This document shows, piece by piece, positions 1 through 56,838 of a DNA stretch of 56,838 nucleotides; positions within the stretch are counted from its first letter, which is position 1; every line of letters starts with the position of its first letter. The translations under genes were made by a program, and so were the position numbers. The stretch covers positions 1 to 56,838 of the forward strand of contig JAFSCI010000001.1 in assembly GCA_017436815.1 (NCBI GenBank). The letters are read 5' to 3'. The notes beneath the pieces are model-generated. The model was not told the DNA's origin. It was given only the letters and a program-made list of their open reading frames with translations, and ran no database searches. This DNA is from Clostridia bacterium. GTDB taxonomy: Bacteria > Bacillota > Clostridia > Oscillospirales > Acutalibacteraceae.

Positions 1-500
1 AAAACTTGCAAGCTGCTATTTGTCGTGCCATCTCTCGCGTGCTACAGGGGAGAGAAGACGGGTACGAACTTTTGAAAAGTAAACTTATTTATGCTACTTC
101 GGATGTAAATACTGATGAATTATATCTGGTGGAAAAGGGAATTCGCGACGAGCAAATTCGTATTGAAGAGCTTGCCGACCTGGCAATTCAGTCAAAATTC
201 AATAAGGATAAGTATACTGAAGCCATCGCCGACTGTTCCCAAAGGATAAAAGACCTTCGGGAAAGACGGGATATGCTTGTTGCGCATATTCGGTGTAATG
301 AAAAAGCCCGAGAAGAAATTGAACGGATTGAAAATTACACAAAGCAGATGAAACCGGTTATGACCGAGTTTGATGACGCCATTATTCACCGAATTGTGAA
401 TTCAATTCATGTGACAAAAGATCTCAATTTAAGAATTTTTATAAAGGGTGGGGCAGAGATTATTGAGCCTTTGTTTCCCGATGAAGAAGAGTCGGCATAA
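1..500 (+). CDS. Large serine recombinase, C-terminal part (5' end outside window)
   Basis: The frame is open from the left edge (phase set by base 3) to the TAA at 498-500, so about 166 C-terminal residues of a longer protein are present. The visible part has a long charged helical stretch rich in E, K and R, as in the coiled coil of large serine recombinases, then the segment DDAIIHRIVNSIHV and a short beta tail, which I recognise from clostridial TnpX/CcrA-like recombinases. Such enzymes integrate and excise mobile elements through a catalytic N-terminal serine, which is off the window. A TTG at 6 is only the first in-frame start-like codon and is not the real start. The gene probably marks one end of an integrated element lying mostly to the left. 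Confidence 0.75.
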   Translation, partial: NLQAAICRAISRVLQGREDGYELLKSKLIYATSDVNTDELYLVEKGIRDEQIRIEELADLAIQSKFNKDKYTEAIADCSQRIKDLRERRDMLVAHIRCNEKAREEIERIENYTKQMKPVMTEFDDAIIHRIVNSIHVTKDLNLRIFIKGGAEIIEPLFPDEEESA

Positions 501-523
501 ATTTCAAAAAATAATATAAAATG

Positions 524-565
524 AAATAACTTTCTGCATTTTTATGTTGCGGAAAGTTATTTTTT
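524..565 (+). terminator. Rho-independent terminator after the recombinase
   Basis: A 14-bp stem (524-537 with 549-562, one G-T pair) and a 10-nt loop, ending in a run of T. It lies 24 bases after the recombinase stop. Confidence 0.8.
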
Positions 566-623
566 ATGGTATAATTAATTTGTAAAGAAAAACTGGGCAA
601 AACCCAGTAAAATTAAGGGTTTC

Positions 624-923
624 TCACCAGTTCTTTTTCGAACAGGAGAGACAAAAAGAAAACCATCCCTTGTGGATGGTTTTCTTTTTGTCTTTTTAAT
701 ATGGTTTGTGCTCTGTGACACCACAGCTATCGCCGTGCTTTACCGACTGAGCGGGCGAAGGAGGTAGTCTGCAGCCGACCGCCGCCAGTGGCGGAAAAAG
801 GGAGGTGTGCAGAGGCGCAGCGGTCGAAAGTTGCCCTCGCCCCAAGAGGTAAGCAACTTTCGGGCACCGCAAGTGTCGATTGTACAAACAAAAAACAAGA
901 TAAACATTTGGCAGTTTGATAAA
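624..923 (+). repeat. Structured dispersed repeat, copy A (300 bp)
   Basis: This fills most of the gene-free stretch 501-938. It matches 1595-2009 in the same orientation over its left 140 bases and its right 60 bases. In order it holds a strong terminator-like hairpin (650-692), a small CTGTG/CACAG hairpin (about 712-725), a CCGCC-AGT-GGCGG hairpin (782-794), and a hairpin with arms CGAAAGTTGC (825-834) and GCAACTTTCG (853-862). It ends in a tail around GTTTGATAAA. Short ORFs within it look like shadows. I cannot name the family; it resembles the extragenic repeats common in gut clostridia. Confidence 0.7.
650..692 (+). terminator. Terminator-like hairpin inside repeat copy A
   Basis: A perfect 19-bp stem (650-668 and 674-692) with a 5-nt loop, followed by CTTTTTAAT. 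The equivalent stem in copy B carries a paired base change, so the helix looks conserved. Confidence 0.75.
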
Positions 924-938
924 GGTTCGAGCCTTAAT

Positions 939-1145
939 TTATTTTTGCATATTAGGATTATTTGTTCTTTCCAAAAGATAGTCAACAGAAACATTAAAAT
1001 AATCTGCAATTTTTACGAGTTCATTTATCCCAGGTTCTCTTTCTCCAGTTTCGTATCTACTAATAGTATTTTGATTTGTATTTAAATCCATTGCCATTTT
1101 TAATTGGGAAATGCCTTTTGATTTTCTAATTTCTTTTAATCTCAT
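939..1145 (-). CDS. Small Xre-family repressor (68 aa)
   Basis: A single helix-turn-helix of the Cro/CI (HTH_3) type: RLKEIRKSKGISQ, then the recognition region around NQNTISRYETGEREP, then a C-terminal helix ending VDYLLERTNNP. The start is taken at 1145 rather than 1163 because an AGAGGTGA ribosome site sits four bases before this ATG and overlaps the upstream extension. It is transcribed divergently from the 117-aa gene at 1230, and two 17-bp operator-like sites lie between them, so it probably represses that gene and perhaps itself. The module is bracketed by the two repeat copies. Confidence 0.88.
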   Translation of the reverse strand: MRLKEIRKSKGISQLKMAMDLNTNQNTISRYETGEREPGINELVKIADYFNVSVDYLLERTNNPNMQK

Positions 1146-1156
1146 AAAATCACCTC

Positions 1157-1207
1157 TTGACATTATTATCCCATATTGGTATAATATAAATATCCCGATA
1201 TGGTATA
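1157..1207 (+). promoter_or_regulatory. Consensus promoter with two Xre operator-like sites
   Basis: TTGACA (1157-1162) and TATAAT (1180-1185) are 17 bp apart and point at the gene at 1230. Two 17-bp sites, TATCCCATATTGGTATA (1167-1183) and TATCCCGATATGGTATA (1191-1207), start 24 bp apart. The first covers the spacer and the -10 box and the second the start region, a typical layout for repression by the adjacent Xre protein. Confidence 0.8.
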
Positions 1208-1229
1208 TTTTAAACAGGAGGTAAAAACA

Positions 1230-1583
1230 ATGGGATTTTTAGATGCAATGAAAGGCGCAAACAACGGATGGGGTATGGTTACAGCTGATTTCATAGACGG
1301 AATTGGTTATATTGGTCCTGAAAAAATGGTTGATAACCGTAATCATAATTTAATGGTAAGCGGTACTGGATTAAAAGAACCAATAGTATTTTCAAAAAAT
1401 GATGTTTCTGAAATCAAGGTGTTGTTTGCAACAAGCGAGTGGATTAAATTCAACATTTCTCTTAAAAACGGAAAAAGTTTCGTGGCAACATTCTTAGCAA
1501 TGGAAGTTGCAGGTAATGTTAAAAAAGTTTCTACTGGTTTGTTGAATTTTGAATGGTGGCTTGCAGATATTATTTATAAATAG
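1230..1583 (+). CDS. Hypothetical protein, probable target of the divergent Xre repressor (117 aa)
   Basis: I do not recognise the family. The start at 1230 is chosen because AGGAGG lies 8 bases before it; the longer reading from 1200 would run through the operator. The protein has no signal peptide or clear membrane segment. Its middle alternates short beta-like stretches (PIVFSKNDVSEIKVL, then WIKFNISLKNGKSFVATFL), which resembles a small pleckstrin-homology-like barrel; that is an inference from pattern only. It has its own consensus promoter with two operators and is followed directly by repeat copy B. Confidence 0.75.
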   Translation: MGFLDAMKGANNGWGMVTADFIDGIGYIGPEKMVDNRNHNLMVSGTGLKEPIVFSKNDVSEIKVLFATSEWIKFNISLKNGKSFVATFLAMEVAGNVKKVSTGLLNFEWWLADIIYK

Positions 1584-1594
1584 TATCGCTTTTT

Positions 1595-2009
1595 TCACCC
1601 AGTTCTTTTTCGGACACGAGAGCCAAAAAGAAAACCATCCCTTGCGGATGGTTTTCCTTTTTGGCTTTTTAATATGGTTTGTGCTCTGTGACATCACAGC
1701 TACCACCTTGCGCTCACCGACTGAGCGGGCGATGGAGGTAGTCTGCGTGTGAGCGCTCACGGTGTGAGAAAAAGCGAGAGACGGAAAGGCGCAGCGGTCG
1801 AAAGTTGACAAATACTTTATCCCTCCACCAAACAAGTTTGGTCCCCATCTCAGCTGCCGCCTCGGTCGGTGCTTCTGCTTTGCAGAGGTGTCCACCGGAC
1901 ACCCGCACCCCTTTATGCAAGGGAGGCTTTAATTGTTATAACTTTCGGGTACCGCAAGAGTCGACTGTACAGACACTAAAATAAGATAAACGTTTGGCAG
2001 TCTGATAAA
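1595..2009 (+). repeat. Structured dispersed repeat, copy B (415 bp, with an insertion)
   Basis: Same element as 624-923, filling most of 1584-2048. Its terminator hairpin is 1621-1666. At the place of copy A's GC hairpin it has a different palindrome, GTGAGCGCTCAC (1749-1760). The CGAAAGTT (1799-1806) and AACTTTCG (1940-1947) arms are kept, but the loop is replaced by 133 bases with their own hairpins, including GTGTCC-ACC-GGACAC. The tail to 2009 matches copy A again. Open frames within it on both strands look like shadows. Confidence 0.7.
1621..1671 (+). terminator. Terminator-like hairpin inside repeat copy B
   Basis: A 20-bp stem with one bulged C (1621-1640 with 1646-1666), followed by TTTTT. 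It lies 38 bases after the stop of the 117-aa gene and probably ends that transcript. Confidence 0.75.
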
Positions 2010-2019
2010 ACATCTTAAT

Positions 2020-2056
2020 AAAAATAAAAGCCGTGAATTTCACGGCTTTTATTTTT
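2020..2056. terminator. Bidirectional terminator overlapping the end of the second Xre gene
   Basis: Arms AAAAATAAAAGCCGTGA and its complement (2020-2036, 2040-2056) form a 17-bp stem with A and T tracts on each side. The TAA of the minus-strand Xre gene lies inside the right arm. Confidence 0.75.
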
Positions 2057-2258
2057 GATCATCGTCTATATATTGCATAACGTCTTCAACATTGCATTTT
2101 AAGATTTTGCAAAACATTTCTATAGTATGTGTGCTTACGCTTTCGTTTCGCTTTAATCTTGTGATTTGTGCGGGACTAATGTTATATTTTTTTATAAGAG
2201 TGTATTGAGTAACGCCTTTTTCTTTCATAGTATGCCATAATCTATCATAGGAAATCAT
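2049..2258 (-). CDS. Small Xre/YozG-like transcriptional regulator (69 aa)
   Basis: A compact Cro/CI-type helix-turn-helix protein: HTMKEKGVTQYTLIKKYNIS, then PAQITRLKRNESVSTHTIE as the recognition part, and a C-terminal CKILKCNVEDVMQYI. This pattern is typical of the short HTH_26 regulators of Firmicutes. GGGAGGA precedes the ATG by 9 bases. It is divergent from a strong promoter carrying two related AACC...GGTT sites, its likely operators. The only gene that promoter clearly faces is the lipoprotein at 2456. Confidence 0.88.
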   Translation of the reverse strand: MISYDRLWHTMKEKGVTQYTLIKKYNISPAQITRLKRNESVSTHTIEMFCKILKCNVEDVMQYIDDDQK

Positions 2259-2276
2259 ATTTTTTATTCCTCCCTA

Positions 2277-2328
2277 TTGACATATTAACCGAATATGGTA
2301 TATAATAATATTAACCAATATCGGTTAT
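2277..2328 (+). promoter_or_regulatory. Promoter with operator-like dyads of the second Xre module
   Basis: TTGACA (2277-2282) and TATAAT (2301-2306) have an 18-bp spacer. The spacer carries ATTAACCGAATATGGTA, and 2311-2328 carries TTAACCAATATCGGTTAT, a near-perfect dyad with AACC/GGTT arms. Downstream, a 9-codon frame (TTG at 2350, ribosome site near 2335) ends at 2379 and may be a remnant; the first real gene is at 2456. Confidence 0.7.
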
Positions 2329-2455
2329 CAATAAGAGGGAAAATTAAATTTGGCTAAATTTTCGTTTAGAATTTTGTAAAATCGTATTTTTTTATTGTGC
2401 TTTTTATTGACAAATAACCAAAAATATAATATTTTAAATATAAGAGGTGAAGAAA

Positions 2456-3811
2456 ATGAAAAAATTTTTATGCTTGACAATTTCGCTAATTTTAATCATT
2501 TGTGGTTTCTCCGGTTGTAAGGATAACACGCAACAACCTGTTTTAGACATCACCGATAATTCACAAATTACAGGTACAAACGAAGTTGTTTCATCAGAGA
2601 ATAAGACTGAAAATTCTTCTTCAGATTCAACTCAAACTGACAACAGTAATGATACAAACACAGGGGCATCGAGTGACTATTCTAAAAACAATACAACTTC
2701 GTCTTCTAATAGACCGACTATACAAAACAATACTAATAAAGACAATTCTAAAACGTCCTCAAATGTAACAACAAGCCAAACGACACAAGACAACACAACA
2801 ACATCTTCTGATGTTACAACAAGCAGTAACCAAGCTCACATAGACATAAACAACGGTGTTTTGAAAAAGGCAACGGCTCAAGAGATGAATGTGCCTGAAA
2901 ATATAAAATTAATAGGCACAGATGACGCTACGGAAGAAAATAATTCAGACAAAATAAAAGCTACGGTTGCTGCATATGAGCTTGACGGCAACATTGTAAA
3001 TTGGAAGACACAAAATGATCTTCTTTATGTTATAACATCTGGTAATAACCGATTAGTTGTTATAAATTCAAAAGATATGAAGCCTGTTGATAATGTTCCG
3101 CTTGCAGGCAAACCGGCAGAAATTAATATTGTTGGTAATGAAATTTATATTTCGTTGCCCGATCTGTGCAGAATTGATGTTTTCTCGAAATCAGACTACA
3201 CCAAAACAAACTCATTGTATTTTGATCACGAAGTTTCGTCTTTTTGTATAGATGGCGATTATATTTATTATTCCGAGCACGACCAGCATTGCCGAGTATT
3301 TAAAAAGAATATGGCTACAAATGATGTAATACAAATCAGTAGAGAATATTATTATTTTCCAAAGCTATATTTAAATAAAGAGGACAATATTTTATATATC
3401 GGTGAAACCAGATGTACAGGGTGTAAACTGTATTATTATGATGCAAACACTTTAGAACTTAAGAGCAAATTTAGTAAAAATGATTATGGAATGATGAATC
3501 ACACCAGAGAAATTTTCCATGTTGGAGATGAAATTTTCTGGGGCAACTATCGTTTTTCAGATACAAATGCAAAACAAATAATTGGCCGATACGGTGAGGG
3601 TAATTACGGAAGTGTTACTTTTGCATCGAGCGAAATAGTATCAACCTACGAGGGCCTTTTCCTTACTGACACGTACGAGTGTATTATCAATTATTTAGAT
3701 TCCGGGTTTGAATATGAATATATTATTCTGACAGAATCTCATAATATTTTCTTTAGATCCAGAAATGTTAACAATGATACAATAATTGGCATCAATTTTA
3801 ATATTCAGTAA
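2456..3811 (+). CDS. Lipoprotein with Ser/Thr/Asn-rich linker and beta-propeller-like domain (451 aa)
   Basis: The N-terminus is a lipoprotein signal: KKF, a hydrophobic stretch, then GFSGC with the lipidated cysteine near residue 22. Residues about 25-135 are a low-complexity S/T/N/D/Q linker of the kind that spans the cell wall. The rest has repeated beta-rich blocks (for example LLYVITSGNNRLVVINSKDM and GDYIYYSEHDQHCRVFKK), suggesting a YncE/TolB-type beta propeller. ATG 2456 is preferred over the GTG at 2447 because the latter lies inside the AGAGGTG ribosome site. No enzyme motif is visible; a surface binding or sensing role is an inference. It may be controlled by the Xre gene upstream. 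Confidence 0.8.
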   Translation: MKKFLCLTISLILIICGFSGCKDNTQQPVLDITDNSQITGTNEVVSSENKTENSSSDSTQTDNSNDTNTGASSDYSKNNTTSSSNRPTIQNNTNKDNSKTSSNVTTSQTTQDNTTTSSDVTTSSNQAHIDINNGVLKKATAQEMNVPENIKLIGTDDATEENNSDKIKATVAAYELDGNIVNWKTQNDLLYVITSGNNRLVVINSKDMKPVDNVPLAGKPAEINIVGNEIYISLPDLCRIDVFSKSDYTKTNSLYFDHEVSSFCIDGDYIYYSEHDQHCRVFKKNMATNDVIQISREYYYFPKLYLNKEDNILYIGETRCTGCKLYYYDANTLELKSKFSKNDYGMMNHTREIFHVGDEIFWGNYRFSDTNAKQIIGRYGEGNYGSVTFASSEIVSTYEGLFLTDTYECIINYLDSGFEYEYIILTESHNIFFRSRNVNNDTIIGINFNIQ

Positions 3812-3827
3812 TTTTTAAAATTTTTCG

Positions 3828-4050
3828 GTCACAACCCCTTGGTTTAACTGCGGGTTGTGACTTGTCGTTTATGACGTTTATGATATAATAACCTCAAACC
3901 GACGGCGGTGGAACGCCGCCGAAACGCATTCGCGTTTGAAAATTTGACAATTTTCGTTTGAGAACATTGAATCATTAAACCTGCCGCGTTGCGACGCGGC
4001 AACTGCCCTGCAGTTTCAAAGGCGTTGCCTTTGGGTTTACGATATAATAA
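3828..4050 (+). repeat. Array of short hairpins with a duplicated promoter-like segment
   Basis: Seven palindromes occur in a row: GTCACAACCC/GGGTTGTGAC (3828-3861, possibly the lipoprotein terminator), CGGCGG/CCGCCG (3903-3921), AAACGC/GCGTTT (3922-3937), GAAAATT/AATTTTC (3938-3955), GCCGCGT/ACGCGGC (3983-4000), AACTGC/GCAGTT (4001-4015) and CAAAGGC/GCCTTTG (4017-4033). Loops are mostly 3-5 nt. The 16-mer GTTTAYGATATAATAA occurs on both sides (3876-3891 and 4035-4050). The right copy is the likely -10 region of the next gene. Confidence 0.65.
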
Positions 4051-4072
4051 ACATGAAGGACGGTGATGATAA

Positions 4073-4789
4073 ATGACGTTCTTTCAAATACTTATTTTGT
4101 TGCTTGTATTTTTGGTATCATCTGCTACGATGTTTTGCGGTAACGCTAAGGCGGCAAGAGAGGCTAGAAGTTTTTTAAATAACTATCCATATCATATTTT
4201 AGTGTCCGAAAAGTCGGGTATGAACAGGCTGCTGTTTTTATTGTTTTCTAAAACCAAAAACAATAAAAGACCGTTTATGCATTATACAAGAATCGGTTAT
4301 ATTGTGCTTGCCATTTTACAAATACCAACAGCAATAGCATTATATTATCTGAAGATAAATATTTTTAAATTATATTTTTGGATATTGATAGCGTTATGCA
4401 TTATTCCGAACGTTGTATTCGTTATATTGATTTTGATACTTGAACAAAAAGAAAAAGCATATAAAAAGAAAAAGGGAATCAAAACAGAAAACTTTTGGGA
4501 TTATTTAAAATCAGATAAAAAGTTTAATGCCTTAGAAAAACAATGGAAGCAGGAAGAATCTGTTTACAGGGCAATTGAGTCATATATTAAAATAACAAAT
4601 CCCAAAAAGAAAAAAATCAGCGTTGCTTTTGACAATATTGAAAAGATAAATGCAATTCTTGAAAAAGATTTCCCGAACGCGTATACGGAACTTACGGTTG
4701 ATGAAAAAGGGAATAAAGTATTCTGCGTTTATATCAGAGAAAATGAAGATAGACCTGTGATTAAGGCTTTTGTAAGAAAACGTATATAA
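4073..4789 (+). CDS. Uncharacterised membrane protein (238 aa)
   Basis: Family not recognised. An N-terminal hydrophobic helix (about residues 3-20) is followed by a basic cytoplasmic loop. Two further membrane segments fall near 80-100 and 106-130, and the C-terminal half is a highly charged soluble tail with a beta-alpha pattern (KKKISVAFDNIEKINAIL, then NKVFCVYIRENEDRPVIK). GGTGATGAT precedes the ATG. A TATAAT-type box lies only about 30 bases upstream, after the hairpin array, so the transcript has a short leader. The neighbouring genes to 7693 are of the same kind: small, membrane-bound and of unknown function. Confidence 0.7.
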   Translation: MTFFQILILLLVFLVSSATMFCGNAKAAREARSFLNNYPYHILVSEKSGMNRLLFLLFSKTKNNKRPFMHYTRIGYIVLAILQIPTAIALYYLKINIFKLYFWILIALCIIPNVVFVILILILEQKEKAYKKKKGIKTENFWDYLKSDKKFNALEKQWKQEESVYRAIESYIKITNPKKKKISVAFDNIEKINAILEKDFPNAYTELTVDEKGNKVFCVYIRENEDRPVIKAFVRKRI

Positions 4790-4906
4790 TGACATTCATA
4801 ATCTTTTAGTTTGGCTCATTAAGCTTAAACAACCACAAAAATTTATATGTTTTTCACTATGACCATTAGTTTTTTAATTATATAATAAACCCGAGGAGGT
4901 GATGTT

Positions 4907-5416
4907 ATGAAGAAAATTGAGCAAGGCAAATATGAACTTTTCACTACTAAAGAAGACGCAATTGTAAAACTTATGCAAATGCAGGGTCTTTGCAGGGAAG
5001 AAATAAGCGACTATCAACGACTTGAATTTTACTGTTCTAAAAAAGGTAAAATTACCGTTACCAATCCGCCCTCAAAGCATATTGAAAACACCCTCTCTAC
5101 CACTCTTTACGCAGAGGTTATCGAGCAAGACGGGAAAACCTACGTTGTATATCATACCGTTTACAGCAACGGTAATAACGTCTTAAAGATAATTAGTCTT
5201 GTGTTGTTGGCTGCGATGTCTGTTCTTGCTGTTATTTTTGCTCTCGGCCATTCCGACAAAAAAGCGCCTTTTGTTGTTTTTGCTTTATGCTGTGCTTTTT
5301 TTATTCTTCAACTGATAAATACGTTAAAAGAAAAAAAGAACGCTCCCGAAGATTGCCAAATACTAATAAAAGAACTTGAAAAAAGGGTAGAAGCGGTAAA
5401 TCTGTGGGACAAATAA
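4907..5416 (+). CDS. Uncharacterised two-helix membrane protein (169 aa)
   Basis: Not recognised. A soluble N-terminal domain of about 95 residues with a beta-rich pattern (LEFYCSKKGKITVTNPP, TTLYAEVIEQDGKTYVVYHTVY) is followed by two adjacent membrane helices near 98-115 and 122-138 and a short charged C-terminal helix. AGGAGGTGATGTT precedes the ATG at good spacing, and TATAAT lies about 20 bases further up. The next gene has its own promoter-like box, so these small genes may be separate short transcripts. A weak AAGAAATC/GATTTCTT hairpin follows the stop. Confidence 0.7.
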   Translation: MKKIEQGKYELFTTKEDAIVKLMQMQGLCREEISDYQRLEFYCSKKGKITVTNPPSKHIENTLSTTLYAEVIEQDGKTYVVYHTVYSNGNNVLKIISLVLLAAMSVLAVIFALGHSDKKAPFVVFALCCAFFILQLINTLKEKKNAPEDCQILIKELEKRVEAVNLWDK

Positions 5417-5527
5417 GAAATCGAGATTTCTTCTCTGCTTTTGAGTATTGCTTCTGCCGATGAATAATGCACAATTGTTGTTTCTACGCCGTTTTTGTGC
5501 TATAATAAACTAAAGGTCGGTGATAAT

Positions 5528-6013
5528 ATGAAAATTTGCAAGAAATGCGGCGCTCATTATCCTGATGATAAAATATTTTGTCTTGACTGCAACGAAAGAT
5601 TAAGTGACAAATTATCGGCATCTGAAGAACAAAAAGTACGAGCAAACCTGAACGAGCAAATGGAACAGATGTATAACAAAACAGATCCGCTCTACGTTAG
5701 CAAATTCGATAAAACCATAGGTGCGCTTGCTATCGTGTGTGCGGTGGTGGCGCTGGCGTTTTTAATAATACGCCATTTTACAGATCAAATCATTGGCTTT
5801 TTGCCGTTTGCAATATTATGGTTCATATTATCGGCCTTAGATGCGCTTATACCAAGACTTACTTGGGGGCTTGAAAAAATCCGTTTAAGCTTTTTTATTA
5901 ACGGAGCCGATGATGCCGAACCGGGCACTTTGTATTTAATGGGCAGAAAGATCTCCTTTGTGAGTATGTTCATTTTAGGTCTTGCTGCACTTTTAAAAAG
6001 CTTGTTTTTATAA
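5528..6013 (+). CDS. Zinc-ribbon membrane protein (161 aa)
   Basis: The N-terminus is a zinc ribbon: CKKCG, 10 residues, CLDC. An acidic/amide-rich linker with EEQKVRANLNEQMEQMYNK is followed by three hydrophobic segments (about 63-80, 86-103 and 140-158). Such zinc-ribbon plus membrane architecture is widespread in Firmicutes without an assigned role. The start is placed at 5528 because GGTCGGTGATAAT precedes it and the cysteine motif begins at once; the longer frame from 5495 would run through the TATAAT box at about 5502. Confidence 0.75.
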   Translation: MKICKKCGAHYPDDKIFCLDCNERLSDKLSASEEQKVRANLNEQMEQMYNKTDPLYVSKFDKTIGALAIVCAVVALAFLIIRHFTDQIIGFLPFAILWFILSALDALIPRLTWGLEKIRLSFFINGADDAEPGTLYLMGRKISFVSMFILGLAALLKSLFL

Positions 6014-6041
6014 TGATATATACTTATGGAGAAGATGCAAA

Positions 6042-6551
6042 ATGAAATGTTTAATTGTTGTAGATATGCAGGTGGACTTTATAAACGGTGCGCTGGGAAG
6101 CAAAGACGCCGAGGCTATAGTACCGAATGTTGTAAAAAAGGTAAGCGCGTTTGACGGCAAGGTTATATTCACCCGTGATACGCATTTTGATGATTATATG
6201 CAAACCCTGGAGGGCAGTAAGCTGCCCGTTGCTCACTGCATTAAAGGCACTGACGGCTGGCAGATTTGTAACGAGCTAAAACCCTACGCCGAAACTATAA
6301 TCGATAAAATAACCTTTGGCAGCGTGGATTTACCGAAGCTTTTAGCCGACGATGGCGAGCCGATTGAGGAAATAGAGCTTTGTGGACTTTGCACCGACAT
6401 TTGCGTTATATCGAACGCTATGATTTTAAAAGCCGCATTCCCCGAGGTTAAAATTACGGTTGATGCCGCTTGCTGCGCGGGTGTCAGCAAAGAAAGTCAT
6501 AATACCGCGCTAAACGCAATGAGAGCGGTACAAATTGAGATAAAGGAATAG
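6042..6551 (+). CDS. Isochorismatase-family cysteine hydrolase, nicotinamidase-like (169 aa)
   Basis: The catalytic triad of the family is visible: D8 in VVDMQVDF, K89 in IIDKITFG and C121 in GLCTDICVISNA. Possible metal ligands of a nicotinamidase are D46 and H48 (RDTH) and H65. Nicotinamidases convert nicotinamide to nicotinate for NAD salvage in the cytoplasm; this is the best guess, but other amidase substrates are possible because the family is broad. It starts 28 bases after the zinc-ribbon gene with GGAGA as ribosome site and may be read through from it. Confidence 0.85.
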   Translation: MKCLIVVDMQVDFINGALGSKDAEAIVPNVVKKVSAFDGKVIFTRDTHFDDYMQTLEGSKLPVAHCIKGTDGWQICNELKPYAETIIDKITFGSVDLPKLLADDGEPIEEIELCGLCTDICVISNAMILKAAFPEVKITVDAACCAGVSKESHNTALNAMRAVQIEIKE

Positions 6552-6624
6552 TGTACAAGGTTTAGTTAACGGTATTGAATTATTAAAGCTTGTTGTAACA
6601 ATAAGATTTACGGGTGGTGAGGAT

Positions 6625-6990
6625 ATGCCGAGTGGATATAAACGAGAATATAATGACGTTTTGTATTTTCGCAAAGACCATTTTTGCCCGGACTGTAAAA
6701 CAAAGCTTGAAAAGGTCGCGGTATCGAAGGTGGTCAACTCAAGGTCTGCTGAGGCTAAGGACTTCGATTTTAGCGCTGGGTATGGCAAATATATGGTCGG
6801 CGATATACAATTCACTTGGAACGAATTTGAATGTCCAAACTGCAAAAAGCATCTAACTGTAAATCAGATGAAACAGATAGAGGGCATACCCTTGCCGAAA
6901 AAACCGAGCAAGCTGGGTAAAATTTTGTTTTATATATTTGGTATTTTGTTTGTGGTTGCGGTGGGACTTATAAAAAAATATCTTTGGTAA
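6625..6990 (+). CDS. Zinc-ribbon protein with C-terminal membrane anchor (121 aa)
   Basis: Two CxxC pairs, CPDC near residue 21 and CPNC near 76, should form one zinc-binding site from distant strands. A C-terminal hydrophobic helix (about 101-117, ILFYIFGILFVVAVGLI) acts as a tail anchor. GGGTGGTGAGGAT precedes the ATG. The overlapping frame from 6614 is a shadow, since it lacks the paired cysteines and a ribosome site. The protein is not recognised beyond this architecture; it continues the run of small anchored proteins. Confidence 0.75.
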   Translation: MPSGYKREYNDVLYFRKDHFCPDCKTKLEKVAVSKVVNSRSAEAKDFDFSAGYGKYMVGDIQFTWNEFECPNCKKHLTVNQMKQIEGIPLPKKPSKLGKILFYIFGILFVVAVGLIKKYLW

Positions 6991-7034
6991 TGGTTAGTTG
7001 AGTTGTTTAATACACGCTCGAGGAGGTTTTAAAT

Positions 7035-7112
7035 ATGGATGAAAACAATATAAACGTTAATGAAGAGATCAAGAACAGGTTGAGGCCCCTGTTTGCAGCT
7101 CTAAGTTTGTGA
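7035..7112 (+). CDS. 25-codon frame; probably the displaced N-terminus of the next gene
   Basis: It begins with the best ribosome site of the region (AGGAGG, 7021-7026) before the ATG at 7035 and ends at the TGA 7110-7112, which overlaps the ATG at 7112. In the other frame, 7064-7111 reads on without a stop into the downstream protein and gives an acidic stretch, DQEQVEAPVCSSKFV. A one-base indel near 7062-7070 would join both into one protein. The alternative is a true leader peptide coupled to the next gene by TGATG. Confidence 0.4.
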   Translation: MDENNINVNEEIKNRLRPLFAALSL

Positions 7113-7693
7113 TGGAAGAAGAGTTGTATTTTGATTTTTGCTCTGCATCGTATAACAAGATAAAAAGGGCTTTTTTGGTTTTTCTTTGTCTTGATGCGGC
7201 GGCAATCGCTGTAAATCTTCTGGGCGGTAATTATGATATTATAGTTGGATTTGGCCCGTTTATGTCGTTTATAATGGCGCTTGTATATTTTAGAACAAAC
7301 AAAGCCGTAAAAATCGGATACGAGCGCATTATGCTTTCTCGGAATGCGCCGGACGCATTGACTTATGAACTTTATGATGAAAAAATTGTCTCACGATTCG
7401 AGCAACAGCAAAAACCGTATTATTACGATCAGATAAGCGGATTATTTGAAACCAAAAATTTCCTCTTGCTTCATTTAAAATACAATTTGTACGTTACGCT
7501 GGAAAAGAGCAGTCTGAGCGCAAGTGTTGATGAGATAAAGCCGTTTTTAATTAAAAAATGCACCAACGCTAAAAGAAAAAGATTTATTAACTGTTCTAAC
7601 GATAAAAAATGGGCGTTGGCACTTTTAATTGCGCAGATTGTTGTTTGCATTGCCGGGTCGGTTATCGGAATTATACTTAAATCTAATATTTAA
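7112..7693 (+). CDS. YcxB-like membrane protein, possibly missing its true N-terminus (193 aa)
   Basis: Two close hydrophobic helices (about 19-36 and 41-55) are followed by a beta-rich segment with YYYDQISGLFETKNFLLL and YNLYVTLEKSSLS, which resembles the YcxB domain of Firmicute membrane proteins. A last helix (about 168-190) ends the protein. The ATG at 7112 has no ribosome site of its own; the good one lies before 7035 in another frame. So the gene is either frameshifted or translated by coupling. Function unknown. Confidence 0.65.
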   Translation: MEEELYFDFCSASYNKIKRAFLVFLCLDAAAIAVNLLGGNYDIIVGFGPFMSFIMALVYFRTNKAVKIGYERIMLSRNAPDALTYELYDEKIVSRFEQQQKPYYYDQISGLFETKNFLLLHLKYNLYVTLEKSSLSASVDEIKPFLIKKCTNAKRKRFINCSNDKKWALALLIAQIVVCIAGSVIGIILKSNI

Positions 7694-7720
7694 GACCACA
7701 AAACACATTCGGAGAAAACT

Positions 7721-8374
7721 ATGAATACATATTTATTTGATTTTGACGGCACGTTGGTAGATTCTATGCCTACGTACATATCGGCTATGCTGCGCATTTT
7801 GGACGAGAACAATATCTCTTACGCGCAGGACATAGTTAAAATTATCACACCGCTCGGCGTTAACGGTACTGCCGAATATTACATAAATAATTTAGGGCTG
7901 AAAAAGCCTAAAGACGAAGTTACGGTTTTAATGAAGGAGTATATGTGCGACGCCTATTTTAACACCATTCCTGCAAAAGAAAACGTTATAAAGGTGTTAA
8001 AAGAGCTCAAAAAACGCGGCAACAGCCTAAACGTATTAACTGCAAGCCCGCACCTTACATTAGATGCTTGCCTTAAAAGGCTTAATATGTATGATTTGTT
8101 CGATAACGTTTGGTCGTGTGATGATTTTAACACCACCAAGGCCGACCCCGAAATTTACAAAATGGCGGCAGAAAGGCTAAACGTGTCGGTTGGTGACGTG
8201 TTGTTTTTGGATGATAATCTTAATGCCGACCAAACCGCAAAAACGGCAGGAATGATGGTTTGCGGAGTATATGATGAGTCATCTGACGACTATGTAGAAC
8301 AAATGAAATCCGCCAACGATTTTTACATATATAATTTTGAAGAGCTGATACCAATAAGCGAAGAAATAAAATAA
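7721..8374 (+). CDS. HAD-superfamily hydrolase, phosphoglycolate-phosphatase-like (217 aa)
   Basis: All four HAD motifs are present: DFDGT (nucleophile D7, acid D9), LTAS (motif II Ser/Thr), the lysine in TTKADPEIY (motif III), and LFLDDN (motif IV). The helical cap between motifs I and II is of the C1 type seen in Gph/PGMB enzymes, so a small phosphomonoester is the expected substrate; which one cannot be read from the sequence. GGAGAAAACT precedes the ATG. A strong terminator follows at 8381-8416, so the gene ends the transcript before the lactate operon. Confidence 0.88.
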   Translation: MNTYLFDFDGTLVDSMPTYISAMLRILDENNISYAQDIVKIITPLGVNGTAEYYINNLGLKKPKDEVTVLMKEYMCDAYFNTIPAKENVIKVLKELKKRGNSLNVLTASPHLTLDACLKRLNMYDLFDNVWSCDDFNTTKADPEIYKMAAERLNVSVGDVLFLDDNLNADQTAKTAGMMVCGVYDESSDDYVEQMKSANDFYIYNFEELIPISEEIK

Positions 8375-8380
8375 TACAAA

Positions 8381-8416
8381 AAATAAAGCATCTTAAAAAG
8401 ATGCTTTATTTTTTAT
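8381..8416 (+). terminator. Rho-independent terminator
   Basis: Arms AAATAAAGCATCTT (8381-8394) and its complement (8398-8411) with a 3-nt loop and a T run. It follows the HAD gene stop by 6 bases. Confidence 0.85.
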
Positions 8417-8424
8417 TATTAGCA

Positions 8425-8453
8425 TTGATTTGTTGTAAATTGTGTAGTATAAT
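8425..8453 (+). promoter_or_regulatory. Promoter of the lactate operon
   Basis: TTGATT (8425-8430), a 17-bp spacer, then TATAAT (8448-8453), about 60 bases before larA. No operator or riboswitch-like fold was recognised in the leader. Confidence 0.65.
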
Positions 8454-8513
8454 TAAATTCGAATAATTTTTAGTGTAAAAATTGTTATTTTTGCCCAAAG
8501 GAGTGACGTGTGA

Positions 8514-9788
8514 ATGCCAACAATATCCTTTCCGTACGGCAAGCAGCATTTAGAGTATAATTTCTCTGATGCCGAGCTTAAAGGTGTCTTAACCTCGCGC
8601 ATAGAGGAATATATCCCCACCGCTGACAGCGCAACGCTGGTACAAACGGCCATAGAACAGCCAATAGGCAGTGTGAGACTTTGCGAGAAAGCAAGGGGCA
8701 AAAACAACGTAGTAATTATTGCGTCGGACCACACACGTCCCGTGCCCAGTAAAATAATTATGCCGCTAATGCTCAGCGAAATACGAAAGGGCAACCCAAA
8801 CGCCAACATAACCATTTTAATAGCAACGGGTTGTCACAGAGGTACCACTAAGGATGAGCTTATAAACAAATTCGGCGCAGATATTGTAGAGAACGAAAAC
8901 ATTTACATACACGACTGTGACGAAGAAGAAAAATTGGTTAATATAGGCACGTTACCATCGGGCAGCGAGTGCTTAATTAACAAGATCGCAATCGAGGCCG
9001 ACTTACTAGTAGCCGAGGGCTTTATAGAGCCGCACTTTTTTGCAGGCTATTCGGGCGGCAGAAAGAGTGTCTTACCCGGTATTGCGGGCAGACAAACCGT
9101 GCTTGCAAACCATTGCTCAGAATTTATTGCTCACAAAAATTCAAGAACGGGAATTTTAGATGACAACCCCATTCATAACGATATGCTGTGGGCGGCAAAG
9201 CAGGCAAAACTTGAGTTTATAGTAAACGTTGTGCTCAACTCTAAAAAAGAGCCCATTTTTGCCGTCGCGGGCGATTTTCAGGCGGCTCACAAAGCCGGTA
9301 CCGACTTTATAGCCGACCTTTGCGCAGTAGATAAAGTGCCGGCCGACATTGTAATATCCACCAACGGAGGCTATCCGCTCGACCAAAACGTTTACCAGGC
9401 CGTAAAGGGAATGACTGCGGCCGAGGCAACCGTAAAGGAAAACGGCGTTATAATAATGCTTGCGGCATCTAACGACGGTACGGGTGGCGAGCACTTTTAC
9501 AGACAGTTAAGCGATGAGCCCGACGTTGACAAAACTATGGAAAAATTTTTGTCCCGCTCACGTAATCAAACCGCGCCTGACCAATGGCAGTCACAAATTC
9601 TTATAAGAATTTTACAAAAAGCAAGGGTTATTTATGTGTCCGAAATGCCGTGTGATATGGTAGAAAAAATGCATATGATACCCGCATCTTCTCTGGATGA
9701 TGCCATAAACAAGGCAAAGACACTTATAAACAGTAAAAACCTAAAGATAACCGCAATTCCCGAAGGTGTATCGGTGGTTGTAAGATAA
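8514..9788 (+). CDS. larA: Nickel-dependent lactate racemase LarA (424 aa)
   Basis: Interconverts D- and L-lactate using a covalently held nickel pincer cofactor. The motifs SDHTRPVP, ATGCHRG, EPHFFAGYSGGRKSVLPG and VLANH are intact; H108, H174, K184 (cofactor tether) and H200 (nickel ligand) fall at the same numbers as in the Lactobacillus plantarum enzyme as I recall it. It is the first gene of an operon with etfB, etfA and an FAD-linked D-lactate dehydrogenase, which makes lactate the likely substrate although LarA homologues for other 2-hydroxyacids exist. The cofactor genes larB/C/E are not in this window. AAAGGAG precedes the ATG by 11 bases. Confidence 0.92.
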   Translation: MPTISFPYGKQHLEYNFSDAELKGVLTSRIEEYIPTADSATLVQTAIEQPIGSVRLCEKARGKNNVVIIASDHTRPVPSKIIMPLMLSEIRKGNPNANITILIATGCHRGTTKDELINKFGADIVENENIYIHDCDEEEKLVNIGTLPSGSECLINKIAIEADLLVAEGFIEPHFFAGYSGGRKSVLPGIAGRQTVLANHCSEFIAHKNSRTGILDDNPIHNDMLWAAKQAKLEFIVNVVLNSKKEPIFAVAGDFQAAHKAGTDFIADLCAVDKVPADIVISTNGGYPLDQNVYQAVKGMTAAEATVKENGVIIMLAASNDGTGGEHFYRQLSDEPDVDKTMEKFLSRSRNQTAPDQWQSQILIRILQKARVIYVSEMPCDMVEKMHMIPASSLDDAINKAKTLINSKNLKITAIPEGVSVVVR

Positions 9789-9801
9789 CAAGGAGAAAAT
9801 T

Positions 9802-10590
9802 ATGGATATTTTAGTTTGCATAAAACAAGTGCCCGGCTCCACCAACGTAGAGGTAGACCCCGTAACAGGCGTTTTGAAAAGAGACGGCATTGCCAGCAAG
9901 ATGAATCCGTACGATTTATACGCCATAGAAACTGCTTTGCTTTTAACTGAAAAATTCGGCGGTAGCGTTCAGGTAATAACTATGGGTCCGCCGCAGGCCA
10001 AAAGCATAATAACCGAGGCTATTTGTATGGGCGCAGAGAAGGGCACCGTGCTTTCTGACCGCAAATTTGCGGGCGCCGACGTGCTTGCAACGGCCTATAC
10101 GCTTTCGCAGGGTATAAAAAAGGCGGGCAAATATGACCTTATTATTTGCGGCAAGCAGACCACCGACGGCGATACCGCGCAGGTTGGTGCCGAGATTTCG
10201 GAGTTTTTAAATATGCCTAATATTTCCAACGTTTTGAGCATAGAAAACGTTAGCGATAATACAGTAACCCTTACTGCATCGCAGGATGAAAAGATTGTTA
10301 AAATGAAGATAAAAATGCCCTGCGTTATTTCGGTAGATGCCGATATTAATACACCGCGCTTACCCTCGTTTAAGGTTCAAAAGCAGGTTGATGATTCAAA
10401 AATACAGTTTTTATCCTTTGCCGATTTTGAGGACCAAAACGTTAATAACTACGGCTTGGCAGGCTCGGCTACTCAGGTTGAGCGCATATTCCCGCCTGAG
10501 AAGCTGCAAGAAAAATGCTCTATTCAGGGAACTCCAACTGAGCAGGCCGATCAGCTTTACGACCTTATACGTCGCATAAAAATAGTGTAG
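9802..10590 (+). CDS. etfB: Electron transfer flavoprotein beta subunit of the lactate dehydrogenase complex (262 aa)
   Basis: EtfB of the bifurcating type: MDILVCIKQVPG at the N-terminus, MNPYDLYAIETAL, the nucleotide-binding part with GKQTTDGDTAQVG, and SVDADINTPRLPSF. With EtfA and the LDH subunit it should form an LctBCD-like complex as in Acetobacterium woodii. There, lactate oxidation by NAD+ is made possible by simultaneous oxidation of reduced ferredoxin (electron confurcation). AAGGAG precedes the ATG, 13 bases after larA; etfA begins 9 bases after its stop. Confidence 0.93.
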   Translation: MDILVCIKQVPGSTNVEVDPVTGVLKRDGIASKMNPYDLYAIETALLLTEKFGGSVQVITMGPPQAKSIITEAICMGAEKGTVLSDRKFAGADVLATAYTLSQGIKKAGKYDLIICGKQTTDGDTAQVGAEISEFLNMPNISNVLSIENVSDNTVTLTASQDEKIVKMKIKMPCVISVDADINTPRLPSFKVQKQVDDSKIQFLSFADFEDQNVNNYGLAGSATQVERIFPPEKLQEKCSIQGTPTEQADQLYDLIRRIKIV

Positions 10591-10599
10591 GTGAATAAA

Positions 10600-11796
10600 A
10601 TGGGTAGTTTAGTTATAAATCAGAACTTAGTAAATAAAGACAATGCCGAAAGTTTAGTTTCGCTCTGCCCGTTTGGCGCTATATCTTACAGTAACGGCGC
10701 GCTCGATATTTCATCGGCCTGCAAAATGTGCAAGCTGTGCGTTAAAAAGAGTGACGGCATTATTAAATATGAAGAGCAGGTTAAGGCTTCGGTTGACAAA
10801 GATCTCTGGAAGGGAATTTGCGTTTACGTAGACCACCTTGCAGGCAAAATCCACAGGGTTACGTACGAGCTTTTAGGCAAGGCCTCAGAGCTTGCAAAGG
10901 TTACAAATCAACCCGTTTATGCCCTTATGATAGGTCACAATTTATCGGAAAGTGTGAATAAGCTTTTACACTACGGCGCCGATAAGATTTTTGTGTATGA
11001 CTCGGAGGAATTCAAAGATTTCAGAATTGAACCATACACTGCAGCATTTTGCGATTTTATTGAAGCATACAGACCCTCGTCGGTTCTGGTGGGTGCTACA
11101 AATTTGGGCCGCCAGTTAGCACCCAGAGTTGCGGCAAGGCGCAGAGCGGGTCTTACTGCCGACTGCACCGTTTTACAAATGAAAGAGAACACCGATTTGG
11201 TTCAGATTCGCCCTGCGTTCGGCGGCAATATTATGGCTCAGATTATATCTACCGATACCCGCCCGCAGTTTTGCACCGTAAGATACAAGGTCTTTAACGA
11301 GCCCACCCCCAGCGAGCAGCCGTCGGGTGAGATTGTAAATCTTACAATAGATGCAAGTAAACTAAAATCAAACATAGAGGTTGTATCTTATACCGACAAA
11401 CCTAAGGATATTGATATTTCCGAATCTGACGTTATTGTTGCTATCGGTCGCGGCGCTATGAGTGAAAGCACAAAGGCGCTCGCAAGCGAGCTTGCCGATT
11501 TGCTTGGCGCGACCCTTGCCTGCACAAGACCGCTGGTTGAGGGCAATATTTTAGATGCCAAGCGCCAGATTGGTTTGTCGGGCAGAACGGTAAAGCCGAA
11601 GTTTATAATCTGCCTCGGTATTTCGGGTTCGGTTCAGTTTGCGGCGGGTATGAAGGCGTCGGACTGTATAGTAGCCGTAAATACCGATCCGAATGCAGCT
11701 ATTTTTAACATTGCGCATTACGGTGTTGTTGGGGACGTAAACGAAATTATTCCCAAGCTGATAGCACAAATAAAGGAGGGCAAAGAAAATGTATAA
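10600..11796 (+). CDS. etfA: Electron transfer flavoprotein alpha subunit with N-terminal ferredoxin-like domain (398 aa)
   Basis: Residues about 1-60 are a reduced ferredoxin-like domain with one CP (SLCPFGAIS) and one CxxCxxC (CKMCKLC). That is just enough for a single [4Fe-4S] cluster, as in LctC of confurcating lactate dehydrogenases. The remainder is the EtfA fold, with [19 protein letters not shown] and the FAD-binding C-terminal region ([19 protein letters not shown], then [14 protein letters not shown]). The start is set at ATG 10600 because TAGGTGA, at the right distance, includes the alternative GTG at 10591. Its 3' end overlaps the LDH gene by 8 bases. Confidence 0.92.
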
Positions 11797-13183
11797 TAAG
11801 GTTTCGGCCCGGGATATAGAGCTTTTAACCCAAATTGTAGGGAACGACAATATTTTTGTGGGAAAAGATATAAATGCCGATTACGCTCACGATGAGCTTG
11901 GCACTGTTAGCAATATGCCCGAGGTTTTGGTAAGGGTTACCACAACCGAGCAGATATCGCAAATTATGTCACTTGCATATAAAAACACCATTCCCGTAAC
12001 AGTACGCGGCAGCGGTACGGGACTTGTTGGTGCGGCAGTGCCTGTTTGTGGAGGCATTTTGCTTGAAACCACCAAAATGAATAAAATATTAGAGCTTGAT
12101 ACCGACAATCTAACCGTTACGGTTCAGCCCGGTGTGCTTTTAATGGAGCTGGCCGCTTTTGCCGAAGAAAACGATCTTTTATATCCGCCCGATCCGGGTG
12201 AGAAATCGGCCACAATCGGCGGTAACATTTCGACCAACGCAGGCGGTATGCGCGCTGTAAAATACGGTGTCACGCGTGACTACGTAAGAGCGCTTACGGT
12301 GGTTGCCCCTAATGGTGATATTTTAAATTTGGGCGGCAAGGTTGCCAAAAACAGCTCAGGCTACAGTTTAAAAGACTTAATTGTCGGCTCAGAGGGTACC
12401 CTTGGTATAATCACCGAGGCGGTCTTGGACCTTGTGCCACTGCCTAAGGTATCGGTCAGTCTGCTTGTGCCGTTTACCGATATGAAGAGCGCTATTGCGG
12501 CGGTTCCGCAGATTTTCAAATCTAAAATAACTCCAACCGCAATCGAATATATGTCAAGGGACACCATTTTGTTTGCCGAAGATTACTTGGGCAAAAAATT
12601 CCCCGACAAGAAAAACGAAGCGTACATTCTGCTTACCTTCGACGGCAATTCTAATGAGCAGGTAAATGCCGATATGACTATAGTTGCCGAGCTTTGTCTT
12701 AATATTGGCGCGGTAGATGCTTATATTGTAGATACCGAGGAAAGAAAAAAGTCGGTATGGTCGGCAAGAGGCGCATTCTTAGAGGCAATAAAGTCCTCCA
12801 CTACCTTAATGGATGAGTGCGACGTTGTTGTTCCGGTTAATAAAATTGATACTTTCTTAAATTTCACGCACGAGTTATCAAATCAGTATAACATAAGAAT
12901 TCCAAGCTTTGGTCACGCAGGTGACGGCAATTTGCACGTTTACATCTGTAAAGACGATTTAGCTGAGGATAAATGGGAAAAATCACTAAAAGAAATTTTC
13001 GATAAAATGTACGAAAAAGCCCGTGAGCTTGGCGGCTTGGTGTCGGGTGAGCACGGCATTGGCTATGCAAAAAAAGTATATTTAAAAGAGCAACTCGGTA
13101 ACGAGCAAATTGCCTTAATGCAGGGCATTAAGAAGGTGTTTGATGAGAAAAACATCTTAAATCCCAATAAAGTTTGCTTTTAG
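11789..13183 (+). CDS. FAD-linked lactate dehydrogenase subunit, GlcD/LctD family (464 aa)
   Basis: This is the substrate-oxidising subunit of the complex. The FAD_binding_4 (PCMH) domain spans about residues 40-215, with [31 protein letters not shown] and [17 protein letters not shown]. The C-terminal FAD-oxidase domain ends with [11 protein letters not shown] and [11 protein letters not shown], which hold the metal and substrate residues of D-lactate/glycolate dehydrogenases. GGAGGG lies before the ATG inside etfA, so translation is probably coupled. LarA upstream would supply the right isomer. No lactate permease is in the operon. No terminator is seen before the next gene at 13208. Confidence 0.92.
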
Positions 13184-13207
13184 TTTGAAAATTTTTGAGG
13201 TGTTTGT

Positions 13208-14014
13208 ATGAGGGAATTTTTTGGCTTTGGTGGATATGAACGCGCGGCAGAAGGCTTTTTGTCGTGGCAGCATTTGGCCTTTGTGGGCACGTTGCTTACG
13301 GCTATGGTTGTTCTGGCCGTAGTACTTGGAAAAGCAAATAAGCACAAGGACCTCAAAGAAAAAAACAAGGTAATTATCTGGTCGGCGTTGCTGATTGATA
13401 TTATTGAAATTTTTAAAATAGTTATATTCTGCATTCGCTCTAACTCGGTTGAGAGCATTTTGTACGATTTACCTTTGTTTTTGTGCAGCATACAGTTAAT
13501 TGCTCTGCCGCTTGCGGCATTTTCAAGCGGTCGTATTAAAGAGGCGGCGCTGGACTTTGTCTGCATTTTCGGAATTCTGGGCGCAGTGTTTGGCACAATC
13601 GGAGCGGGACAGAATTATGCGGCGTACCCGGTGATGTCTATAGATAACGTGGTATCGGGCATAACACACTCGATTTCGGGCTTTGCATCGCTTTATATTC
13701 TGTTTGCTAGAATGGCAAGTATGCGGCGCAAAAATATATGGGTAACCATTGGTATACTCAGTGTTTTTTGCGTGGCGGCTTACATAGTCAACGTTATTAT
13801 AGACTATAACTATATGTTCTTAATGGCGGGCGACGGCACCCCGTACGACATTGTGTATAATTTAGTAGGCGGAAATAGAATTTTATATCCGCTTTTGGTT
13901 GTGGCGTTGTTTTATTTATACATTGGAATTTACTATTATTTGTTCTATCTTTTTAAAAAGAAAAACAACGTAAATATATTAGAGATAATCGAAAAAGAGG
14001 AGGCAACCCTTTAA
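13208..14014 (+). CDS. YwaF-like integral membrane protein, TIGR02206 family (268 aa)
   Basis: Seven or so hydrophobic helices, beginning with SWQHLAFVGTLLTAMVVLAV, and the family signature region IDYNYMFLMAGDGTPYDI near residue 200 identify a YwaF/TIGR02206 protein. Members are conserved in Firmicutes without a proven function. GAGGTGTTTGTATG gives a clear start. It lies 24 bases after the LDH gene without an intervening terminator, and thymidine kinase starts one base after its stop, so it belongs to a mixed operon. No link to lactate use should be inferred from position alone. Confidence 0.82.
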   Translation: MREFFGFGGYERAAEGFLSWQHLAFVGTLLTAMVVLAVVLGKANKHKDLKEKNKVIIWSALLIDIIEIFKIVIFCIRSNSVESILYDLPLFLCSIQLIALPLAAFSSGRIKEAALDFVCIFGILGAVFGTIGAGQNYAAYPVMSIDNVVSGITHSISGFASLYILFARMASMRRKNIWVTIGILSVFCVAAYIVNVIIDYNYMFLMAGDGTPYDIVYNLVGGNRILYPLLVVALFYLYIGIYYYLFYLFKKKNNVNILEIIEKEEATL

Positions 14015-14015
14015 A

Positions 14016-14621
14016 ATGTCCAAACTGTATTTCAGATTCGGAGCAATGGCATCGTCTAAAACCGCCAACGCTCTTATGACCAGATTTAATTATGAAGAAA
14101 AGGGTCATCACGTGTGGCTCATTAAGCCCGATTTAGATAACAGAGACGATTACACCGATGAAAACGGCAAGCGTGTTACGGTTGTAAAATCCCGTATAGG
14201 CTTATCGGCCGTGGCAGACGTGATAAAGCGTGATGAAAATTTATTTGAAACCTATAAAAAGCTGACTGCTTTATCAACTATAGATGCAATAATTTGCGAT
14301 GAGTGTCAGTTCTTAACTGCGGCTCAGGTTGATCAGATGAAGTACATTGCCGAGTTTTGCGATATTCCCGTTTTGTGCTTTGGCTTAAGGTCGGACTTTC
14401 AGACAAAGCTCTTTGAGGGTTCACGCCGACTTTTTGAGATTGCCGATAGCATAAACGAAATAAAATCGGTTTGCACTTGCGGCAAAAAGGCAATCGTTAA
14501 CGCCAGAATTAACGCTAACGGCGATATTATAACCGAGGGTGAGCAAATTGAAATCGGCGGCAATGACAAGTACGTAAGTATGTGTTGGGGTTGCTGGCAA
14601 ACCAAAATAAAAAATCAGTAG
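14016..14621 (+). CDS. tdk: Thymidine kinase, type II (201 aa)
   Basis: Phosphorylates thymidine to dTMP in nucleotide salvage. The P-loop is GAMASSKT (residues 9-16; the usual GKT glycine is replaced by serine), the Walker B-like DECQF follows near residue 92, and the structural zinc site is CTC...CWGC near the C-terminus. Length fits the tetrameric type II enzymes. The ribosome site AGGAGG lies inside the end of the YwaF gene, so the two are translationally linked. Start and frame are unambiguous. Confidence 0.94.
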   Translation: MSKLYFRFGAMASSKTANALMTRFNYEEKGHHVWLIKPDLDNRDDYTDENGKRVTVVKSRIGLSAVADVIKRDENLFETYKKLTALSTIDAIICDECQFLTAAQVDQMKYIAEFCDIPVLCFGLRSDFQTKLFEGSRRLFEIADSINEIKSVCTCGKKAIVNARINANGDIITEGEQIEIGGNDKYVSMCWGCWQTKIKNQ

Positions 14622-14628
14622 GTTATTT

Positions 14629-15351
14629 ATGCTAAAGAAAATATTTGTGGTATCCGACCCTCACGGTCATTGCACGTTGCTCGAGAATGCATTAAACAAG
14701 GCGGGTTTTGACAATGAAAACAAAGACCATCTGCTTGTTTGCTGCGGCGACTATTTTGACAGAGGTAACGAAAACGCGCAGGTGTTAAAATTTTTCGAGC
14801 GGGTAAAAAATAAGGTTTTGTTGCGTGGTAACCACGAGGATTTGTTGCTCAAATTATTGCAAACAGGCAAGGTTTTGCCGCATAATTACATCAACGGCAC
14901 TATGATCACTTTAGAAAACTTTTTCGGAAAATATTTTTTAGACCCCGTAACCGACACAATAGATTTTTCGGGAAAAACAAGTACGGTAAACAGAATATGC
15001 TCGTTTTTAGAGGATACCGTAAACTATTTCGAAACCGAAAATTACGTATTTGTTCACGGCTGGCTGCCGCCAAAAGAAAATTGTGAAAACGATTTAAAAT
15101 CGGTAAGTGATGAGTTATGGGAAAAAGCCCGTTGGATAAAATGGACCGATGCTTATTCAGGCCAAAAGCCACTGCGAAACAAAACCCTTGTTTGCGGGCA
15201 TATGCCAACGTTTTTTGCAAAGAAGTTTGATGCAAATCGCAAAGAGAACGATGCCGACATTTTTTACGGCAACGGCCTTATTGCAATAGATGCAGGCACG
15301 GCTGATACGAAAACGGTAAACGTGCTTGTTATAGAGGACAATTTAATTTAA
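14629..15351 (+). CDS. Metallophosphoesterase, PPP/ApaH-like (240 aa)
   Basis: The calcineurin-like metal motifs occur in order: SDPHGH (residues 9-14), GDYFDRGNE, RGNHEDL, VHGWLP and GHMPTFF, closing with AIDAGTAD. This set is that of bacterial PPP-type phosphatases, which act on phosphoproteins or dinucleoside polyphosphates; the substrate cannot be told. It starts 7 bases after tdk, so it shares that operon. A strong terminator follows at 15356-15391. Confidence 0.88.
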   Translation: MLKKIFVVSDPHGHCTLLENALNKAGFDNENKDHLLVCCGDYFDRGNENAQVLKFFERVKNKVLLRGNHEDLLLKLLQTGKVLPHNYINGTMITLENFFGKYFLDPVTDTIDFSGKTSTVNRICSFLEDTVNYFETENYVFVHGWLPPKENCENDLKSVSDELWEKARWIKWTDAYSGQKPLRNKTLVCGHMPTFFAKKFDANRKENDADIFYGNGLIAIDAGTADTKTVNVLVIEDNLI

Positions 15352-15355
15352 GATA

Positions 15356-15391
15356 AAAACTGAGGCAAACAAAATCGTTTGCCTCAGTTTT
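15356..15391. terminator. Bidirectional terminator between convergent genes
   Basis: Arms AAAACTGAGGCAAAC and its complement (15356-15370, 15377-15391) with a 6-nt loop and T-rich sequence on both outer sides. It serves the phosphatase gene (plus) and the RyR unit (minus). Confidence 0.85.
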
Positions 15392-15406
15392 ATTTTTTTG
15401 TTTTAT

Positions 15407-15688
15407 TTATTTTTTCTTTAACTCATAACCGAGTGATAATATAAGCTTTATCGTCTGGATAGCAGTGTTTCGGTCGTAGTCCTTTTCGCTCTCGGGCAGG
15501 TCACCGTAAGGGACTAAGCAGGGGGTCTGCTTTTTTTGGTCGTTGCGCTCTTTAGCATAGGTCCAGCCTTCGTCTACCCGGCCCTTTGCCCATACCTCGT
15601 GTACGTTTTCGGCTATCTTTTCGGTTAGCTCTAATAAATCATCGGGTAAAACAATATTGGAAGTATCAATAGGTTTTGGTGTGTACAT
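15407..15688 (-). CDS. Stand-alone RyR (ryanodine-receptor domain) protein (93 aa)
   Basis: The whole protein is one RyR domain: YTPKPIDTSNIVLPDDLLEL, then ENVHEVWAKGRVDEGWTY, then TPCLVPYGDLPESEKDYDR and a last helix. This domain occurs singly in gut bacteria and as repeats in animal ryanodine receptors; its bacterial ligand is unknown. AAGGAG precedes ATG 15688, which follows the TGA of the upstream large gene by one base (TGATATG), so the two are coupled. That upstream protein ends in a second, diverged RyR domain. The longer frame from 15712 has no ribosome site and overlaps the upstream gene. Confidence 0.92.
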   Translation of the reverse strand: MYTPKPIDTSNIVLPDDLLELTEKIAENVHEVWAKGRVDEGWTYAKERNDQKKQTPCLVPYGDLPESEKDYDRNTAIQTIKLILSLGYELKKK

Positions 15689-15689
15689 A

Positions 15690-17930
15690 TCAGTTCTCCT
15701 TACAAAGCTCATTGGCTTTTTTAATTATTTGCGGAATTTCGGCTACCAGTTTTTCGTCTGACGATTTAAAATTAGTGGGTTTAATATTATGCTCATTTGC
15801 TAAAGCCTCGTATTTTTCTTGCAGCTCATCTAGCTTATCCCAAGGCACAATACACGGGTGAGATTTTGAAATTTCATCCTTGTGCGAGCGGTTGGCGCCC
15901 ATATATTTTGCCATATCGTCGACGCTGGCTACTCTGTAACCCTCGCTACGCAAAAATGCGTTCCAGCGCTCGTGCTCGTTTGCCATAATTATTTGTCTTA
16001 TTTTATCATCGGCTACCGTGTCACAGAAGGCTTTAAGCTCTTTGTCGGTGGGAAGCTTGCCGCCCGTAACTTTTTGGGGCTCATTGCCTTTTAGTATCCT
16101 ACAGCTGTGCAGCTTTGCGAATATATGAAGTGCGGCCGCCATAGATGAGCGACGGTTATATTCCTGAGAATAGAAGGCTTCCTTTGCGCTCTTATAATCG
16201 AACTCATTTAAACCCTCGCCGCAAAACGCACCGCAGTAGCTTAAATGTACCGCAAGCGCTAAATTTTCGAGGGTTGAATTAAACAATGCGTGCTCGGCAA
16301 AAACGTTTGTGTTGGTGCCAAAAAGGTGAATTTTGCGGTCGGCAAGATACGAGCCCTTGCTATCGTAATTATTTGATTTTAACGGCTTTCTTATTCTTGT
16401 GAAAATCGGCGGAGTATAGCCGAAGGAGTTCGCGCGTCTGAAAATTCTGAACATCTTTTCGGCCGTTTGCATATTAAGATCATCCGAGCCGGTTGCAATT
16501 AAAACAAAGGTGGCATCTGAATTTTCGGTTATTTGTTTTTCAAAGTCGGGACTTAAAATATCGGTGTCAATAAAGTTTATTGCGTAGTTGCCTGAAAGCT
16601 CGGGGCACTCGGAATAAAATTCTTTTTCTACCTGGTTTGCTTTATTGTCGTAGACGTTTATCTTTAGCGAATAACCCTCTATCTGACCTGCCCACACAAC
16701 CGTTTTAAGCATTCGGGTACCAAGCTGACCGGCACCCACAATGGCTACCGAAATATCGCGTCGGCCGTTCGGTAAGTTATAAAGCGGATGACTGAAGATA
16801 AGATTATTACAAAACAGCGCCGTTTGGTCAATAAATCTTACTCTTAAGGGGTCGTTTGCCCACTTGGTTGTCAGTCGGTTTTTGTATACCTTAAGATTTG
16901 TTTTTCTAAAGGAGTCATTGCCGTCACTGCGCATAAGAGTGAAATTGTAATTATAGGCCTCAACAGGCAGTTTAATTTTGCTTAAAGGCTTTCTCGGTAA
17001 TGCAAAACCGCCTTTGCAGGCATCATTAAGTAATGCGTTGTCAGCTTTTTTCCAGTTTGCAAAAATAATTTGGGTTTTGGGATTTTTCCTGTAAATTTCT
17101 TCAGCTTTAAAAAGGGAAGCTTTTGTTAAATTATCGAAAATTACTGCCGGTGTTTTGTCGAGCAAATGCTCTAAAACGCTTATATTAACCGAGCTTTGCG
17201 CAAAGGTGTTTATTATAATATTATATTTTGCAAGCTTTTCCTTTTTACCAATAAAATTCTCTGTCAGCTGAATATTCTGGTCCTCATTTTCGGTCAAGCA
17301 GAAAAACTCATAACCCGAAAAGCAGTTTTTAAGATGTAGTTCAATGCAGGATTTATGTAACAGTATAGCCGATTCTTTTCTTGCGGCCGAGATAAGTGAT
17401 TGATCGGCGCTTTTTGTGTTGCAAAAAACAATGGTCCTATTTTTATACTTTTTTCTGATGCCCTTGGCCAGAACAAGTGAGTTCTCATTAAGCTGAGAGA
17501 AAACGTAGCATTTTTGTCTTTTAAAGGTTAAAGCGTAACGAATACGATCCCCTAAATCGCCAATAAAAGTGAGTATTAAGCTTGAGGCTAAAATAGGGCA
17601 GAGAATAAAGCAGATATGGTTAATTACAATATAAATCCATTTTAATATTCCGCTTAAGGCAATGGTTTCTATCTGCGCTAAATCCTGCCTTCCCGAAATG
17701 GCCTTAAGACTGTAAAGGACCGATGATGCAACTGCGTATAACGGCTCGCACCAGACCGATTTACCTTCTTTAACCCACTCGGTAGGTAAAACCATAAAAA
17801 AGGTTGAAAACAAAATTCCCAGGGTAACGCAGGTTATCCATTTACCCATATCGGTTCGGTTTTTAAGCGCGCACGCTACCGATACACCAAGAATAATAAT
17901 GCTAATTACAAAACAGATATAACTAAACAT
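15690..17930 (-). CDS. Membrane-anchored tandem Rossmann protein with C-terminal RyR domain (746 aa)
   Basis: Hydrophobic segments fall at about 1-22, 31-49, 66-78 and 92-123, giving three or four membrane helices. A degenerate Rossmann-like (TrkA-N/RCK-like) region follows at about 138-300 (CYVFSQLNENSLVLAKGI). A second, canonical one starts near 393 with VAIVGAGQLGTRML, the GxGxxG of NAD(P)-binding folds. Residues about 650-710 are a RyR domain (ANEHERWNAFL, SHPCIVPWDKL). The order membrane, RCK-like, ligand domain resembles a gated channel, but no selectivity filter is seen. The start is set at 17930 behind GAGGGATG; a longer frame to 18020 would cover the promoter. Function unknown; nucleotide sensing is an inference. 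Confidence 0.82.
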   Translation of the reverse strand: MFSYICFVISIIILGVSVACALKNRTDMGKWITCVTLGILFSTFFMVLPTEWVKEGKSVWCEPLYAVASSVLYSLKAISGRQDLAQIETIALSGILKWIYIVINHICFILCPILASSLILTFIGDLGDRIRYALTFKRQKCYVFSQLNENSLVLAKGIRKKYKNRTIVFCNTKSADQSLISAARKESAILLHKSCIELHLKNCFSGYEFFCLTENEDQNIQLTENFIGKKEKLAKYNIIINTFAQSSVNISVLEHLLDKTPAVIFDNLTKASLFKAEEIYRKNPKTQIIFANWKKADNALLNDACKGGFALPRKPLSKIKLPVEAYNYNFTLMRSDGNDSFRKTNLKVYKNRLTTKWANDPLRVRFIDQTALFCNNLIFSHPLYNLPNGRRDISVAIVGAGQLGTRMLKTVVWAGQIEGYSLKINVYDNKANQVEKEFYSECPELSGNYAINFIDTDILSPDFEKQITENSDATFVLIATGSDDLNMQTAEKMFRIFRRANSFGYTPPIFTRIRKPLKSNNYDSKGSYLADRKIHLFGTNTNVFAEHALFNSTLENLALAVHLSYCGAFCGEGLNEFDYKSAKEAFYSQEYNRRSSMAAALHIFAKLHSCRILKGNEPQKVTGGKLPTDKELKAFCDTVADDKIRQIIMANEHERWNAFLRSEGYRVASVDDMAKYMGANRSHKDEISKSHPCIVPWDKLDELQEKYEALANEHNIKPTNFKSSDEKLVAEIPQIIKKANELCKEN

Positions 17931-17960
17931 AAAATCATCCCTCAAATTGACGTTTATATA

Positions 17961-17990
17961 ATTATACCATAATATATAAACGAATGTAAA
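17961..17990 (-). promoter_or_regulatory. Promoter of the RyR two-gene unit
   Basis: On the minus strand TTTACA (17990-17985) and TATAAT (17966-17961) are separated by 18 bp, about 30 bases before the ATG at 17930. Confidence 0.7.
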
Positions 17991-18014
17991 GAGGTCGTTT
18001 TTTATCGAAATTAC

Positions 18015-18043
18015 TTGCAAATGCTGCGGGTAGGATGTATTAT
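18015..18043 (+). promoter_or_regulatory. Promoter for the SLC13-like gene
   Basis: TTGCAA (18015-18020), a 17-bp spacer and TATTAT (18038-18043), about 30 bases before ATG 18074. It is divergent from the RyR promoter. Confidence 0.5.
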
Positions 18044-18073
18044 GTTATATGTTGTAAAAAAGGAGGCGGTAAA

Positions 18074-19180
18074 ATGGCAGTTTTAAGGTTCATAAAGAAG
18101 AATACTGTTTTTGTTATTGCTTTTCTGGCGGCCGTAATAACCTGCTTTTTTGTTCCGCCCGATAAAGAATATATTTCTTATTTCGATTTTAAAACTCTGG
18201 TTTGTCTGTTTTTGACACTTGCGGTTATTTGCGCGCTCAGAAACATTAAGTTTTTTACCATTGTTGCGCGAAAACTGGTGCTGCTTGCAGGAAATTTAAG
18301 AAGTCTGTTTTTAATTTTAATATTTATAACCTTTATAGGCTCTATGATAATCGCCAACGATATGGCGCTTATAACCTTTTTACCGCTCGGCTATTTTGCC
18401 TTAACGACGGTAAAGCAAGAAAAATATATGGCCTACCTTTTTATATTGCAAAATATCTCGGCCAATTTGGGAGGTATGCTTACTCCGTTCGGTAACCCGC
18501 AAAATCTATATTTGTATTCCTTTTTCGGCATACCGACGGGCGAGTTTTGCTTAATTATGCTGCCGCCGTTTTTGCTTGCCGTATTTTTATTGGTGGTTTG
18601 TTGCTTTTTTGTAAAGCGCAAAAAATTCGTTATAGATACTGCTTTTCCCGAAAAGCTTAATATAAAGAAAACCGTGCTTTATACAGCGCTGTTTTTGTTC
18701 TCTATCTTAATTGTTTTTCGTGTTGTTCCCGTTATTGTAGGCCTTATTGTTGTGCCGATTATACTGCTTATAGCCGATAGAGAATCGTTGCTTATGGTTG
18801 ACTACGCCTTGCTTGGCACCTTCTTTTTCTTCTTTGTGTTTGCGGGCAACCTTGCAAGAATCGATGCAGTAAACAACCTGCTCAATACTCTCTTACAAAA
18901 GGATACCTTGCTTGTATCAACCCTCTCTTGTCAGGCAATAAGCAACGTTCCTACCGCAATTTTGCTCTCCCGCTTTACGACCGATTATAAATCGCTGCTG
19001 CTCGGAGTCAACATAGGCGGTACGGGTACGCTTATAGCCTCGCTTGCCAGCCTTATTACATTCAGCGAGTTTAAGATTTTGTACCCCGGTCACAATAAGC
19101 GCTATTTTTGGATGTTTACCGGAATAAACCTCGCTTTCCTTGTTGTTATGACGGTTTGCGCAAAATTGTTCTTTGTGTAA
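18074..19180 (+). CDS. SLC13/ArsB-like anion transporter (368 aa)
   Basis: About ten hydrophobic helices fit the ArsB/NhaD-SLC13 superfamily, with the typical loop GGMLTPFGNPQNLYL (compare GGMaTPfGnpqNl) near residue 140 and a second pseudo-repeat region with NIGGTGTLIASLAS near 315. Such carriers move anions such as dicarboxylates, sulfate or arsenite across the cytoplasmic membrane; the substrate is not evident. AGGAGG before ATG 18074 decides the start; the longer frame from 18035 crosses the promoter. The stop lies 13 bases before the YgjV start. Confidence 0.85.
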   Translation: MAVLRFIKKNTVFVIAFLAAVITCFFVPPDKEYISYFDFKTLVCLFLTLAVICALRNIKFFTIVARKLVLLAGNLRSLFLILIFITFIGSMIIANDMALITFLPLGYFALTTVKQEKYMAYLFILQNISANLGGMLTPFGNPQNLYLYSFFGIPTGEFCLIMLPPFLLAVFLLVVCCFFVKRKKFVIDTAFPEKLNIKKTVLYTALFLFSILIVFRVVPVIVGLIVVPIILLIADRESLLMVDYALLGTFFFFFVFAGNLARIDAVNNLLNTLLQKDTLLVSTLSCQAISNVPTAILLSRFTTDYKSLLLGVNIGGTGTLIASLASLITFSEFKILYPGHNKRYFWMFTGINLAFLVVMTVCAKLFFV

Positions 19181-19193
19181 AATAGGAGCTTTT

Positions 19194-19715
19194 ATGAAGA
19201 TTTTGGCCAACGTTATTGGAATATTGGCGGTTGCGCTGTTTGTTTTAAGCTATCAGTGCAAAAAACGCAGCAATATTGTAATAATGAACATTTTATCGCG
19301 CATTTTTTACGTAACACAGTATATATTGCTTTTTGCGTTCAGCGGCGCCGCTATGGATTTATCGGGCCTTGTTGTGTCACTTTTGGCGCAACAAAAGGAT
19401 AAAAAATTCATATCAAAACACCTAAGGCTCTGGGTTATTGCCTCGCTTTTGTTTATAATAGCGGTAGGCCTTGTGTTTTATACCGATTTATTTTCCCTTG
19501 TTCCCGTTGCGGCGGTTATGTTCGAGGCGGGGGCCTTGTGGCTGAGCAAAGAAAAACACATAAGAATAGTGTCGTTTTTCTCAAAGCCCCACTGGCGTAT
19601 ATATAACATTTTTTGCGGAGCGTATGGCTCGGCGGTGGGCAGTGTGCTCGCAATGGTATCTATAGTTTCGGCTTTTATCCGTTACGATATAAAAAAGAAT
19701 ACACAGGAAGAATAA
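19194..19715 (+). CDS. YgjV-family inner membrane protein (173 aa)
   Basis: Five or so hydrophobic helices and the N-terminal pattern GILAVALFVLSYQCKKRSN with the following RIFYVTQYILLF identify the Imp-YgjV family. Its function is unknown. AGGAG precedes the ATG at 19194; the frame from 19173 would start inside the preceding gene without a ribosome site. Its TAA overlaps the ATG of the next gene (TAATG), so it sits in an operon with the transporter and the Cof phosphatase. Confidence 0.8.
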   Translation: MKILANVIGILAVALFVLSYQCKKRSNIVIMNILSRIFYVTQYILLFAFSGAAMDLSGLVVSLLAQQKDKKFISKHLRLWVIASLLFIIAVGLVFYTDLFSLVPVAAVMFEAGALWLSKEKHIRIVSFFSKPHWRIYNIFCGAYGSAVGSVLAMVSIVSAFIRYDIKKNTQEE

Positions 19716-20533
19716 TGAGGCAGAAAATGAAAAAGTTTGAAGGTGTTTTATTTTGCACCGACCTTGACGGAACGCTTTATAAGACCGATAAAACAGTATC
19801 GGAGGAAAATAAAAAAGCCATAGAGTATTTCAAAAATAACGGCGGATATTTTACCTTTATTACGGGCAGACCTCCCGTAATTTCTACCGATGCTTATTCT
19901 ATAATAAAGCCCAACGCACCCTTCGGCTGCAACAACGGCGGCGGTGTGTATGACGGCGAAAAGAAAGAATACCTCTGGTCGCAGGGCCTTTTGGATGAGT
20001 CAAGAATTCTTATAGATTTTATAGAAGAAAAAATGGCTGATATGGGTATACAAATAAATACCCGAAGCGGCATTTATTTTCATAAAGACAATACGGCTAT
20101 GGAGTATTTCAGAAAGGTTACAAAAACCGCACGCATTATAAAAAGGCACGAGCAGATAAGTGAGGAAATTCTAAAAATAATCTTTGCCACTACAGACCAG
20201 ACCCAGATGGAACGCTTAATACAGTTGCTCAGGTTTCACCCCTTAGCCGATAAGTTCGATTTTATAAGAAGCGAGCGCATTTTGTACGAAATTGTACCCA
20301 AGGGTATCAATAAGGGTACAGCCCTTAACAAGCTTGCCGAGCTGCTCGGCGCAAAAACCACCGTTGCGGTGGGTGATTATGACAACGATATCGGTATGCT
20401 AAAAGCGGCAGATATATCCTTTGCGGTGGAAAATGCGTCGGTCGGCGCTAAGGCTGCGGCAAAGAAAATTACCGTTTCCAATAACGATCACGCTATAGCC
20501 GCCATAGTGCGCGAACTCGAAAAACAATTGTAA
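19715..20533 (+). CDS. Cof-type HAD phosphatase (272 aa)
   Basis: Motif I CTDLDGTL (nucleophile in DLD), motif II TGRPP, the lysine in PKGINKGTAL, and motif IV GDYDNDIGML show a Cof/IIB hydrolase; the large cap is between motifs II and III. These enzymes dephosphorylate sugar phosphates or vitamin-derived phosphates with broad specificity. The start at 19715 overlaps the stop of YgjV by one base and has AGGAAG 5 bases upstream. The longer frame to 19613 lies inside YgjV. Confidence 0.88.
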   Translation: MRQKMKKFEGVLFCTDLDGTLYKTDKTVSEENKKAIEYFKNNGGYFTFITGRPPVISTDAYSIIKPNAPFGCNNGGGVYDGEKKEYLWSQGLLDESRILIDFIEEKMADMGIQINTRSGIYFHKDNTAMEYFRKVTKTARIIKRHEQISEEILKIIFATTDQTQMERLIQLLRFHPLADKFDFIRSERILYEIVPKGINKGTALNKLAELLGAKTTVAVGDYDNDIGMLKAADISFAVENASVGAKAAAKKITVSNNDHAIAAIVRELEKQL

Positions 20534-20562
20534 TATTTTGTCAAAAAAACCAAGAAATACTA

Positions 20563-20591
20563 TTGAAAACAATATGAGGTAGATGTATAAT
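20563..20591 (+). promoter_or_regulatory. Promoter of the DUF3048 lipoprotein
   Basis: TTGAAA (20563-20568), 17 bp, TATAAT (20586-20591). It overlaps the longer ORF start at 20583, which argues for the later ATG at 20622. Confidence 0.75.
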
Positions 20592-20621
20592 AATCTCAGT
20601 ACAATATTTGGGGTGTTTCAG

Positions 20622-21659
20622 ATGTTTAAAAAATTAGCCGCTTTAGGCCTTAGTTTATTACTAATAATGTGTGTGGGTTGCTCAGAAAAGCCCGAGGAAA
20701 TTATATCCTCAAGTGAGACAGAGCTTCCCGTTTCCTCCGAGCCCGAGCCGGTATATTATTTAAACCCCTTAACCGGTGTTAAAGATTTAAAGGCCGAGTC
20801 CGACTCACTGAATCGCCCCGTTGCTATTATGATAAACAATATGTCTAACGCTCAAAGTGTTCAGGCAGGTGTCTGCAATGCCGACATTGTTTATGAAACC
20901 GAAATAGAGGGCGGTATTACACGCCTTTTAGCCGTATTCCAGGATTTGAAAAGCGCAGGTCAGATAGGTACTGTACGTTCTGCCCGCTACGCTTACATAG
21001 ACTTGGCAATGGGCCATAATGCCGTTTATATCCATCACGGTCAGGACCCGACATACGCTCAGCCCCACCTTGCCGACTTAGACCGAATTGCCATACACGA
21101 AAATTTATACGGCAAGCGTTTAAACAACGGCCTAAAGCACGAGCACACACTTTATACCTATGGCGACGTGCTATGGGAGGGCATTGGCACCAAATTTAAA
21201 ACCCAGAACAAGAGTGTTAAAAACTGGCAGAACTTTGCTGATGAGAGTGAAGAATTAACCTTAACCGGCGGCGCGGCAAATACCGTTTTGGTTCCGTTTT
21301 CGGGCGACTATAAAACAAAGTTTGTTTACGATGCCGACAAAAAGGTCTACACCCGCTACTTTAAAGACACTTTAAGAAAAGACTACGTAACGGGCGAGAC
21401 TACACAGGTTAAAAACGTGTTTGTGCTTTTAACAAATATCACAAATTACCCCGATGGTCAGCACAGAAAAATAGATTTATCGAGCGGTAGCGGCTACTAC
21501 GTAACCAACGGTACATATACTCCTATAAAATGGAAAAAGGGCGACTCTAAAAACTCGTTTAAATTCACCAATACCGACGGCAGCGAATTAACGGTAAGCG
21601 CAGGCAACAGCTGGGTGTGTATTGCTTCTAAAAAGTATGCTAACCCCGTATTTGAATAA
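20622..21659 (+). CDS. DUF3048 (YerB-like) lipoprotein (345 aa)
   Basis: A lipoprotein signal (FKKLAALGLSLLLIMCVGC, cysteine near 20) is followed by a short acidic S/E-rich linker. The DUF3048 N-domain comes next, with NRPVAIMINNMSNAQSVQAG, ADIVYETEIEGGITRLLAVF and IGTVRSARYAYIDLA, then the C-domain region with YYVTNGTYTPIKWKKGD. YerB-family proteins are anchored outside the membrane; their role is not established. The start at 20622 follows GGGGTG and leaves the promoter free. Alone in its transcript, with a terminator at 21669. Confidence 0.9.
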   Translation: MFKKLAALGLSLLLIMCVGCSEKPEEIISSSETELPVSSEPEPVYYLNPLTGVKDLKAESDSLNRPVAIMINNMSNAQSVQAGVCNADIVYETEIEGGITRLLAVFQDLKSAGQIGTVRSARYAYIDLAMGHNAVYIHHGQDPTYAQPHLADLDRIAIHENLYGKRLNNGLKHEHTLYTYGDVLWEGIGTKFKTQNKSVKNWQNFADESEELTLTGGAANTVLVPFSGDYKTKFVYDADKKVYTRYFKDTLRKDYVTGETTQVKNVFVLLTNITNYPDGQHRKIDLSSGSGYYVTNGTYTPIKWKKGDSKNSFKFTNTDGSELTVSAGNSWVCIASKKYANPVFE

Positions 21660-21668
21660 TACTGAATT

Positions 21669-21706
21669 AAAATACGCCAAAGCATATTGCTTTGGCGTAT
21701 TTTTTG
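21669..21706 (+). terminator. Rho-independent terminator
   Basis: Arms AAAATACGCCAAAGCA and its complement (21669-21684, 21688-21703) with a 3-nt loop and a run of T. It ends the DUF3048 gene. Confidence 0.9.
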
Positions 21707-21715
21707 TTATTGTGG

Positions 21716-21744
21716 TTGACCTTGTGAGATATGTGTGCTAAAAT
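21716..21744 (+). promoter_or_regulatory. Promoter of the SGNH hydrolase - NSS transporter pair
   Basis: TTGACC (21716-21721), 17 bp, TAAAAT (21739-21744), about 30 bases before ATG 21773. Confidence 0.65.
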
Positions 21745-21772
21745 TAGTAAAAATCGTTTTGAGGTGAAACTC

Positions 21773-22417
21773 ATGGCTAAAAAGATATTGTTCCAGGGCG
21801 ATTCCATAACCGACGTTGGCCGACTTGACGATACCAGATTTGAGTTTGGCAGCGGATATCCGCTTCTTGTAAAGGCAAGTCTTGGTTATGATTATCCTAA
21901 TGAATATGAATTTTTCAACCGAGGGATCAGCGGCAACCGAATAGTAGACGTATATGCCAGAATTAAGGCCGATTTTATAAACATTCAGCCCGACTATGCA
22001 AGCATTTACATAGGCGTTAACGATGCCTGGCACGAAATTGCGTGGAAAAACGGTGTTGACACTAAAAAGTTTAAAACCATTTACAAAATGCTTTTAGACG
22101 AGGTTTTGGCCGCCTGCCCGAAGGTTAAGCTTATTTTGATTGCTCCCTTTGTTTTAGAGGGACCTGCTACCTGCAATACCGAAGAGATACCCAACAGATT
22201 AGAACTTTTTCAGACCGATGTGGCCGAGAAGGCACAGGCTGTAAAGGAGCTTGCTAAAGAATACAACTTACCTCTTATTGAGCTTCAGCCCGCATTCGAC
22301 AAAGCAGTTCAGTCGGCTCCCATTGAGTATTGGACGGGCGACGGCGTTCATCCGACTCCCAACGGTCACGAGCTTATTAAAAGACTCTGGCTTGAGACCT
22401 TCGAGAAAATAAAGTAA
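21773..22417 (+). CDS. SGNH/GDSL hydrolase, lipase/acylesterase-like (214 aa)
   Basis: The four SGNH blocks are present: GDSIT (S11 nucleophile), GISGN, GVND and DGVHP (catalytic Asp and His near the C-terminus). There is no signal peptide, so the enzyme is cytoplasmic. Family members of this length remove acyl or acetyl groups from sugars or xenobiotic esters. GAGGTG sits 7 bases before ATG 21773; the longer frame from 21731 covers the promoter. The NSS transporter follows after 12 bases and is probably cotranscribed. Confidence 0.9.
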   Translation: MAKKILFQGDSITDVGRLDDTRFEFGSGYPLLVKASLGYDYPNEYEFFNRGISGNRIVDVYARIKADFINIQPDYASIYIGVNDAWHEIAWKNGVDTKKFKTIYKMLLDEVLAACPKVKLILIAPFVLEGPATCNTEEIPNRLELFQTDVAEKAQAVKELAKEYNLPLIELQPAFDKAVQSAPIEYWTGDGVHPTPNGHELIKRLWLETFEKIK

Positions 22418-22429
22418 AGTGGTGTAAAA

Positions 22430-23830
22430 ATGGAAAGAGAACGTTTATCGAGCCGTTTGGGCTTTATCTTGTTAAGCGCCGGTTGCGCTATCGGTGTTGG
22501 CAACGTGTGGAAATTTCCCTGGATGGCGGGAAGTAACGGTGGCGGCGCATTTGTGCTTATATATTTGTTATTTTTGGTTGTTTTAGGCCTGCCTGTTATG
22601 GTTGTTGAGTTTTCTCTCGGCCGTGCCAGTCAGTCAAGTCCCGTAGGAATTTACCAAAAATTGCAAAAGCCGGGCCAGAAGTGGCACATTCACGGCTATG
22701 CAGCGCTGGTTGCAAACTTCTTGCTTATGATGTTTTATACGTCGGTAACCGGTTGGATTCTTTACTACTTTGTAAGCTTTTTATCGGGCAAGATGACCGG
22801 CATTACCAACGATGCTTCGGCCGCGCTTTTCCCAAGTATGCTATCTAACCCGCTAATAATGGTAGGATTTATGGCAATAGTGGTTGTGTTGGGCTTTTTA
22901 ATACTCTCATTCGGTCTGCAAAAGGGCGTAGAAAAAGTCACCAAATATATGATGATAGTTCTCTTAGGCTTAATGGTAGTCCTTGCGATTAACAGCTTTA
23001 CGCTCTCGGGTGCAAAAGAGGGTCTGACTTTTTATTTAAAGCCCGATATTTCAAAGATAACCGGAAGCGTTATTGTTGGCGCTATGACACAAGCCTTCTT
23101 TACACTCAGTCTTGGTATAGGCTCTATGGCAATTTTCGGCAGTTACATCGGCAAAGAGCGTTCTTTAATGGGCGAATCCATAAATATTCTGGTGCTCGAT
23201 ACATTTGTTGCCGTAGTTGCGGGTTTAATAATTTTCCCCGCATGCTTTACCTTTGACGTTGAGCCCGGAGCAGGACCGAGTCTGCTGTTTGTAGCAATGG
23301 CTAAGGTGTTTAACAATATGAACGGCGGCAGATGGTGGGGCTCGCTCTTCTTTATGTTTATGTTCTTTGCGGCAATGTCTACAATAGTTGCCGTATTCGA
23401 GAATATTTTAGCCTGTGTTCGTGAAATTACGGGCTGGAACAGAGCAAAGGCCTGCGTTATTTGCGGCGCAGCGTTGCTTGTGCTTTCACTGCCGTGCGCT
23501 TTAGGCTTTAACGTTTTATCGGGCTTTGTTCCGTTTAATTCGGGTTCTTCGGTTTTAGATTTAGAGGACTTTTTAGTAAGCTACTGTCTGCTACCCTTAG
23601 GTGCGCTTTGTTACGTACTGTTTTGCGTTAGCAAAAAGGGCTGGGGCTTCGATAATTTCTTGGCAGAAGCCAACGCGGGTAAGGGACTCAAACTCAAAAA
23701 ATGGATGCGCCCGTATATGACCTACGTTTTACCGGCAATTATAATTTTAGTATTTGTTATTGGTATATTAACCTTCCCCTTTGCCGATAACTTTACCATT
23801 TTAGACTGGATAAAGGGAATATTAAAATAA
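22430..23830 (+). CDS. Sodium-dependent transporter of the NSS/SNF family (466 aa)
   Basis: The NSS signature SAGCAIGVGNVWKFPW with the unwound TM1 region, then GGGAFVLIYLLFLVVLGLPV (TM2), fixes the family; 11-12 helices follow. These LeuT-fold carriers take up amino acids or related amines with Na+. Substrate cannot be assigned. The start is ATG 22430 behind GTGGTG; the preceding SGNH hydrolase ends 12 bases earlier. A terminator at 23842-23867 closes the transcript. Confidence 0.93.
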   Translation: MERERLSSRLGFILLSAGCAIGVGNVWKFPWMAGSNGGGAFVLIYLLFLVVLGLPVMVVEFSLGRASQSSPVGIYQKLQKPGQKWHIHGYAALVANFLLMMFYTSVTGWILYYFVSFLSGKMTGITNDASAALFPSMLSNPLIMVGFMAIVVVLGFLILSFGLQKGVEKVTKYMMIVLLGLMVVLAINSFTLSGAKEGLTFYLKPDISKITGSVIVGAMTQAFFTLSLGIGSMAIFGSYIGKERSLMGESINILVLDTFVAVVAGLIIFPACFTFDVEPGAGPSLLFVAMAKVFNNMNGGRWWGSLFFMFMFFAAMSTIVAVFENILACVREITGWNRAKACVICGAALLVLSLPCALGFNVLSGFVPFNSGSSVLDLEDFLVSYCLLPLGALCYVLFCVSKKGWGFDNFLAEANAGKGLKLKKWMRPYMTYVLPAIIILVFVIGILTFPFADNFTILDWIKGILK

Positions 23831-23841
23831 CTGTTATAATC

Positions 23842-23867
23842 AAAACGGCGGAAACCCGCCGTTTTTT
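23842..23867 (+). terminator. Rho-independent terminator
   Basis: Arms AAAACGGCGG and CCGCCGTTTT (23842-23851, 23856-23865) with an AAAC loop and T6. Confidence 0.9.
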
Positions 23868-23868
23868 A

Positions 23869-23897
23869 TTGACCTTTTTTACATATAATGGTATAAT
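23869..23897 (+). promoter_or_regulatory. Promoter of the SulP - GtrA - cysteine synthase genes
   Basis: TTGACC (23869-23874), 17 bp, TATAAT (23892-23897), 26 bases before the SulP ATG. Confidence 0.75.
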
Positions 23898-23923
23898 ACT
23901 TTAGTTTAAAAGGGGAGTAGGCA

Positions 23924-25213
23924 ATGAAAGAGTTTTATCTGATGCCAAAATTATTTTCGGCGCTTAAAGGCTATACAAAACAAAAAGCCGTAAACGATAT
24001 TATCGCGGGTGTAATAGTTGCAATTATTGCTCTGCCGCTGTCTATCGCATTGGCTCTGGCTTCGGGCGTAGAACCCGCGCAGGGTGTATATACCGCAATT
24101 GCCGCAGGCTTTGTAGTATCGCTGCTGGGCGGCAGCCGGGTGCAAATAGCAGGTCCAACCGCCGCATTTGCGACCATTGTTGCGGGCGTTGTAGCCACAA
24201 GCGGTATGGACGGACTTTTTATAGCCACCGTTATAGCAGGCGCACTGCTTATACTTATGGGTGTGTGTAAGCTTGGCACATTTATAAAATATATGCCGCA
24301 TACCATTACCGTAGGCTTTACGGGCGGTATAGCAGTAACTATATTTTTAGGACAGATAAAGGACTTTTTGGGTATTACATATTCGCAAGGCGTAAGACCT
24401 ATTGAAACGCTCGAGAAGGTAGAGGCCAATATACATCACATAGGCACCTTTAGTCCAATAGCTTTGCTGATAGGATTACTCAGTCTGTTTATTTTGATTT
24501 TTTACCCCAAAATAGAAAAGCGTCTGCCGCCGTCACTGCTGGCGGTTATAGTGGGCGCACTTATAGTTAACCTTATTCCCGCTATAGATAAAAACGTTTA
24601 CACAATAGGCGACCTTTACAATATTCCTCAGGGACTTCCTAAAATAGATTTCGGCAGCTTTGATTTCAGCTCGCAGAAAATAATTTCGGTTCTGCCCAAT
24701 GCGTTTACAATTGCCATACTGGCCGCAATAGAATCACTTTTGTCTTGCGTAGTGGCCGATGGTATGGTAAACTCAAAGCACAACCCCAACTCCGAGCTCG
24801 TAGCTCAGGGTGTGGGAAATATAGCATCGGTTTTCTTTGGCGGCATTCCCGCAACGGGCGCTATTGCCAGAACCTCGGCAAATGCCAAAAACGGCGGCAC
24901 TACCCCCATAGCCGGTATGGTGCACGCAGCGGTGCTTTTGTTGGTTGTTTTATTCTTAATGCCTTATGCATCACTCATACCAATGCCTACAATAGCGGCA
25001 ATATTGTTTATGGTAGCATACAATATGAGTGAAAAGGAAAAATTCGTTAAGATTTTTAAAACGAAACAAATTCCCGACATACTCGTTTTGTTAACCACGT
25101 TTTTGCTCACCGTTATTTTTGATCTGGTTGTAGCAATAGCGGTTGGAATTGTAATGCACGTTTTGTTTGTGCTTGTTAAAAGACTAAGGAGTCGAAAAAA
25201 TGACCGAAGCTAA
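23924..25213 (+). CDS. SulP-family anion permease lacking a STAS domain (429 aa)
   Basis: The transporter core of SulP/SLC26 proteins is complete: KQKAVNDIIAGVIVAIIALP, GVEPAQGVYTAIAAGFVVSL, GGSRVQIAGPTAAF, and the GGIPATGAIARTSANAKNGG loop of the second repeat. It ends about 20 residues after the last helix, so the cytoplasmic STAS domain of typical 550-residue members is missing. Expected cargo is sulfate, bicarbonate or another small anion. A cysteine-synthase relative two genes downstream fits sulfate but does not prove it. The 3' end overlaps the GtrA gene by 14 bases. Confidence 0.9.
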   Translation: MKEFYLMPKLFSALKGYTKQKAVNDIIAGVIVAIIALPLSIALALASGVEPAQGVYTAIAAGFVVSLLGGSRVQIAGPTAAFATIVAGVVATSGMDGLFIATVIAGALLILMGVCKLGTFIKYMPHTITVGFTGGIAVTIFLGQIKDFLGITYSQGVRPIETLEKVEANIHHIGTFSPIALLIGLLSLFILIFYPKIEKRLPPSLLAVIVGALIVNLIPAIDKNVYTIGDLYNIPQGLPKIDFGSFDFSSQKIISVLPNAFTIAILAAIESLLSCVVADGMVNSKHNPNSELVAQGVGNIASVFFGGIPATGAIARTSANAKNGGTTPIAGMVHAAVLLLVVLFLMPYASLIPMPTIAAILFMVAYNMSEKEKFVKIFKTKQIPDILVLLTTFLLTVIFDLVVAIAVGIVMHVLFVLVKRLRSRKNDRS

Positions 25214-25613
25214 AAAAGAATTTTTGCGATCTGTAAAATTTGCGCTGTTTTCTGTAAGCGCAGGTATTATACAAGTGTTGAGCTTTACCTTTTTTGAAGA
25301 AGTTTTACATATAACGCATTGGGTGTCGTATCTGGCATCACTCTCACTTTCGGTTCTGTGGAATTTTACGCTTAACCGCAAATTTACGTTTCACTCGGCA
25401 AGCAACGTGCCCATAGCAATGTTAAAGGTTGCGGGCTTTTACCTTGTGTTCACACCGCTGTCTACCTGGTGGACGGCAGTGCTGACGGGCAGTAAGGTAG
25501 GTCTTAACGAGTACGTGGTTTTAATAGGTACAATGCTTATTAACTTTGTCAGCGAGTATTTATTCCAGCGCTTTGTTGTTTTTAAAAACTCTATTGATAC
25601 CGCAAAAAAATAA
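25200..25613 (+). CDS. GtrA-like membrane protein (137 aa)
   Basis: Four hydrophobic helices with the GtrA pattern: FLRSVKFALFSVSAGIIQ, then WNFTLNRKFTF and, at the end, FVSEYLFQRFVVFK. GtrA-like proteins take part in moving lipid-linked sugars across the membrane for cell-surface glycosylation, though many members are uncharacterised. AAGGAG lies before ATG 25200 inside the SulP gene, so translation is coupled. A fit with the sulfate or cysteine theme is not obvious. Confidence 0.87.
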   Translation: MTEAKKEFLRSVKFALFSVSAGIIQVLSFTFFEEVLHITHWVSYLASLSLSVLWNFTLNRKFTFHSASNVPIAMLKVAGFYLVFTPLSTWWTAVLTGSKVGLNEYVVLIGTMLINFVSEYLFQRFVVFKNSIDTAKK

Positions 25614-25628
25614 TTTTAAGGTGAATTT

Positions 25629-26555
25629 ATGATTTGTAACACTATTTTAGATGCAATGGGTAACACTCCAATAATAAGACTTAACAATATGGTCGATGAA
25701 AACTCGGCCGAGATTCTGGTTAAGTTCGAGGGACTCAACGTTGGAGGCTCAATAAAGACCCGCACCGCATTTAATATGATAAAGAAGGCCGAGGAGCAGG
25801 GTCTTATAAAAAAGGACACAATAATAGTTGAGCCCACCAGTGGAAATCAGGGCATAGGCTTAGCGCTTGTGGGAGCGGTAAAGGGAATAAAGGTAAAAAT
25901 AATAATGCCTGACTCTGTAAGTGAGGAACGCAGAAAATTAGTCGAACATTACGGCGCAGAGGTTATTTTGGTGCACGATGCAGGCAACATTGGTCTTTGC
26001 ATAGAGCAGTGCTTAGAGCTTGCGCTGAAAATGAAAGAAGAAAACCCCAACGTGTTTGTTCCCCAACAGTTTGAAAACCCCGCCAACCCTGAAATTCAGC
26101 GAATTGGCACGGCAGCCGAAATCTTGGAGCAGGTCGGCCATGAAATTCACGGCTTTTGCTCGGGCATAGGAACGGGCGGTACCATAACGGGTATTGGCGA
26201 AGTGTTAAAGCAGGCCAACCCTGATATGACTATCTGGGCGGTAGAGCCTGAAAACGCCGCCATTTTGTCGGGCGGTTCAATAGGCACCCACGTTCAGATG
26301 GGAATAGGTGACGGTGTAATTCCGGTAATACTTAATCAGAAAATTTTCGATGACGTTTGCATTATAAAGGATGAAGAAGCTTTAAATGCCGCCAAAGATT
26401 TAGCCTTAAAGGAAGGCATTATGTGCGGTATAAGCAGCGGCACCAACGTTGCGGCGGCGCTTAGACTTGCCAAAAAACTCGGTAAAGGAAAAACGGTAGT
26501 GACCGTTCTGCCCGACACCGCCGAGCGCTATTTTTCAACCCCGCTTTTTGAATAA
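25629..26555 (+). CDS. Cysteine synthase family PLP enzyme, variant with TSGNQG (308 aa)
   Basis: Fold type II PLP enzyme: GNTPIIRL, the Schiff-base lysine K43 in GGSIKTRTA, the phosphate-binding loop GIGTGGTITG and PDTAERYFSTPLF at the C-terminus. In O-acetylserine sulfhydrylase the substrate loop reads TSGNTG; here it is T70-S-G-N-Q74-G, which may change the accepted substrate (OAS, O-phosphoserine or a related beta-substituted amino acid). AAGGTG precedes the ATG by 6 bases. Last gene of the SulP transcript, closed by a terminator at 26558. Confidence 0.88.
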   Translation: MICNTILDAMGNTPIIRLNNMVDENSAEILVKFEGLNVGGSIKTRTAFNMIKKAEEQGLIKKDTIIVEPTSGNQGIGLALVGAVKGIKVKIIMPDSVSEERRKLVEHYGAEVILVHDAGNIGLCIEQCLELALKMKEENPNVFVPQQFENPANPEIQRIGTAAEILEQVGHEIHGFCSGIGTGGTITGIGEVLKQANPDMTIWAVEPENAAILSGGSIGTHVQMGIGDGVIPVILNQKIFDDVCIIKDEEALNAAKDLALKEGIMCGISSGTNVAAALRLAKKLGKGKTVVTVLPDTAERYFSTPLFE

Positions 26556-26557
26556 GA

Positions 26558-26592
26558 AAAAACGCCCAAATCGTTATGATTTGGGCGTTTTT
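26558..26592 (+). terminator. Rho-independent terminator
   Basis: Arms AAAAACGCCCAAATC and its complement (26558-26572, 26578-26592) with a 5-nt loop, followed by ATC. It starts 2 bases after the stop codon. Confidence 0.9.
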
Positions 26593-26623
26593 ATCTTAAA
26601 AATACTTTTTTAAAAACATAAAA

Positions 26624-26659
26624 AGCAATATTGTGCAAATTTTAGATAATATAGTATAT
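26624..26659 (+). promoter_or_regulatory. Putative AraC-type operator box 1
   Basis: A 36-bp stretch beginning AGCAATATTGTGCAAATTTT that matches 29756-29791 at about 25 of 36 positions. It lies about 33 bases before the -35 of the AraC gene, as an autoregulatory site would. Confidence 0.55.
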
Positions 26660-26691
26660 AGCAACAATTTTAAATATGTGGTTAAATATAA

Positions 26692-26720
26692 TTGAAAATT
26701 GTTTTATATTATGGTACACT
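26692..26720 (+). promoter_or_regulatory. Promoter of the AraC gene and first catabolic unit
   Basis: TTGAAA (26692-26697), 17 bp, TACACT (26715-26720), about 35 bases before the proposed start. Confidence 0.6.
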
Positions 26721-26754
26721 TAACTCACAATTATGTGTTAAGGGGTGAGTTTAA

Positions 26755-27627
26755 CTGAGTACAAAAACAAGCGAATCCGTAAATTTTCCGTTTATCATCT
26801 CGCGTGACGTAACGTCGTGGGTCGATAACGTTGAAACTGTTCGTAAGGCTGTGCACGAAGCCATTGAAATTAAATATTTTTACGAGGGTACCGCAACTCT
26901 TTTAATCGGAACAAACACCGTTTCGGTAAAAGCGGGCGATATTGTAGTTATAAATCCGTATGAATTTCACGCTACGGTGGATCGTGGGGTAAAAGGCGGC
27001 AAATACCATTTGTTTATGGTGCCTCTGGACTTTTTTGCCAACGATTCTAAGAGTGACCTTAATCTGCGCTCGTTACTTTTGGTTGATAAAAACCTTTTTA
27101 AAACGCATATAAAAGACGAAAGAATGTCTAAAATATTGCTTCGCATCGTGCAGGAAAATGCCGATAAGCAACCCTTTTATAACACGGCAGTAAAGGGACT
27201 GCTAATGGAATTTTTCTGTTTGATGCTAAGGAATTACACTTTAAATAAGGACACGTCTGATACTCTGCAAAAAGACACCTTGCGCTCGTATAAGCTTATT
27301 GAACCGGCTTTAAGACACATACGTGATAATTTTGCAGAACCGTTTACGGTAGATATGCTCGCGAATTTTTGCGGACTGAGCAAGCATTATTTTTGCAGAG
27401 TTTTCAAAACCGTTACGGGCAAAACGGCCATGGAGTATTTAAGGGACTACAGAATAAAGGTTTCCGATGCAATGCTCACCAATACAGACAAAAGCATAAA
27501 CCAGATTTCAGAGCAATGCGGCTTTGAGAGTGTAAACTATTATTGCCGTTGCTATAAGGCTCATTACGGCTTTTCGCCGAGTAAACGCAGAGCAAAAGGA
27601 GATGCTCCATTTGAATCATTACCTTGA
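26755..27627 (+). CDS. AraC-family transcriptional regulator, apparent CTG start (290 aa)
   Basis: An N-terminal cupin sensor domain (EAIEIKYFYEGTATLLIG, VKAGDIVVINPYEFHATVD) is followed by two C-terminal HTH motifs (VDMLANFCGLSKHYFCRVFK and INQISEQCGFESVNYYCRCY). Upstream of the first canonical start codon (GTG 26851) the frame stays open and family-like (NFPFIISRDVTSWVDNVE) back to CTG 26755, directly after an in-frame TAA. AAGGGGTGAG ends 5 bases before that CTG, which is therefore the best start. It probably controls both transcription units of the amino-sugar locus. Its 3' end overlaps the SGNH gene. Confidence 0.88.
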   Translation: MSTKTSESVNFPFIISRDVTSWVDNVETVRKAVHEAIEIKYFYEGTATLLIGTNTVSVKAGDIVVINPYEFHATVDRGVKGGKYHLFMVPLDFFANDSKSDLNLRSLLLVDKNLFKTHIKDERMSKILLRIVQENADKQPFYNTAVKGLLMEFFCLMLRNYTLNKDTSDTLQKDTLRSYKLIEPALRHIRDNFAEPFTVDMLANFCGLSKHYFCRVFKTVTGKTAMEYLRDYRIKVSDAMLTNTDKSINQISEQCGFESVNYYCRCYKAHYGFSPSKRRAKGDAPFESLP

Positions 27628-28699
27628 TATTTTACAAAAACCAAACGCCAAGGTGTTAATCACGGGCGACAGTTTATCGTATAACCGTTATTCATATTAC
27701 GAAGAGCCGCATATGAACGCCTATGAGTGCGGTGTTTCAATGCCGAGCTGGTCGTTCAGGGTCAGAGATAAAATCTATGCTCTCGATTCTCAGATTATTT
27801 TCGGCAGTGATATTTCGTTTAATCAAAGCGGCGCAGTGGGTGTAGATGACCCCGATGCCGACAAATACGCCGCAGCATTTGACGGTAAGTGCTATACTGT
27901 ATCTGCAAAAGACGACGTATCGTTTGAGGTTAATATAAAGTCTGACACTTTGGCTTTTTATTTTCAGACCCGACCCGCAAATTATTGCACCTTCGATTTA
28001 TTTGTAGACGGCGAGCTTGCGGCTGAAAATATTGACACCAAGGGCGATGCCGAGTTTTTTAAGGGCTACGCCATTTTACCCGTTAAGGCAAGATGTAATG
28101 AAGATGTTAGCAGGCACAAGATTGAGCTTCGCAATATAAAGGGCGAAAATCCCAAAATTACCGTAGGCGCGGTTGGTGCAAAATATATCGATATAAATCT
28201 TACCGGAAGAGGAAGCCAGACCACAAGATTTTTTATAGATAATTTTGATGAGCGTATTGGTCGCTTTGCGCCCGATTTTTTGTTAATTATCCTTTCCGCA
28301 AATGACCGAGGTCACGTGGCTCCCGAGGTTATGCGAAAAGATTTATTAGAGCTTTTCGCCAAAATTTTCAAGGTAAACAAAGACTGCAAAATACTGTTTT
28401 TACTGCCGCCCCATTCACATTTTGGTTCTAAACCTCATATGGATTCGGGCATATATTCGTCTATAGATACCGCCAACGTTTATAACACGGTTATTCGTGA
28501 CGTGATAGCTAATTTAGGCAAGGCTTGGTATAAGCACCCCGATTTAGACGGCGATATAAATTACGATATTGATATTTTAGCGGTTTGCGACTTGTTTGAA
28601 ACCGAGAATCCGTCAGAATGGCGCTTTGATAATATTCATTTAAACCAAAACGGAAACAACGTACTGTTTGAAGCAGTATGTGACAAATTAGGAATTTAA
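27611..28699 (+). CDS. SGNH hydrolase with internal beta-sandwich domain (362 aa)
   Basis: SGNH blocks are split by an insert: block I TGDSLS (S21), then a beta-rich domain of about 130 residues (FEVNIKSDTLAFYFQTRP, FDLFVDGELAAENI), block II around GRGSQT, block III LSANDRG and block V DNIHLNQNGN. This layout resembles carbohydrate esterases with a fused accessory domain, so removal of acyl groups from a glycan or sugar is likely. There is no signal peptide. AAAAGGAG touches the ATG at 27602, leaving no spacer, so TTG 27611 is the better start. It overlaps AraC by 17 bases. Confidence 0.82.
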   Translation: MNHYLDILQKPNAKVLITGDSLSYNRYSYYEEPHMNAYECGVSMPSWSFRVRDKIYALDSQIIFGSDISFNQSGAVGVDDPDADKYAAAFDGKCYTVSAKDDVSFEVNIKSDTLAFYFQTRPANYCTFDLFVDGELAAENIDTKGDAEFFKGYAILPVKARCNEDVSRHKIELRNIKGENPKITVGAVGAKYIDINLTGRGSQTTRFFIDNFDERIGRFAPDFLLIILSANDRGHVAPEVMRKDLLELFAKIFKVNKDCKILFLLPPHSHFGSKPHMDSGIYSSIDTANVYNTVIRDVIANLGKAWYKHPDLDGDINYDIDILAVCDLFETENPSEWRFDNIHLNQNGNNVLFEAVCDKLGI

Positions 28700-28709
28700 G
28701 GTGATTTTT

Positions 28710-29615
28710 ATGCAAAAAGCAAAAAGAATTGACGTACATATGCATATTGTCTTACACCCCGAGCTTGTGCCGGACTGCAAATGGGGCGGAAGAATGTTAA
28801 CCGCCGAGGAGCATATGGAGTACTGGGATAAAATAGACATCGATTATGGCGTTTTGCTTCCTATTGTTGCTCCCGAGGGACAATTGCATCCTATGCCTTG
28901 TGAAGATGCAAAGATTGTTGCCGACAAATACCCCGATAAATTCGCTTGGTTTTGCAACATAGACCCTCGTTTTATGAACAATGCCGAAACCTCCGATTTT
29001 AAAGTAATGCTTCAGCATTATAAAAACTTAGGCGCAAAGGGCGTTGGTGAACTTACCTCTAATATGCACGTAGACGACCCCAGAGTACAAAAGCTCTTTG
29101 CCGCTTGCGCCGAGCTTGATATGCCCGTAACCATTCACATTGGTTTTAAAGAGGGCGGCTGCTACGGCATTATTGACGATTTACATCTTCCGAAAATTGA
29201 AAAGTTATTACAGGATTATCCGAACCTAAAGCTTATAGGTCACTCGCAGCCCTTCTGGATGGAAATGGGCACCGATGTAACCGAGGAAAACCGCAATAAT
29301 CATTGTCCCACAACCAAGGTTGAGGAAGGCAGAATAGCCGAACTTATGCGCAAATACCCCAATTTATACGGCGATTTATCTGCAGGAAGCGGCTCTAACG
29401 CCTTAATGCGTGATGAAGAATACGCTATAAAGTTTATTGAGGAGTTTTCCGACAGACTTATGTACGGCTGTGATATCTGCGCAAAGACAAACGATTTACA
29501 TTATAAATTCGATGCCTGGCTTAACCGTATGGTTGACGAGGGTAAAATCAGCATAGAAAACTATAACAAGATTGTCAGAGAAAATGCGATTCGCATTTTA
29601 AAGCTTGACATTTAA
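28710..29615 (+). CDS. Amidohydrolase family 2 TIM-barrel enzyme, paralogue 1 (301 aa)
   Basis: Metal site residues of the Amidohydro_2 (PF04909-type) fold are visible: DVHMH (H10, H12), VTIHIG, LIGHSQP and the barrel-end Asp in YGCDIC. Relatives act as lactonases, decarboxylases or amidases on carboxylated rings and sugars. In this neighbourhood, opening a sugar lactone made by a Gfo/Idh enzyme is a plausible but unproven role. AAGGTG gives ATG 28710; GTG 28701 lies inside that site. It closely resembles the protein at 29851 over its full length. A strong terminator follows. Confidence 0.87.
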   Translation: MQKAKRIDVHMHIVLHPELVPDCKWGGRMLTAEEHMEYWDKIDIDYGVLLPIVAPEGQLHPMPCEDAKIVADKYPDKFAWFCNIDPRFMNNAETSDFKVMLQHYKNLGAKGVGELTSNMHVDDPRVQKLFAACAELDMPVTIHIGFKEGGCYGIIDDLHLPKIEKLLQDYPNLKLIGHSQPFWMEMGTDVTEENRNNHCPTTKVEEGRIAELMRKYPNLYGDLSAGSGSNALMRDEEYAIKFIEEFSDRLMYGCDICAKTNDLHYKFDAWLNRMVDEGKISIENYNKIVRENAIRILKLDI

Positions 29616-29647
29616 TGTACCAATTCTCTTTTTCCATACTTTTTTAC

Positions 29648-29688
29648 AAGTAAGCAGCCCCGAGCAATAAGCTCGGGGCTGCTTACTT
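29648..29688. terminator. Strong hairpin terminator splitting the locus in two units
   Basis: A perfect 18-bp stem (29648-29665, 29671-29688) with an AATAA loop and T-rich flanks. It separates the AraC-SGNH-amidohydrolase unit from the longer second unit. Confidence 0.85.
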
Positions 29689-29755
29689 ATTTCATAAAAT
29701 CTGTTAAAAAATTGACAATAAATTGACCATAAAATTCGATATTTCGGCAAAAAAG

Positions 29756-29819
29756 AGCAACACAGTGCAACTTTTAATCAACCTAGTGCATTGATTATTC
29801 TTGCGTTTTATAAGATAAT
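29756..29819 (+). promoter_or_regulatory. Putative AraC-type operator box 2 and promoter of the second unit
   Basis: The box 29756-29791 contains AGTGCA twice (29764 and 29785), 21 bp apart, the two-turn spacing AraC-type dimers prefer. It abuts a weak promoter TTGATT (29791-29796), 17 bp, GATAAT (29814-29819), as an activator site would. A similar box precedes the AraC gene at 26624. Confidence 0.6.
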
Positions 29820-29850
29820 GTTACTATAGAAAAATATCGGTGGTGTTTTA

Positions 29851-30765
29851 ATGGAAAATATTAAAAACATTAAAAAAATTGATATTCATGCGCACGGCAC
29901 GGCCTTCCCGCAGTATCTACCCAGTAAAGAGTGGGTCGGCAGATTTTGCTCGGGCGAAGAAACCATTGCTTTTTACGATAAGCTGAATATTGAAAAGGGT
30001 GTTTTGCTTCCCGTTTCGTCACCCGAAGCCTTTGTGTCACCTATGACGAGCGAAAACTGCAAATACATAACAACCCTTTACCCCGACAGATTTTTGTGGT
30101 TTTGCAACGTAGACCCAAGAGCCTTAACCAACGAGCCTAATGCAGATTTAAAGCAGCTGCTTGTTCACTACAAAAAGTTAGGCGCGCTCGGTGTTGGCGA
30201 GGTAACGGCTCAGATTTATGCCGATGACCCCAAGCTCGATAATCTTTTCGGTTGCTGTGAGGAGCTCGATATGCCGGTGCTTATACATATTACCCCCAAG
30301 TTTGGCGGCGGCTACGGCATAGTGGACGATTTAGGACTACCGAGAATTGAAAAAATGCTTAAAAAGCATCCGAACCTCAAGCTTATAGGTCACTCACAAC
30401 CGTTCTGGGCAGAAATTTCGGCCGATTTAACCGAAGATAAGCGTAACGATTTCCCGAAAGGCAAGGTTACAGAGGGCAGGGTAGTAGAGCTTATGTGCAA
30501 GTACCCGAATCTTTACTGCGACTTATCTGCGGGCAGCGGCGCAAACGCTATGATGCGTGACGAAGAGTTCGCAATGAAGTTTTTCGCAGAATTTAGGGAC
30601 CGCATTCTTTACGGCTGTGATATTTGCGACGTTTCAAACACACATCCGTTTATGTTTAACGACTGGTTAAACAAAATGGTTGAGGAAGAAAAGCTCCCCG
30701 TAGACATCTACCGCAAGATAGTAAGAGAAAACGCTATAAGGCTTTTAAAGCTGGAGGAAAAATAA
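29851..30765 (+). CDS. Amidohydrolase family 2 TIM-barrel enzyme, paralogue 2 (304 aa)
   Basis: Paralogue of the protein at 28710 with the same metal residues: DIHAH (H13, H15), VLIHIT, LIGHSQP and the Asp in LYGCDIC. Long shared stretches include the FCNxDPR region, the LGAxGVGE region and YPNLY-DLSAGSG, so the two derive from a local duplication and probably act on related substrates or consecutive steps. GGTGGTG precedes the ATG. First gene of the second, longer transcription unit; the M55 peptidase starts directly after its stop codon. Confidence 0.87.
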   Translation: MENIKNIKKIDIHAHGTAFPQYLPSKEWVGRFCSGEETIAFYDKLNIEKGVLLPVSSPEAFVSPMTSENCKYITTLYPDRFLWFCNVDPRALTNEPNADLKQLLVHYKKLGALGVGEVTAQIYADDPKLDNLFGCCEELDMPVLIHITPKFGGGYGIVDDLGLPRIEKMLKKHPNLKLIGHSQPFWAEISADLTEDKRNDFPKGKVTEGRVVELMCKYPNLYCDLSAGSGANAMMRDEEFAMKFFAEFRDRILYGCDICDVSNTHPFMFNDWLNKMVEEEKLPVDIYRKIVRENAIRLLKLEEK

Positions 30766-31560
30766 ATGAACGTATTTATTTTAGCCGACCTGGAGGGTGT
30801 ATCTCTTGCAGACAATATCAGTATGATGCGCCCCGAGCCTGAAGATAATCACCCCGGTTACGACTTTGCGTGCGAGCGTTTGGCGGTAGATCTTAACACC
30901 GCAGTAGATGCCGCCTTTGCGGGCGGTGCCGATACCGTAACTGTAATAGACGGTCATTTCAGAGGCGAAAATTTAGACCCCAATAAGCTCGATAAAAGAG
31001 CGGTTAAGTTAAACATTGAAGAATTCAGACCAATGGGTTGGGGTCGGTTCGATGCTCTTGTTTTGTTAGGTGCACACGCTATGGCCGGTACCGAGAACGC
31101 ATTTTTGGATCACACCCAGAATTCTATTACCTGGTATGAATACAAGGTTAACGGAAAATGTTACGGTGAGATTGGTCAGGATGCTATAATGGCGGGCGCG
31201 TTCGGAGTTCCGCTCGTAGCAGTAACGGGCGATGAAGCCGCTTGCGCAGAGGCCAAAACCTTGGTGCCAAACGTTTACTGCGCCGCAGTTAAAAAGGCAA
31301 AGGGCAGAAACAATGCTGAGTGTTTGGATCACGATACTGCACAAAAGTTAATTTTCGAGGCCGTAAAGAACGGTGTTGAAAACGCAAAGAACTTTGCGCC
31401 CTACAAAGAAACCTTCCCCGCAAAAATTTCGGTTACATACACTCGTAACGATTATGCTGATGCCGCAATGGAAAATTGTCCCAATTGCACAAGGCATGGC
31501 AGAACTGTTGAAAAAACAGAAGAAAAATTAGAATGCTTCCCGCAACTTCATTTGTGGTAA
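30766..31560 (+). CDS. M55-family D-aminopeptidase (DppA-like) (264 aa)
   Basis: The zinc and catalytic residues of DppA align by motif: D8 and E10 (ADLEGVS), H64 (DGHF), H104 (GAHAMAG), H116 (LDHT) and E135 (YGEIG). DppA forms a cytoplasmic ring that hydrolyses short peptides with N-terminal D-amino acids such as D-Ala-D-Ala. Here, next to NagA, NagB-like and GH20 proteins, it might trim peptide or N-acyl groups from cell-wall or amino-sugar fragments; M55 enzymes in other sugar operons are uncharacterised. It starts on the base after the preceding stop, with GGAGG upstream. Confidence 0.9.
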   Translation: MNVFILADLEGVSLADNISMMRPEPEDNHPGYDFACERLAVDLNTAVDAAFAGGADTVTVIDGHFRGENLDPNKLDKRAVKLNIEEFRPMGWGRFDALVLLGAHAMAGTENAFLDHTQNSITWYEYKVNGKCYGEIGQDAIMAGAFGVPLVAVTGDEAACAEAKTLVPNVYCAAVKKAKGRNNAECLDHDTAQKLIFEAVKNGVENAKNFAPYKETFPAKISVTYTRNDYADAAMENCPNCTRHGRTVEKTEEKLECFPQLHLW

Positions 31561-31596
31561 AACAATACATTTCAATTATTTAAAGGAGAAATTATT

Positions 31597-32841
31597 ATGG
31601 AAAAATTAGCAATCTTTGGCGGAGAAAAAACAAAAACTACACCCTACGGCACAGGCAAACGTTTTGGCAAGGAGGAGCTTGCAAATTTAGAGGAAGCGCT
31701 AAACCAGAACACATTATTTTACTGGTTCGGTAATATGACAAAGCGCTTTACAAAGAAATTTGCCGATATGTACGGAGCAGATTACTGCGTTGCAACTTCC
31801 TCGGGTACTGCATCTATTCACGTAGCATTAGGCGCTATCGGCGTAGGCCCGGGTGATGAGGTTATTACATCTCCTATAACCGATATGGGCAGTCTTATAG
31901 GTATTCTTTACCAGAATGCAATTCCCGTATTTGCAGACTTAGACCCCAATACCTACAATATGGATGCAAAGTCTATTGAATCGAAAATCACTCCCAGAAC
32001 AAAGGCTATTGTGGTAGTTCATTTATCGGGTAATCCGGCCGAGATGGATGAAATCTGCCGTATTGCTAAAAAGCACAACGTATACGTTATTGAGGACTGC
32101 GCACAGTCTTACTGCTGTAAGTACCAGGGCAAATACGCAGGTACCTGGGGCGATATCGGTTGCTTCAGCCTTAATGACTTTAAGCACATTTCCGCAGGCG
32201 ACGGCGGTATGATTATCACCAACAATCAGGACCTTTATCACAGAGCATTAATGTTTGCCGATAAAAACTTTAACCGCTTAGGTACCGAGGTTGTTAAAAA
32301 CGTACCTTACCTTGCACCCAACTACCGTATGAACGAGCTTACTGCTGCAGTGGCTATTGCTCAGTTAGACAGAGTAGAAGAAATCTGCGCAAAGCGTAAG
32401 GCTTACGGTGATAAATTACACGCAGCGCTACACGGCATTCCCGGAATTATTCCTCAGAAGATTTACGACTGCGCAGAGTGCTCTTACTGGTTCTATATGT
32501 TCACGGTAGACGAAGCAGAGCTCGGCACAACCCGTAAAGAGTTTGTTGAGGCGCTTACTGCAGAAGGCATTATAGCATTCAACGGTTACATTCCGTCTTG
32601 CGTATATCAGTACGATATGTTCAAAAACAAGACCATCTATCCCGGTGCTACACAGTACCCGCTCGATGGCGTTCACGGTGAGGCTATAGAGTACAAAGAC
32701 GGCGACTGCCCGATCGCAGAGCACGTTATTGATACCTGCGTAAAGCTTACTGTAAACGAGTTCTATACCGAACAGGATTTGGAAGATACTATTAAAGCAA
32801 TCAAAAAGGTTGCCGCATACTTTAATGCAAACAAAAAGTAA
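31597..32841 (+). CDS. DegT/DnrJ/EryC1/StrS aminotransferase 1 (414 aa)
   Basis: PLP sugar aminotransferase fold: SSGTAS phosphate loop, D167 in VIEDCAQS (pyridine N contact) and Schiff-base lysine K196 in SLNDFKHISAGDGG. The N-terminal MEKLAIFGGEK motif is that of the StsC/BtrS-like branch, which aminates keto-cyclitols and keto-sugars with glutamine or glutamate. It is followed by a second DegT paralogue and two Gfo/Idh/MocA dehydrogenases, the usual oxidation-transamination partners. AAAGGAG precedes the ATG. Direction (adding or removing an amino group) cannot be told. Confidence 0.92.
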   Translation: MEKLAIFGGEKTKTTPYGTGKRFGKEELANLEEALNQNTLFYWFGNMTKRFTKKFADMYGADYCVATSSGTASIHVALGAIGVGPGDEVITSPITDMGSLIGILYQNAIPVFADLDPNTYNMDAKSIESKITPRTKAIVVVHLSGNPAEMDEICRIAKKHNVYVIEDCAQSYCCKYQGKYAGTWGDIGCFSLNDFKHISAGDGGMIITNNQDLYHRALMFADKNFNRLGTEVVKNVPYLAPNYRMNELTAAVAIAQLDRVEEICAKRKAYGDKLHAALHGIPGIIPQKIYDCAECSYWFYMFTVDEAELGTTRKEFVEALTAEGIIAFNGYIPSCVYQYDMFKNKTIYPGATQYPLDGVHGEAIEYKDGDCPIAEHVIDTCVKLTVNEFYTEQDLEDTIKAIKKVAAYFNANKK

Positions 32842-32871
32842 TTACATAAAAATATTCGTAGGAGAATAATT

Positions 32872-34206
32872 ATGGAAAAATTAGCTCTACTTGGCGGTAC
32901 GCCCGTCATAGACGATACCTTAACCAAAGAAAAATACGATCACCTTTTCAAATGGCCGATTATGGGTAAAGAGGAAGAAGAGGTTGCTATAGACGTTGTC
33001 AGAAACAACAGATTTTCTGCAACCGATATTACCGAAAAATTCCAGGAGGAATACGCTGCCTGGATCGGCTCTAAGTATGCTATCGCATATTGTAACGGTA
33101 CAGCCTCGCTTTCGGCTGCTATGTTTGCAATAGGGCTCAGCCAGGGTGATGAAATTATTTGTCCTACAAAAACCTATTGGGGTAGCGTTTCGCAGGCAAT
33201 AAACTTCGGCGCATCGGCAGTTTTCTGTAATATCAACGAAAATCTTTCCTTAGACCCTACCGACCTTGAACGTTGCATCACACCCAAAACCAAGGCAATA
33301 ATGGTTGTTCACTATCTTGCATATCCTGCCGATATGGATGCTATAATGGCAATTGCCAAAAAGCATAATTTAAAGGTTATCGAAGACGTTTCTCACGCTC
33401 AGGGCGGTATGTATAAGGGCAAGCGCCTCGGTACATTCGGTGACGTTGGCGCAATGAGTCTTATGAGCGGTAAGTCCTTTGCCGCAGGCGAGCTTGGTAT
33501 TTTGGTTACCGATGACCGCCACGTTTACGAGCGCGCAATGGCATTTGGTCATTACGAGCGCAACAACGAAAACTACATAAAGGAAAGCGACGAGCTAAAG
33601 GGCTATTACCACATAGCTTTAGGCGGAATTAAGGGCAGAGCAAATCAGCTTTGCTCGGGTATAGCCAGAGTTCAGCTTAAATATTACGATGAGCGCTGCG
33701 CAGAAATCAGAAAGGCTATGAACTACTTCTGGGATTTAGTAGAAGACCTGCCCGGTATTCGCCCCATAAGAGTTGATGAGTCTACAGGCTCTAATATGGC
33801 AGGCTTCTATTCTCCGCACGGAATTTACAAGTCCGAGGAGCTTCACGGCTTATCGGTTAAAAAGTTCTGCGAGGCATTAAGAGCCGAGGGCTATAAATTA
33901 AGCTGGGAGGGCGCAAACTTCTGCTTGCATACCCATAAGTTCTTTAAGACCTTCGACCTTACCGGTAGCGGCAAGCCCACAAGAATTGCTTATAACGACC
34001 GCGACGTAAGAGAAGATGACGACAAGTGCAAGCCAAGTGAAAGCATTTCTTGTTTCTCTGTACCTTGGTTTATCCATTACGATAAGGAATGGATTGAAAA
34101 ATATGCATCTATATTCCGTAAGGTAATACTTAACCACGAGCAGCTCTTAGAGTCCGATACCGACAAATCTCAGGGCGGCAGATGGTACGGTACAACCAAC
34201 GTATAA
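32872..34206 (+). CDS. DegT/DnrJ/EryC1/StrS aminotransferase 2 (444 aa)
   Basis: Second sugar aminotransferase with NGTASLS, D172 in VIEDVSHAQGG and lysine K201 in MSGKSFAAGELG, again beginning with the LALLGGTP motif. It is longer than its neighbour mainly through an extended C-terminal part (about 330-400, with AEGYKLSWEGANFCLHTHKF), and the active-site loop differs, so the two are not simple duplicates and may form a heterodimer or act on different keto positions. AGGAG precedes the ATG, 30 bases after the first aminotransferase. Confidence 0.92.
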   Translation: MEKLALLGGTPVIDDTLTKEKYDHLFKWPIMGKEEEEVAIDVVRNNRFSATDITEKFQEEYAAWIGSKYAIAYCNGTASLSAAMFAIGLSQGDEIICPTKTYWGSVSQAINFGASAVFCNINENLSLDPTDLERCITPKTKAIMVVHYLAYPADMDAIMAIAKKHNLKVIEDVSHAQGGMYKGKRLGTFGDVGAMSLMSGKSFAAGELGILVTDDRHVYERAMAFGHYERNNENYIKESDELKGYYHIALGGIKGRANQLCSGIARVQLKYYDERCAEIRKAMNYFWDLVEDLPGIRPIRVDESTGSNMAGFYSPHGIYKSEELHGLSVKKFCEALRAEGYKLSWEGANFCLHTHKFFKTFDLTGSGKPTRIAYNDRDVREDDDKCKPSESISCFSVPWFIHYDKEWIEKYASIFRKVILNHEQLLESDTDKSQGGRWYGTTNV

Positions 34207-34221
34207 AGAAAAGGAGCCATT

Positions 34222-35220
34222 ATGACTAATAAATTAAAATTCGGTATTTTAGGCTGCGGAATGATAGCTAATTTCCACGCCGAAGCAATAAAATCGTTAG
34301 AAAACGCCGAGCTTTTCGGCGTTGCCGATAATGATTTCGGCAGAGCACAGAGCTTTGCTGAAAAATATTCAATAAATGCATATAAAACCTATGAGGATAT
34401 GCTCGCAGATAGTCAGATAGATGCAGTTTGTATCTGTACGCCGAGCTTTTTCCACGCTCAGAATGCTATTGATGCTTTAAGAGCCAACAAGCACGTTGTT
34501 TTGGAAAAGCCAATGGCCATAACTGTAGAAGATGCCAACCGCATAATTGCCGAGTGCAAAACAAGCGGAAAACTGCTGACCGTTATTTGTCAGCTGCGTT
34601 TTTCGGAGGATATGCAAAAATTAAAGCAGTTAATAGCCGAAGATGCTTTTGGCAAAATTGCTTTTTGCGACCTTTATATGAAGTACTGGCGTGACCCGTC
34701 TTATTACGCAAACGGCGGCTGGAAGGGCACAAAGAAGTTCGACGGCGGCGGCGCTTTAATGAATCAGGGTATTCACGGCGTAGACGCTTTGCTTTATCTT
34801 GTTGGCGATGCCAAGCTTTTAAAGGCCAAAACCAAAACACATCTTCATAATATAGAGGTCGAAGACCTTGCGGTTGCTATGTTAGAGTTCGAGAGCGGCG
34901 CAGTTGGTGTTATAGAGGCATCTACCTGCGTAAATCCGGGCTTTGACCGTAAAATTGAAATTTTAGGCTCAAACGGATGCGCTGTTTTAAAGGAAGACAA
35001 GTTTGAAAAGCTTGTTGTAAGAGGCGAAACTATTATAGATGGCGGAGAGCAAACACAGGTAAGCACCGCGTCTGACCCGTCGGCTATGAGCCATAGACTA
35101 CATGCTATGCAGATAAATAATCTCGTAAATGCAGTTATGGGCAAGGAAGAACTGCTTATAGACTGCAACGAGGGACTCAGAGCAGTTAAACTCATAGAAG
35201 AAATTTATAAGGAGATATAA
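34222..35220 (+). CDS. Gfo/Idh/MocA oxidoreductase 1 (332 aa)
   Basis: NAD(P)-binding GILGCGMIANFHAEAI at the N-terminus, the catalytic lysine in VLEKPMA, and the C-terminal GGGALMNQGIHGVDALLYL with the active-site histidine show a canonical family member. These enzymes oxidise or reduce sugar or cyclitol hydroxyls; in a cluster with DegT proteins they usually make the keto group that is then aminated. AAAAGGAG precedes the ATG, 15 bases after the aminotransferase, and the next oxidoreductase follows after 3 bases. Confidence 0.93.
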   Translation: MTNKLKFGILGCGMIANFHAEAIKSLENAELFGVADNDFGRAQSFAEKYSINAYKTYEDMLADSQIDAVCICTPSFFHAQNAIDALRANKHVVLEKPMAITVEDANRIIAECKTSGKLLTVICQLRFSEDMQKLKQLIAEDAFGKIAFCDLYMKYWRDPSYYANGGWKGTKKFDGGGALMNQGIHGVDALLYLVGDAKLLKAKTKTHLHNIEVEDLAVAMLEFESGAVGVIEASTCVNPGFDRKIEILGSNGCAVLKEDKFEKLVVRGETIIDGGEQTQVSTASDPSAMSHRLHAMQINNLVNAVMGKEELLIDCNEGLRAVKLIEEIYKEI

Positions 35221-35223
35221 TTT

Positions 35224-36108
35224 ATGAAACAGTTCAGAATTGGTATTGTTGGCACCGAAAACAGCCACGCACATGGCTTTACAACCGCTTTTAATAAGGC
35301 AGACGAAAACGGCAATTATAAATATCCCGATTTTCGCGTTACTCTTGTTTACGGCCATTATCCCGAAGAAAACGAGCGTCTGGTCAAAGAGTTTGGCGCC
35401 GACAAGGTTGCAGAGAATTTAGAAGAAATGGTAGCTAACGTAGATGCAGTTATCGTTTGCGCCAGAGACGGCAAATTCCACTACGAATTTGCAAAGCCGT
35501 TTATCGAGGCAGGTATTCCCGCATTTATCGACAAACCCTTTACCACCAACCCCGATGAAGCAGTTGCTCTTATAAATCTTGCAAAAGAGAAGGGCGTGCC
35601 TCTTTGCGGCGGCTCTATGCTTAAGTTTACCGACAACGTTATGGATGCAAAGGCAGCGCGTGAAAAGGGCGAGAGAGAAATTTTAGGCGGCTCGATTTGT
35701 GCGCCCGTAATATTAAAGAGCGAGTATAGCGGATTTTTCTTCTATGCATCTCACCTTGCAGAAATGACCTTAGAGTCCTTCGGTTATAATCCGTTAAGCG
35801 TTACCGCAAAATTAAGCAAGGGCGGCGTATGCGCTACTGTAAATTATGAAAACTTCAGCGTGTCCAACCAGTTTACCGAAAACGGTTGGAACTATGCTCT
35901 CAGCGTGTACACCACAAAGGAGCTTGTTGCATCTGCCGTATCGCTCGATAATGCAGGCGACAGAGAGATTGAAGAATTCGTACAGATGGTTCGCACAGGC
36001 CATATGGGCAACACCTACGAAGAGTTAGCATTCCCTGTATTTTATCTTAATGCTGTCAAGAAGGCGTACGAAACAGGCGAAGAAGTAAAAATCGAGGCAA
36101 AGTTTTAA
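35224..36108 (+). CDS. Gfo/Idh/MocA oxidoreductase 2, divergent (294 aa)
   Basis: The N-terminal nucleotide-binding motif is unusual: GIVGTENSHAHGF instead of GxGxxG, as in the subgroup that carries NSH after the first strand. The lysine in FIDKPFT is kept, with CGGSMLKF following. The C-terminal domain is shortened and the typical GGG-D-H helix is replaced by FFFYASHLAEMTLESFGYNP. It may work on a different substrate from the neighbour, or be a partner subunit. AAGGAG lies at the end of the preceding gene. Confidence 0.85.
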   Translation: MKQFRIGIVGTENSHAHGFTTAFNKADENGNYKYPDFRVTLVYGHYPEENERLVKEFGADKVAENLEEMVANVDAVIVCARDGKFHYEFAKPFIEAGIPAFIDKPFTTNPDEAVALINLAKEKGVPLCGGSMLKFTDNVMDAKAAREKGEREILGGSICAPVILKSEYSGFFFYASHLAEMTLESFGYNPLSVTAKLSKGGVCATVNYENFSVSNQFTENGWNYALSVYTTKELVASAVSLDNAGDREIEEFVQMVRTGHMGNTYEELAFPVFYLNAVKKAYETGEEVKIEAKF

Positions 36109-36147
36109 CGAATTAACGAGTATTTGAACAAAATATAAGGAGATTTT

Positions 36148-36909
36148 ATGAAAACCATAACTAAAGATAAATTAGTAGTAAATATTTTTGATACCAGAGC
36201 CGAGATGGGCGCTGCTGCAGGCGCAAAAGCAGCTGAGCTTATAAAGGAGTATCTTGCAAAAAAGCAAGAGGTAAACGTAATTTTTGCCGCAGCTCCTTCT
36301 CAGAACGAAACTTTAGAAAGCTTAATTAAGGCCGAGGGCATTGACTGGAGCAGAGTAAACGCTTTCCATATGGACGAGTACATAGGTTTAAGCAAGGATG
36401 CACCTCAGGGCTTCGGTAATTTCTTAAGAGAGCACATTTTTAAATTTTTACCGTTTAAGAGCGTAAATTATATCGACTGCGAGGCTAAGGATATCGATGC
36501 CGAGTGCGCACGTTATTCTGCACTTTTAAAGGCAAACCCCGTAGACATAGTTTTACTTGGCATTGGCGAGAACGGTCATATTGCATTTAACGACCCCCAC
36601 GTTGCCGACTTTAACGACAAAGCGGCAGTAAAAGCGGTAGAGCTTGACGACGTTTGCCGTCAGCAACAGGTTAACGACGGTTGCTTTAAGACTATAAACG
36701 ACGTTCCCAAATATGCTTTAACACTCACAATACCCACTTTAGTCAGCGCACAGCATATGGTTTGCACAGTGCCTGCGCCTACAAAGGCCTGGGCGGTAGC
36801 AGCAACCGTTAACGAAGAAATTTCCGAAAAGGTTCCTGCAACTATTATGCGCAAGCATAACAGCGCTATTATGTATTGTGATAAAGACAGCGGGAGAGAT
36901 TTGCTGTGA
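36148..36909 (+). CDS. Glucosamine-6-phosphate deaminase-like protein (NagB family, variant) (253 aa)
   Basis: Active-site motifs of NagB are present: HMDEYIGL (D76, matching E. coli D72) and GIGENGHIAFNDP (H144, matching H143; N142 stands where E. coli has D141, as in many Gram-positive forms). The N-terminal phosphate loop differs: where NagB has a GGTP motif, this protein reads FAAAPSQNETL, so substrate binding may differ from glucosamine 6-phosphate. Its TGA overlaps the GTG start of nagA by three bases. Together they would take an N-acetylated amino-sugar phosphate to a keto-sugar phosphate plus ammonia. Confidence 0.85.
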   Translation: MKTITKDKLVVNIFDTRAEMGAAAGAKAAELIKEYLAKKQEVNVIFAAAPSQNETLESLIKAEGIDWSRVNAFHMDEYIGLSKDAPQGFGNFLREHIFKFLPFKSVNYIDCEAKDIDAECARYSALLKANPVDIVLLGIGENGHIAFNDPHVADFNDKAAVKAVELDDVCRQQQVNDGCFKTINDVPKYALTLTIPTLVSAQHMVCTVPAPTKAWAVAATVNEEISEKVPATIMRKHNSAIMYCDKDSGRDLL

Positions 36910-38063
36910 TACTTAAAATTACAGGTGGCCGAATTGTTACACCAAGCGGCTACATAGACGGTAAGGATATTTATTGCGAAAACGGTATTATAACCGCCAT
37001 TACTAGTGAAGAACGTGGGTTCGATAAACAAATAGATGCGGGTGGTAATTTTATATCACCCGGATTTATTGATTTGCACGTGCACGGTGCGGTTGATTAC
37101 GATTTTTCGGCTGATAACGAGCAGTCGGCCATAAACGCCGTAAATTATCACCTAAAGCACGGCACAACCACCATTTACCCCACAATTACGTCGGTACCGC
37201 TCAATACTATGGATAGCGCGCTGGGTGTAATAGAAAATATAATTAAAAATCAAAAAACATCCGCTAACGTTATGGGCGCACATCTGGAGGGTCCGTATTT
37301 TTCACCTAAACAAGCAGGTGCGCAGGATCCGGCAATTATAACGCCTCCAAAAGCGGAAGATTATAATTATCTTTTGGGCAAATATCCATCTGTTATAAAG
37401 CGTTGGAGCTTTGCGCCCGAGCTAGAGGGCACAGAGCAGTTTATGGATGCTTTAAATAACGCAGGAGTGGTAGCATCTGTCGCGCATACCGATGCGCTTT
37501 ACTCCGACGTTGAAAAGGTTCATAATATGGGCTGCAAGCTGATAACCCATTTTTATTCCTGCACGTCGACCATTACCCGTGATAAAGGCTTCAGACGTCT
37601 TGGCGTTATAGAGGCAGGCTATCTTATGGACGATATGGCGGTAGAGGTTATTGCCGACGGCTGCCACATTCCGAAAGAGCTGTTTAGTCTTATACATAAA
37701 ATCAAGGGCGAGGACAACATTTGTCTTGTTACCGATGCCATACAGCTTGCGGGTTCTGATAATGAGTTCGCCACAGTTGGCGGAGTACCCTGCAAGGTAA
37801 AAGACGGCGTTGCAAGATTACTTGACGAAAGCGCCTTTGCGGGCAGTATTGCCACCACTAACAGACTGGTGCGTTTTTGTGTAAACGACGTAAAACTACC
37901 TCTTTACACCGCAATAAAAATGATAACCAAAAACCCTGCCAAAGTAATGGGACTTAAAAATAAGGGTGAAATAGCGGTCGGTTACGATGCCGACATAGTT
38001 ATTTTCGATAACGACATAAATATTAAAAATATAATTGTAAACGGAAAAGAAGTGAGCATTTAA
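36906..38063 (+). CDS. nagA: N-acetylglucosamine-6-phosphate deacetylase NagA (385 aa)
   Basis: Amidohydrolase fold with DLHVHGAVDYDFS, HLEGPYFSPKQAGA, SVAHTDA, THFYSCTS, and the catalytic Asp in LVTDAIQLAG; the small beta-sandwich is formed by the N-terminus and the end (GYDADIVIFDNDINIKNIIV). It removes acetate from GlcNAc-6-P or a related phosphosugar in the cytoplasm. The GTG start at 36906 overlaps the NagB stop (GTGA), with GGGAGAG at correct distance, and its TAA overlaps the next ATG (TAATG). Length and motifs are normal. Confidence 0.93.
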   Translation: MILKITGGRIVTPSGYIDGKDIYCENGIITAITSEERGFDKQIDAGGNFISPGFIDLHVHGAVDYDFSADNEQSAINAVNYHLKHGTTTIYPTITSVPLNTMDSALGVIENIIKNQKTSANVMGAHLEGPYFSPKQAGAQDPAIITPPKAEDYNYLLGKYPSVIKRWSFAPELEGTEQFMDALNNAGVVASVAHTDALYSDVEKVHNMGCKLITHFYSCTSTITRDKGFRRLGVIEAGYLMDDMAVEVIADGCHIPKELFSLIHKIKGEDNICLVTDAIQLAGSDNEFATVGGVPCKVKDGVARLLDESAFAGSIATTNRLVRFCVNDVKLPLYTAIKMITKNPAKVMGLKNKGEIAVGYDADIVIFDNDINIKNIIVNGKEVSI

Positions 38064-39037
38064 TGAATATAGCATTTGCAGGTTTAAAGCATTCCCACAT
38101 TTTTGTTTTATATAATTTAGCATTGCAAAATGAAAATTTCGAGGTTGTTGGTGCGTTTGAGGACAGCGCCGAATACGTTGCTCTTGCCAACAAAAACGGA
38201 GTAGAGTGCAATTATAAAAGCTTCGATGAACTGCTGAATGATAAAAACGTAGAAGCCGTAGCCTTAGGCGGAGCATTCGGCGAGCGCGGAAAAATGGCAA
38301 TAAAGGCCTTAAATGCCGGCAAGCACGTAATTGCCGACAAGCCGCTTTGTACTACACTCAGCGAGCTTAAACAAATCGAAAAGACGGCTGAAAAAAGCGG
38401 CAAAAAGGTAAGCTGTATGTTTACCATGCGCTTTGATGAACCCAAAATTCTGGCAGCAAAAAAGCTTTACGATAGCGGCGCTTTGGGTCAGATTAACAAC
38501 GTTATTTTCTCTGGTCACCATCCGCTTCAATACGGCAGAAGACCAATGTGGTATTTTGAAAAAGGTCTTCACGGCGGCGTTATAAACGATATTGCAATTC
38601 ACGCTATTGACATTCTTTCGTTTGCTTTCGGTTTAGAGATTGAAACTCTTAATGCCGCAAGATGCTGGAATGCCTATGCAGACGAACAAAAGAACTTTAA
38701 AGACAGCGGACAGCTTATGCTTACGGCCTCTAACGGAGCGGGCATTATAGGTGACGTTTCTTATGCAATACCCGACGGCGTAGAGTTTAAATACGAAAAC
38801 TACTGGCGCTTCCAGATTTTCGGAACAAAGGGCGTTTTAGATTTTTCTCTCGGCGGCGGAAAGGCTACCTATTACCTTAAGGGCGACGAAACTCAACATA
38901 TTTTAGAGGATGCCGATACAAATAATTATCTTGATGATTTTTATAAATACGTAAACGGTGACGAAAACACAATACTTACTCAACAAGAGGTTTTCGCCGC
39001 AACCAAAACGGCACTCGAAATTCAGAAATTTGGGTAA
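38063..39037 (+). CDS. Gfo/Idh/MocA oxidoreductase 3 (324 aa)
   Basis: Rossmann domain starting MNIAFAGLKHSHIFVLYN (another NSH/HSH-type variant of the nucleotide loop), lysine in VIADKPLCTT, and C-terminal GGVINDIAIHAIDILSFAFG with the catalytic His. It is translationally coupled to nagA through TAATG. The stop codon is unusual: TAA 39035-39037 is part of the terminal inverted repeat of a MITE-like element beginning at 39032, so the native C-terminus may have been changed slightly by that insertion. Last gene of the second unit. Confidence 0.87.
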   Translation: MNIAFAGLKHSHIFVLYNLALQNENFEVVGAFEDSAEYVALANKNGVECNYKSFDELLNDKNVEAVALGGAFGERGKMAIKALNAGKHVIADKPLCTTLSELKQIEKTAEKSGKKVSCMFTMRFDEPKILAAKKLYDSGALGQINNVIFSGHHPLQYGRRPMWYFEKGLHGGVINDIAIHAIDILSFAFGLEIETLNAARCWNAYADEQKNFKDSGQLMLTASNGAGIIGDVSYAIPDGVEFKYENYWRFQIFGTKGVLDFSLGGGKATYYLKGDETQHILEDADTNNYLDDFYKYVNGDENTILTQQEVFAATKTALEIQKFG

Positions 39038-39305
39038 CGAGATCCTAACCCATTGCGGTTTCTCTCGCCGCCTTTTTCCTCCTTACTTGCGTTTATTCTT
39101 GTAAGGCGACAGCCTTACTACAAATTTCACGCTACGCCTTTCGAAAAAATGCGTGCGAGATAAACTCTTCGACCTTAAAATCAAAGAATTTTTTAAAAGG
39201 GCGAAGACGAAGAACGCAGTAATACTGGCGTATTACAAGTGATGAGGCAAGACAAGGTGAAAAATTATTGATTTTAAGGCGTAACGGGTCAGGCTCTCGT
39301 TACCC
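39032..39305. mobile_element. MITE-like element with 20-bp terminal inverted repeats
   Basis: This accounts for the gene-free stretch 39038-39323. Ends are GGGTAACGAGATCCTAACCC (39032-39051) and, inverted, 39286-39305, matching 18 of 20. Inside are GTAAGGC-GACA-GCCTTAC (39101-39118), a perfect 12-bp inverted pair CCTTAAAATCAA/TTGATTTTAAGG (39173-39184, 39268-39279) and, within that, GTAATAC-TGGC-GTATTAC (39219-39236). No transposase frame is present. No clear target duplication is seen. The left end supplies the stop codon of the upstream gene. Confidence 0.7.
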
Positions 39306-39323
39306 TTAGCAAATAATAACAAT

Positions 39324-39353
39324 AAAAACAACCACTTTTGTGGTTGTTTTTTT
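39324..39353 (+). terminator. Rho-independent terminator of the second unit
   Basis: Arms AAAAACAACCAC and its complement (39324-39335, 39340-39351) with a TTTT loop and a long T run, just after the MITE-like element. Confidence 0.8.
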
Positions 39354-39402
39354 ATGTTTAATATTGTAAAATGAAAAAAGAAAAATGTAAGAGGTGTTTG
39401 AA

Positions 39403-41100
39403 ATGCTGCATTTAATACCCAAAGTAAAAACCTTAAAAATAAACGACGGTTTTTTATCTGAAAATACCGTTTTTATCAGCACTGATTTTAAAGACGAGCG
39501 CCTGAATATTGCCGCAAAAAATCTACCTCAAAGCGCTGACGGTGTACAGGTAGAATTTAATATTCAAAACCAAGACAGCGAGCTTTACGAAATTACAATA
39601 AAGGAAGATTTAATTTCGGTTAATGCCGCTTGCGTTGTCGCTGCGTTTTATGCAATTCAGACCCTGCGCCAGATTTTTACCCACAGTAAAATTCCCTGCC
39701 TTTACATAAAAGACTGGCCCGATTTAAAATACCGCGGCTTTTATCACGATGCAACAAGAGGCCGAATTTTGAACCTTAATACCGCCAAAAAGCTGATAGA
39801 TACTATGGCTTATTATAAGCTTAATTCCTTGCAGCTTTACGTAGAGCACGTTTACGAGTTCAAAGAGCTTCAAGAGCTGAATAAAACTACAGGCTATTTA
39901 ACCAAAGAGGAACTTAGTCAGATAGATTTATATGCAAAGCAAAATTTTATAGATTTTATTCCGTCTCTTTCTACCTTTGGCCATATGTACGAAATATTGG
40001 AGCAAGAGCCGTTTAAGGATTTGCGGGTTTTGCAGAAAAACTTCAAAAACTACCTCTTCGCCCGTATGATGCACCACACAATAAACCCCGAAAAGCCGCA
40101 GAGTATACAGCTTGTTAAAAGCTTAATAGACCAGTATGCCCCTTGCTTTTCGTCGGAGTATTTTAACATTTGCTGCGATGAAACCTTTGACCTTAAAAAC
40201 TACAAGGGCAAGACCGATTCCAAAACGCTTTATATCCAGTTTGTAAAGCAAATTATTGCCCACGTAAAGCAAAAGGGCAAAAAGGTTATGATGTGGGCCG
40301 ATATTTTGCTCGAATACCCCGAGCTTATTGAGCAAATAGATGATGACATTTACTTTTTAAACTGGGAGTACGAGCCCGAACCCAATGAACAAAAAATCAT
40401 TAAGTTCAAAAATTTAGGTCGCACTCAAATTGTCTGCCCGGGCACTTGGTCCTGGTACCGCTTCTGCGAGAGGGTAGAGTGGGAAGAGCAGAATATTTCA
40501 AATATGGCAAACTATGCCTATAACCACGGCGCTTTTGGTATGCTTAATACCAACTGGGGCGATTTTGGTCATCCCGCACCTGTTCAGCTCGCACTTTACG
40601 GTATGGTGCTTGGCGCCGCAAAATCCTGGGAGCATAGCACCGAGCTTAATAATACTTACTTTGCCGCCGTTGACCACTTATTATACAAACAAGACGGCGC
40701 AGTGGCCATTTTAAAGCAGCTCAGCCTCTACCACTCAAAGCTCGAGTGGCGCGATTTTGTTGCGGTTAAGGTGGCTTTTCAGTACGGTGACAAGCCTGAG
40801 ATTAAACTTTCCGAGCAAGATGTAAAGGATATTCAAAACGAATATAAAGATATAATGTCCAAAATAAACGCGCTACCGAAAAACGAATTTTTGTCTTGTA
40901 TGGCTCTGTCTGCCAAGGCGGTTCTGGTTATTGCAGAAATCACAGCGCGCATTGCAGGGTATAATATTGAGCGTATTACGAGTACAAGTGAGTTTTTATC
41001 TGAATACTCAAAACAGTGGCTTGCCCAGAGCAAAGAAAAAGAACTGTTCCTGGTAACCGAAGTTTTTGAAATTTTAGAGGCAAAATCAAAGGAGATATAA
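39403..41100 (+). CDS. Family 20 glycoside hydrolase-like beta-N-acetylhexosaminidase (565 aa)
   Basis: An N-terminal GH20b-like domain (about 1-95) with CVVAAFYAIQTLRQIF precedes the TIM barrel, which starts at LKYRGFYHDATRG. The catalytic Asp-Glu pair is D259-E260 in FNICCDETFDL; W302 or so in MMWADIL and W in LNTNWGDFG are typical. The protein has no signal peptide, so it should cleave oligosaccharides after uptake, releasing GlcNAc or GalNAc-type sugars. ATG 39403 follows GAGGTG; the GTG at 39394 lies inside it. The HAD gene starts on the next base after its stop. Confidence 0.85.
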   Translation: MLHLIPKVKTLKINDGFLSENTVFISTDFKDERLNIAAKNLPQSADGVQVEFNIQNQDSELYEITIKEDLISVNAACVVAAFYAIQTLRQIFTHSKIPCLYIKDWPDLKYRGFYHDATRGRILNLNTAKKLIDTMAYYKLNSLQLYVEHVYEFKELQELNKTTGYLTKEELSQIDLYAKQNFIDFIPSLSTFGHMYEILEQEPFKDLRVLQKNFKNYLFARMMHHTINPEKPQSIQLVKSLIDQYAPCFSSEYFNICCDETFDLKNYKGKTDSKTLYIQFVKQIIAHVKQKGKKVMMWADILLEYPELIEQIDDDIYFLNWEYEPEPNEQKIIKFKNLGRTQIVCPGTWSWYRFCERVEWEEQNISNMANYAYNHGAFGMLNTNWGDFGHPAPVQLALYGMVLGAAKSWEHSTELNNTYFAAVDHLLYKQDGAVAILKQLSLYHSKLEWRDFVAVKVAFQYGDKPEIKLSEQDVKDIQNEYKDIMSKINALPKNEFLSCMALSAKAVLVIAEITARIAGYNIERITSTSEFLSEYSKQWLAQSKEKELFLVTEVFEILEAKSKEI

Positions 41101-41742
41101 ATGTTCAATGTAATTTTCGATATGGACGGCACTCTTTTAGATACCCAGCGCATTTTTATTGACGCCTGGGACTATGCGGGTGAAAAACAGGGCATAGAAA
41201 ACCTGGGCGCACATATTCCAAACGTTTGCGGAATGGGAGAGCCCGACTGGACGGCATATTTGGTAGAAAATTTTAAAGAGCTTGATATTTTAAAGTTTAA
41301 AACCGATGCCCATACCTTTATTGTAGACCACCTGGAAGTAAAATTCAAAAAGGGCGCAAAAGAACTGCTGGAGTTTTTAAAGCAAAACGGCATAAAAATG
41401 GCCATTGCCTCGGGCTCGAACACACAGGTTGTAAAGCATCACTTAGGCGTGGTAGAGGCTGATGATTACTTTTTGGCCGTTCTTGGCGGCGAGACTGTTG
41501 AAAACAGCAAGCCCGCACCCGATATTTTTCTTAAAGCCGCTCAGGCAATAGACGCAAACCCTGCCGACTGCTTTGTAATAGAGGATTCCGAAAACGGCAT
41601 AAGAGCCGGCAAGGCGGCAGGTATGCAGTGCATAGGCGTGCCCGACATTGTACAGTTTAAAGCCGAGGTTAAAGATATGTGCTGCGCATATGTAGACTCG
41701 CTTTTAGACGTTATAGATGTTTTTAAACAAAAACTGAATTAA
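41101..41742 (+). CDS. HAD phosphatase, beta-phosphoglucomutase-like (213 aa)
   Basis: Motifs FDMDGTLLDT (nucleophile Asp and acid Asp), ASGS, the lysine in NSKPAPDIF and VIEDSENGIRAGKAAGM mark the PGMB/Gph group with a C1 helical cap. It sits directly behind the GH20 gene with the ribosome site AAAGGAG inside that gene, so the two are coupled. Likely a sugar-phosphate phosphatase or mutase of the same pathway; substrate unknown. A bidirectional terminator lies at 41824-41861. Confidence 0.9.
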   Translation: MFNVIFDMDGTLLDTQRIFIDAWDYAGEKQGIENLGAHIPNVCGMGEPDWTAYLVENFKELDILKFKTDAHTFIVDHLEVKFKKGAKELLEFLKQNGIKMAIASGSNTQVVKHHLGVVEADDYFLAVLGGETVENSKPAPDIFLKAAQAIDANPADCFVIEDSENGIRAGKAAGMQCIGVPDIVQFKAEVKDMCCAYVDSLLDVIDVFKQKLN

Positions 41743-41774
41743 ATAAAACATATATAAATTATATTGAATGCGTA

Positions 41775-41797
41775 GGGGAGGGGCTCTGTCCCCTCCC
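41775..41797. repeat. REP-like palindrome
   Basis: GGGAGGGG-CTCTGT-CCCCTCCC (41776-41797) inside a CGTAGGGGAGG context, as in extragenic palindromes common in clostridial genomes. Only one copy was found here. Confidence 0.45.
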
Positions 41798-41823
41798 GTA
41801 AAACCATATGTACCTTAAACGAT

Positions 41824-41861
41824 AAACCACCCATTAGGGCATTTGTCCTAATGGGTGGTTT
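41824..41861. terminator. Bidirectional terminator between convergent genes
   Basis: A perfect 15-bp stem with arms AAACCACCCATTAGG (41824-41838) and complement (41847-41861). It serves the HAD gene (plus) and the leucine-rich-repeat gene (minus). Confidence 0.85.
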
Positions 41862-41878
41862 TAAATTTAAATGTAGGT

Positions 41879-43816
41879 TTATGCTATCGGTACTAATGTT
41901 TCATTAGTTATTCTTGCTGCAGAGGAATGTAGATATTTGTCTACGTAACTGCCTGATGGATAGTAAATTGCAGCTTCGGTCGGGTATGTTAAGCCGGAGT
42001 TAATTCGGGTAATGGAACCGGGTAATGTAATGCTCTTTAATGCTGTGAAGCCGAATGCATAGCTGGAGATGTAATCAACACCCTCTTCTACTACAACCGT
42101 TTCAAGCTTTGAACAGCCACGGAATGCGTAAGCATAAACCGTCTTAACGTTACCGGGGATTGTTACGGAAGGCAGGTTATTACAGAACGAGAACGCTAAC
42201 TGGCCAATAGTCTGTTCACCTGTACCGAATGTGAGTACCTTTAACATATTGTTGTTTCTGAATGACTCAACACCGATTTTAGTGATAGTGTTCGGGAACG
42301 TGATTTTACCAATTCTCTGTTGGTAAAATGCATAGTCACCGATTGTTTTAGCCTTTGAGCCTGCCATAAATCTAAGGGTTGTAATACCCTTGTTATTTGC
42401 AACGTCAGATGCTTTGTAGAACGCGTAGGTCGGAATATTCTCGGCAGTCTCGTAAATTCTTACCTCGTTTATGCCTGTGCAACCCATAAACGATGGTGTA
42501 TTTATATTACCTGCCGCACCGCTTGCGAGTTTTACGGGGTACCAGTCAACACGTTTTATAGACGTGCAGTTTTGGAATGCGCCGGCTCCCAGCTCTGTAA
42601 CGCTTGCGGGAATAACTACTCTGTTGCCCGCACCCGTAGAACCAAGAGCGGTACAGTTTGCAAAAGCAGTACCCTTAATGGACTGTACATTTGCAAGGTC
42701 AATTTCTGTAAGAGTTTTTACACCGTTAAATGCAGATACACCAATGGTTTTTAAAGTGCTTGGGAATACTACTTTTTCGAGCTTTGTGCCGCCAAATGCG
42801 TAGGTGCCAATTGACTCTAAACCTTCATTAAACGTAACATTTGTTAACTTTGAGCAACCACGGAATGCATTTTCGCTTATTGTTTTAACTGAGCTGGGTA
42901 TTGTAATGTTTGTTAGAGATTTGCAACCATAAAATGCAGAATCACCTATGCTTGTTATACTTTCCGGCAATGTTACATTTGTTAGATTAGAACAATTACG
43001 AAATGTTTCATCACTAATGCTGGTGATGCCATTTGGTATAATAATGCTTGTGAGCGCAGAGCACTCTTCAAAAGCTGAACTACCAATACTTACTACACTT
43101 TCGGGTATAGTGATTCTTGTCAATACAGAGCAACCATTGAATGCAGCGGGACCAATGCTTGTTAAATTGTTAGATAGCGTAATATTCGTTAGTGATTCAC
43201 AGGCTGAAAATGCCGAACTACTAATGCTTGTTACACTGTTCGGTATATTAATGTTTGTGAGTTTGTAGCACAAACCAAACGCAGAATGTTCTATGCTTGT
43301 TATACCTTCCGGTAACATTACGCTTGTTAAATTAGTACAATATTCAAAAGTGCGCTCATTTATGCTAGTTACTCCGTTTGGAACCGTAATGCTTGTGAGT
43401 GAATGGCAACTATCAAATGCCGAACTGCCAATGCTGGTTACACTATTTGGTATTGTAATATTTGCTAAAGATGAACAGCCATAAAATGCAGAATCACCTA
43501 TGTTTGTTATACTATTCGGTATTGTAATATCTGTGAGATTTGGACAATCATAAAACGCATAAGCGCCTATTCGGGTTACACCATTGCTTATAACAACTTT
43601 GGTTATATCTTTACCAAACGGTCGGTACCCCCACCATGTATAATCACCCATTTCACCATTACCGGAAATCGTGAGGACTGTGCCGTCAAGCGTCCAGGTG
43701 CAGTCCCCTGTTGTGCCACTTGTCTCGGTTGCTGCACTGGCAGTAGAGGTGAATGCTGTTATTAAGCCAATTACCAATACTAAAAAAATTAAAAACGATG
43801 CTATTTTTTTAAACAT
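41879..43816 (-). CDS. BspA-like leucine-rich-repeat surface protein (645 aa)
   Basis: A Sec signal peptide (FKKIASFLIFLVLVIGLITAF, cleavage after ASA near residue 28) is followed by a short beta domain (WTLDGTVLTISGNGEMGDY) and then about 20 LRR_5 repeats of roughly 23 residues (consensus LTNITIPNSVTSIGDSAFYGC). The chain ends soon after the last repeat, with no LPXTG or SLH anchor, so it is secreted or held otherwise. The central repeats (about 42830-43570) are also near-identical at DNA level and could recombine. GGAGGAG precedes the ATG. Its promoter carries two operator-like sites for the divergent Xre gene. Confidence 0.92.
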   Translation of the reverse strand: MFKKIASFLIFLVLVIGLITAFTSTASAATETSGTTGDCTWTLDGTVLTISGNGEMGDYTWWGYRPFGKDITKVVISNGVTRIGAYAFYDCPNLTDITIPNSITNIGDSAFYGCSSLANITIPNSVTSIGSSAFDSCHSLTSITVPNGVTSINERTFEYCTNLTSVMLPEGITSIEHSAFGLCYKLTNINIPNSVTSISSSAFSACESLTNITLSNNLTSIGPAAFNGCSVLTRITIPESVVSIGSSAFEECSALTSIIIPNGITSISDETFRNCSNLTNVTLPESITSIGDSAFYGCKSLTNITIPSSVKTISENAFRGCSKLTNVTFNEGLESIGTYAFGGTKLEKVVFPSTLKTIGVSAFNGVKTLTEIDLANVQSIKGTAFANCTALGSTGAGNRVVIPASVTELGAGAFQNCTSIKRVDWYPVKLASGAAGNINTPSFMGCTGINEVRIYETAENIPTYAFYKASDVANNKGITTLRFMAGSKAKTIGDYAFYQQRIGKITFPNTITKIGVESFRNNNMLKVLTFGTGEQTIGQLAFSFCNNLPSVTIPGNVKTVYAYAFRGCSKLETVVVEEGVDYISSYAFGFTALKSITLPGSITRINSGLTYPTEAAIYYPSGSYVDKYLHSSAARITNETLVPIA

Positions 43817-43839
43817 TTTTTATCTCCTCCGAAAATTTC

Positions 43840-43909
43840 ATAACCAAATGGTTATAATTTTATAGTATTATAATCTGTTTGTGCTACATTGTCAATACCA
43901 AATGGTTAT
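43840..43909 (-). promoter_or_regulatory. Consensus promoter flanked by two Xre operator dyads
   Basis: On the minus strand TTGACA (43895-43890) and TATAAT (43872-43867) are 17 bp apart, driving the LRR gene. ATAACCAAATGGTTAT (43840-43855, 7-bp arms) lies just downstream of the start point and AATACCAAATGGTTAT (43894-43909) overlaps the -35. A half site, ATAACCATTAT, occurs at 44105 before the Xre gene. Confidence 0.8.
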
Positions 43910-43922
43910 AATGACTGTAGTT

Positions 43923-44099
43923 TGTCGAAACGCTTTAAAGCGCTTCGACAGGCCGATTTTATCGGCTTTGCACAAATAAATTTTCAAAAATTTATTTGTG
44001 CACAACACTCATTGCAATGGATATAGTCAAATTTTCAATGAAAATTTGCTTCCAAATCAAAGATTTGGTGTCGAAACAGTAATTTTTTACTGTTTCGAC
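43923..44099. repeat. Array of seven consecutive hairpins
   Basis: The gene-free stretch 43817-44132 holds, besides the operators, palindromes almost end to end: 43923-43950 (28 nt, no loop), 43952-43966, 43970-44001 (15-bp arms, 2-nt loop), 44010-44019, 44028-44048, 44052-44068 and 44070-44099 (13-bp arms). The first and last share the outer arm GTCGAAAC. Stems differ in sequence, so this is not a simple tandem repeat. Confidence 0.75.
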
Positions 44100-44132
44100 T
44101 AAGTATAACCATTATGAAATGAGGGCAAAAAA

Positions 44133-44357
44133 ATGGACAATTATTATCCACGACTTAAGGATTTAAGGGAAGATGCTGATTTGTCGCAAGAGCAGGTGGC
44201 AGAGCTTTTAAATATGAAACAACCCCAATACAGTAGGTACGAGAGAGGTCTGCGTGACATACCGACCGACGTGCTTATAAGACTTGCTTTATTTTATAAA
44301 ACCTCAACCGATTATATTTTAGGACTAACGAACGATTCAAAACCATATAAAGAGTGA
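44133..44357 (+). CDS. Small Xre-family repressor (74 aa)
   Basis: Cro/CI-type HTH: RLKDLREDADLSQEQVAELL, recognition helix around KQPQYSRYERGLRDIP, then the common C-terminal FYKTSTDYILGLTND. A GAGGG ribosome site precedes the ATG. Divergent from the LRR surface protein gene and separated from it by operator dyads and the hairpin array, so it probably represses that gene; a half site close to its own start suggests autoregulation. Third such Xre/target pair in the window. Confidence 0.9.
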   Translation: MDNYYPRLKDLREDADLSQEQVAELLNMKQPQYSRYERGLRDIPTDVLIRLALFYKTSTDYILGLTNDSKPYKE

Positions 44358-44360
44358 AAA

Positions 44361-44391
44361 AACCGCCCGAAGCGTTATGCTTCGGGCGGTT
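44361..44391 (-). terminator. Terminator for the NhaC gene
   Basis: Arms AACCGCCCGAAGC and complement (44361-44373, 44379-44391), loop GTTAT. A run of six A precedes it on the plus strand, giving a T tract on the minus strand; it may also slow the Xre transcript. Confidence 0.85.
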
Positions 44392-44414
44392 GTAGTTTTA
44401 TTTAGTTTGGTGTT

Positions 44415-46031
44415 TTACTTATTCTTTGTTATTGCTTTAATAGCAAAGAGTACGCCGAGCATTAGAGCAATAGCAACGGGGAGTAAGATATATGCGCTCT
44501 GAACAAATGCTGCGAGAACGTATACTACAAACGAGGTTATAGCAACTGTTATAGCGTAAGGCAGCTGGGTCGATACGTGGTTAACGTGGTTAGACTGGCT
44601 ACCTGCAGAGGACATAATTGTTGTGTCCGAAATCGGCGAGCAGTGGTCACCGCAAACAGCACCTGCAAGGCAGGCCGAAACGCCGATTATGAGTAACTCG
44701 CTCGAGGGGTCGAATATAGCGGTAACTATAGGAATAAGTATACCGAAGGTACCCCAGGAAGTACCTGTAGAGAATGCGAGTACGCAAGCTACAAGGAAGA
44801 TAATTGCGGGCAGGAAGTTTGCAAGACCTGCAGCGGCCGAGTCCATAAGAGCCTCAACAAATTCTGCAGCGCCGAGTAAGCCTGTCATATTCTTTAAAGC
44901 GGTTGCAAAGGTTAAGATTAAAATTGCGGGAACCATTGCAATAAAGCCCTTGGGAATACATTCCATAGCCTCTTTAAAAGTAACGACTCTTCTTGCAATA
45001 AGGTAGATAATTGTAACAATTAAGGCTACCAAAGCGCCCCAGGGAAGACCTACGGTTGCATCGGTATTACCGAATGCTGTAACGAAGTCGTCGCCTGCGA
45101 AGAAGCCGCCAACGTAAAGAAGACCTAAAACTGATAAAACAACTAAAACTATAACCGGTAAGATAAGGTCAATAACTCTGCCCTTGGGGTTAGAATCATC
45201 ACCGTCTACAGAGTCGGCAAATTCTTCAGCGCCGCTTGTGAACAGGTCACCGTTTGCAGCGTTGCGCTCGTGTAATTTCATCGGGCCGTAATCAAACTTC
45301 ATTAAGGTTAAGGCAATTACAAATACTATCATAAGTAATGAATAGAAGTTGTAGGGAATAGCCTTAATAAACAGTTCGATACCCGAGAAGCCTGTGCCCT
45401 CGGTAAACTCCGAAACGGCAGCAGCCCAGGATGAAACGGGAGCTATCATACAAATAGGAGCTGCAGTTGCATCTATAATAAATGCGAACTTTGCGCGTGA
45501 GATTTTGTGGCTATCGGTAACAGGGCGCATAACGCTACCAACGGTTAAGCAGTTAAAGTAGTCGTCAATAAAGATTAAAACGCCAAGTGCAAAGGTAGCC
45601 AGCGCTGCGCCAACCTTCGATTTTATATGTACCTTCGCCCAACGGCCGAATGCTGCCGAGCCGCCTGCCTTGTTTATAAGGGCAACGACTGCACCTAAAA
45701 TAACAAGGAAAATAAAGATACCGGCTGTGCCCGAAACGGCTGAGATTAAACCTTCGTTAACTACGTTATCGAGCGCTTTAACGGGGTTAAAGTTTGCCGA
45801 GAGCAAGCCGCCCAGAACAATACCTATAAATAAAGAAGAATAAACCTCTTTAGTTATAAGCGCAAGGACAATAGCAACAATAGGCGGAACGAGTGCCCAA
45901 TACGTTGCAAAAAACTTTGAGACTTCTTCTACAGCCTCGCCGTCTGTTGCAAATGCGGCTAACGGCATTACGCATATCAGCGCAAAAACACATGCAACAA
46001 TCAGCAGATTTTTCTTGCTAAGAATTTTCAT
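44415..46031 (-). CDS. NhaC-family Na+/H+ antiporter (538 aa)
   Basis: About 12-14 hydrophobic helices with family motifs FIDDYFNCLTVGSVMRPVTD and, near the C-terminus, STGTSWGTFGILIPI and GAVCGDHCSPISDTTIMSS. Members exchange Na+ for H+ or malate/lactate at the cytoplasmic membrane. The first helix looks like a signal peptide (KILSKKNLLIVACVFALICV, then AFATDG), probably leaving the next residues outside. GGAGGAG before the ATG at 46031 sets the start; the frame to 46094 is not supported. Single-gene transcript with its own terminator. Confidence 0.92.
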   Translation of the reverse strand: MKILSKKNLLIVACVFALICVMPLAAFATDGEAVEEVSKFFATYWALVPPIVAIVLALITKEVYSSLFIGIVLGGLLSANFNPVKALDNVVNEGLISAVSGTAGIFIFLVILGAVVALINKAGGSAAFGRWAKVHIKSKVGAALATFALGVLIFIDDYFNCLTVGSVMRPVTDSHKISRAKFAFIIDATAAPICMIAPVSSWAAAVSEFTEGTGFSGIELFIKAIPYNFYSLLMIVFVIALTLMKFDYGPMKLHERNAANGDLFTSGAEEFADSVDGDDSNPKGRVIDLILPVIVLVVLSVLGLLYVGGFFAGDDFVTAFGNTDATVGLPWGALVALIVTIIYLIARRVVTFKEAMECIPKGFIAMVPAILILTFATALKNMTGLLGAAEFVEALMDSAAAGLANFLPAIIFLVACVLAFSTGTSWGTFGILIPIVTAIFDPSSELLIIGVSACLAGAVCGDHCSPISDTTIMSSAGSQSNHVNHVSTQLPYAITVAITSFVVYVLAAFVQSAYILLPVAIALMLGVLFAIKAITKNK

Positions 46032-46174
46032 ATTTTTTCTCCTCCTTGGATACTTAAAACAAAAGGCATAAGAACTAATAAGTGCCCATGCCAAAAAGTT
46101 TTAAATTTCCATTTTTACAAAATTTATGTTAACACAGTATATAGATTATTGTCAACATTTTTTTACAATATATA

Positions 46175-46978
46175 TTATTTTTCACCCAGCAGCTTTAAAG
46201 CGTTGTCGCAGTGGATTTTTTTAAGCTCGTTTTCGCTTAAATTTAACGAGTCGAGCATTCTAAGCTCCATATCTGCGGTGTGCCAGGGGCAGTCTGTGCC
46301 GAAAAGAATTTTATCGCAGCCGTGCTTTTCGATTATTTTTTCCAAATAATACTTTGGCATTGAAGAATAAGAGAAGGCCGTATCAAAATAAATATCGGTA
46401 CCGCAGAGCTTATCGACAACCTCTTTGCTGCAGTTTAGTCCTCCCATATGGGCCGCAACAACGGGGGAGTCGAACCAGGAAAACGCTTTTAGCATACTGC
46501 CCGGCTCTGCTTTATAGGGTGGCGGAAAGCCGTAGTCGAGCCCCGCATGAAAAACGGTTATAAGACCCAGAGATGATATTTTTTTATAGATCGGCTTTAA
46601 TTTTTCATCATCTACAAAAAAGCCCTGGTAATCGGGGTGGAGCTTTACACCCTTTAGTCCTAAGTGCTTTATACGCTCTAATTCCTCAAGCGCGTTATCT
46701 GCAAACGGGAAAACCGAGCCAAAGGCGATTATATTTTCGTCCTCGTTTATTTTTGCCGCAAAATCGTTTACGCTTTGCATCTGGTGGGCATTGGTTGCAA
46801 TATTTAAGACAACCGCTCTGTCTACGCCCGTGTCGGCCATTACCTGTTTTAAGCCGGCTAACGTACCGTCTGTGTGATTTTTTAGTCCGCCCGATACATA
46901 GGTCAGCTTACTTATGGCGTTTTGAGCAATTTTATCGGGAAAACAGTGTGTATGAAAATCTATAAGCACTTTAAACAC
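46175..46978 (-). CDS. Amidohydrolase family 2 TIM-barrel protein (267 aa)
   Basis: DFHTHCFPDK supplies the HxH pair, then GVKLHPDYQG, VFHAG, VVAAHMGG and FGTDCPWH (barrel-end Asp) complete an Amidohydro_2 metal site. Conserved hypothetical metal-dependent hydrolases of this length are frequent in clostridia; the substrate is unknown. It is only distantly related to the two amidohydrolases at 28710 and 29851, lacking their GHSQP motif. The start is uncertain between GTG 46978 and GTG 46969; AAAGG lies just upstream. Confidence 0.82.
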   Translation of the reverse strand: MFKVLIDFHTHCFPDKIAQNAISKLTYVSGGLKNHTDGTLAGLKQVMADTGVDRAVVLNIATNAHQMQSVNDFAAKINEDENIIAFGSVFPFADNALEELERIKHLGLKGVKLHPDYQGFFVDDEKLKPIYKKISSLGLITVFHAGLDYGFPPPYKAEPGSMLKAFSWFDSPVVAAHMGGLNCSKEVVDKLCGTDIYFDTAFSYSSMPKYYLEKIIEKHGCDKILFGTDCPWHTADMELRMLDSLNLSENELKKIHCDNALKLLGEK

Positions 46979-47044
46979 TTGCCTTTCTGATTGCTATTAT
47001 ATAACAGATAAAAAACAATTACAATTATTATCTGCATTAAAGGG

Positions 47045-47072
47045 TTGACAATTCCCATGCAGCAGATATAAA
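47045..47072 (+). promoter_or_regulatory. Promoter of the alpha/beta hydrolase
   Basis: TTGACA (47045-47050), 16 bp, TATAAA (47067-47072), 30 bases before the ATG. Confidence 0.6.
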
Positions 47073-47101
47073 ATTAACTAAAACGAAAAAAGGGTGATAA
47101 T

Positions 47102-47746
47102 ATGTATACAAAGCACACTTTCAAATCTGATAAATTTTTTAATTTTAACTACGTTCAGTATCTGCCCAAAGATTACGATCCGAGCAAAAAATATCCGCTT
47201 GTTTTTTTCTTGCACGGAGCAGGAGAAAGAGGCGACGATTTAGACGTTGCAATGCGCAACGGTTATATGAAGCACGTGCGTGAGAGCGGCAAGGAATATC
47301 CCTTTATTTTTATAGGTCCGCAGTGCCCGTTTGAAAAATACTGGGGTTGCTATACAGAATCTCTTTTAGGATTTTTAGATTACATAATGGAAACTCTGCC
47401 TATTGATGAGGACCGGGTTTACTTAACGGGACTCAGTATGGGCGGTACGGGCACATTTATGCTTGCAATGGCCGCTCCCGACCGCTTTGCAGCACTGGCT
47501 CCCGTTTGCGGTACGGGTATTTACTGGCACGCCTGCGTTATAAGACATATACCTATATATATCTATCACGGCGACTGTGACGATATTGTGCCGCTTTATG
47601 AATCTACAAATATGTTACGGGCGCTAAACAGCGGCGGCGGAACTGCCAAAATCAAGGTTTTGCACGGCGAGGGTCACGGAGCCTGGGAAGCTGCATATTC
47701 GTCGGATGAGCTCTTGGAATGGATGCTAAGTCAAAAACGAAAGTAA
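47102..47746 (+). CDS. Alpha/beta hydrolase, COG4099-like esterase/peptidase (214 aa)
   Basis: Oxyanion-hole motif FFLHGAGERGDD, nucleophile elbow GLSMGGTG (Ser), Asp in YHGDCDDIVP and His in GEGHGAWE give a full catalytic triad. The family (predicted peptidases/phospholipase-like esterases) includes carbohydrate esterases; the substrate is unknown. There is no signal peptide. GGGTGATAAT precedes the ATG. It is the only gene in its transcript and converges on the small membrane protein at 47797. Confidence 0.88.
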   Translation: MYTKHTFKSDKFFNFNYVQYLPKDYDPSKKYPLVFFLHGAGERGDDLDVAMRNGYMKHVRESGKEYPFIFIGPQCPFEKYWGCYTESLLGFLDYIMETLPIDEDRVYLTGLSMGGTGTFMLAMAAPDRFAALAPVCGTGIYWHACVIRHIPIYIYHGDCDDIVPLYESTNMLRALNSGGGTAKIKVLHGEGHGAWEAAYSSDELLEWMLSQKRK

Positions 47747-47752
47747 AACAAA

Positions 47753-47779
47753 AGGACTTGAGAAGTACTCTCAAGTCCT
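47753..47779. terminator. Hairpin terminator between convergent genes
   Basis: Arms AGGACTTGAGA and TCTCAAGTCCT (47753-47763, 47769-47779). The T tract is better on the minus strand (complement of the A-rich 47743-47753), so it mainly ends the small membrane protein gene. Confidence 0.75.
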
Positions 47780-47796
47780 GAAAAGTTTTGTAGCAA

Positions 47797-48036
47797 TTAT
47801 TTTAATACGCCGCAGTAATTAAGTACGGTTAAAACGATACCTGCAGTAACGTAAAGCTCAACTACTGTGCCTGTTACGTATGTAATAAGGCCAACGAGCG
47901 GTAATTTACCTAAAATAGCAAGCAACACACCAATAATTGCGGCTGCAACAACATACATTACGATGTTTATTACCAGCGCTTTAACGTCGGGCTTTTCCTT
48001 AAAAGAAAAAGGAAATATCTTTTTTAACGTATCCAT
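47797..48036 (-). CDS. Small two-helix membrane protein (79 aa)
   Basis: A charged start (MDTLKKIFPFSFKEKPDVKA) is followed by two hydrophobic helices, VINIVMYVVAAAIIGVLLAI and a second near 46-70, and a short end with NYCGVLK. Proteins with this layout are frequent in gut clostridia but have no assigned role. AAGGAG precedes the ATG at 48036; the longer frame to 48078 has no ribosome site. It is divergent from the radical SAM gene. Confidence 0.75.
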   Translation of the reverse strand: MDTLKKIFPFSFKEKPDVKALVINIVMYVVAAAIIGVLLAILGKLPLVGLITYVTGTVVELYVTAGIVLTVLNYCGVLK

Positions 48037-48127
48037 TATAAAAACTCCTTTATTTATTATTTTATTATAATTTAACACAAATTTTTCAAAAATGCAAGTT
48101 TTATACTGTTGTTTTGGGAGGGTTATT

Positions 48128-49006
48128 ATGCCAAGTGGCTATACGTCTTTAAATGAATACAATTTACAAAAATACGGCTGCAAGGTGTACAAGCTTAGCA
48201 TAAATGCGGGTTTTTCTTGTCCTAACCGTGACGGCACTTTGGGAACGAGAGGCTGCATTTTTTGTAGCGAAAATGGCTCGGGCGAGTTTGCGGCAAGCGG
48301 AAACGATATTTTAATTCAGCTTGAAAATGCAAAGCAAAGGGTAGAGCATAAAAACAAAAGCGGCAAATATATTGCTTATTTTCAGTCTTTTACAAACACC
48401 TATGCGCCCACAGAGATTTTAAGAGAAAAATACCTGAAAGCCATACAGCCCGCTTACATAGTAGGTATTAGCATAGCCACCCGATCCGACTGTTTAGGCA
48501 AAGAGGTAATAGATTTACTTAAAGAAATAAATAAAATCAAGTCCGTTACGGTAGAACTGGGACTGCAGACGGCCAACGAGCAAACAGCTTATTTCATAAG
48601 GCGTGGGTATAAAAACGACGTTTACCAAAAGGCCGTAAACGACTTAAAGGCCGCGGGTATAGAGGTTGTAACGCATATAATTTTAGGACTCCCCGGTGAA
48701 ACCGAGGCCGATATGCTCGGCACCACCCGTTTTGCCGTAGAGGCGGGCACAGACGGGGTAAAATTCCATACGCTCTACGTAACCCGTGGCACCGATTTGG
48801 CAGAGGAATATCAAAAAGGCGCTTTCAGGTGCTTAGAGCTTGATGAGTACGCTGATATTCTTAAAAAATGTATTGCTCTTTTGCCAAGGCGAGTCGTAGT
48901 GCATCGCATAACCGGCGACGGCAAAAAGGGCGATTTAATTGCGCCGAAATGGACCGAAAACAAAAAGATGGTGCTAAATTTCCTAAATAACGCTTTAAAT
49001 CATTAA
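48128..49006 (+). CDS. Radical SAM protein, TIGR01212 (YtqA/YhcC) family (292 aa)
   Basis: The spaced cysteine cluster is FSCPNRDGTLGTRGCIFC, in which C-x-x-x...C-x-x-C binds the [4Fe-4S] cluster in the pattern specific to this family. ELGLQTANEQT, HIILGLPGETEADM and KFHTLYVTRGT follow as in the SAM barrel. The role of YhcC/YtqA is not firmly established. GGGAGGG precedes ATG 48128; the frame from 48092 is an extension through the spacer region. It has its own transcript before the PutP gene. Confidence 0.9.
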   Translation: MPSGYTSLNEYNLQKYGCKVYKLSINAGFSCPNRDGTLGTRGCIFCSENGSGEFAASGNDILIQLENAKQRVEHKNKSGKYIAYFQSFTNTYAPTEILREKYLKAIQPAYIVGISIATRSDCLGKEVIDLLKEINKIKSVTVELGLQTANEQTAYFIRRGYKNDVYQKAVNDLKAAGIEVVTHIILGLPGETEADMLGTTRFAVEAGTDGVKFHTLYVTRGTDLAEEYQKGAFRCLELDEYADILKKCIALLPRRVVVHRITGDGKKGDLIAPKWTENKKMVLNFLNNALNH

Positions 49007-49013
49007 ATTATGC

Positions 49014-49042
49014 TTGATTTATGGTAAGATTTAGTGTAGAAT
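49014..49042 (+). promoter_or_regulatory. Promoter of the PutP-like symporter
   Basis: TTGATT (49014-49019), 17 bp, TAGAAT (49037-49042). Confidence 0.55.
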
Positions 49043-49082
49043 ACTTTTAATAGTTTGTTAAAATTTTAAGGAGATGAAAATT

Positions 49083-50633
49083 TTGATTATTAACGATTGG
49101 ATTATTTTAATCGCAATGGCCCTCTATATGATTATGATGATAGCAATAGGCGCCAGTATGTCCAAGAAAAATAAAACCTCAAGTGACTTTTATCTTGGCG
49201 GCAGAAAATTAGGCCCCTTGGTTACCGCTATGAGCGCCGAGGCATCGGATATGAGCGGCTGGTTGCTTATGGGTCTGCCTGCAGTTGCCTTAATGGGCGG
49301 CTTGGCAGAGGCAAGCTGGACCGCTATCGGCCTTGCAATCGGTACATACATCAACTGGCTTATAGTTGCAAAGAGGCTCAGAGTTTACAGTCACAAAATT
49401 GACGCCTTTACCATTCCTGACTTCTTCACACGCCGCTTTGGTGATAAGAGTAAGCTGCTCACCATAATTGCCGCTTTAATTATAGTTGTGTTCTTTGTTC
49501 CCTACACAGCATCCGGCTTTGCGGCTTGCGGTAAGCTGTTTGCAGGCTTCTTCTCAATGGACTATGTTTTAGCCATGGTGCTTAGCGCCGCAGTTATTGT
49601 TATTTACTGCACACTTGGCGGTTTCTTGGCAGCATCTACAACCGACTTTATTCAGAGTATTGTTATGACAATTGCTTTGTTTGTTGTTATCGGCTTTACC
49701 GAGGGTCTTGCCGGCGGATTTGATACCGTATTCCAGAACGTAACAAGCCTTAACGGTTATTTGGATTTATTTAAGGGCTACTCGGTAGAAACTGCATCGA
49801 CTGGCTCTTACGGAGCATTGCCCGTTGCATCTACTTTAGCCTGGGGTCTCGGTTACTTCGGTATGCCCCATATTCTTTTAAGATTTATGGCTATTGAAGA
49901 CGAAAACAAGCTAAAGACTTCTCGCAGAGTTGCAAGCGTTTGGGTTGTAATTTCTATGGGTGTTGCGGTTTTAATCGGCGTTATTGGTTACACTCTTATG
50001 AAAAATGGCGTTTTACCGCAGTACGCAAATGCTTCTGCCGCTGAGACAATTATTGTTGACATTGCAAAGGTTATGAGCCGTTACGGCTTCGTTCCCGCAT
50101 TCGTTGGCGGTATAATACTGGCAGGAATTTTGGCATCTACCATGTCTACTGCCGACTCTCAGCTTCTTGCAGCTGCATCGAGCGTTTCGCAGAACTTAGC
50201 ACAAGAGGCCTTCGGCATTAAACTTACACAGAAAAAATCTATGTGGCTTGCAAGAATATCGGTTATCGTAATTTCTATTGTTGCCGTATTCTTAGCGCTT
50301 GATAAAGACAGCTCGGTATTCAGAATAGTATCGTTTGCGTGGGCAGGCTTTGGCGCTGCATTTGGTCCGTTAATGCTTTGCGCATTGTTCTGGAAGCGTA
50401 CAACTGCCGCAGGCGCAATATCGGGTATGTTGGCCGGCGGTGCAACAGTATTCTTCTGGAAGTTCGTTATAAGAGATATCTTTGCAGGCACTGTATTAGA
50501 TATCTATGAGTTGTTGCCCGCATTTATTTTAGGTCTTGCAGTAATCATAGTTGTAAGCTTACTTACCAAGAAGCCCGATGATGAAATAATCGCAACCTTC
50601 GACGAGGTAAACGCTTTAATAAAGCAAAAGTAA
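49083..50633 (+). CDS. Sodium:proline/solute symporter, PutP family (516 aa)
   Basis: SSS-family transporter with about 13 helices: SSDFYLGGRKLGPLVTAMSA, EASDMSGWLLMGLPA (Na2-site serine region), TLGGFLAASTTDFIQ and ILASTMSTADSQLLAA, which carries the Na+-coordinating Ser/Thr of helix 8. These fit PutP proline symporters best, though other solutes are possible. AAGGAG (49068-49073) touches the ATG at 49074, leaving no spacer; the in-frame TTG at 49083 is at a normal 9-base distance and is the likelier start. Confidence 0.92.
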   Translation: MIINDWIILIAMALYMIMMIAIGASMSKKNKTSSDFYLGGRKLGPLVTAMSAEASDMSGWLLMGLPAVALMGGLAEASWTAIGLAIGTYINWLIVAKRLRVYSHKIDAFTIPDFFTRRFGDKSKLLTIIAALIIVVFFVPYTASGFAACGKLFAGFFSMDYVLAMVLSAAVIVIYCTLGGFLAASTTDFIQSIVMTIALFVVIGFTEGLAGGFDTVFQNVTSLNGYLDLFKGYSVETASTGSYGALPVASTLAWGLGYFGMPHILLRFMAIEDENKLKTSRRVASVWVVISMGVAVLIGVIGYTLMKNGVLPQYANASAAETIIVDIAKVMSRYGFVPAFVGGIILAGILASTMSTADSQLLAAASSVSQNLAQEAFGIKLTQKKSMWLARISVIVISIVAVFLALDKDSSVFRIVSFAWAGFGAAFGPLMLCALFWKRTTAAGAISGMLAGGATVFFWKFVIRDIFAGTVLDIYELLPAFILGLAVIIVVSLLTKKPDDEIIATFDEVNALIKQK

Positions 50634-50646
50634 AATAAAGAAAGCT

Positions 50647-50682
50647 AAAAGAGGTGCGAAAGTTTTTCGCACCTCTTTTTTA
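50647..50682 (+). terminator. Rho-independent terminator
   Basis: Arms AAAAGAGGTGCGAAA and complement (50647-50661, 50665-50679) with a GTT loop and T run; ends the symporter gene. Confidence 0.9.
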
Positions 50683-50711
50683 TTTACAAAACAGTAGCAC
50701 TGTGGTAAAAT
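50683..50711 (+). promoter_or_regulatory. Promoter of lipoprotein paralogue 1
   Basis: TTTACA (50683-50688), 17 bp, TAAAAT (50706-50711). Both hexamers and the spacing recur before paralogue 2. Confidence 0.65.
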
Positions 50712-50742
50712 AAAAACATAAATAGTAAAGGTGGCGATTTTT

Positions 50743-52302
50743 TTGAAAAGATTTATTGTACTAAGCTTAATACTATCAATACTTGTATGCTGCTTTGCAG
50801 GTTGCAAACAACAGGTTATTACAATAGAACAAGAAGTTGATGTATCTGATATCGACGTTTCAGAGTCGTCATCGGAAAATTTAAGTTCTGACTACCAAGA
50901 ATCACCGTCGGACAATACGCCTACGGGAAATTCCGGCGACGGCGGCTCAAAAAACAAAGATACAGTAACAGAGGGCGGCACCGAAGAGCCAACCACAAGC
51001 CGACCGTTCAGAAATCCCGATGATATTGATTATACTACCACTTCTTCTACTACTAACACTACCTCTGAGCCGGTTTATAGTGTCAACATAGGAACACAGT
51101 CGAAAATTGATTTTAAGGGCGCTGCTATTACCATTGCCTCTTACGGTCAACCCTTAGCGCCTAAAGAAAATACAAAGACCTATGAGCTTGAAACCGAGCT
51201 TGTAAGACAAATAGAGAAAAAATACAACTGTAAAATTGAGTATTACTGCATTGCCGATTCTACACAGTACTACAATACCTTTTGCGTTCAAACAATGGCA
51301 GGCACTAAGTTTGCCGATATTGCAAAGATTCCCGGAGACCTGGCATTTCCAAATGCCGCTCTTGAAGGTTATGCGCACTGCTTAGAGGGCAAATTTGATT
51401 GGGATGACGATATGTTTGTAAAAGCATACACCAATAACGTGTTGCGCCTTAAAGATAAGCGTTATTACTTGGCATTACAAACCGATGCGTTGCAATTGGC
51501 AGGCAATGGTATTAAGTACAGAAAGAGCGTTTTTAGACTTAGAAACTTTTCTACCCCGAAATTTTTAGTGCAAACAGATGATTGGGACTGGAACAGGTTC
51601 AGATATCTTTGTGATGAAATGACGTTCAAAAAGAATGGCGTACAGTATTATGGCTTGCAGTCTATTCCCACAATGTTGTTCGACTCTAATAACGTAAAGT
51701 CTATTTACAGAACCATAAACGGCAAACACGTATTCAATTTAACCGACCCGAATGCTATTGAGTGTATTCGGTTTGCAAAAAGCCTTTATGACTCGAATTA
51801 TATTCCCAAAAATCACGCCCTTGACCTTTGGAATGCCGGAGTGGTGGCAATGGCGCCGTCGGCCTGGTATAATATAGATGATGACGATGACGTGGGCTTT
51901 GTGTATTTACCAAAAGGTCCTAATGCTAGCGATTATGTTTATAAAAGCGGCGCTATGCCGCTTGTGGTAGTGCCAAGCAGAGTTAAAAGCTCTAACCTTG
52001 AGGGCGTTTGTGAAATCATTAAAGATTATTTTGGCGATTACGACTGGCGCCCAAGCATTAAGGAACAGTTAAAGCCTTATGCTCCCGACGATGCATCTTT
52101 GGAAATTTTGGTCGATATCGTAGAGCGCGCTAAAAACGGCACGTCGTTTAACACCTATTACCCGGGAATATACAGGGATATCTTTTGGTCTGCGTACAAT
52201 ATTACCGGTGGCGCTGACCCTGAAATATTTGTAAACTCGGTAAAAGATAAGGCTCAGCAGGAGATTGATGCGGTTTGGGAAAAATATTCCCAGCTACCGT
52301 AA
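50743..52302 (+). CDS. Solute-binding-protein-like lipoprotein, paralogue 1 (519 aa)
   Basis: Lipoprotein signal KRFIVLSLILSILVCCFAGC, then a long S/T/E/D/P-rich linker to about residue 115. A family-1 extracellular solute-binding-like domain follows (KTYELETELVRQIEKKYNCK, SFNTYYPGIYRDIFW), ending with SVKDKAQQEIDAVWEKYSQL. Such proteins usually feed ABC importers, but none is encoded here. TTG 50743 is taken as start because AAAGGTGG lies 10 bases before it and contains the alternative GTG at 50731. Clearly paralogous to the next gene. Confidence 0.85.
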   Translation: MKRFIVLSLILSILVCCFAGCKQQVITIEQEVDVSDIDVSESSSENLSSDYQESPSDNTPTGNSGDGGSKNKDTVTEGGTEEPTTSRPFRNPDDIDYTTTSSTTNTTSEPVYSVNIGTQSKIDFKGAAITIASYGQPLAPKENTKTYELETELVRQIEKKYNCKIEYYCIADSTQYYNTFCVQTMAGTKFADIAKIPGDLAFPNAALEGYAHCLEGKFDWDDDMFVKAYTNNVLRLKDKRYYLALQTDALQLAGNGIKYRKSVFRLRNFSTPKFLVQTDDWDWNRFRYLCDEMTFKKNGVQYYGLQSIPTMLFDSNNVKSIYRTINGKHVFNLTDPNAIECIRFAKSLYDSNYIPKNHALDLWNAGVVAMAPSAWYNIDDDDDVGFVYLPKGPNASDYVYKSGAMPLVVVPSRVKSSNLEGVCEIIKDYFGDYDWRPSIKEQLKPYAPDDASLEILVDIVERAKNGTSFNTYYPGIYRDIFWSAYNITGGADPEIFVNSVKDKAQQEIDAVWEKYSQLP

Positions 52303-52347
52303 AATAAAAATTTTTGCGACCAATTTTAGTTTTAAAAAGTATTATAT

Positions 52348-52377
52348 AAAAGAGATGTGTCCTACACATCTCTTTTT
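52348..52377 (+). terminator. Rho-independent terminator between the paralogues
   Basis: Arms AAAAGAGATGTGT and complement (52348-52360, 52364-52376) with a CCT loop and T-rich end. Confidence 0.85.
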
Positions 52378-52378
52378 C

Positions 52379-52407
52379 TTTACAAAAATATATAATTTTG
52401 CTAAAAT
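52379..52407 (+). promoter_or_regulatory. Promoter of lipoprotein paralogue 2
   Basis: TTTACA (52379-52384), 17 bp, TAAAAT (52402-52407), identical in both hexamers and spacing to the promoter of paralogue 1. Confidence 0.65.
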
Positions 52408-52429
52408 AAAAATAAAAAGGGGTGGTTTT

Positions 52430-53881
52430 GTGAAGAAGCTTATTACACTTAGCTTAACTTTAATTATGATGCTTTGCTGTTTTTCGGGATGCACTGAGCA
52501 GGTTATTGTAAATGAGTATTTAATAGACGACCCTGCCGACTTAGGCCCCGTAAAACCGCCGATCACCACAACCACCTCTTATACACCGCCGACTACAACT
52601 ACCTCGTGGTACGTTCCGCCGCCGACAACATCGCATTACCGCACGTCTACCTCAGACATAAAAAAAGAGCCTGTCTATTCGCATGAGGTAGTAGTAACTG
52701 GCTGGAGCGGTAACGACCCTCGCCCCAAAACAAACGCAGAAAAAGAATATATAGAGCGGTTACAGCAAAGGCACGATACAAAAATAACCTTTAAGTATAT
52801 TGAAGATAAAAACGAATATTATAATACCTTTGCGGCAACCACCTTGGCGGGTCAGCATTTTGGCGATATTGTATCTCTCCCGTCAGATCTGGGTTTTCCG
52901 TCTGCCGCAATAAACGGCTACGCCAGAAGCATTGACGACTGCTTTTATTTTGACCACCCCGATGCCGAGGCGGTGTTTGCTGACACTTACGTTAACGATA
53001 AGCTTCTTTTAAAGGGCAAGCGCTACTATATGGCAAACGATATAGATTACCCCAAAACACAAATAAAAGGTATTGCCTTTAACGAAAAGCTTTTTGAACA
53101 GTTTGAGGTGGCAAATCCTCACATCTACATAGCAGGACACAACTGGATCTTAAAAAGCTTTAAAGAGGTCTGCAAGCAAATGACCAGAGTGCATGAAGGC
53201 GTGCAGTATTACGGTTATATCGGCAACCCAATTATGCTCGAGTCACATAATTTGAGCGCGGTAGTGCAGGTCAGCGAGGGCGAGTATAAGTTTAATTTAA
53301 ACGAAAGAAATATTATAAGTCTTACAAATTTTGCCAGAGAGCTTTATAGCTCGGGCTACGCTCCAAAGGAAAATGCCGAGCAGCTTTGGGAAGAGGGCAG
53401 AGTCGCAATGAAGCTGCATATATCCGACCCGTTTAGCTTTAAAAAGGGTATCTCTTACGCCTATTATCCGGGCAAAAGCTATGATGACGGATACGTGCAC
53501 ACCAGCACGGTGATTCCGCTTTATATTTTCCCAACCACAATAAAAGAGTCTGATTTGCAGAGGACTTGCGAGGTGTATATTGATTTATATAAGCCGCAGT
53601 CCTGGCGCAATAAAAACGTTTTGGATAATCATTCATATTACAGTAAAAAGCTTGTTAACGATGCAATTAGTGATTTGCGTTGGGATTTGCAGAGTTGGCA
53701 GATTAGCTACCCGTATATAGAGCAAAATATTTTATCGACCGATTTTGGAATATCTGAGGGGAAAACGTCTAAGGAGTTTATAAATTCGGTAAAAGATAAA
53801 GCTCAGCAAGACATTGATAAGGTCTGGGAAAAATATTCCGACCTGCCTGAGAAAGAACCTGAGGAAGAAAAAGAAGAATAA
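52430..53881 (+). CDS. Solute-binding-protein-like lipoprotein, paralogue 2 (483 aa)
   Basis: Signal KKLITLSLTLIMMLCCFSGC, then a T/P-rich linker (residues about 40-80, with TTTTSY and PPTTTT runs). A domain like that of paralogue 1 follows (EYYNTFAATTLAGQHFGDIV compares with QYYNTFCVQTMAGTKFADIA), ending SVKDKAQQDIDKVWEKYSDL plus an acidic tail. The GTG at 52430 behind AAGGGGTGG is the start; the upstream frame to 52265 runs through the previous gene's terminator. No permease lies nearby. Confidence 0.85.
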   Translation: MKKLITLSLTLIMMLCCFSGCTEQVIVNEYLIDDPADLGPVKPPITTTTSYTPPTTTTSWYVPPPTTSHYRTSTSDIKKEPVYSHEVVVTGWSGNDPRPKTNAEKEYIERLQQRHDTKITFKYIEDKNEYYNTFAATTLAGQHFGDIVSLPSDLGFPSAAINGYARSIDDCFYFDHPDAEAVFADTYVNDKLLLKGKRYYMANDIDYPKTQIKGIAFNEKLFEQFEVANPHIYIAGHNWILKSFKEVCKQMTRVHEGVQYYGYIGNPIMLESHNLSAVVQVSEGEYKFNLNERNIISLTNFARELYSSGYAPKENAEQLWEEGRVAMKLHISDPFSFKKGISYAYYPGKSYDDGYVHTSTVIPLYIFPTTIKESDLQRTCEVYIDLYKPQSWRNKNVLDNHSYYSKKLVNDAISDLRWDLQSWQISYPYIEQNILSTDFGISEGKTSKEFINSVKDKAQQDIDKVWEKYSDLPEKEPEEEKEE

Positions 53882-53917
53882 AAAAGATGTGTGATTGTAA
53901 AAATCACACATCTTTTT
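53881..53917. terminator. Bidirectional terminator between convergent genes
   Basis: Arms AAAAAGATGTGTGATT and complement (53881-53896, 53902-53917). The right arm overlaps the last codons of queH. Confidence 0.85.
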
Positions 53918-54518
53918 TTGCTTGATTTTTTGAATATACGCAGCCGCAGTAGTTTTGGCGGTAAAGGGAATATTCGCGCGATAACTCGATACTGCGCTTA
54001 TATCCGTTTTTCTTTTTAAAGTCCGAAAATAAATACGCTACGCCGTATTTATCGGCAAGCTCTTTGCCTATTTTATTTAGCTTTTCGGCGTTTTTCAGGG
54101 GGCTGATTGAGAGGGTAGTGCAAAAGAAATCAAAGTTTAATTCCTTTGCCTTTTTTGCGGTATATTCGAGTCTTAATCTATAGCATTTTTCACACCGCGC
54201 GCCGCCCTCTTTTTCTTTTTCTAAGCCCTTTGCAATCTCGAAAAATTCGCTCGGCTCGTACTTGCCCTCTAAAAAGGTGACTTTATTTTCAAGCGGCATT
54301 TTATTTATAAGCCGTTGTTGCTCGCTTACCCTTAGCGAATATTCTTGACTTTCGGTAATGTTGGGGTTATAGTAAAGAACCGTTATTTTAAAATAGCGGC
54401 TTAAATATTCCAACACGTAGCTAGAGCACGGCGCACAACAGCTGTGAAGCAGCAGGGTGGGGGTGCTCTCCTTTAAAGAGGCTATAGTTTTGTCCAGCTT
54501 TATCTGATAGTTTTCCAT
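53904..54518 (-). CDS. queH: Epoxyqueuosine reductase QueH (204 aa)
   Basis: Last step of queuosine tRNA modification, the non-B12 enzyme (DUF208). Conserved cysteines occur in HSCCAPCSS (C27, C28, C31), ARCEKCYRLRL and YCGC near the C-terminus, which together hold the [4Fe-4S] cluster and a second metal. The motif FCTTLSISPLKNAEKLNKIG is typical. Length is normal. The gene overlaps the convergent terminator at its end. Start ATG 54518 with a GGTGAAAT ribosome site; the CNNM gene is 52 bases upstream and has its own terminator in between. Confidence 0.94.
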   Translation of the reverse strand: MENYQIKLDKTIASLKESTPTLLLHSCCAPCSSYVLEYLSRYFKITVLYYNPNITESQEYSLRVSEQQRLINKMPLENKVTFLEGKYEPSEFFEIAKGLEKEKEGGARCEKCYRLRLEYTAKKAKELNFDFFCTTLSISPLKNAEKLNKIGKELADKYGVAYLFSDFKKKNGYKRSIELSREYSLYRQNYCGCVYSKNQAKKDV

Positions 54519-54534
54519 ATTTCACCTATTTAAA

Positions 54535-54565
54535 AACCCGTATTGCCGAATTGGTAATACGGGTT
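54535..54565 (-). terminator. Terminator of the CNNM/CorC gene
   Basis: Arms AACCCGTATTGCC and GGTAATACGGGTT (54535-54547, 54553-54565, one mismatch); on the minus strand a T tract follows. Confidence 0.8.
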
Positions 54566-54570
54566 GTGAA

Positions 54571-55926
54571 TTATTCTTCGACTTCTTGGTCTTCTGAAAC
54601 CTCAAGCTTTTCGGAACGTACTCTTTCAATTCTGCGTTCATCAACCTCTTCAACAATAAAGCGGTAGCCTTCGTACTCAACGCTTACATATTCGTCTTCA
54701 GAGAGGATTTTGCCTATTTGCTGCATTATAAATCCGCCTATGGTGTCGTAATCGCCCTCGGGGAATTTAATGCCTAAGGTTTCTTCAATTTCTTCAATGT
54801 CGGCAACGCCGTCGAACGAGCAGGTAGTGTCATCTAACTCTAAGATTTCTTCTTCCTCGTTATCGTACTCGTCCTGCATATTACCAACTATGCTTTCCAG
54901 CAAGTCTTCCATTGTAACCAGACCTGCTATGCCGCCGTATTCGTCACAAACGAAAACCATCTGTAAGTGCTTTTCGCTCATTTCGTTAAACAGCTCGCCG
55001 CATTTTTTAGATTCGGGAACAAATTCGGCCTCACGCATCAGGTTAGAAAGCTTTGCGGTTTTGGGTATTGTTTTACCAACGTAACTCAGTAAGTCTTTTA
55101 CGTAAAGAATACCCTTTATGTCATCAAGCTCTTCCTCGTAAACCGGAATTCTTGAATAACCGAATTCTATGGCCATTTTTATTACGGTGTCTATGTTTTC
55201 GTGAATTTCGACTGCTTCAATGTCGGTGCGGTGGGTCATAACGTCAGAGGCGGTAATATCGTCAAACTCGAAAATGTTGTTTATCATTTCCTTCTGACTT
55301 TCTTCAATAACGCCCTTTTCTTCACCTGCATCTACCATCATTAAAATTTCTTCTTCGGTTACAACCTCTTCGTTGGCGTTCGGGTCAAGACCGAACATTC
55401 TGACAACTAAGTTTGTTGTAACGCTTAAAATTTTAATAAACGGACGCATAATGGCTTTTACAAACAACAGTATGTCTACAACTGCAAAAGCAATTTTCTC
55501 GCTCTTTTGCATACCTATGCGCTTTGGCGCTAACTCGCCTAAAACAAGCGAGAAGAACGATATCGCAATAGTTACCAGCACCGTAGATAAGCCCTTTACG
55601 AAGCCTTGCGGCAGGCTGGAGCAAATTGTCCTGAGCAGTAGGTCAGCCAGCGGACCTGAAAAGTTTTCGGCAGCTGATGCCGATGTTAAAAAGCCTGCTA
55701 ACGTAACACCGATTTGTATGGTCGATAAAAACTGAGAAGGAAACTCGGTAAGCTTTAAAACCTTCTTGGCCTTTTTGTCACCATCTTCGGCATCACGGCG
55801 TATTTTTGTGTCATTAAGCGAGATAATAGCAATCTCACTCATAGCAAAAAACGCATTTACCAAAATAAGTACTAATAATAGCCCAAGTTTAAAAACTATA
55901 TTCGCGGGCCCGGGGTCGTCTAACAT
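54571..55926 (-). CDS. CNNM/HlyC-CorC-type membrane protein with CBS pair (451 aa)
   Basis: An N-terminal CNNM (DUF21) domain with three or four helices (NAFFAMSEIAIISLNDTKIR, QFLSTIQIGVTLAGFL, LGELAPKRIG) is followed by a CBS-domain pair (VMTHRTDIEAVE, GYSRIPVYEEELDDIKGI; VCDEYGGIAGLVTMEDLLE). A C-terminal CorC_HlyC domain (DTIGGFIMQQIGKIL) and an acidic tail end the chain. Relatives such as CorC/MpfA export Mg2+ or Na+ and bind Mg-ATP at the CBS pair. The start ATG 55926 follows AGGATAGGTG. Single gene. Confidence 0.92.
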   Translation of the reverse strand: MLDDPGPANIVFKLGLLLVLILVNAFFAMSEIAIISLNDTKIRRDAEDGDKKAKKVLKLTEFPSQFLSTIQIGVTLAGFLTSASAAENFSGPLADLLLRTICSSLPQGFVKGLSTVLVTIAISFFSLVLGELAPKRIGMQKSEKIAFAVVDILLFVKAIMRPFIKILSVTTNLVVRMFGLDPNANEEVVTEEEILMMVDAGEEKGVIEESQKEMINNIFEFDDITASDVMTHRTDIEAVEIHENIDTVIKMAIEFGYSRIPVYEEELDDIKGILYVKDLLSYVGKTIPKTAKLSNLMREAEFVPESKKCGELFNEMSEKHLQMVFVCDEYGGIAGLVTMEDLLESIVGNMQDEYDNEEEEILELDDTTCSFDGVADIEEIEETLGIKFPEGDYDTIGGFIMQQIGKILSEDEYVSVEYEGYRFIVEEVDERRIERVRSEKLEVSEDQEVEE

Positions 55927-55956
55927 TTGTTATACACCTATCCTTAAAAAATATTT

Positions 55957-56007
55957 GTCGTACAATACGACATTATATATAATATATACAAAATATACAT
56001 TTGTCAA
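55957..56007 (-). promoter_or_regulatory. Promoter and leader hairpin of the CNNM gene
   Basis: Minus strand TTGACA (56007-56002), 17 bp, TATTAT (55984-55979). The palindrome GTCGTA-CAA-TACGAC (55957-55971) follows near the start point and could be an operator or leader hairpin. Confidence 0.55.
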
Positions 56008-56090
56008 TGTTTACTTTAATTTAATTTTGTAAATTTAATTGAATTTTGTTAAAAAATTAACTAAATACCAGAAAAAATAAAATTTACCTA

Positions 56091-56838
<748 letters not shown>

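Follow-up and report, generated by a model that had tools for sequence, protein, structure and literature searches.

The window, i.e., the whole stretch of 56,838 nucleotides that was analysed (gut-type Clostridia bacterium, assembly GCA_017436815.1, contig JAFSCI010000001.1), carries a two-gene unit on its - strand, in which the gene for a membrane protein with RCK domains and a ryanodine-receptor (RyR) domain is followed by the gene for a small, free RyR protein. The unit and its surroundings contain the following features:

14629..15351, + strand: flanking metallophosphatase-like gene, outside the unit, with weak family matches only
15356..15391, no strand assigned: hairpin between the convergent genes, with a terminator score for the + strand gene, possibly bidirectional
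15407..15688, - strand: free RyR gene, 93 aa
15690..17930, - strand: large gene, 746 aa, RyR-RCK membrane protein
15693..16295, - strand: C-terminal tandem RyR region of the large gene, aa 546-746, from profile and fold
17961..17990, - strand: sigma-70-type promoter-like site TTTACA-18-TATAAT with extended -10
Large protein, aa 1-127: three transmembrane helices and a pore-helix-like segment
Large protein, about aa 139-360: RCK1, from a Rossmann/RCK fold model
Large protein, about aa 362-545: RCK2 with GxGxxG, from a Rossmann/RCK fold model

The large gene and the free RyR gene are separated by one base (TGA-T-ATG), a spacing claimed by an earlier sequence-only reading of this DNA and confirmed at the junction, and the ATG of the free RyR gene is preceded by a good ribosome-binding site, AAGGAGA. 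The promoter which had been placed ahead of the pair is present, matches 11 of 12 consensus positions and is the region's best promoter-like site; with 16 such sites in the region vs 8.5 +/- 3.1 in shuffled sequences, the promoter consensus is frequent here. The terminator assigned to the pair exists as a hairpin, and its use by the pair is only plausible, since the hairpin was scored for the + strand only and is absent from the - strand terminator predictions of the same scan. Rfam and tRNA scans of the window gave no matches, and the window neighbours, identified by eye, resemble housekeeping genes. The metallophosphatase-like gene also adjoins homologues in the loci L020 and L110 (69% identical in each). 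The genomes compared are MAG-based, that of the window being 69% complete, and some operons are cut at contig edges.

The N-terminal part of the large protein contains three hydrophobic segments (residues 1-25, 30-50 and 90-127) and in addition the pore-helix-like segment, where three or four membrane helices had been claimed; the layout of the region is M1-helix-M2. The two middle domains, initially described as an RCK/TrkA-N-like region and a Rossmann domain, both model as Rossmann/RCK folds, and it was on their failing to do so that the idea of one system was to be given up. As modelled, they form two consecutive RCK Rossmann domains, i.e., a tandem RCK of the TrkA/gating-ring type, with the GxGxxG motif confined to RCK2. 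The best fold matches are proteins with two RCK domains behind a membrane segment, namely the CASTOR/DMI1, GsuK, MthK and Slo1 channels and the TrkA/KtrA gating rings, and the matches of GsuK and MthK extend into the membrane region, though at 6-8 A. Unlike CASTOR/DMI1, GsuK, MthK and Slo1, the large protein has a C-terminal RyR domain and lacks a TVGYG-like selectivity filter, the pore-helix-like region being followed by SGRQDLAQIE, which rules out an ordinary K+ channel. Pfam channel domains were absent among 35 family members. Directly behind the pore-helix-like segment, at the expected site of a selectivity filter, many members carry an acidic motif (DGDF, DGEF, DEDY or similar; e.g., L022, L074, L083 and L086), and in the window protein this motif is shrunk to QD.

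Both genes encode a RyR domain, as had been stated from the sequence. The free protein clearly belongs to the RyR domain family (PF02026, E 4.5e-36, 123.4 bits vs the cut-off of 27.4); 91 of its residues align to a Bacteroides/RyR chimera, and its alignments to animal RyRs are long. The large protein stays below the same cut-off (E 0.057, 14.1 bits), and PF02026-type matches at E up to 0.1 were obtained for 13 of the 35 family members; a phmmer search against PDB sequences gave a RyR match at 2e-7, a family profile of the C-terminus finds RyR structures at 6.6e-14, and the fold model of the C-terminus agrees with RyR, as a tandem of two R12-like halves. Profile and fold identify the C-terminus as a RyR homologue and rule out a chance match despite the weak single-sequence Pfam score. 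Animal RyRs, which contain Repeat12, are Ca2+ channels of about 5000 aa, and the RyR matches are limited to the RyR region of the large protein. Compared with viral models, the RyR-region model returned nothing below E 0.001, and the top four rows were phage RyR proteins (E 0.15-0.41).

In a preprint, the phage protein RyDEP is reported to cleave 2'/3'cADPR and to contact its ligand through H75, W78, H100 and D117; six of eight phage RyR homologues bound signals and the other tested homologues cleaved none, so the residues do not predict activity (PMC13232231). In the large protein H653, W656 and H691 are clear candidate pocket residues, and D725 aligns with the catalytic D of RyDEP by motif only, in a column gapped in 19 of 35 members. 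Across the large family the EHxRW motif keeps its H in 33 and its W in 34 of 35 members, and the KxH histidine is kept in all 35. The four-residue pocket of RyDEP is incomplete in the free RyR, which has H30, W33 and D72, and T55 at the position of H100. The equivalents of H30, W33 and D72 are kept in 18/18 free RyRs, and their spacing is that of RyDEP in 17/18, being one residue longer in L090. RyDEP and the sponge-type phage RyR proteins resemble the free RyR in the RyR/R12 domain, the H..W..D spacing and their similar size, but the protein described here is the bacterial operon partner of a membrane protein and has T at the phosphate-binding H100 position in 15 of 18 free RyRs, for which reason its phosphate contacts may differ (PMC13232231). 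Since RyDEP-type pocket residues are retained, the large protein and the free RyR are both predicted nucleotide binders. A suspected NADAR-type neighbour of the free RyR in L037 gave no match in NCBIfam and was dropped.

Matches to the large-gene family were found in 10 of 98 close genomes and in 50 of 394 genomes of the order, a count that takes in the window genome as well as G230 and G268, each matched by a short frame alone. The supposed link to defence genes holds for the family, specifically with TIR genes, and not for the window locus, around which no defence island is visible when neighbours are judged by eye. TIR_2 matches lie within 5 kb of at least 21 of 59 typed family genes (at least 17 of 52 genomes) vs 1.07 expected from TIR density, an expectation that presumes an even TIR spread, with accessory islands outside the model; 21 is a lower bound because positions were listed for 149 of the 174 TIR matches, and G160, G230, G268, the second G360 fragment and the free RyRs stand outside the 59. 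An immediate same-strand TIR gene is present for 9/54 family genes vs 14/774 of the remaining genes of these loci (p 4e-6), counts biased towards linkage by the loci L036, L037 and L111-L118, fetched for RyR or TIR matches; without loci fetched in this way the figures are 7/52 vs 12/639 (p 2e-4). TIR_2 is the top neighbour family with 9 of 40 scanned immediate neighbours (7 of 38 without L117 and L118), taken from 46 listed after removal of proteins >1500 aa and odd-length edge genes. The gap in these pairs is 12-55 bases in eight of nine and 107 in one. A same-strand run includes a TIR gene in 13 of 54 family loci; the other 41 have none, which counts against a TIR pathway. The TIR proteins near family genes carry MORN, LRR, TPR and, weakly, beta-propeller repeats.

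At L020 a gene for a 1211-aa TIR-MORN protein ends 14 bases upstream of the family gene, with the metallophosphatase gene adjoining; at L080 the order is TIR, effector, free RyR, and at L113 TIR, RyR and TIR genes stand in a row. One open frame in L115 (7796-9805, genome G087) combines a hydrophobic N-terminus with a TIR_2 and a RyR match. In L113 (9071-10186) the free RyR has beside it a TIR-domain protein that weakly resembles FtsZ. Two TIR genes were found in the window genome, neither of them beside the pair. One, on contig C30 (L038:6668-10318), encodes a 1216-aa TIR-MORN protein, a candidate unlinked partner, and among 96 genomes it is the only close match of the L020 TIR besides L020 itself (51% identity, 152 bits, next 42). 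The L020 TIR domain had no match among PDB sequences at 0.001; in the local TIR alignment a Glu stands at the place expected for the catalytic residue, an observation on which no conclusion here rests. The genome of L109, which holds the exact pair and for which no completeness is given, has no TIR_2 match. On a family tree of 49 of the 54 genes the label 'TIR-linked' requires at least 11 changes, and 240 of 500 shuffles of the label need as few, so that it is no more clustered than by chance. The association thus extends across the family without being stably inherited, the link being loose or often rearranged.

Part of the TIR signal could be explained by clustering in accessory islands, a view that the short same-strand gaps fit less easily. 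A rather unlikely alternative is a housekeeping or stress ion channel whose RyR domain reads ATP or ADP and whose RCK2 reads NAD(H), with TIR neighbours acquired through shared genomic islands. RyR3 Repeat12 structures titled as complexes with ATP, ADP or AMP-PCP, the GxGxxG kept in RCK2, the housekeeping-like window neighbours and the lack of a TIR gene in the run of 41 of 54 family genes agree with such a channel, whereas the rank of TIR as top neighbour family, the close spacing of the TIR pairs and a patchy distribution, unlike that of a housekeeping gene, speak against it.

The pair itself recurs, and its absence elsewhere had been named as grounds for abandoning the two-gene system. The nearest relatives of the large gene are in L020, L109 and L110 (clade support 100/100), and the exact pair is found in L109 and L110, in the latter adjoining the metallophosphatase-like gene. 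The free RyR is the immediate operon neighbour of 10 of 54 family genes in the fetched loci and lies in the same run for 12, counts that include the free RyR of L080. Among the 16 full-length free RyRs of 55 genomes that were chosen because they match the family, 8 directly adjoin a family gene and a ninth lies in the same run. Across the 394 genomes, a full-length free RyR occurs in 15, of which all but G148, i.e., 14, also encode a separate family gene (Fisher p 3e-13 to 7e-13), the family matches in three of the 14 (G177, G365 and G426) being partial or fusion-type with E 3.5e-9 to 2.8e-12. A mobile phage gene was considered and rejected: at E 1e-5 the large protein has a single match in the phage collection, MT835673.1 (L132), an unverified 'Bacteriophage sp.' gut scaffold with a family gene. 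The scaffold looks bacterial because two of its flanking ORFs begin like ORFs of the bacterial locus L082, and it is probably a mislabelled bacterial fragment.

Such close company, often in one operon, would also be expected of an obligatory co-receptor, i.e., a free RyR that docks on the RyR half of the large protein to complete a R12-like pocket and acts neither as sponge nor as hydrolase. According to the preprint, RyDEP forms a homodimer and R12 is built as a two-fold tandem (PMC13232231), in line with such docking. We regard this reading as unlikely, as the model of the large protein by itself already shows two R12-like halves in tandem and a free RyR is lacking in the run of 42 of 54 family genes, among them that of L020, whose genome (G048) has no free RyR.

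Other partners of family genes are AAA-AAA-M41 proteases, a Tubulin_2 protein, and kinase and Card1-like nuclease fusions. In L021 (6567-14431), L028 (7982-14745) and L086 (4681-10485), operons combine a gene for a RyR-RCK membrane protein with one for a protein that fuses a double AAA to an M41 peptidase, with a short TIR gene and a free RyR also in L021 and a free RyR also in L028. In L027 (6098-10934) and L026 (5015-9253) single proteins combine a kinase, a RCK-RyR-like module and a Card1-like nuclease, followed in L027 by a free RyR gene; in L111 (3845-5400) a free RyR gene lies 11 bases past an ORF resembling this nuclease region, and in L083 and L084 similar ORFs stand two genes away from the free RyR. 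A Tubulin_2 protein is encoded downstream of the family gene in L079 (8977-17172), and a similar-looking large gene is found downstream in L090 (8514-16898). Very long genes (1823-1930 aa) with similar N-termini occur near family genes in L022 (9735-15434), L076 (2542-8334) and L075 (11857-17328), those of L022 and L076 with weak domain matches only (transglutaminase-like in L022). The fusions of L026/L027, whose fused region resembles RCK2-RyR, and the protease operons would suit a non-channel role, in which RCK-RyR is a membrane-tethered scaffold or sensor controlling a protease, kinase or nuclease, but the window operon contains no such enzyme and the M1-helix-M2 layout, with GsuK and MthK alignments reaching the membrane region (though at 6-8 A), makes this quite improbable.

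A channel-like RyR membrane protein with an excess of TIR neighbours suggests an immune channel opened by an NAD-derived signal. We give about an even chance to a homomeric, RyR-gated tandem-RCK membrane effector that responds to a TIR-made, NAD/ADP-ribose-derived ligand and whose signal is limited by the free RyR; the ligand-gated membrane effector or sensor proposed earlier is thereby partly supported, by architecture, pairing and TIR link. On infection or stress, a TIR-domain enzyme would make such a nucleotide, most likely a cADPR isomer, the likeliest source in the window genome being the TIR-MORN gene on contig C30. The signal would be bound by the C-terminal tandem RyR pocket (H653/W656/H691, probably D725), and binding would shift the tandem-RCK gating ring, open or disrupt the membrane and stop growth. 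The free RyR would bind the same signal class in solution and limit or end the signal, either as a sponge or as a glycosidase, so that the effector stays off while the signal is at its basal level; by analogy with RyDEP (PMC13232231), its role, first worded as to share, buffer or deliver the ligand, narrows to binding or destroying it. For all four steps we infer the ligand, the oligomer, pore activity, the role of the free protein and the antiphage function from homology, gene linkage and the biochemistry in PMC13232231.

Thoeris consists of the TIR protein ThsB and the effector ThsA, which is a membrane TM-macro protein in type II (PMC12948488, PMC11204291). The likeness lies in a TIR gene recurrently near a membrane-protein gene with a predicted ADP-ribose-type ligand domain and in the predicted signal-then-effector logic; the difference is that the effector here is a tandem RCK with a RyR sensor and that the TIR-MORN gene of the window genome is unlinked to the unit. 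The unit would thus work like Thoeris, yet falls outside it on the effector and the local TIR gene. Searches of Pfam, NCBIfam and PADLOC that admitted matches at E up to 1 brought up no SIR2, SLOG or macro domain, and a catalogued defence system was rejected, as PADLOC and NCBIfam gave no match for either protein. As proposed, the RyR-RCK unit would be a new variant of TIR-nucleotide immunity. No title from the literature searches concerns bacterial RyR-RCK proteins, which may nevertheless have been described before; a paper by Burroughs and Aravind from 2015 on nucleotide-centric systems is relevant here.

More tentatively, the unit may be what bacterial immunity has as a counterpart to the ryanodine receptor, i.e., a TIR-activated cation channel gated by a cADPR isomer and with a dedicated soluble RyR as off-switch. 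In such a channel an M1-P-M2-like pore would be joined to a tandem-RCK gating ring and a tandem R12-like sensor. If so, phage RyDEP and sponges would have arisen from such host signalling or be directed against it. RyR domains binding TIR-made cADPR isomers were recently reported in phage antagonists (preprint PMC13232231). The bacterial receptor side, a RyR on a channel-like protein recurrently linked to TIR, would add an effector class to TIR immunity, and an old question, whether a RyR domain binds cADPR-type signals and gates an ion channel, would become directly testable.
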